From positions 1 through 24,796 of IMG/VR virus record IMGVR_UViG_3300006749_000117: DNA of 24,796 nucleotides, one strand, 5' to 3'. Made by a program: the position numbers and the translations under genes. Positions 1 to 24,796 of the stretch are shown here, in pieces; position 1 is the first letter of the stretch, and every line of letters starts with the position of its first letter. The DNA is from a virus. The notes under the pieces are model-generated. The model did no database searches. It worked only from the letters and a program-made list of their open reading frames with translations, and had not been told where the DNA came from.

Positions 1-2
1 AC

Positions 3-686
3 GACGTATGCGCTATTGAAACACCGACGCTGACGGCCAGCTGGCGGCCAGTGGCACACGGGCGCACGATTGAAGCGCTAGAAAATGCGGCAAATGCGCA
101 CGGCTTGGACGTCGTGCAGTCGAAGCATTTGCTATCTCGCGAAGGCGCGCGATATTTTGGCTTGTTTCAAGTCAATATTCCGAGCGCTAGCGGCGACATT
201 GCAAGCGTGCTAGGTTTGCGCAATTCACACGACAAAGCATTCCGCGCTGGTATAATGGCGGGCGATGCGCCGTTTGTTTGCAGTAATCTATGCTTTCATA
301 ACGAAATTGTGCTCGGCCGAAAGCATACGGCTGGCATGAATTTGCGCGTGCTCGGCCAGCTAATGCTCGAAGCTATTGACCGACTAATCAGCGCGCGCGG
401 CGTTATTGATGACCGCAACGAGCGAATGCGCAATGTTACTTGCTCGGACCGCCAAGCGCACGATATTATATTGAAGGCCGCACGCAATGGCGCGTGTGCG
501 CCGTCGCATATCGGGAAAGTTGCGGACCAGTGGCACAAGCCAGAACACGCCGAATTTTCGGGCGAGAAAAACGTTTGGCGCCTACAGAACGCGTTTACAA
601 ACGTGTGGCGTGGCACGCCGAGCGCAACGGCCAGTCGATCAGCGGCGCTGGCGCAGGTAATAAACGCCGAAACGGCTTGCGTTTAA
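3..686 (+). CDS. DUF932-type phage/plasmid protein, 5' end cut off by window
   Basis: The reading frame is open to the first base, so the gene starts upstream. A GTG at 51 is only an internal valine: the codons before it encode PTLTASWRPVAHG, which matches the 'PT..WRP..H' N-terminal motif of DUF932 (TIGR03299-like) proteins. Further family signatures follow: 'RYFGLFQV', 'GLRNSHDKAFRAGIM', then 'FVCSNLCFHNEIV' and 'RKHTAGM'. The biochemical role of the family is unknown; members occur on phages and plasmids. The codons use GCG, GGC and AGC heavily, unlike the T7-like genes downstream. An intrinsic terminator follows the stop within 35 bases. Identification as DUF932 is from recognised motifs; I cannot assign a function. 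Confidence 0.75.
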   Translation, partial: DVCAIETPTLTASWRPVAHGRTIEALENAANAHGLDVVQSKHLLSREGARYFGLFQVNIPSASGDIASVLGLRNSHDKAFRAGIMAGDAPFVCSNLCFHNEIVLGRKHTAGMNLRVLGQLMLEAIDRLISARGVIDDRNERMRNVTCSDRQAHDIILKAARNGACAPSHIGKVADQWHKPEHAEFSGEKNVWRLQNAFTNVWRGTPSATASRSAALAQVINAETACV

Positions 687-716
687 AACTGCAGACTAAG
701 CTTAAATGCTTTGCAA

Positions 717-740
717 GGTCGCCGAAAGGCGGCCTTTTTT
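717..740 (+). terminator. Intrinsic terminator after the DUF932-type gene
   Basis: A 7-bp stem (GGTCGCC with GGCGGCC, one G-T wobble) closes a GAAA tetraloop and is followed directly by six T. It lies in the short gap between the DUF932-type gene and the gp88-like gene. Confidence 0.8.
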
Positions 741-747
741 GTGGCCT

Positions 748-1449
748 ATGTCTAAACATACACACAACAGCGGCCTAGCGCGGCCTTTAAAGCGCGATAT
801 ACTACAGCGAGCACACGAGACTTGTGGCACGCTTTCGCAACCCAGCAAAATGCCATGTTTTGGCTTTTCACTACCAGCGCAACGTTGCCAAGTAGGCGGC
901 AAACTGCAAAGCGTCAAAAATTCGACGTGCTTTAAATGCTATGCATTAAAAGGCAATTACTTGCGCGGCAATGTTCGCAACGCGCTAGAATTGCGCTACA
1001 GCAAGTTAATGCAGGCGCAGGCCAGCGGAAAGCTGGACCAGTGGGCCGAGCAAATGGCGGCGCAGATTAACGCTTGCGAGAAAAGCGGCTTTTTTAGATG
1101 GCACGACAGCGGCGACATACAAAGCGCGGCGCATTTGCTGGCCATCTTTAAAGCGTGCGAGTTAACGCCGCATATAAAGCACTGGTTGCCGACTCGCGAG
1201 CTAAAGCACACACGAGAGGCGCTAGCGGCGCGTAAAAAGCCAAGCAATCTCACAATTAGACTTAGCGCATTAAAGCGCGAGTTTCCGCCAAGCGCGGCCG
1301 TGGCTGAAAAGCTGGGCGTGCAAACTTCGACCGTAAGTTGGACCGATAGCGGCGCGACGTGTGGCGCCAATAAAAACGGCGGCGAATGCGGCGAATGTCG
1401 CGCGTGCTGGGCGCCAACTGTGGCTAATGTCGATTATCCGTTGCATTAA
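748..1449 (+). CDS. Cysteine-rich phage protein, gp88/DUF7227-like
   Basis: This 233-residue protein starts at the ATG at 748. The open frame reaches back to 706, but that part lies inside the terminator, so 748 is preferred. Four N-terminal cysteines (about C37, C47, C61, C64, the last pair as CFKC followed by YALKG) are followed by 'FFRWHDSGDIQS' near the middle and 'HWLPTRE'. A second cysteine cluster, CGANKNGGECGECRACW, lies near the C terminus. This pattern resembles phage 'gene product 88' type proteins of unknown function. The cysteine spacing suggests metal or Fe-S binding, which is inference. There is no Shine-Dalgarno sequence. Codon usage is like that of the DUF932-type gene, so both appear to belong to one transferred block. 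Confidence 0.7.
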   Translation: MSKHTHNSGLARPLKRDILQRAHETCGTLSQPSKMPCFGFSLPAQRCQVGGKLQSVKNSTCFKCYALKGNYLRGNVRNALELRYSKLMQAQASGKLDQWAEQMAAQINACEKSGFFRWHDSGDIQSAAHLLAIFKACELTPHIKHWLPTRELKHTREALAARKKPSNLTIRLSALKREFPPSAAVAEKLGVQTSTVSWTDSGATCGANKNGGECGECRACWAPTVANVDYPLH

Positions 1450-1450
1450 A

Positions 1451-1528
1451 ATGATTGCGCTAATATTAACGGCGGCCGTGCTTTCCGTGGGCGTGCTTTG
1501 TATAATCGGCGCTTTTATCGTGCGATAA
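1451..1528 (+). CDS. Putative 25-residue membrane micropeptide
   Basis: An ATG immediately after the gp88-like stop (one base between) opens a 25-residue frame, MIALILTAAVLSVGVLCIIG followed by AFIVR. It is almost entirely hydrophobic with a C-terminal arginine, as expected for one transmembrane helix oriented by the positive-inside rule. It uses the GCG/GGC-rich codons of the two upstream genes and would be translated by coupling. No homologue is recognised. It could be a holin-like or membrane-regulatory peptide, or a chance frame in GC-rich DNA. Short length keeps confidence modest. Confidence 0.45.
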   Translation: MIALILTAAVLSVGVLCIIGAFIVR

Positions 1529-1655
1529 ATTGACGGCGGCGCCGACGGCCAAACGAACGGCGGCCAGATTTGCGGCCCAAAATCGACGCAGCAATTTTCC
1601 ATACCCTAGGGGTAAAATTTTTATAATTATTTTTATTGACCAGCGAATTAAATTT

Positions 1656-1694
1656 CAGTCAAATCTGTTTTTTCGAGCAGTCAAATCTGTTTTT
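1656..1694 (+). repeat. Tandem pair of a 14-nt repeat (GTCAAATCTGTTTT)
   Basis: Two copies of CAGTCAAATCTGTTTTT lie 22 bp apart, about two helical turns, just upstream of the endolysin start. The region is noncoding and AT-rich. Further copies of the 14-nt core occur near 2035 and 2754. The spacing on one helix face suggests a protein-binding or promoter-linked site; the function is unknown. Confidence 0.75.
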
Positions 1695-1707
1695 CCACCA
1701 CAAATTT

Positions 1708-2079
1708 ATGACGTATCTGACAATTATTTTAGCACTAATCGCAGTAGAATCTACTGACAATGACAACGCAATAGGAGACGATGGGCTTGCTTACGGGTGC
1801 CTACAGATGCACGCGGCCTATGTGCAGGACGCCGCAGAGTATGCAGGGGAGCAGTGGGTGCATGGGGATGCGTTTGATCGGCAAACATCCATTGATATAT
1901 TCCTTGCTTACATGGCACGCTACGCAACCGAAGCCAGATTGGGCAGGGTTGTGACGGCCGAGGACATAGTGCGCATCCACAACGGCGGCCCGAACGGCTG
2001 GAAAAAAGAATCTACCAAACCACACTGGAACAAAGTCAAATCTGTTTTAGTTAACACACAACCACACACACAACCATGA
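1708..2079 (+). CDS. Small endolysin, lysozyme/transglycosylase-like
   Basis: This 123-residue protein starts at the ATG at 1708; the upstream open frame runs through the repeats and is not credible. The N-terminal segment 'LIAVESTDNDNAIGD' continues into 'GLAYGCLQM', the catalytic-glutamate and substrate-groove pattern of lysozyme-like/SLT-type enzymes, with E14 the likely acid. 'RIHNGGPNGWKKE' and 'HWNKVK' near the C terminus are typical of small phage and environmental members. It should cleave the peptidoglycan glycan strand at the end of infection. A cleavable signal peptide is not evident, because the hydrophobic start includes the catalytic helix. It overlaps the next gene by ATGA. A copy of the 14-nt repeat lies inside its 3' end, encoding VKSV. 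Lysozyme versus lytic transglycosylase chemistry cannot be decided here. Confidence 0.75.
   Translation: MTYLTIILALIAVESTDNDNAIGDDGLAYGCLQMHAAYVQDAAEYAGEQWVHGDAFDRQTSIDIFLAYMARYATEARLGRVVTAEDIVRIHNGGPNGWKKESTKPHWNKVKSVLVNTQPHTQP
2034..2049 (+). repeat. Third copy of the GTCAAATCTGTTTT repeat
   Basis: This copy lies within the 3' end of the endolysin gene. The 14-nt core is identical to the tandem pair at 1656-1694. Confidence 0.7.
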
Positions 2080-2357
2080 AAAAACTAATATACCAACTAC
2101 ACACAGAAGTGCAGGATGCACTTAACGAACCAGAGCCACACGATTATTACGAGCGGCTAGAAAGAATGGAAGCTTTAGTAAAGAAGCTTAGAGCTGAAAG
2201 CGAGGGAACTATGATTCTGTCTCGGACGGCATACAACAAGGGGTTTTCGGATGCTATGGCTGGGGACAACTTCAACCCGCCGTATAAGATTAATGATGAT
2301 CGGCACGCAGACTACTCTTTTGGATTTCAAATAGGATGCAAAGAATACGAGGCATAG
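2076..2357 (+). CDS. Hypothetical protein, 93 residues
   Basis: The start overlaps the endolysin stop by four bases (ATGA), indicating translational coupling. The first half is charged and helical (a Glu/Leu/Lys-rich segment around residues 20-45). The second half contains 'AYNKGFSDAMAGDNFNPPY' and 'YSFGFQIGCKEYEA', a pattern of aromatic and glycine residues seen in small phage proteins with 'G(F/Y)xDA' motifs. No function is recognised. No signal peptide or membrane segment is visible. Confidence 0.6.
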   Translation: MKKLIYQLHTEVQDALNEPEPHDYYERLERMEALVKKLRAESEGTMILSRTAYNKGFSDAMAGDNFNPPYKINDDRHADYSFGFQIGCKEYEA

Positions 2358-2362
2358 ATCAC

Positions 2363-2677
2363 ATGAAAAAGCCAATACAATACAATCGCTATCTTATCCA
2401 CCTCTCGATGATCAACCGTTACCTATGCTATCCTAAAAGCATGACGGCAAAGACGTATCATCGGAACAACAAGGACGACCTGCTTGAGATGGCAAAGGAT
2501 ATTAACCAGTTTGAGGATGCTGAGCTGGTAGCCTTGACGCCAGCAAGAGACGTTGAAATCCATGATGGTATGAAGTATACCAACACCAGAATAAATGGAG
2601 ACGAGATGCGCCTTTCTATGGCCGATGTTATACCTGTTGGGGGTCACACTCTCGCCGATCCTAACTCAAGCTTCTAA
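2363..2677 (+). CDS. Hypothetical protein, 104 residues
   Basis: The ATG at 2363 is chosen because it follows the previous stop by a few bases and has a weak GAGG upstream. The longer frame from 2336 would overlap the upstream gene. The protein is soluble and basic at the N terminus. It contains 'KTYHRNNKDDLLEMAKDI' and a C-terminal segment 'VIPVGGHTLADPNSSF'. I recognise no family. It is the last gene before the strong terminator at 2714 and probably belongs to the endolysin transcription unit. Confidence 0.55.
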   Translation: MKKPIQYNRYLIHLSMINRYLCYPKSMTAKTYHRNNKDDLLEMAKDINQFEDAELVALTPARDVEIHDGMKYTNTRINGDEMRLSMADVIPVGGHTLADPNSSF

Positions 2678-2713
2678 GGGTATTTTTGTCCCATTAAACG
2701 CTATTCCTGCCAC

Positions 2714-2752
2714 AAAGGGCCTGATTCGTAATGAGTCAGGTCCTTTTTCTTT
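2714..2752 (+). terminator. Strong intrinsic terminator ending the endolysin unit
   Basis: A 14-bp stem (AAAGGGCCTGATTC with GAGTCAGGTCCTTT, two G-T wobbles) closes a GTAAT loop and is followed by a T-rich tail. It separates the endolysin unit from the RNA polymerase gene. Confidence 0.85.
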
Positions 2753-2768
2753 GGTCAAATCTGTTTTT
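2753..2768 (+). repeat. Fourth copy of the GTCAAATCTGTTTT repeat
   Basis: This copy directly follows the terminator at 2714-2752 and precedes the AT-rich region upstream of the RNA polymerase gene. The core is identical to the other three copies. Confidence 0.7.
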
Positions 2769-2791
2769 CTGCTCATAGCGAACGATCAATC

Positions 2792-2823
2792 TTGACTCAC
2801 CTCTATATGTATACATATATAAT
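2792..2823 (+). promoter_or_regulatory. Candidate host-type promoter for the RNA polymerase gene
   Basis: TTGACT at 2792 is followed by TATATA at an 18-base spacing, overlapping TATAAT at 20 bases. It lies in the only sizeable noncoding gap upstream of the phage RNA polymerase, where a host-transcribed early promoter is expected. In such AT-rich DNA chance matches are common. A second TTGACA at 2929 has no well-spaced -10 box. Confidence 0.4.
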
Positions 2824-2842
2824 AGTTAATAACTTGTTAACA

Positions 2843-2925
2843 ACTAGTATAGAATACAGTTATAGCTACTTAAAGAAAGAGTTATACTACATTCTATACT
2901 ATATTCTATACAACTAGTTATACTA
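2843..2925 (+). repeat. TATAC-rich inverted and direct repeat cluster
   Basis: TAGTATAGAAT at 2845-2855 is perfectly inverted as ATTCTATACTA at 2891-2901, and that arm is repeated in tandem 12 bp on (ATTCTATAC at 2903). AGTTATACTA occurs at 2880 and again at 2916. The whole 80-bp segment is built from variants of TATAC. It sits between the candidate promoter and the RNA polymerase start, so it may be an operator array or a melting element of a replication origin; both are inference. Confidence 0.6.
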
Positions 2926-2966
2926 TACTTGACAGTTATAATAAAGTAATACTACAACTATCCTTA

Positions 2967-5375
2967 ATGCAGAAACTAGATTTTCCAAACAAGGATAAAA
3001 CAACAGAGACGGAGATGTTGTCAAAGGGAGTAGATAAACTCCGTTCTCACGTAGAGTCAGCTCGTAACAGGGAAGCAGAAGCTGAGACTTGTTACGGTCA
3101 ACGACTGCTACGAGAGGCTGTTCCTTTGTTAGTAGATGGGATTGAAGATTGGTTTAAGCAACAGCGTAAATCTCCTAATCCAAGTAACGCTTATCACGAA
3201 CTTTTTCAGCTGAGTCCTAAAGTTGTTTCATTCATAGCACTAAAAAGCATAGTAGATACACTGACACAGCGAAGGGCGTTAGCTTCTGCGGCTATAAAAC
3301 TAGGAGCACTTGTAGAGGATGAAGCACACTTCGGAGCATTCTCAGAACATCCTAACTTTAAACAGATACTACAGGGGGCTGACAAACGCCCTAACTATAA
3401 GAAGAAGCGATACTATGTTATCCACTCTGAGAGAGGTGAAGTATCAAAAGGATCGGCCGAAGAGTGGGAGCGGTGGGGAACTAGAATTAAGCTCCATATT
3501 GGAACTGTTCTAATTACACTGATCAAAGAGTATACTGGCTTGTTGGATTATGTTATGATCCAGACCACGAAGAGAGGGCCAGCTCGTTTTATACAGGCAA
3601 CGAAGAAAACTCAGGAGTGGATAGAAGAGATGATTCGTTATAACGAGGGTCTCGATCCTTTCTGGATGCCACTACAGGAGTTTCCTAAGCAGTGGGCAGA
3701 CAAGTGGAGTGGCGGTTACGATATAGAGAACGGCTTGCCGCCAGTCAGTATTATTAAAACAAAGGATAAAGCATTCTTACGCAAGAATGAGGAGCCTATG
3801 ACTGAGGTCATGTCCTGCCTTAATCATTTACAGAATACTCCGTGGTCTATTAACAAGCCAGTGTTCCAGACCCTATCAGATATATGGGATGATAATATAA
3901 AGATTGGATCACTACCAGCAAAGGAGGATGAGGAACTGCCGCCGCTGACCGAGGAGATGAAAGAGGACCCTAACGAACTTAAAATGTGGAAGCGTAGGGC
4001 CGCACAAGTTTACGAGTTTAACGCCTCCACGAAGAGTAGACGTCTGCTGGTAATGAATACAATCATGATGGCGAAGAAGTTTGCCGACAAAAGATTGTTC
4101 CTTCCGCACCAGTGTGACTTTCGGGGGCGTGCTTATGCGATCCCTGCTTACCTTAACCACATGGGGCCAGACTTTAGTAAAGGGCTGATGAGGTTTGAGG
4201 CTGAAGAACCAGTTACAACCGACGCTCAATTAAAGTGGCTTCACGTTCACGGCGCTAACACCTTCGGCATAAAAGGAACTTATGACCAGAGAGTAGCTTG
4301 GATAGAGGAGCATCAGGATAAAATTATAAACCTAGCTACAAACTACAGGGCTGAGTTAGATTTTTTAAATGAAGCTGACGAAACCTTTCAGTTTATAGCT
4401 TACGCTCACGAGTTTAAGCGTCTGCACGAGACTAAAGGCACCTTCAACACTACATTGCCTTGCCAGATGGATGGCACAAACAACGGCCTGCAAATTTTAG
4501 GGATGTTAACAAGAGATGAATCATCTTGTATTGCTACCAATGTGGCACCATCTGACATACCACAAGATATTTACGGTATTGTAGCCTTGAGAGCACGCGA
4601 GACGATGGCCCAAGACGATAACCCTTTTGCCAACCTATGGCTACAGTTTGGTATAACCAGAGCGTGTGCCAAACGCCCTACAATGACACAACCCTATGGC
4701 TCAACCCCGCATAGTTGCAGAGCCTATGTCAACGGTTGGTATCTTGAGCAAGTGAGAGCAGGTAAGCCTGATCCATTTGACGAGGAAACTCGGTTTCAAG
4801 CTACCGCCTACCTTTCAACTCATATCTGGAATGCCATCAGTCATGTTGTCGGCCGCCCAAGAGAAGCGATGGCTTGGCTACAGAAGACAGCAAGAAAGCT
4901 AGCCAACGCTGAGAAGCCTATGTATTGGGTCAGTCCCTCTGGCTTTCCTTGCTATCAGGCATATCCCAAGTGGATGGAGAAGTCTATCCGTACTAAGATA
5001 GGTGAGAAAGTATACCGCGTTAAGTTCCGTGAGGATACAGACAAGCTTTCCCCGAAACGGCAGGCGCAGGGCAGTTCCCCAAATTTTGTGCATAGTCTGG
5101 ATGCGGCTTGCCTACACCTAACCGTGAATCGATGCGCTGAACAGGGCATCAACAACTTTGCAATGGTTCATGACAGCTATGGCACACACTGCACGCAGGC
5201 CGATAAGCTTGCTTACGAGATACGCCAGTCAATGCACCAAATCTTTAGCGACGATCAGTTGTTAAACCTAAAAACACACCTAGAGCATATCAACGAGTTG
5301 ACACTCGACCCGTTGCCAGCTTATGGTTCCTTCGACATCAACGATGTCTTAAAATCAAAATATATATTCTCATGA
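2967..5375 (+). CDS. T7-like single-subunit DNA-dependent RNA polymerase
   Basis: This 802-residue protein (T7 gp1 is 883) transcribes the phage middle and late genes. Conserved blocks appear in order: 'DFRGRAYAIPAYLNHMGPDF' near residue 384; motif A 'QMDGTNNGLQ' with the catalytic Asp near 502; motif B 'KRPTMTQPYGS' near 570 with the conserved Tyr; a specificity-loop region near 678-704; then 'NFVHSLDAACLHL' and motif C 'MVHDSYG' with the second catalytic Asp near 734. The C terminus is 'YIFS', an aromatic foot comparable to FAFA in T7. The start has no Shine-Dalgarno sequence. The stop overlaps the ssDNA-binding protein start (ATGA). It is probably transcribed by host polymerase from the AT-rich region upstream. 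Confidence 0.97.
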   Translation: MQKLDFPNKDKTTETEMLSKGVDKLRSHVESARNREAEAETCYGQRLLREAVPLLVDGIEDWFKQQRKSPNPSNAYHELFQLSPKVVSFIALKSIVDTLTQRRALASAAIKLGALVEDEAHFGAFSEHPNFKQILQGADKRPNYKKKRYYVIHSERGEVSKGSAEEWERWGTRIKLHIGTVLITLIKEYTGLLDYVMIQTTKRGPARFIQATKKTQEWIEEMIRYNEGLDPFWMPLQEFPKQWADKWSGGYDIENGLPPVSIIKTKDKAFLRKNEEPMTEVMSCLNHLQNTPWSINKPVFQTLSDIWDDNIKIGSLPAKEDEELPPLTEEMKEDPNELKMWKRRAAQVYEFNASTKSRRLLVMNTIMMAKKFADKRLFLPHQCDFRGRAYAIPAYLNHMGPDFSKGLMRFEAEEPVTTDAQLKWLHVHGANTFGIKGTYDQRVAWIEEHQDKIINLATNYRAELDFLNEADETFQFIAYAHEFKRLHETKGTFNTTLPCQMDGTNNGLQILGMLTRDESSCIATNVAPSDIPQDIYGIVALRARETMAQDDNPFANLWLQFGITRACAKRPTMTQPYGSTPHSCRAYVNGWYLEQVRAGKPDPFDEETRFQATAYLSTHIWNAISHVVGRPREAMAWLQKTARKLANAEKPMYWVSPSGFPCYQAYPKWMEKSIRTKIGEKVYRVKFREDTDKLSPKRQAQGSSPNFVHSLDAACLHLTVNRCAEQGINNFAMVHDSYGTHCTQADKLAYEIRQSMHQIFSDDQLLNLKTHLEHINELTLDPLPAYGSFDINDVLKSKYIFS

Positions 5376-5971
5376 ATAAAAAAACCATAACCACACCAAA
5401 GGGGATTGCAAAATATCCTCACGTTAACGAACCCAACACTCGCTTCAACGCTATGGGCGAATACAGTTGTCATATTATTGTGTCCGATGAGGACGGTAAC
5501 GCATTCCGCGAAAAGGTCGAAAGTATTTTCGATGCTGAGTATGAGCGAGAGTGCATCATCCATAAAAAGAAACTCAAGAAGTCTGAGCACTTCCCTATCT
5601 TAAAAGACGAAGATGGCCAGTGGCTCATTAAGACAAAGCAGGTTGCTAAAGTAGAAGCTAAGAGCGGAGACGTCTACAGATTTGACGTTAAGCTTTTTGA
5701 TTCTAGTGGCAGTCCTGTTAAATCTGAGAACTGTAACGTAGGTAGCGGCAGTGAGGTCAAGTGTTCTGTAGAACCTCGCGCTTGGTATAATCCTAGTGTT
5801 GGCTTCGGCATGACGCTATCCTTACGTGCCGTTCAGGTAATTGATCTTGTTGAAGGTGGAGGCGGTAACGCTGATAGCTTTGGCTTTGGCCAAGAAGATG
5901 GCTTCAAGGCTGAGACCTTTGACGAAGCGCTTACCGACGAGGAGGCAGGTGTAGAAGCTCTTGATTTTTAG
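5372..5971 (+). CDS. Single-stranded DNA-binding protein, T7 gp2.5-like
   Basis: This 199-residue protein sits in the gp2.5 position, directly after RNA polymerase and before endonuclease I. The N-terminal part 'TPKGIAKYPHVNEPNTRF' followed by 'GEYSCHIIVS' is the hallmark of phage OB-fold SSBs of this type. The last 40 residues are glycine-poor and strongly acidic and end in a phenylalanine ('EEAGVEALDF'). In gp2.5 such a tail contacts DNA polymerase and primase/helicase. It should coat single-stranded DNA at the replication fork and support recombination. Translation is coupled to RNA polymerase by ATGA, and its last codons overlap the next gene by 11 bases. Confidence 0.88.
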   Translation: MNKKTITTPKGIAKYPHVNEPNTRFNAMGEYSCHIIVSDEDGNAFREKVESIFDAEYERECIIHKKKLKKSEHFPILKDEDGQWLIKTKQVAKVEAKSGDVYRFDVKLFDSSGSPVKSENCNVGSGSEVKCSVEPRAWYNPSVGFGMTLSLRAVQVIDLVEGGGGNADSFGFGQEDGFKAETFDEALTDEEAGVEALDF

Positions 5972-6377
5972 ATCAAAGTTTGAGCAGAAGGTTGCCTCGG
6001 CCCTAACGGATGCTGGGGCAACCTTTACCTACGAAGAGGATGTCATTCGTTTTGAACAGCCAGCGAAGGCTAGGCGATACACACCCGACTTTGTTTTACC
6101 TAACGGCATCATCCTTGAGGTTAAAGGCTTTCTTAGCCGAGACGACAGGATGAAACATAAGTGGATTAAGGAGCAACATCCTGATTTAGACATCCGCTTT
6201 GTATTCATGAATCCTAACACACGCATATCGAAACTATCTAAAACACGGTATCGGGAATGGGCTGACAAGCTCAAGTATCCTTGGTGCTGTGGACCACAAA
6301 TACCACAACAATGGCTGACTTACAATCCCTCCAAACACACCAACCCTGCCCCGACTGCGGAAGCAGAGACGCATTAA
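5961..6377 (+). CDS. Endonuclease I (Holliday junction resolvase), T7 gp3-like
   Basis: This 138-residue protein closely follows the T7 gp3 pattern: 'YTPDFVLPNGIILEVKG' and 'KEQHPDLDIRFVF'. The catalytic set E8, D43, E53 and K55 keeps the same spacing as E20, D55, E65 and K67 of T7 endonuclease I (35, 10 and 2 residues). It resolves branched DNA and degrades host DNA. The start is a TTG at 5961, inside the end of the SSB gene. The next in-frame ATG is well past the catalytic residues, so a rare start codon is required; GAGGAGG lies about 15 bases upstream. The 3' end overlaps the primase/helicase gene by 67 bases. Confidence 0.93.
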   Translation: MIFRSKFEQKVASALTDAGATFTYEEDVIRFEQPAKARRYTPDFVLPNGIILEVKGFLSRDDRMKHKWIKEQHPDLDIRFVFMNPNTRISKLSKTRYREWADKLKYPWCCGPQIPQQWLTYNPSKHTNPAPTAEAETH

Positions 6378-7876
6378 CAATCAATACAGACTCTAGCACA
6401 AAGTGTTATTCCTGTGACACCTTCACGCCGAGTGATGGCAGTGCCGCCGAGCACACACCATCTTTTAAAAACAGCAGGTTTGTAAGCGGTGAATACCAAG
6501 ACCTAGTAAAGCGCAGAATCTCCGAGAAGATTTGTAAGCTTTATAATTATCAAGTAGGCACACACGACAATAAGAATTGCCACATCGCATCTTATAAAGA
6601 TAAGAGTGGGGTAGTCGTCGGTCAGAAGATACGCTTCTCTGACAAGACTTTTAAAATTATTGGAGATGTAAAAACTCCGTATGGCTGGCAACGCTTTTCC
6701 GACGGCCGCTATCTTGTAATTACTGAGGGAGAGATTGATGCTTTGTCAGTCGCTGAAGTATTCGATGGTAAGTATCCTGTTGTCTCTATTCCTAATGGTG
6801 CCGCCTCTGCTCCTAACTTTTTCAAGAAGCATTTAGATTACTTTGAAGGCTTTGATAATGTTGTCATCATGTTTGATATGGACGAGCAGGGTATCCTTGC
6901 CGCCAAAACCTGTGCATCTATTCTTTCTGTAGGAAAGGCTAAGATAGCTAGGCTTACCGCAAAGGACCCTAACGAGCTTTTGGTAAGCGGTAAAGCAAAG
7001 GATTTGGTTCAGTCTTTCTGGAACGCAGAAGCCTATCGCCCTGATGGTATTGTGCTTGGCACCGATATGTGGGCAAAGATTAACAACAAGGAAAAGGTTG
7101 AGAAGTGCGACTATCCCTACGATAGTTTAAATCGCATCACACGCGGATTACGTGTTGGTGAGATAGTAACCTTCTGCGCTGGTTCGGGGGTAGGCAAGTC
7201 CAGTCTGTGCAGGGAGATCGCTTACTCACTATTAAAACAAGAGCAGAAGCTGGGGTATATAGCGCTTGAAGAATCCATACAGCGCACCGCTATGGGCCTG
7301 ATGGGCATACACGCTAACAAGCCTTTGCATTTGATGGACAACCTGCCGCCAGAAAAGGTAATGAAAGAAGCTTATGATGCTACAGTCGGCTCAGGAAATT
7401 ACGTTACCTACGACCATTGGGGTTCGATTGAATCTGACAATCTCATCAATCGTATTCGATACATGAACAAAGCTTTAGGTTGCAAGTGGATATTCCTTGA
7501 CCATGTTTCGATTGTAGTATCTGGTCAGGACGGGGATGAGCGGAAGATGATTGATATATTAATGACTAAGCTAAGGTCTCTTGTTGAGGAGACTCAGGTA
7601 GGATTGCTGTTAGTATCGCATTTAAAACGCCCAGAGGGTAGAGGCTTTGAAGAGGGAAGAGAGATTACCCTTGGCCATTTACGTGGCTCAGCTGGTTTAG
7701 GACAACTATCCGATATGGTTATTGGCATTGAACGTAACCAGCAGGATGAGGACACCAAGAACCAGAGCACCGTTCGTATTCTAAAGAATCGTTTTAGCGG
7801 CGAAACAGGTATCGCTTGCTATTTAGAGTTTGATAATCAAACATCTCGTTTAACCGAATTAAGTATAGAACTATAA
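6311..7876 (+). CDS. DNA primase/helicase, T7 gp4-like
   Basis: This 521-residue bifunctional replication protein starts at the ATG at 6311; the frame extends to 6281, but the residues before this Met add nothing conserved. A zinc finger with C13, C16, C32 and C35 leads a primase domain with the Toprim motif 'VITEGEIDALS' near 137 and 'VVIMFDMDEQG' near 190. The DnaB-like helicase half has Walker A 'GSGVGKSS' near 291, Walker B 'KWIFLDHV' near 393, and 'LLLVSHLKRP' and 'LRGSAGLGQLSDMVIGIERN' further on. It unwinds DNA and makes primers ahead of the phage polymerase. The first 67 bases overlap endonuclease I. Confidence 0.96.
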   Translation: MADLQSLQTHQPCPDCGSRDALTINTDSSTKCYSCDTFTPSDGSAAEHTPSFKNSRFVSGEYQDLVKRRISEKICKLYNYQVGTHDNKNCHIASYKDKSGVVVGQKIRFSDKTFKIIGDVKTPYGWQRFSDGRYLVITEGEIDALSVAEVFDGKYPVVSIPNGAASAPNFFKKHLDYFEGFDNVVIMFDMDEQGILAAKTCASILSVGKAKIARLTAKDPNELLVSGKAKDLVQSFWNAEAYRPDGIVLGTDMWAKINNKEKVEKCDYPYDSLNRITRGLRVGEIVTFCAGSGVGKSSLCREIAYSLLKQEQKLGYIALEESIQRTAMGLMGIHANKPLHLMDNLPPEKVMKEAYDATVGSGNYVTYDHWGSIESDNLINRIRYMNKALGCKWIFLDHVSIVVSGQDGDERKMIDILMTKLRSLVEETQVGLLLVSHLKRPEGRGFEEGREITLGHLRGSAGLGQLSDMVIGIERNQQDEDTKNQSTVRILKNRFSGETGIACYLEFDNQTSRLTELSIEL

Positions 7877-7884
7877 TAAATAAT

Positions 7885-8082
7885 ATGCCTCATAAATCTT
7901 CAGCAATGCTATTCAAACCAGACACCGAGCAAGTCCTTGTAAGAGGGCTTAACGCGATGACCAAGGCGTGCGACGCCTTATCAAATCAGAATGAAACACT
8001 AAATAAAGACATAGAGAGCATGAAGAAAAAGATACAACGTCTTCAAGAACGTGTTTTGTTAAATGAAGGGAGCAAAGAGTGA
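7885..8082 (+). CDS. Small coiled-coil hypothetical protein
   Basis: This 65-residue protein lies between primase/helicase and polymerase. Residues 20-60 form a heptad-like helix rich in Leu, Asn, Glu and Lys ('ALSNQNETLNKDIESMKKKI'), suggesting a short coiled coil. There is no membrane segment. The start lies in an A/T-only leader (TAATAAATAATATG) without a Shine-Dalgarno sequence, and the stop overlaps the next gene by GTGA. No family is recognised; the position suggests a replication accessory role, which is inference only. Confidence 0.65.
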   Translation: MPHKSSAMLFKPDTEQVLVRGLNAMTKACDALSNQNETLNKDIESMKKKIQRLQERVLLNEGSKE

Positions 8083-8303
8083 TAGCTGATGAAGCTATAA
8101 AATTCGACAACTGTGACGACGCCATCATCGGCGTTGATCAGCGTGGCTATTTAGTATACGACTACAGCAATCTTGTTGAAGTTTTTAAAAAACAAGGAAT
8201 GACGACAGACGAGGCCGTTGAATGGATAGACTACAATGTTCTCGGCGTTAAACCAGACCACTACACAATAATATATACACAGACTTACGATGATATTTTT
8301 TGA
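8079..8303 (+). CDS. Hypothetical phage protein, 74 residues
   Basis: The gene begins with GTG overlapping the upstream stop (GTGA). It is one of the few genes with a good Shine-Dalgarno sequence (GGGAG about 7 bases upstream). The pattern 'DDAIIGVDQRGYLVYDYS' followed by 'MTTDEAVEWIDYNVLG' resembles a small acidic protein found in many phage genomes, with no known function. Its 3' end overlaps the DNA polymerase start by 14 bases. Confidence 0.7.
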   Translation: MIADEAIKFDNCDDAIIGVDQRGYLVYDYSNLVEVFKKQGMTTDEAVEWIDYNVLGVKPDHYTIIYTQTYDDIF

Positions 8304-10080
8304 TTTAGAAACTAATGGAATAAATGACTGGTCTCGCCTTGAAGACCTAGAAAACGTTTGGTGTTTGTGTGCCTTTGACGGGAGCACCAGCATCATGCAC
8401 CGCGCTGTTGGTGATGAGCAGATCAAAGAGTTGTTAAAGCTTTTTGAACAGCACAATTATATTATTGGACATAACTCTGTCGGCTTTGATTACCCTGTTC
8501 TTCAGAAACTATATGGGTTTAGCCATCCTAACGTGTTAGATACCTTAATCATGGCCCGTTGTATTCATCCCGATATAAGAGATGAAGATTTTAAAAGAAA
8601 GAATTTTCCGAAAGATTTGATTGGCCGCCACAGTCTTGACTCTTGGGGCTATCGTATCGGAAGTCACAAAGGCCAGTTCGGCGCTACCTCTGATTGGTCT
8701 TCTTACTCAGACGAAATGGGAGAGTATTGCGAACAAGATGTTAAGGTAACGCGCGATCTTTACCGCCACCTCATGTCTAAGGAAGTTTCTCCGCAAATGA
8801 TAGAGTTGGAGCATAGGTTTGCTTTTGCCATGAGGGCGCAGAATCACAACGGCTTTCCGTTTAATATAAAAGAAGCTGAAAAGCTTTGTGCGGAACTGAC
8901 CTGCCGCAGAGCAGAATTGAAAGAAGAACTACAAGAGTTGTTCCCTGCCCAATTAGTTCCACTTAAAAGTTTTCTTTATAACACGCCAGATGGGAAAGAG
9001 TGGAAGACTAAGAAGGCCGCTACGGAGGCAGGCTACAAGGCTAAAGAAATTGTAAAGGGAAGAAACAAGACTAAGACTATTCCTTTTAATCCAAACTCCA
9101 GAGACCAGATTGCTGAGCATTTGATATCACAAGGCTGGAAGCCTGACGCATACGAGGGCAAGCGCCCAGCTATTAACGAAGCAGTGTTAAATTCTATTGG
9201 TTCTGCTGAAGCTCTAAAGCTTTGTGAATATCTGTTAATAACTAAACGCCTTGGCCAGATTAGCGAAGGCAACCAAGCGTGGTTAAAGTTAGTAAAAGTT
9301 GACCGCATTCACGGCTCGATAAATACTAATGGAGCTGTGTCGGGGAGATGCACACACAACAACCCCAACTTGGCTCAGGTGCCAGCCTCTCGCGCTCCTT
9401 ATGGAGAGCAGTGCAGAAGCTTGTTTCACGCTCCAAAGGGTAAAGTGCTTGTAGGGGCCGACGCCTCTGGCCTAGAGCTTAGATGTCTAGCTCACTATCT
9501 ATGGCCAAAAGATAAAGGAGGCTATGCTAAAGAAATCCTTGAGGGAGACATACACACCACTAATCAGGAGGCGGCAGGGCTTGATACTAGAGACCAAGCC
9601 AAGACATTCATTTACGCTTTCTTGTATGGTGCAGGCGATTCTAAGATTGGTTCTATTGTTGGTGGGTCTAACGCTGACGGCCGTCGTTTAAAACAATCTT
9701 TCATGCAAAAGATACCAGCCATAAGTTATTTGGTCTCTGCCGTGAAACGAAAGGTGGAGATGGATAACACACTTAAAGGGTTGGATGGCCGCATACTTCC
9801 TTGCCGCTCACCGCATAGCGCATTAAATCTTTTACTACAGTCGGCAGGCGCTGTCATCATGAAACAAGCTTTAGTAGACTTCATTGATAGTGCTCGTTTG
9901 CCTTATGAATTACATGGCAACATTCACGATGAAGTTCAGTTTAGCTGTGATGCTGAGCACGCAGACGAGCTAGGTAGTTTGTTTTGCACTTCTTTAAAAA
10001 CAGCAGGTAAAAAGCTCAACTTCCGATGCCCTTTAGATGGGGAATATAGCATCGGAAAAACGTGGGCAGAAACACACTAA
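8290..10080 (+). CDS. Family A DNA polymerase with 3'-5' exonuclease, T7 gp5-like
   Basis: This 596-residue polymerase replicates the genome. The exonuclease domain has D5 and E7 in 'FFDLETNG' (same numbering as T7), 'GHNSVGFDYP' near 61 and 'EQDVKVTRDLY' near 147. The polymerase domain has 'NTNGAVSGRCTH', motif A 'GADASGLELRCLAHYL' near 390, motif B 'DQAKTFIYAFLYGAGD' near 434 and motif C 'NIHDEVQ' near 546. It is about 100 residues shorter than T7 gp5. Part of the loss falls in the thumb insertion that binds thioredoxin in T7: here about 49 residues, lysine-rich, against about 70. Use of host thioredoxin is therefore uncertain. The start overlaps the preceding gene. Confidence 0.96.
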   Translation: MIFFDLETNGINDWSRLEDLENVWCLCAFDGSTSIMHRAVGDEQIKELLKLFEQHNYIIGHNSVGFDYPVLQKLYGFSHPNVLDTLIMARCIHPDIRDEDFKRKNFPKDLIGRHSLDSWGYRIGSHKGQFGATSDWSSYSDEMGEYCEQDVKVTRDLYRHLMSKEVSPQMIELEHRFAFAMRAQNHNGFPFNIKEAEKLCAELTCRRAELKEELQELFPAQLVPLKSFLYNTPDGKEWKTKKAATEAGYKAKEIVKGRNKTKTIPFNPNSRDQIAEHLISQGWKPDAYEGKRPAINEAVLNSIGSAEALKLCEYLLITKRLGQISEGNQAWLKLVKVDRIHGSINTNGAVSGRCTHNNPNLAQVPASRAPYGEQCRSLFHAPKGKVLVGADASGLELRCLAHYLWPKDKGGYAKEILEGDIHTTNQEAAGLDTRDQAKTFIYAFLYGAGDSKIGSIVGGSNADGRRLKQSFMQKIPAISYLVSAVKRKVEMDNTLKGLDGRILPCRSPHSALNLLLQSAGAVIMKQALVDFIDSARLPYELHGNIHDEVQFSCDAEHADELGSLFCTSLKTAGKKLNFRCPLDGEYSIGKTWAETH

Positions 10081-10083
10081 TAT

Positions 10084-10566
10084 ATGGCATACCAAAATAA
10101 GTTTGATAAGACAGGCAGGGCCAGCCAACAAGGCGCGAAGGCAGAACAGGTTTTTAAAGAATCTGTGGATGCTTTTTTTGATGTAGATATAAGTCCTTCA
10201 GACTTGGTAAATCAATTTAAGCATATTGACTACCACTGCGATCTTCCGATGACCGTAGATGTTAAAGCTATTAAAGACCCCGAAACTATCTGGGTTGAAT
10301 TAAAGAATGTTCAAGGCAAAGAGGGCTGGCTTTATGGCGAAGCCACTCACATTGCTTTTCAAAGACCGTTAGGTTTTGTTGTTGTTAGACGTCTCCACTT
10401 GCTAGAGCTTGTTGAAAGGCTTGTTGATATGGACGCTATGGTATCTTCGCCAGCGGAGTGTCTATACAAGCTTTATAGCCGTAGCAAGTGGGGGCGCAAA
10501 GACCTTCTAACAACTATAAAACCAGCCGACCTTAACACACTTCCCTACGTGCTTATAAAGAAATGA
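10084..10566 (+). CDS. Putative PD-(D/E)XK-fold nuclease-like protein
   Basis: This 160-residue protein lies between polymerase and exonuclease. An N-terminal 'QGAKAEQVF' helix (E21), then 'HIDYH' (D49) and 'TVDVKA' (D59, K61), give the E...D...DxK layout of PD-(D/E)XK nucleases. 'IWVELKNVQGKEGWLYGEA' and a hydrophobic strand 'GFVVVRR' follow. Similar genes occur at this position in marine podoviruses as unknowns. A DNA-processing role next to the exonuclease is inference; the fold could be an inactive relative. The stop overlaps the exonuclease start (ATGA). Confidence 0.6.
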   Translation: MAYQNKFDKTGRASQQGAKAEQVFKESVDAFFDVDISPSDLVNQFKHIDYHCDLPMTVDVKAIKDPETIWVELKNVQGKEGWLYGEATHIAFQRPLGFVVVRRLHLLELVERLVDMDAMVSSPAECLYKLYSRSKWGRKDLLTTIKPADLNTLPYVLIKK

Positions 10567-11261
10567 AAACTGTATTAATTGACGGAGACCAAATTGCTTA
10601 CCTGTGTTGTTTTGCGTGTGAACACGAAATTGACTGGGGTGAAAACGATATCACTTTAACAACATCTAAGTTCGACTTAGCGAGTGCTTTAGATTCTCAG
10701 ATTAAAAAGGCATTAAAGGAAACCGAAGCCACTTCTGCTCGCATTGCTGTCTCTAACGATGAGAACTTTCGCAAAGATATATACAGTGATTACAAGGCTA
10801 ACCGCACCGCTCGTAAACCTCTTGGCCTTAAGTGGTGCCTTGAATATTTACAAGAAAAGTATAAGGCCGAAACTCATATAGGCATCGAAGCCGACGACCT
10901 TATTGGTATCTGGGCCGCCAATAACCACGACAATATTATATGGGCAACAGACAAGGACTATCTTACTGTCCCTTGTATGTTATATCGCTGTAATGAGTTG
11001 TTGATTATCTCTGAAGAAGAGGCTGACCACTACTTGCGGTTGCAGACAATGGTCGGAGACACGGCTGATAACTACAAAGGCGCAAAAGGCTTTGGTGAGA
11101 AGACTGCTACAAGATGGCTAGAAGAACACGGCGACACTTGGGAGTCTGTTGCCGCCGCCTTTAAAAAGGCAGGACAAACTAAAGAGGATTTTATTATGAA
11201 CGCAAGGCTGGCTCGGATTCTCCGCAGTCTTAAAGATTTAGATTGGTCTCCAGATGAATAA
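10563..11261 (+). CDS. 5'-3' exonuclease, T7 gp6-like (FEN family)
   Basis: This 232-residue protein has the metal-binding acidic residues of the FEN/5' nuclease family: D7 and D9 in 'VLIDGDQIAY', 'IEADDLIG' near 109, 'WATDKDYLTVP' near 124, and 'MVGDTADNYKGAKGFGEKTA' near 163, which includes the helix-3-turn-helix DNA-binding loop. It should degrade host DNA and remove primers. It is shorter than T7 gp6 (300). The arrangement with polymerase upstream is as in T7. The 3' end overlaps the next gene by 8 bases. Confidence 0.93.
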   Translation: MKTVLIDGDQIAYLCCFACEHEIDWGENDITLTTSKFDLASALDSQIKKALKETEATSARIAVSNDENFRKDIYSDYKANRTARKPLGLKWCLEYLQEKYKAETHIGIEADDLIGIWAANNHDNIIWATDKDYLTVPCMLYRCNELLIISEEEADHYLRLQTMVGDTADNYKGAKGFGEKTATRWLEEHGDTWESVAAAFKKAGQTKEDFIMNARLARILRSLKDLDWSPDE

Positions 11262-11598
11262 ATTACCTGATAGTGGTGAGCGCAGTGAGTTTGATACAGG
11301 AGCTGTGCGTGATGCCATGCAAGGCAAGGGATGTCCTAGCCTGCTTCCTGTAGCTGCTTTGAGAGCTGCTTCTAAAAGATTTGAAGATGGAGCCAATAAG
11401 TATGGGCGAAACAATTGGCAGAAAGGTATCCCTCTTTCTAGATATGTTGACGCTCTTTATCGCCACCTTTGGGCCTACATGGACGGATGCGACGCAGAAG
11501 ATCATGGAGGCGCTGTAATCTGGAACGCTATGTGTCTTGTTCAAACCAAGGCATGGATTGATTCAGGCAAACTTCCACCAGAACTTAACGACTTATAA
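11254..11598 (+). CDS. dATP/dGTP diphosphohydrolase-like protein (DUF5664 type)
   Basis: This 114-residue protein shows the DUF5664 signature: 'FDTGAVRDAMQGKG', 'LLPVAALRAASKRFEDGANK', 'YGRNNWQKGIPLSRYVDA', 'RHLWAYMDG' and 'DAEDHGGAVIWNAM'. The helical fold with ExxH/ExxD-type acidic residues is related to MazG-like nucleotide pyrophosphohydrolases. Characterised relatives in phages act on dGTP/dATP. It probably adjusts the nucleotide pool, or removes a nucleotide signal, during replication. It sits at the end of the replication module, overlapping the exonuclease by 8 bases. No purZ-like gene is in the window, so there is no sign here of a 2-aminoadenine genome. Confidence 0.8.
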   Translation: MNKLPDSGERSEFDTGAVRDAMQGKGCPSLLPVAALRAASKRFEDGANKYGRNNWQKGIPLSRYVDALYRHLWAYMDGCDAEDHGGAVIWNAMCLVQTKAWIDSGKLPPELNDL

Positions 11599-11614
11599 TA
11601 TAGGAGACACGTAT

Positions 11615-11812
11615 ATGAATGAATTTCCCACAATAACAAAGGCCGTATTAAAAGCTTTAGAAGAGCGGTTTCCCATGAAAGACTTTGGGCAGACCAATGA
11701 TATAAATAAATTAAACTTTCATTACGGCCAACGCTCCGTTCTTTCTTTTCTTAAATCTGAATATAATATTCAAAATCAAAACATCCTAAATAAACCTCAA
11801 ATAACTAAATAA
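11615..11812 (+). CDS. Hypothetical protein, 65 residues
   Basis: The ATG at 11615 is preceded by TAGGAG, one of very few clear Shine-Dalgarno sequences here, which rules out the longer frame from 11537. The sequence 'AVLKALEERFPMKDF' then 'GQRSVLSFLKSEY' suggests a small helical protein. Similar 'LExxFP...G..SVixFL' proteins are common in phages next to structural genes; the function is unknown. The strong ribosome site suggests expression independent of the upstream operon. Confidence 0.7.
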   Translation: MNEFPTITKAVLKALEERFPMKDFGQTNDINKLNFHYGQRSVLSFLKSEYNIQNQNILNKPQITK

Positions 11813-11814
11813 TT

Positions 11815-12018
11815 ATGGGTTCCGCACCAAAAATTCCTGATCCCGCGCCCCCTCCCGCACCCCCTCCTCCTCCTACTGAAGTAGCGGAGAAAGTAAAAAA
11901 ACCTACAGCTCGTCGCGCTGAAGCCAGCAAGCGTCGCGGCACTTCTGCTCTCACAATCCGTCGTCCTTCCGTCAATGTTGGTGGTGGTAGGGCTGCTGGA
12001 GCTAACCTCCCTTATTAA
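11815..12018 (+). CDS. Proline-rich small virion-associated candidate
   Basis: This 67-residue protein begins with a polyproline segment ('PDPAPPPAPPPPP') and continues with a basic stretch ('KKPTARRAEASKRRG'). It ends 'GTSALTIRRPSVNVGGGRAA' and 'GANLPY'. This composition, with the 'RRGTSALTI...G.N.P' ending, is typical of small podovirus proteins near the portal, in roughly the place of T7 gp7.3, a tail assembly protein. The analogy is by position and composition only. The start lies in the A/T leader TAAATAATTATG. Confidence 0.6.
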   Translation: MGSAPKIPDPAPPPAPPPPPTEVAEKVKKPTARRAEASKRRGTSALTIRRPSVNVGGGRAAGANLPY

Positions 12019-12022
12019 TATT

Positions 12023-12310
12023 ATGGCCTTAAATTCTCTTAATACTACCATCACTGCAAGTGGTTCTACAGCTGTTCCAGATTGGAATGGACGCCTTGGC
12101 GCCTTTCTTGTTTCAGGAACATTTAATGGTGCAACCGTCAAACTTGAACATCAGATTGGTTCTGAGTGGGTTGCTCTTGGAAGTGACACTACTGTTACTT
12201 CTTCGGGTGGTGCTCAGTTCATTACCCCTCAAGACCAACTTCGCGTTACGGTATCAGGGGCTGGAGGTTCTACCAACCTTACAGTTGTAGTAAAACCTCT
12301 TGTCGTCTAA
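12023..12310 (+). CDS. Small beta-rich hypothetical protein
   Basis: This 95-residue protein is rich in Thr, Ser, Gly and Val, with alternating hydrophobic strands ('GRLGAFLVSGTFNGATVKLE' and 'STNLTVVVKPLVV'). It has no signal peptide, charged clusters or membrane helix. The composition suggests a small beta sandwich, perhaps a virion decoration or fibre-associated protein. It starts four bases after the proline-rich gene and precedes the adhesin gene. No family is recognised. Confidence 0.65.
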   Translation: MALNSLNTTITASGSTAVPDWNGRLGAFLVSGTFNGATVKLEHQIGSEWVALGSDTTVTSSGGAQFITPQDQLRVTVSGAGGSTNLTVVVKPLVV

Positions 12311-12322
12311 CATCGTTTATAG

Positions 12323-14662
12323 ATGCTCAACCAGCGCCTTACTCGAAACCTGTTTACAGGCCAGACCGAACCCTTAACCGCTCCTCTTTCTTTTGATTTT
12401 ACAGAAGATTTAGGTGACAAAAGAAAACTTTCTCTTTTCAGTCAGAATGGTGGGGCCGCCGCCGCTTATTCGTTGAGGGCCTTGGGTAGTTATAACGAAA
12501 AGGTAGTGCGTGTGCGGCGCGGAAGTGATAACGAGGAACGCGATTTCTCATCTGTTGATGCTCTTTCGGGTGGATTGACTTCGTTTGTAAACGCTCAGGT
12601 AGTAGCACCTCTAGATATACAAGAGCTAACCGCAACGGGTCGTGATGGTGACTTCCTTATTGCCAAGGCGGCTTACTCACTTCGTAGCCTAGGGACACGT
12701 CAGGCTACCGTGGCGGCTACTGGAGATACCGTAGCCCGTACTGATGGTCAATATGTAGCACAGGTTCGTCGTAGCTCTGACGATGCTCTGAAGTCCTTTA
12801 CGGCAACTGAGGTTACTGATGGAACTTTGCTAGCTTTTACTAATGCAGATTACGCTAAATACACATCTGACTTTAGTGCTGGAACTAATAGTTGGGGAGA
12901 TTCACTTGATGATCTTACTGCGGCTGGTAATATTGATGGTATTGGAGGATTGGATAATAATTTACGATTAACTATAGGGTCAGCCACTAGTCAGCACAGA
13001 GCGTTTAGAAGTAACATTTTTCCAGTAAGTCAAAAAATTAATTTTTCAATTAGAGTATTTATTCCATCTACTAACTCAGTCGTTGATTCATTTCGTATTT
13101 CTGACGCTTCAGGCACTCACATTGTTGCAAGCACGACTCCTGCACAAGACCAATGGGTTACAGTAACCGCAAGTAATGTAACTCCAACTAATAATTCTGG
13201 TCAGTTAAGACTATTTCTTCAAGATGGAGGAGTTGACAACTTTGCTGGCAATGGCTCCGATGTAATATATGTAAGAGAGGTAGTAGTTACTCAGGTTACA
13301 TCAGACGGACTCGTTAGAACTTGGTATGACCAAAGTGTAACCAATCAATCAGGAGATACAGCAACAGGTAATCACGCAGTTCAAGCAACTGCTGCAAGTC
13401 AGCCTAAGATTGTTAATGCTGGAGCTTTGGTCAAGGATGGCGAGATTGCTGGACTTGACTTTGATGGTGATGACTTTTTAGTTGCCCCTTCAGCATCATT
13501 GCTTACGAGTCCTTTTTCACTGTTCTCTGCGAGCGTTAGAGATACAACTGGATATACTGTTTCAATTTCAAAAAGCACCGCAGCCAACAGATATTTTGGT
13601 GTCCAAGAGGCGACAAGCACATCTATTGCTGCCCCAAGAAATTCCACTTCAGGTGTTTCGGTATCAGCTAGCGCTTCTGGAAGTGACCGCCTTACCTTTG
13701 CTGTAACCACTGGTGAAACTTCTACCAGTGTAGGTGCTAAGGGTGGGACTCTTGTCAATACAACTGGCGACTACGGAAACGATTTTCGTGCTACCGATGG
13801 CATGAACCAAATTGCTATTGGTGTTTTGAGGACTGTAAACCCAAGTGGTTATTTTAACGGACGTATCCGTGAGATTATTTTCTACAACTCCGACCAGTCA
13901 GCCAACCGCACAGCCATTGAAGCTAACATTGGTGAAGCCTACAGCATTGACCTACCATCTGGTGTAGACGCAGGGTTTGACCAAGTGGACGGCTTTGTAG
14001 AGACTTGGTATGACCAGTCAGGCAACGGAAGGCATTCGACTAATACTACCGCAACTCAACAACCTCTTATTGTTGAAGCAGGCGTATTTCAAAATGGGTT
14101 GAAGTTTACTCATACTGATACTACCAACGGGAAAAGGTTATTTGTGCCTCGCACCCAAGCAGAATTAGGGGGTGCGTTTGCTTTTGTTTGGGTAGGTAAA
14201 GTAACCGAATCAGATACTTCTTTTAATAATCTTCTTGGAGGACTTAGGGGTGTTCAAAGTTATGCTACTGGAACTACTGGAATAGCTATTAAATCCAGCG
14301 ATGGAACTGTTTCTTTTATAAATGAATCAGCAACTAACGCAAGAACAAGCTCTAACAGTTCAACTGCTACAACATTGAACGAGGACTTCGTTGCATTTGC
14401 TACTTATGAAGAGGCTGAATCAGGCCCTGAGACTGTGCTTTCGATAAATGGAAACCGTCAGTTCTTTAGTTTTGGTAGTTCTTATAACTTATCAAGCACA
14501 AAAGATATTGGTATTATGAATGCTACGGGCAGTTCAGGTGGTTACAGAACGCAAGAAAGCCCAACGGGAATATGCCGAGAAGTATTAGTCTACGATACTC
14601 ATCAAGGCGACCATCGTTTAACCATTGAAAATAACATTAACAATCAATACGACCTATTCTAA
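12323..14662 (+). CDS. Mosaic adhesin/tail fibre protein with LamG-like domains
   Basis: This 779-residue protein carries repeated modules seen in phage tail proteins and in arabinofuranosidase-type catalytic domains: 'AAYSLRALGSY' with 'VRVRRGSDNEERDF' near 47-75, a second 'AAYSLRSLGT' near 115, 'VRTWYDQS' near 333 and 'ETWYDQSGNGRHST' near 560. LamG-like beta-sandwich regions follow each WYDQS block, the first ending 'FNGRIREIIFYNSDQSANRT' near 520 and the second 'CREVLVYDTHQGDHRLTIEN' at the C terminus. Residues 172-330 look like an inserted carbohydrate-binding-type domain. It probably binds host surface glycans. No catalytic residues for glycan cleavage can be confirmed. It precedes the portal gene, not the usual distal position of T7 gp17. 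Confidence 0.75.
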   Translation: MLNQRLTRNLFTGQTEPLTAPLSFDFTEDLGDKRKLSLFSQNGGAAAAYSLRALGSYNEKVVRVRRGSDNEERDFSSVDALSGGLTSFVNAQVVAPLDIQELTATGRDGDFLIAKAAYSLRSLGTRQATVAATGDTVARTDGQYVAQVRRSSDDALKSFTATEVTDGTLLAFTNADYAKYTSDFSAGTNSWGDSLDDLTAAGNIDGIGGLDNNLRLTIGSATSQHRAFRSNIFPVSQKINFSIRVFIPSTNSVVDSFRISDASGTHIVASTTPAQDQWVTVTASNVTPTNNSGQLRLFLQDGGVDNFAGNGSDVIYVREVVVTQVTSDGLVRTWYDQSVTNQSGDTATGNHAVQATAASQPKIVNAGALVKDGEIAGLDFDGDDFLVAPSASLLTSPFSLFSASVRDTTGYTVSISKSTAANRYFGVQEATSTSIAAPRNSTSGVSVSASASGSDRLTFAVTTGETSTSVGAKGGTLVNTTGDYGNDFRATDGMNQIAIGVLRTVNPSGYFNGRIREIIFYNSDQSANRTAIEANIGEAYSIDLPSGVDAGFDQVDGFVETWYDQSGNGRHSTNTTATQQPLIVEAGVFQNGLKFTHTDTTNGKRLFVPRTQAELGGAFAFVWVGKVTESDTSFNNLLGGLRGVQSYATGTTGIAIKSSDGTVSFINESATNARTSSNSSTATTLNEDFVAFATYEEAESGPETVLSINGNRQFFSFGSSYNLSSTKDIGIMNATGSSGGYRTQESPTGICREVLVYDTHQGDHRLTIENNINNQYDLF

Positions 14663-14892
14663 TGCCCTACTTAATATTCACAAGCAAAGAGGCCGCCATT
14701 GAGCGAGCCGATGAAGAAGGTAAAGACAACAACTTCTCTCACTGGACTAAAGGTAAAGGCACCCGATGGTTAACTTTTCCAGTTCCTACAATTGATGGGC
14801 TATGGGCTTTGGATGTTACTGATTATGATCTGGATGCTGGTGAAGACTCAGCCACTATAGATGCTTACATTCCCCTACCTGACGAAGACTAA
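14662..14892 (+). CDS. Small hypothetical protein following the adhesin
   Basis: This 76-residue protein is coupled to the adhesin by a one-base TAATG overlap. 'MPYLIFTSKEAAIERADEEG' and 'TIDGLWALDVTDY' resemble small acidic proteins found directly after phage tail fibre genes. The role is unknown; a fibre assembly chaperone is possible from position. The C terminus is acidic ('PLPDED'). Confidence 0.65.
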   Translation: MPYLIFTSKEAAIERADEEGKDNNFSHWTKGKGTRWLTFPVPTIDGLWALDVTDYDLDAGEDSATIDAYIPLPDED

Positions 14893-14897
14893 ATGCT

Positions 14898-15062
14898 ATG
14901 GAAGATATTATATACAGATCGGCAATTGGAACAGGAGGCTTTATAGCTACCCTTGAACTCTCTCCCGTGAACGAAGTGCTTGGTTTTTGCGTAGGTCTAG
15001 CGACCTTCCTTTATATGTCAGTATCCGCAATCAAGGTAATCAAAGAACTTAGAAAAAAATGA
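14898..15062 (+). CDS. Small membrane protein, 54 residues
   Basis: The ATG at 14898 opens a 54-residue frame with one clear transmembrane helix ('VLGFCVGLATFLYMSVSAIK') and a basic tail ('KELRKK'). A preceding GTGGF..A segment near residue 10-18 is weakly hydrophobic. The stop overlaps the next gene's start (ATGA), which supports real translation. It is the first of three consecutive small membrane proteins and may be a holin or holin partner. No family is recognised. Confidence 0.65.
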   Translation: MEDIIYRSAIGTGGFIATLELSPVNEVLGFCVGLATFLYMSVSAIKVIKELRKK

Positions 15063-15457
15063 CACCAGAACTAATAGCAATGCTCGGAGGAGGACTCAGT
15101 GGCTTCGTAATGAAGCTTATTGGGACACAGATGGAAAACCAATCCCGCCAATTTGAGCGTATGATCACATCTCAGCAGACAGCCGATGCCTCAGCCGATG
15201 CCGCCTCAAAGCGTGATAGTGGTGTTATAGTTCGTAGGTTCCTTGTAGTATCTACTGTCTTTGCCATTGTTCTTGCTCCATTCATCTTTGCGTGGACTGG
15301 CGTAGGTATTAGCGTTTCCAGAGATACTAGTGGCTTCTTAGGTCTATTTAAAGGCGTTAAATGGGAAACCATTCAAGGTTTCGTTATCTTACCTGAAATT
15401 AGGCAGACTGCCCTAGCCATTGTAGGTTTCTACTTTGGGTCATCTCAAATTAAATAA
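15059..15457 (+). CDS. Holin-like membrane protein, 132 residues
   Basis: The N-terminal segment 'LIAMLGGGLSGFVMKLIG' is amphipathic or hydrophobic. It is followed by a charged, alanine-rich helix (residues 24-55), then a strong membrane helix ('RFLVVSTVFAIVLAPFIFAW') and a C-terminal helix 'TALAIVGFYFGSSQIK'. This two-to-three-helix plan with the 'FYFG' ending is seen in marine phage proteins suggested to be holins. It is coupled to the upstream membrane gene by ATGA and followed without a gap by a third membrane gene. A lysis role is inferred from topology and clustering. Confidence 0.65.
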   Translation: MTPELIAMLGGGLSGFVMKLIGTQMENQSRQFERMITSQQTADASADAASKRDSGVIVRRFLVVSTVFAIVLAPFIFAWTGVGISVSRDTSGFLGLFKGVKWETIQGFVILPEIRQTALAIVGFYFGSSQIK

Positions 15458-15613
15458 ATGAATGAAATCTTGCAAATCATCGCATCCTTGTGGCCAGTGT
15501 CAATCGGTATCATTACGCTCATTGTTGTGCTGGCTCGTATGCACTACAACATCGAAGCTCTTACGGAAAAAGTCAGGGTCTTGTTTGATTTCCACAATAA
15601 AAGAAAAGATTAA
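15458..15613 (+). CDS. Small membrane protein, 51 residues
   Basis: The ATG directly abuts the previous stop (TAAATG). The protein has one N-terminal transmembrane helix ('LWPVSIGIITLIVVLARMHY'), then an amphipathic charged tail ('IEALTEKVRVLFDFHNKRKD'). A single N-terminal anchor followed by a helical tail fits an inner-membrane spanin or accessory lysis protein, though the tail is too short to cross the periplasm. It completes a three-gene membrane cluster before the portal gene. Confidence 0.65.
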   Translation: MNEILQIIASLWPVSIGIITLIVVLARMHYNIEALTEKVRVLFDFHNKRKD

Positions 15614-15622
15614 ATAAATTTT

Positions 15623-17152
15623 ATGAATAAATCTGCTCAATCTATCTACACCTCGTTAGAGGGTCACCGCTATCAATATGTTGATAGGGCGAGACAATGT
15701 TCAAAACTGACATTACCCTACGTCATGCCAGACGAGGGCTTCGGCCCTCACAGTCGTTTAGAAACACCTTTTCAGGGCGTTGGGGCCAGAGGAGTAAATA
15801 ACCTCGCATCTAAATTACTGTTAGCACTCCTACCTCCCAACGCCCCTTTCTTCCGTCTCAACGTAGACACCTTTGCTCTTCAGAATGAGGGCGCACCTCC
15901 TGAACTTATTACTGAAATTGAGTCCTCGCTACAACAAGTAGAGGAATCAGTAATGGATGAGATTAGTCGTGAGGCATACCGCACTGGCCTTCACGAAGCT
16001 TTAAAGCAACTTATCATCGCAGGTAATGCTTTAGTATACCTTCCCGATGATGGCGGCCTTCGTGTATTCCGTCTTGATCGCTACGTTGTAAAGCGCGACC
16101 CGATGGGCAAGGTTACTCACATTGCTACGAAGGAAACAATGTCCTACAAGACTCTCTCCGAGGAGATGAAAGCTGTTGTAGGCGAGGCTGACGACGCTAG
16201 TGAGAACGTCAACCTTTACACCGCTGTTTGTCTACAGGATAACAAGTGGCATGTCTATCAAGACATCAACGGCAACCCTGTTCCCGATTCGTATGGTACA
16301 TATGCCATTGACCAAAACCCCTTTATACCTCTCCGCTTCTCCCGCATCGACGGTGAGAACTATGGACGAGGCTACGTCGAAGAATACCTTGGTGACCTAC
16401 AGTCTCTTGAGAAGCTTACACAAGCTATCGTTGAAGGGTCTGCTGCGGCCGCTAAGGTGTTGTTCTTGCTGAATCCAAACGGTACGACTCGCGCCAAGGC
16501 TTTGGCTGAGACGCCTAATGGCGGCATCACTCAAGGCAACGCTGCTGATGTATCCGTTCTCCAGCTACAGAAATTTAACGACTTCCGTGTTGCTCAGGAG
16601 ACAATGAACAGTATCAAAGAACGCCTAGGCCATGCCTTCCTTCTTACCTCTGGTGTTGTTCGTAACGCAGAGCGTGTTACCGCTGAAGAGATTCGTATGC
16701 TCAGTCAGGAGCTGGAGACAGCTATTGGCGGCCTCTACTCGCTTCTGTCTACCGAGCTGCAACTCCCCATGATTAACCGTCTTATGAAGGTTATGAACAA
16801 GGCCAAGCGGCTACCTAAGCTACCTGAAGGAATTGTTAATCCAATCATTATTACTGGTGTTGAGGCTCTTGGACGTGGTAACGATTTACAGAAACTTGAT
16901 TTATTCTTGGCTGGCGCTGCACAGGTTGTAGGGCCGCAAGCAATCGCTGAATACGTTAGCGTTGGAGAATACTTCAAACGTCGCGCTACCTCGCTTGGTA
17001 TTAAGACTACAGGACTGGTTAAGACCGAAGAAGAGATCCAACAAATTCGCCAACAAATGCAACAAAACCAGTTGACAGAAAAGCTCGGTCCTGCTGGTAT
17101 AAAGGCACTGTCAGATCAGGCAGGTAACCTTCAACCAGAACCCGAATCTTAA
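15623..17152 (+). CDS. Head-to-tail connector (portal) protein, T7 gp8-like
   Basis: This 509-residue protein (T7 gp8 is 536) forms the dodecameric portal at the capsid vertex. It contains the family features 'QGVGARGVNNLASKLLLALL', 'PPNAPFFRL', 'GNALVYLPDDGGLRVFRLDR', 'GRGYVEEYLGDLQSLEKLTQ' and 'RVTAEEIRMLSQELE'. The C terminus is glutamine-rich ('IQQIRQQMQQNQ'). It starts the head module. The scaffold gene follows two bases after its stop. The start lies in the A/T leader TAAATAAATTTTATG. Confidence 0.96.
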   Translation: MNKSAQSIYTSLEGHRYQYVDRARQCSKLTLPYVMPDEGFGPHSRLETPFQGVGARGVNNLASKLLLALLPPNAPFFRLNVDTFALQNEGAPPELITEIESSLQQVEESVMDEISREAYRTGLHEALKQLIIAGNALVYLPDDGGLRVFRLDRYVVKRDPMGKVTHIATKETMSYKTLSEEMKAVVGEADDASENVNLYTAVCLQDNKWHVYQDINGNPVPDSYGTYAIDQNPFIPLRFSRIDGENYGRGYVEEYLGDLQSLEKLTQAIVEGSAAAAKVLFLLNPNGTTRAKALAETPNGGITQGNAADVSVLQLQKFNDFRVAQETMNSIKERLGHAFLLTSGVVRNAERVTAEEIRMLSQELETAIGGLYSLLSTELQLPMINRLMKVMNKAKRLPKLPEGIVNPIIITGVEALGRGNDLQKLDLFLAGAAQVVGPQAIAEYVSVGEYFKRRATSLGIKTTGLVKTEEEIQQIRQQMQQNQLTEKLGPAGIKALSDQAGNLQPEPES

Positions 17153-17154
17153 TT

Positions 17155-17919
17155 ATGTCCGACTTACAACAAGTAGTTATTAGTGAACCCAGCGAAGACG
17201 AGAATATCACGCTCGAACAACAAGCAGCTCTGCAAGATGAGAACAACACGGATACACCCGTAGAGAATGAATCAGCAGAATCTCAAGAGGAAGCCCGTCC
17301 TGAGTGGCTTCCTGAAAAGTTTCAGTCTCCTGAAGACTTAGCCAAGGCTTACAGCGAGCTAGAAAAGAAAGGCTCAACCAGTAATAATGATTCTAAAGAA
17401 GAAGCTCCTGCTGAGTCTAGCGAAATGAATACCGCTATTGAAGCGGCTACCGCTGAGTTCATGGAAGGCGGTGAGTTATCCGACAAGACCTTTGAATCTC
17501 TTAAGCAAGTTGGATTACCTCGTGACCTTGTAGAATCCTACATGGCAGGACAAGGAGCCTTGGCAGAAGGCCAAGTGGCTCAGGTCAAGGAAAGTGTAGG
17601 AGGCGAAGCTAACTACGAAGCTATGGCTGAATGGGCCGCTGATAACCTCGACGAAGGTGACCTCAACGCTTATAACGAAGTTGTAGAGAGTGGCACTATT
17701 GACCAAGCTCGTATGGCTGTTCGCGGATTGTTTTCACAATTTAAATCAGCAGGAGGTAAAGCTCCTACTCTTATGCAAGGCGCCACGCAAGGTGCGGGCG
17801 TTAAAGCTTTCGCATCCGCTGCTCAGGTAACTGAAGCAATGCGCGACCCTCGTTATAAGTCCGACCCAGCATATCGAAGCACGGTCGAACAGCGTCTAGC
17901 AGTAACTACTGCATTCTAA
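17155..17919 (+). CDS. Capsid assembly scaffolding protein, T7 gp9-like
   Basis: This 254-residue, very acidic protein lies between portal and capsid genes. 'RPEWLPEKFQSPEDLAKAY' followed by 'SELEKK' near residues 43-68 is the conserved scaffold motif. The C-terminal 'RDPRYKSDPAYRSTVEQRL' matches the family's capsid-binding end. It directs procapsid assembly and is then expelled. An intrinsic terminator follows immediately, separating it from the capsid gene; in T7 the two genes are adjacent. Confidence 0.93.
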   Translation: MSDLQQVVISEPSEDENITLEQQAALQDENNTDTPVENESAESQEEARPEWLPEKFQSPEDLAKAYSELEKKGSTSNNDSKEEAPAESSEMNTAIEAATAEFMEGGELSDKTFESLKQVGLPRDLVESYMAGQGALAEGQVAQVKESVGGEANYEAMAEWAADNLDEGDLNAYNEVVESGTIDQARMAVRGLFSQFKSAGGKAPTLMQGATQGAGVKAFASAAQVTEAMRDPRYKSDPAYRSTVEQRLAVTTAF

Positions 17920-17926
17920 TTTAACT

Positions 17927-17948
17927 GCCCTCTTCGGAGGGCTTTTTT
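17927..17948 (+). terminator. Intrinsic terminator after the scaffold gene
   Basis: A perfect 6-bp stem GCCCTC/GAGGGC with a TTCG loop is followed by six T, starting 8 bases after the scaffold stop. Confidence 0.88.
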
Positions 17949-17965
17949 GTATAACCTCTCTATGA

Positions 17966-18208
17966 ATGGCTAAACGTAAAGGGCTTTCCCTACGCAAAGA
18001 ACATAAATCTAAAACAGGTGGTCTGTCCGAGAAAGGACGTAAATACTACAATCGTAAGACAGGTTCTAAGCTAAAACGACCTCAGCCAGAAGGAGGCTCA
18101 CGTAAAAAATCGTTCTGCGCCAGAATGTCTGGAGTCAAAGGGCCAATGAAAGATTCTAAAGGGAGACCTACTCGTAAGGCTCTCGCACTGCGTAAATGGA
18201 AATGTTAA
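17966..18208 (+). CDS. Small basic conserved phage protein (DUF6321-like)
   Basis: This 80-residue, lysine- and arginine-rich protein is the first of five tiny basic genes between scaffold and capsid. 'GGLSEKGRKYYNRKTGSKLK', then 'RKKSFCARMSGVKGPM' and 'ALALRKWKC', is a conserved pattern that I associate with DUF6321-type proteins of marine phages. The function is unknown. The conserved cysteines at 'FCARM' and the final 'KWKC' could bind metal or form a disulfide. The high charge fits a DNA- or RNA-binding virion component. The family name is from memory of the motif. Confidence 0.75.
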   Translation: MAKRKGLSLRKEHKSKTGGLSEKGRKYYNRKTGSKLKRPQPEGGSRKKSFCARMSGVKGPMKDSKGRPTRKALALRKWKC

Positions 18209-18210
18209 TT

Positions 18211-18267
18211 ATGAAACGTAAAAACCTAAAAATAACTAAGGGTAAAAAGAAGCCCTACAAATACTAA
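18211..18267 (+). CDS. Possible 18-residue basic peptide in the relay
   Basis: An ATG two bases after the previous stop encodes MKRKNLKITKGKKKPYKY, half of it Lys or Arg. Its stop shares a base with the next start (TAATG). It may be a real peptide or just a translational bridge that carries ribosomes to the next gene. Position and the same overlap geometry as its neighbours support translation; size prevents confidence. Confidence 0.45.
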   Translation: MKRKNLKITKGKKKPYKY

Positions 18268-18410
18268 TGAACGCTAGACAGGCACTAACGCTTAAAAAGC
18301 ATAGTAAGCATCATTCAAAAAAGCACATGAAGCTTATGAAGGATGAGATGCGAAAAGGGAAAACCTTTACCCAAGCGCATAACCTAGCACAAAAACAAGT
18401 CGGCAAATAA
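18267..18410 (+). CDS. Small basic protein, 47 residues
   Basis: The frame opens in a TAATG overlap and ends in another one. The sequence is His- and Lys-rich: 'LKKHSKHHSKKHMKLMKDEM' then 'RKGKTFTQAHNLAQKQVGK'. The 'HSKKH..M..EM..G.(S/T)F..AH..A...VGK' arrangement recurs in small marine phage proteins of unknown role. It is predicted to be a helical, nucleic-acid-binding type of peptide. No membrane segment is seen. Confidence 0.7.
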   Translation: MNARQALTLKKHSKHHSKKHMKLMKDEMRKGKTFTQAHNLAQKQVGK

Positions 18411-18562
18411 TGGCTAAAATATGTCCTAAAGGTATTGCTTGGGCAAAGCGTACCTTCGACAAATACCCATCCGCTTATGCAAACATGGCCGCATCCAAGT
18501 ATTGCAAAGACCCAAAATATGGCAAAGGACGTAAGGGTCTAAAAGTTAGAAAGAAGAAATAA
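18410..18562 (+). CDS. Small basic protein with 'CPKG...YPSAYAN' motif
   Basis: This 50-residue protein, entered and left by TAATG overlaps, contains 'ICPKGIAWAKRTFDKYPSAY' followed by 'ANMAASKYCKDPKYGK' and a basic tail. The 'CxKG.AwAK..F..YPSAYAN..A..yCKDP' motif is conserved in marine phages, and a similar one exists in some large DNA viruses. No function is established to my knowledge. The two cysteines suggest metal binding or a disulfide. Confidence 0.75.
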   Translation: MAKICPKGIAWAKRTFDKYPSAYANMAASKYCKDPKYGKGRKGLKVRKKK

Positions 18563-18816
18563 TGGGTGAACTCGCAAAATGGAGAGCGCAGAACTGGGTC
18601 CGAATCGGAACAGATGGTAAAATCAAAGGCGCTTGCGGAACGTCTAAAAACAAAAAGAATCCCGACCGTTGCCTTCCAATGGCTAAAGCTAAGAGCTTAT
18701 CAACGTCTGAGCGAGCAAATACAGCTCGAAAGAAAAAGCGAGAAGGCTCCAAAGGAAAACAATTTGTAAGTAACACCAAGGCAGCTCGTGTGTCTTTACG
18801 TGTTAAGAAAAAATAA
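18562..18816 (+). CDS. Small basic protein with WxxI/CG/RCLP motif (DUF5872-like)
   Basis: This 84-residue basic protein closes the relay, starting in a TAATG overlap. 'LAKWRAQNWVRIGTDGKIKG' followed by 'ACGTSKN', 'DRCLPMAKAKSLSTSERANT' and 'ARKKKR' matches a family found in marine phages and large DNA viruses, typically W..(V/I)...G....CGR.......C.P..KA..(M/L)...ER..A.(R)KKR. I associate it with DUF5872, from motif memory only. The function is unknown. It ends 124 bases before the capsid gene. Confidence 0.75.
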   Translation: MGELAKWRAQNWVRIGTDGKIKGACGTSKNKKNPDRCLPMAKAKSLSTSERANTARKKKREGSKGKQFVSNTKAARVSLRVKKK

Positions 18817-18940
18817 TTTTGTCCCCTAAATGTGACAAGTAGCACAATGCCCTCCGTGGAGGATAACATTAGGTTAGCAAACGAAACATAATAGTGACAG
18901 ATCAAACCAAAATAATAAACCTAAAATAGAAAGTATAATC
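18817..18940 (+). promoter_or_regulatory. Noncoding leader of the capsid gene
   Basis: This 124-base gap precedes the most highly expressed phage gene, so a phage promoter is expected here. I see TTTTGTCCC near 18817-18825, which also occurs near 2684, and a small CCTC/GAGG hairpin (CCTCCGTGGAGG) near 18852. The 3' half is A-rich with TAGAAAG about 7-10 bases before the start as a weak ribosome site. I cannot identify the promoter with certainty. Confidence 0.4.
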
Positions 18941-19960
18941 ATGGCATTTACAAATAATGTTGTTCCCTCTCGCGTAGGGCAGGTCAACAGTGCTGGTGAC
19001 GTAGACGCTCTCTTCCTTAAGGTGTTCTCAGGTGAGATTCTCACGACGTTCGAGGAATCGAACATAATGAAGGATTTGCACACTGTTAGAACAATCTCTA
19101 ATGGAAAGACAGCGCAGTTCCCAGCTACTGGTGTAGCCACTGCGAAGTATCACACCGCTGGTGAGTCTCTTATCGAGGCTGACAACGGTTATCAATCCGA
19201 TATCAAGAAGAATGAAATCACCGTCAACATTGACGATGTTCTTGTTTCTTCGACATTCCTAGCAAACATCGACGAGTTAAAGACTCACTACGACGTTCGT
19301 AGCATCTATGCACAAGAGCTTGGTAAAGCACTTGCTAAACGCTTCGACATCGCTGTGCTTAAGACACTTGTTGCTGGTGCCCGTCAGGATGCTACCATCT
19401 CTGGTAACTCTGGTGGAACTGTTGTAAGTGGTGCTACCACTACTACAGGCACTGGTCTGCTTAACGCCTTGTTTGAAGTTGCTCAAAAGCTGGATGAAAA
19501 AGACATCCCTGCTGACGACCGCTTCGCTGTATTGAATCCTACTCAATACTACAAGCTTATTAGCGATCCTACCACTAACATCGCGCTTAATCGCGACTTT
19601 GGTGGTGAAGGTTCTGTTGCCTCTGGCACCGTGCCTATGGTTGCTGGTATCAAGATATTCAAGTCTAACCACCTTCCAAGTGGTAACCTTGCAAGCACTG
19701 CTACTGGTGACGGCGCATCAAACAATGATGTGTTCGACAAAAACCACAGCGGTTCTGGCAATGGTTCTGGCTACAATGGCAACTTTACAGCAACTAAATT
19801 CGTTGCTGGCCACAAAGCTGGTGTCGGCACTGTCAAGCTTCTTGACCTTGCCACTGAGTCTGATTACCAAATCGAGCGCCAAGGAACGCTCTTCGTTGCA
19901 AAATACGCTATGGGTCACGGTGTAATCCGTCCTGAGTGCTGCGTCGAAGTTACAGCTTAA
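18941..19960 (+). CDS. Major capsid protein, T7 gp10A-like
   Basis: This 339-residue HK97-fold capsid protein (T7 gp10A is 345) starts 'MAFTNNVVPSRVGQVNSAGD'. It contains the family blocks 'VFSGEILTTFEESNIM', 'ISNGKTAQFPATGVATAKYH', 'NIDDVLVSSTFLANID' and 'QELGKALAKRFDIAVLK'. It ends with 'AKYAMGHGVIRPECCVEV'. A Gly/Ser/Asn-rich loop near 245-275 is variable in the family. No frameshifted 10B-like extension is apparent, since an intrinsic terminator follows shortly after the stop. Confidence 0.96.
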   Translation: MAFTNNVVPSRVGQVNSAGDVDALFLKVFSGEILTTFEESNIMKDLHTVRTISNGKTAQFPATGVATAKYHTAGESLIEADNGYQSDIKKNEITVNIDDVLVSSTFLANIDELKTHYDVRSIYAQELGKALAKRFDIAVLKTLVAGARQDATISGNSGGTVVSGATTTTGTGLLNALFEVAQKLDEKDIPADDRFAVLNPTQYYKLISDPTTNIALNRDFGGEGSVASGTVPMVAGIKIFKSNHLPSGNLASTATGDGASNNDVFDKNHSGSGNGSGYNGNFTATKFVAGHKAGVGTVKLLDLATESDYQIERQGTLFVAKYAMGHGVIRPECCVEVTA

Positions 19961-19981
19961 TAAAGCTTAATCCTTAAAACC

Positions 19982-20020
19982 GTCCTCACCCTCTTTCATG
20001 GGGGTGGGGACACCCTTTTT
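19982..20020 (+). terminator. Intrinsic terminator after the capsid gene
   Basis: A 10-bp stem GTCCTCACCC/GGGTGGGGAC (one wobble) with a 10-base loop is followed by ACCC and five T. It occupies the position of the T7 Tphi terminator, just downstream of the capsid gene. Confidence 0.8.
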
Positions 20021-20030
20021 ATAAAATATT

Positions 20031-20624
20031 ATGCCAACTCTTACTACACAACTTGAAGCCGTTAACTCCATGCTGGGTCATATTGGTGAATCGCCCGTTG
20101 ACTCTATAGCAACACCCTCTGCTCTTCCTATCAGTGCCTCGACTGCGCTAACTATTTTGGACGAGGTAAGCCGTGAAGTTCAATCGGATGGTTGGCATTT
20201 TAATACAGAGTATGATGTTACTCTGAGTCCTAACGCCTCAAACAACATCGTCTTAGCCTCCGACATTATCGAAGCTGACGTGGATGACCACTCTTCCGAT
20301 ATTGTATGTCGCGGTCTAACCTTATTTAACCGCAAAGACAACACCTCTACTTTTACTAGTGACATAAAAGTCACACTAACTCGTCTGCTTGCTTGGGATA
20401 GCCTTCCCGAACCAGCCCGACGTTATATTACTTTACGTGCTGCACGTATACTACAAGGACGTATTGTAGGTTCTCGTGAATTGGAAGCACTCATTGCTCG
20501 TGACGAATACACAGCGAAAGCTCGTCTCGAAGAGTTTGACTCTAAGAACGCTGATCGAACAATATTTGACAATTTTGATACTGGAGCCAGAATTGGCATA
20601 AATCGAAACTACTCAATAACATAA
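20031..20624 (+). CDS. Tail tubular protein A (adaptor), T7 gp11-like
   Basis: This 197-residue protein matches T7 gp11 (196) in length and position. 'QLEAVNSMLGHIGESPVDSI' at the start, 'REVQSDGWHFNTEYDVTL' near 50 and 'PEPARRYITLRAARILQGRI' near 130 are family hallmarks. It forms the ring joining the portal to the nozzle. It begins after the capsid terminator, in the A/T leader ATAAAATATTATG, and the nozzle gene follows one base after its stop. Confidence 0.93.
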   Translation: MPTLTTQLEAVNSMLGHIGESPVDSIATPSALPISASTALTILDEVSREVQSDGWHFNTEYDVTLSPNASNNIVLASDIIEADVDDHSSDIVCRGLTLFNRKDNTSTFTSDIKVTLTRLLAWDSLPEPARRYITLRAARILQGRIVGSRELEALIARDEYTAKARLEEFDSKNADRTIFDNFDTGARIGINRNYSIT

Positions 20625-20625
20625 G

Positions 20626-23433
20626 ATGCCTTTAATAAATAACTCGCTCCCTAATCTTGTACAGGGAGTTTCGCAGCAGCCTGACGTCCTTCGATACGAC
20701 GGACAGTGCGAGATACAGGAAAACGCAGTCAGTAGTATCCTTAAAGGGTTACAGAAAAGACCCCCTGTTGAGTTCGTTAGTAAACTATTTGATGGGGATA
20801 TTGACGACGAAGACGAAGATATCCTTAAAGAAGGATTCATTAGCTTTATTGAGCGCACATCCGATGAGAAGTATGTAGTTATACTTGATGGTATTAAGCT
20901 ACGTGTGTTCAGGATAGAGCTTGCTGAAGGTTCTACAACGCCCACAGAGGCGTCCATTAGCGTTAATGGTGTCAACTACACAACTGGCTATCCGTTAACA
21001 GCAGACGATTATATCTACTCTCCGACATCGCATCAAAATATAAAAGCTCTTACAATTGGCGATACTACCTTAATGGTAAACACAGCCGCCGCTGTTGCGA
21101 AGGCCACAGAGACAGCTTATGATTTAGCGGACGAAGCTCTTGTGTTCATCAAGCAAGGTGACTATGAAAAAGAATATACTATAAAAGTAGGCCCTACTGA
21201 GTATATGCGTGTTTCAGATAGCGACGACCACGCCGTTAACGCTTCTGCTACACAAATTAGAGATAAATTTTTTGCTGCCCCTCGCAATGGACAGACAACT
21301 GCCAATATTAATGAAACGGGCGCCGCTTTCGGCGCATTTGCTTCTAAAGTAGGCGAGGCTGGTATACTTTTGGATTTATCTGCTAGTGCTTTTAATTCTA
21401 CAGACGTTAGTGTCTCTGATGGTCTTTCTAACACAGGACTAGGGCTGGTTTATAAAGAGGTAGATTCTATCACTGATCTTCCTAAATTCTGCGTCAATGG
21501 CTTTACTGTTAAAGTCAGAGGGGATGCGGAACTAACCCAAGATGATTACTATGTAAAGTTTGAAACGAATAACAACCAAGCCCAAGGTAACGGTTCGTGG
21601 ATTGAAACTTTGGGACCGTCTGAGTTCTACAAGGTTGGTGATGGCTCACCTGTACAGCTCGTTAATACTGCTGAGAATGTCTTTGTTCTTCGCGGGATGC
21701 CCCTCGGAGAGCGCAAGGCAGGGGACAACGACACTAATCCTTTTTCTTCGTTCGTCAGTAATAACATTAACAACTTATTCCTATTCAAGAATCGACTCGG
21801 CCTTCTTTCGAGAGACGCTGTTATATTCTCTGAAGCTGGCTTTGGCGGCAGCGCAAACGGAACTGCTTATTATGTAAACAGTAGTAACGACGGTGCTCAC
21901 GCTGACGGACATTACTATCCTTTATATCTGGACTCCTCTGTTATTTACGGAGCGTTTACTGAGTATGAGTTTGATGCATTCCCGAACACTAAGTTCTATA
22001 TGCCAAACAACAATACTAACACTGCTAAAGCACTCGCACCTACAGACGTAACAACCTTAGCCTTTACTAGCGAAGAAAGTATTACCGTTAATACACCTAT
22101 ACAGGCATTTAATTTCTTCCGAACTACCGTTACAGACTTATTGGACGCTGATCCAATCGACGTGACAGTATCCAATCGCGAGATAACAAACTTGAGAGCA
22201 GCACAGCCGTTCCAAGAAAACCTTACTATCTTCTCCGACACCGCTCAGTTTGTGTTGAAAGGTGGTGACTTGTTAACTCCTCGTACGGTATCTATCAGTC
22301 AGGTTACTAACTTTGATTACACAAAGACTGTAGAGCCGCTACCTCTTGGTTCTTATCTGTATTTCCCATTCGACCGTGGAAGCCACACAGGACTAAGAGA
22401 GTATACAATCAACTCTACTACGGATGTATATGACTCCGATGAGATTACTCAAGCAGTTCCTCAGTATATCCCTAATGACTTACTGTCTTTAACTGGTTCC
22501 AACTCCGAAGGATTAATAGCTGCTATCTCTGGTAAGGCAGAAACTACCGACGGACAGATTATTGATACAAGTTATCTTGTTTCTAATATCCCACAAACTA
22601 ATCATAAATTTATTGGTGGCACTGAGCTGATATATCACACAACGGCTTATGATCCTATTAATTCGATGATTGAAACCGTGAATACCACTCATACTCGTTT
22701 TAATGGTGTAACGGTGTCCTCTGCAGGTAGTCACCGCTTTCCTAACTATGTTTCAAGCACGTCAAATATCAAGGGGTTTTCAACTATGGATACTTTTCAT
22801 GACGCTCTAGCTAATCGTAATTATGCCCAAATGACACAACAGGAAGCTAATGACTTTGGGTGGCTTGGAGGTTCTCTTCCGTTTGGTTATAAAACACACA
22901 CGGGGGCTATTTCTTTGGTAGATATAACCGCCAACCCAGTTTCAGGCTATGATGAGTTTAGAACGGCAGTGGGGGATACTTACACCATAGAAACCTTTAT
23001 ATCTTATGAAGTGCTATCGACCCTTACTAATAGCCCAAAGGCATTAATAAGTACCCACAACAATCAACACGACGTAGTATTTGAAGCGGGTATTTATACC
23101 TATGGTAGTAACAGCGGCCAAAATCAAGATGGTTACGCATATGTCCGAGCTGGTAATACTTATTATGTCTCACAAAGTTCTCACGCGGCGGCTGGTAAGC
23201 AAATGTTACACTTGATGTTAGTCGGTCGTAAAAATGTGGCGCGGTTTTATATAAATAACAATCTAGCTGTGTATGCAGCTTCTTCAATACCCGAAATTAA
23301 CGATGCCAGCATTGCGTCTGTTATGCTTGGTAGAAATCAGCTCGCAGACGGACGCATACATTACTCCAGAGTATATAGCAAAGAAATGCCTTCTATTCAG
23401 CGCACAATTAACTTTAACTCTCGCTACAACTAA
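20626..23433 (+). CDS. Tail tubular protein B (nozzle) N-terminal part with LamG-like C-terminal domain
   Basis: Residues 1 to about 636 are the nozzle protein of the T7 gp12 family: 'NLVQGVSQQPDVLRYDGQCE', 'GLQKRPPVEF', 'FKNRLGLLSRDAVIFSEAG', 'QFVLKGGDLLTPRTVSISQV' and 'YIPNDLLSLTGSNSEGLIAA'. At 'AISGK' (about nt 22533) the expected nozzle sequence stops. About 300 residues of different character follow, with LamG/lectin-like features: 'TYTIETFISYEVL', 'HLMLVGRKNVARFYINNNLA' and 'DGRIHYSRVYSKEMPSIQRT'. The missing nozzle C-terminal part is the next gene, joined by TAATG. The chimera would place a carbohydrate-binding-type domain on the tail tube. Confidence 0.88.
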   Translation: MPLINNSLPNLVQGVSQQPDVLRYDGQCEIQENAVSSILKGLQKRPPVEFVSKLFDGDIDDEDEDILKEGFISFIERTSDEKYVVILDGIKLRVFRIELAEGSTTPTEASISVNGVNYTTGYPLTADDYIYSPTSHQNIKALTIGDTTLMVNTAAAVAKATETAYDLADEALVFIKQGDYEKEYTIKVGPTEYMRVSDSDDHAVNASATQIRDKFFAAPRNGQTTANINETGAAFGAFASKVGEAGILLDLSASAFNSTDVSVSDGLSNTGLGLVYKEVDSITDLPKFCVNGFTVKVRGDAELTQDDYYVKFETNNNQAQGNGSWIETLGPSEFYKVGDGSPVQLVNTAENVFVLRGMPLGERKAGDNDTNPFSSFVSNNINNLFLFKNRLGLLSRDAVIFSEAGFGGSANGTAYYVNSSNDGAHADGHYYPLYLDSSVIYGAFTEYEFDAFPNTKFYMPNNNTNTAKALAPTDVTTLAFTSEESITVNTPIQAFNFFRTTVTDLLDADPIDVTVSNREITNLRAAQPFQENLTIFSDTAQFVLKGGDLLTPRTVSISQVTNFDYTKTVEPLPLGSYLYFPFDRGSHTGLREYTINSTTDVYDSDEITQAVPQYIPNDLLSLTGSNSEGLIAAISGKAETTDGQIIDTSYLVSNIPQTNHKFIGGTELIYHTTAYDPINSMIETVNTTHTRFNGVTVSSAGSHRFPNYVSSTSNIKGFSTMDTFHDALANRNYAQMTQQEANDFGWLGGSLPFGYKTHTGAISLVDITANPVSGYDEFRTAVGDTYTIETFISYEVLSTLTNSPKALISTHNNQHDVVFEAGIYTYGSNSGQNQDGYAYVRAGNTYYVSQSSHAAAGKQMLHLMLVGRKNVARFYINNNLAVYAASSIPEINDASIASVMLGRNQLADGRIHYSRVYSKEMPSIQRTINFNSRYN

Positions 23434-24191
23434 TGACTTCTATTTTCATATACAAATACTTTTTTAGCGGAAACAAAAAGCTTTTAGGAGCGTGGATGAA
23501 GTTTACCGTCAAAGGTGTTGTGCGCTCCGTTAATTTCATTGACTCCATTCTATATGTTATCTCAGTGTATAATGGACAGGTAATGCTGGAGCAAATTAAC
23601 CTTGAAGAAGGGCAACTAGACGCAGAGGGCTATATTACTCACCTCGACAAGCGTATCAAAACCCTTGTTTCTGGAGGTAGCAATACCATTTCCCTTCCAT
23701 TCCTTCCTAAGACAGACGAAACAATCAAGGTATATGATACTAAAGGAAACGTAGTAGCATCTTCATTCAGTCAATCTACGGTTACTCTTACCGCTACTCC
23801 TTCTGAGGACACCGTTTACTATGTGGGTCTTCCTTACACCATGACCTATCAATTCTCTGAGCAGCTATTCAAGGCGCGCTCTGGAGAATCTAAGACCCCT
23901 TCATCGGCCTCTAAGCTTATGACACGTAACGGTGCTGTGTTCTATAACGATACTAGCTCGTTCACTATCAAAATCACTCCAGAAGGTAGAGCAACCTCAC
24001 AAGCGGCGCTGGCTGAGGAATATGATTCAAACAACACTATCACTTTAAAATCGGGAGACTTCCGTTTTCCTGTGTTCACAAACCCTGAAGGAGCTACTAT
24101 TGTAGTTGAAAGTGACTCAGCATTCCCTGTTAACCTTAGTTCGGCAGAGTTTGAGTCCTTTGTGCATAGTCGCTCCAACAGATATGGATAA
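23433..24191 (+). CDS. Separated C-terminal part of tail tubular protein B (nozzle)
   Basis: This 252-residue protein begins 'MTSIFIYKYFFSGNKKLLGA' then 'WMKFTVKG'. That is the internal gp12-family segment (type 'LYVYKYxWxGxEKxQSAWxxWxF') which normally follows the 'LIAAIS' region of the upstream gene. 'DSILYVISVYNGQVMLEQIN' and the C-terminal beta-rich part also fit the nozzle. It has no start-proximal signal and no Shine-Dalgarno sequence; the ATG shares a base with the upstream stop and lies in the -1 frame relative to it. It should assemble with the N-terminal chain. A programmed -1 shift could also fuse the two. It overlaps the next gene by 8 bases. Confidence 0.82.
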   Translation: MTSIFIYKYFFSGNKKLLGAWMKFTVKGVVRSVNFIDSILYVISVYNGQVMLEQINLEEGQLDAEGYITHLDKRIKTLVSGGSNTISLPFLPKTDETIKVYDTKGNVVASSFSQSTVTLTATPSEDTVYYVGLPYTMTYQFSEQLFKARSGESKTPSSASKLMTRNGAVFYNDTSSFTIKITPEGRATSQAALAEEYDSNNTITLKSGDFRFPVFTNPEGATIVVESDSAFPVNLSSAEFESFVHSRSNRYG

Positions 24192-24657
24192 CAAAGTTCT
24201 AGCAACATACGGTAAATGTAGAGCGGTGGTTGCAAATACCCACCACGCGGAAGCGCTGGCGCCTTTACTCCGTAAGTATGACAGAATGGAAGTGGGCGCG
24301 TATGGGTTTGAAGATCCTAAAGATGTATTATTGTCGGCACTGAGAACCGACGATATAACTATCGCTGCGCTTGATGGCGATGATATGCCCTTCGCTATGC
24401 TAGGCGTGGGCACCAATGAAGGTATTCCTTATATATGGCTCTTAGGCAGCGAAGGTGTAAAGGAACACTCCTATATCTTTGCCAAAGCATCTAAACAACT
24501 TTTACCTAGTATCATGAATAACTATCCCGTGGTCATGAACTATGTTCTTAAAGACTATACAGCCTCTGTTAAATGGCTGAAGTGGTTAGGAGCAAAGTTT
24601 ATCCGTGAGGTTGAAATCAATGGATACCGTTTCTATGAATTTATAATTATTAAATAA
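24184..24657 (+). CDS. Internal virion protein A, T7 gp13-like
   Basis: This 157-residue protein starts at the ATG at 24184; the longer frame from 24106 lies inside the nozzle part. It resembles the gp13/DUF2833 family, a GNAT-like fold: 'HAEALAPLLRKYDRMEVGAY', 'AMLGVGTNEGIPYIWLLGSE' and 'YVLKDYTASVKWLKWLGAKF'. In T7, gp13 is needed for assembly of the internal core proteins. It lies between the nozzle and the gp14-like gene, as in T7. Confidence 0.85.
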   Translation: MDNKVLATYGKCRAVVANTHHAEALAPLLRKYDRMEVGAYGFEDPKDVLLSALRTDDITIAALDGDDMPFAMLGVGTNEGIPYIWLLGSEGVKEHSYIFAKASKQLLPSIMNNYPVVMNYVLKDYTASVKWLKWLGAKFIREVEINGYRFYEFIIIK

Positions 24658-24658
24658 T

Positions 24659-24796
24659 ATGGGCTTACCAGTAACACTATTAACAACCGCGTTAAGCATT
24701 CAAGGGCAGCGTGATGCCGCTAAAGCGCAGGAAAAAGTACAGGCCAAAGCGACCGCTGCCGAACAAAAGCGACTGCTACAGCAGATGTCGGCTTCA
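24659..24796 (+). CDS. Internal virion protein B N-terminus, T7 gp14-like, cut by window end
   Basis: Forty-six codons are visible before the window ends. The start 'MGLPVTLLTTALSIQGQRDA' continues into an Ala/Gln/Lys-rich helix ('AKAQEKVQAKATAAEQKRLL'). A short hydrophobic start followed by an alanine-rich coiled helix is typical of gp14-like ejection proteins, and the position after the gp13-like gene supports this. The start is in the A/T leader TAAATAATATG. Confidence 0.75.
   Translation, partial: MGLPVTLLTTALSIQGQRDAAKAQEKVQAKATAAEQKRLLQQMSAS

Follow-up and report, generated by a model that had tools for sequence, protein, structure and literature searches.

The window analysed here, a 24,796-base record from an uncultivated virus with a T7-like plan (G000; IMG/VR record IMGVR_UViG_3300006749_000117), carries a T7-type nozzle (gp12, PF25675) that is distributed over two genes, as was confirmed by profile and alignment searches of the sequence. 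Between the two nozzle halves lies a stretch that adds a predicted lectin-like domain to the end of the first chain. We consider it rather probable that the two gene products would assemble into one nozzle protomer made of two chains, and that the added domain would be displayed on the tail and bind the host surface. The phage nozzle locks the DNA in and opens upon receptor contact, and as a DNA lock and a receptor-triggered gate it would therefore be expected to tolerate little. If our reading is true, it describes a second route to host-range evolution in T7-type phages, in which the receptor contact sits directly on the gate, and it offers a natural split site for studying the opening of this gate.

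Two nozzle genes with exact homology edges

The coordinates of the nozzle genes, their parts and their neighbours are given in Table 1. The Phage_nozzle profile PF25675 (794 positions) matched gene 1 with profile positions 1-372 and 358-520 and gene 2 with positions 519-793, with scores of 448 bits for chain 1 and 125 bits for chain 2 against a curated cut-off of 27. When examined by tblastn, phmmer and alignments to T7 gp12, the homology of gene 1 ended at residue 635/636, which corresponds to about residue 516 of T7 gp12. The homology of gene 2 restarted at its residue 3 (T7 gp12 residue 522) and continued along its full length. About 300 residues (22534-23430), in frame with gene 1, separate these two edges, and gene 1 is closed by a TAA (23431-23433) that overlaps the start of gene 2, the frame of which is -1 relative to gene 1. 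The initial annotation had claimed that the gp12-like sequence stops at about residue 636 and resumes at the start of a second gene entered through a TAATG overlap in the -1 frame; phmmer, tblastn and PF25675 revealed the edges to be exact, and the open frames were as claimed. Its view that one chain has become two, with an extra domain at the new C terminus, is likewise supported, and a role of that domain in receptor binding would be probable.

Table 1. Features of the window (positions in the 24,796-base record).
Feature	Position	Strand	Evidence
Adaptor / tail tubular protein A (T7 gp11 type), upstream neighbour	20031..20624	+	PF17212 E=1e-43, phrog_446
First nozzle gene, 935 residues	20626..23433	+	PF25675 1-520; phmmer to T7 gp12; Foldseek of model
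Nozzle-homologous part of gene 1, 636 residues	20626..22533	+	Alignments to T7 gp12 1-516, domain description of PMC6702177
Propeller insertion, about 73 residues (gene 1 residues 406-478)	21841-22059		
Proximal insert part, linker and variable region (residues 637-780)	22534..22965	+	Identity profile vs L169, L001
Concanavalin/LamG-like beta-sandwich, predicted (residues 781-935)	22966..23430	+	AlphaFold2, Foldseek, sub-threshold PF13385 in L169 counterpart
TAATG stop-start overlap of genes 1 and 2	23431..23435	+	Sequence
Second nozzle gene, 252 residues	23433..24191	+	PF25675 519-793; phmmer to solved nozzles 8i4m, 6r21
gp13-like internal virion protein frame, downstream	24106..24657	+	phrog_308 E=1.5e-31
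Putative virion protein, 779 residues, upstream of portal gene	12323-14662		phrog_10356

The window resembles the T7 gp12 nozzle (PF25675; PDB 6r21) in the near-full-length profile match, obtained here in two pieces, in the gp11-gp12-gp13 gene order and in the fold of the first chain. However, T7 gp12 and those isolated relatives that were checked consist of one chain each, without an insert at T7 residues 517-521. Described PF25675 members are single continuous chains, a property that is not a Pfam criterion of the family and that the window nozzle lacks. The nearest annotated single-chain relative, MedDCM-OCT-S45-C18 (Ayaqvirus, AP013544), is 44% identical in the N part and 32% in the C part and has the gene order of the window, but its nozzle is one continuous gene of about 921 residues without the insert, with about 6 nt between the edges. 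Uninterrupted homologues, the search for which had been proposed as a means of marking the insertion edges, were plentiful: most single-chain relatives have only 0-33 nt between the edges. Thus, the 300-residue segment is not a normal part of nozzle homologues, since ordinary relatives do without it, and the second gene is a genuine nozzle part that aligns over its whole length.

The T7 order of adaptor (gp11), nozzle and gp13-like protein is kept in the window, and the true start of the gp13-like frame is probably an ATG near 24186. Upstream of the portal gene there is a large putative virion protein (Table 1) with no Pfam match, and AP013544 likewise has two large unassigned proteins at the position upstream of its portal. 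The phages of this group are uncultivated and probably marine; a search of GTDB genome contigs detected no relative and thus provided no clue to the host.

The same split in independent contigs

Five other contigs share this split and its class of insert. L002 (contig 3300010148) has 100% amino-acid identity to the window, and L001 (contig 3300048067) is 94% identical in the N part, 89% in the insert and 98% in the C part. The most distant one, L005 (contig 3300048121), has corresponding identities of 62, 37 and 67%, and L169 (contig 3300017752) and L171 (contig 3300046751) share the arrangement of the window. The initial annotation had named an assembly artefact as an observation that would overturn its reading. 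That the split represents such an artefact, a sequencing error or a decayed gene is hardly credible, although false splits do occur, as in Klebsiella phage VLC6, which has an apparent 2-base deletion where its relatives are intact. Six contigs carry the same insert class, and one of them is 100% identical to the window, which for practical purposes rules out an assembly artefact. Moreover, purifying selection acts on both parts of the nozzle (dN/dS 0.09-0.59), and no second intact nozzle was detected in the split contigs searched.

VLC6 was considered as an isolate with a split nozzle and rejected, its sequence falling 2 bases short of those of the listed relatives. Its nozzle (L245:2891-5249; MT197176 26365-28723), for which the annotation has a short tail tubular protein B and a separate 'tail spike', is probably one gene with a 2-base deletion or a sequencing error, given that the listed relatives have one intact gene.

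The added domain at the end of chain 1

The proximal part of the insert begins with about 44 codons that are conserved in comparison to L169 and L001, and the AlphaFold2 confidence for this proximal part is low. The last ~155 residues of chain 1 are predicted to be concanavalin/LamG-like in fold. In the AlphaFold2 model of the full chain 1, computed for this chain alone from 60 sequences (overall pLDDT 67), they form about ten strands and a C-terminal helix, with pLDDT mostly 70-89; a model of the insert alone, from four sequences, had a pLDDT of 32 and was set aside. Beyond the T7-type nozzles, Foldseek matched the chain 1 model to sialidases with a propeller and a lectin-like domain, to the carbohydrate-binding domain 4 of arabinanase AbnA and to lectin-like binding domains of other proteins. 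These lectin-type matches had a TMt of up to 0.48 and an rmsd of 5-6.

Searches of Pfam and PHROG called no family in the window insert. Neither the insert profile nor the L042 insert found a match among PDB sequences, and phage records contained none for the window insert or the L038 insert. Laminin_G_3 (PF13385) matched the counterpart of the insert in a single record, L169, with 19.5 bits (E=2.9e-6) against a cut-off of 27.6, and at the loose E limit 10 of the 14 control genomes matched this profile too. Because the match was confined to L169 and stayed below the cut-off, we describe the domain as LamG-like in fold and do not assign it to PF13385. As modelled, the domain would be similar to the concanavalin A-like lectin/LamG family in strand order and fold, but it differs in its sub-cut-off score and in being borne on a nozzle. 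Accordingly, of the proposal that a LamG/lectin-like segment continues in frame from the first gene, the frame was verified and the LamG label was a guess for which the beta-sandwich model and the sub-threshold PF13385 match in a relative now speak. The added domain is most likely a tail-mounted module that would serve in binding.

Split sites and insert sorts among related nozzles

Split nozzles occur at 11 of 140 distinct related nozzle loci, a count from which loci of the same contig were removed. L171 did not enter it because its sequence, which holds the insert and the opening codons of gene 2, is too short. The statement that known nozzles are single chains holds for T7 and the isolated relatives checked, yet these 11 related loci are split. 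The C half matched 602 phage records, and there was no split nozzle among the best 60 of them. The break is at the same site as in the window (site 1) in nine of the 11 loci, with at least four sorts of insert. The window type, LamG-like, occurs in L001, L002, L169 and L005, a type of about 354 residues in L038 and L039, a 392-residue type in L086, a 179-residue domain in L042 (L042:7459-7995) and an insert of 106 residues in L006. Only the L042 insert gave a strong Pfam or PHROG match (phrog_24956, E=1e-33; family function unknown), and the other Pfam matches on inserts were weak and dismissed as chance. Homologues of the L042 insert form parts of tail proteins in crAss-like phages and of very large proteins in Xanthomonas and Stenotrophomonas phages; judged by these homologues, the insert is a mobile phage domain.

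The second break site, between the last blade strands and the fibre dock, was found in L109 and L113 only. The extra domains of about 390-490 residues again end the first chain there (around 6306-8000 and 6586-8000, respectively), and the extra region of L109 seems to consist of two similar beta-rich repeats. In L215 (1856-5101) the nozzle is a single chain with an in-frame insertion of about 230 residues exactly at site 1, and on the basis of its sequence it is a possible intermediate between the single-chain and the split nozzle.

In the tree built from the nozzle columns that the loci share, the single-chain L016, L057 and L085 nest beside L038/L039, and the site-2 pair is placed elsewhere (support 100/99). 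A single clade of all site-1 splits, as expected of a single origin, was rejected by the AU test (p=4e-5), and a quicker, larger tree required five changes of state. Since the site-1 splits do not form one clade, the trees point to more than one origin of the fission, or to its gain and later loss by recombination.

Evolution of the insert

The amino-acid identity between the window and L169 is 82-97% in the N part and 95% in the C part, but it is 63% in one half of the insert and 49% in the other; the DNA identity drops within the insert from about 22666 and is back up by about 23346. Non-synonymous changes were in excess in the insert, both in the window-L169 pair (204:102 vs 95:117, Fisher p=9e-7) and in the window-L001 pair (39:9 vs 47:27, p=0.04 uncorrected). 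The synonymous divergence of the insert was above that of its flanks between the window and L169 (102/203 vs 117/508, p=4e-12) and below it between L005 and L171 (13/226 vs 74/454, p=8e-5), which implies exchange of the insert as a cassette. These comparisons characterize the insert as the fastest-changing part of the nozzle, with a recombination history of its own. Fast change and exchange fit a host-contact role and are no proof of it, as relaxed constraint may contribute to the pace of change.

Expression of the two genes

The TAATG overlap is kept in the window, L001, L169, L005, L171, L038 and L086, and in L042, L109, L006 and L113 the split genes are separated by a gap of 2-20 nt. The simplest reading of the overlap is that the two chains would be translationally coupled. 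The initial annotation had offered a spliced or a frameshifted gene as an alternative, and both versions lost ground. That the 900 bases are an intron or another removable element, spliced out to yield one ordinary nozzle, is extremely unlikely. The precise break and the single-chain relatives with almost nothing at the site would suit such an element, but the Rfam search of the window detected no intron family, and the segment is an open frame that prolongs gene 1 by 300 codons, encodes a folded domain according to the model and evolves fast as coding sequence. In addition, different inserts occupy one site without shared intron-like ends, gene 2 has its own ATG in every split locus and there is a second break site. 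We also regard as very improbable, if slightly less so, a programmed frameshift or stop-start slippage producing a single fused chain. The one-base overlap of the frames in TAATG, with gene 2 in the -1 frame, would permit it; however, no slippery heptamer precedes the stop of gene 1, and the nozzles with genes 2-20 nt apart are split likewise.

Predicted position of the break and proposed working of the two-chain nozzle

In the seven-bladed propeller of T7 gp12, the strand that closes blade 1 comes from the start of the propeller sequence, a bond joins C504 of blade 7 to C554 of blade 1, and three strands of the platform barrel stem from the first 45 residues (PMC6702177). By homology, the break (T7 residues 517-521), located between C504 and C554, would fall in the link from blade 7 to blade 1, and from this position it follows that chains 1 and 2 should share blade 1 and the platform. 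Gene 1 would encode the N-terminal platform strands, the first strand of blade 1, the tip domain and blades 2-7, and gene 2 three strands of blade 1, the fibre dock and most of the platform. The best Foldseek matches of the chain 1 model were all T7-type nozzles (E down to 1e-35), with a poor whole-chain superposition (rmsd 16-19) that is due to the presence of inserts and the absence of half of the protein. The propeller part of the model is mostly confident, and residues 1-61 form low-confidence spurious helices; such misfolding in the isolated chain 1 would be expected if chain 2 is needed. In the SU10 nozzle blade 1 lies far out from the tail axis and bears the short-fibre dock loop (PMC9509320), so that blade 1 could plausibly serve for mounting parts on the outside. 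Placed by homology, the break plausibly lies at the outer edge of the propeller.

Following the T7 structure, the two chains would be knitted together twice, in blade 1 and in the platform, chain 1 giving the closing strand of the former and three barrel strands of the latter and chain 2 the remainder of both. Such a double interlock would make one covalent link dispensable and keep the protomer, six two-chain protomers would build the usual gated hexamer, and the TAATG overlap may hold the synthesis of the chains near 1:1. The free chain end at the outer edge of blade 1 would allow a large domain to be displayed without a need to return to the propeller. During adsorption, the lectin-like domain and the unrelated inserts of the relatives would bind host-surface glycans or other receptors. 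In an Acinetobacter phage one residue change in the nozzle alters the host range (PMC10904470). The binding module would probably supplement the ordinary tail fibres, because the split-nozzle contig L042 keeps a T7-type fibre gene (PF03906); the idea that the insert replaces missing tail fibres found no support for the same reason. The window-clade contigs end in or at the gp16-like gene, before the fibre region.

We think it unlikely, though it deserves weight, that the two-chain nozzle is real and its added domains do not bind receptors, acting as structural decorations, docks for other fibres or stabilisers of the capsid or tail. The inserts vary in fold and size, down to the 106 residues of L006, blade 1 of SU10 carries a fibre dock and no receptor-binding domain, and the L042 phage has retained its fibre, all of which would agree with a non-binding role. 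On the other hand, a lectin-like fold, rapid non-synonymous change and exchange as a cassette are features typically seen in parts that contact the host, and they favour the receptor-binding module.

The receptor-binding module may be an instance of a broader pattern, to which we give somewhat less than an even chance. Blade 1 would be a general plug-in site, where in uncultivated phages unrelated binding cassettes have been inserted repeatedly, both there and at the link between blade 1 and the fibre dock, and swapped between strains, and the nozzle gene, an essential one, has been cut in two repeatedly, turning the conduit into a receptor-binding organelle of two-chain protomers. The exchangeable lectin-like domain on chain 1 suggests a plug-in site of the tail for host-recognition parts, and annotation of these phages is likely to present the nozzle as truncated or as two genes that have nothing to do with each other.

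A description of split nozzles or of lectin domains on nozzles was not found in the open literature, which was the scope of our search. Two known systems come close. SU10 (Kuravirus) gp17 likewise mounts host-contact parts, the short tail fibres, on the outer-edge blade 1 (PMC9509320), but it is a single chain, its dock is a loop for separate fibres, and its sequence similarity to T7 gp12 is undetectable. The muzzle gp44 of crAss001 is a propeller protein of the tail end with domains inserted between and into its blades (PMC10172136), but these inserts are at blades 2-3, have other folds and leave the chain unsplit.

In addition, the propeller region of the window nozzle contains a second insertion of about 73 residues (Table 1), which is missing in 55 of 60 aligned nozzles and occurs only in the window clade (the window, L001, L169, L005 and L171).
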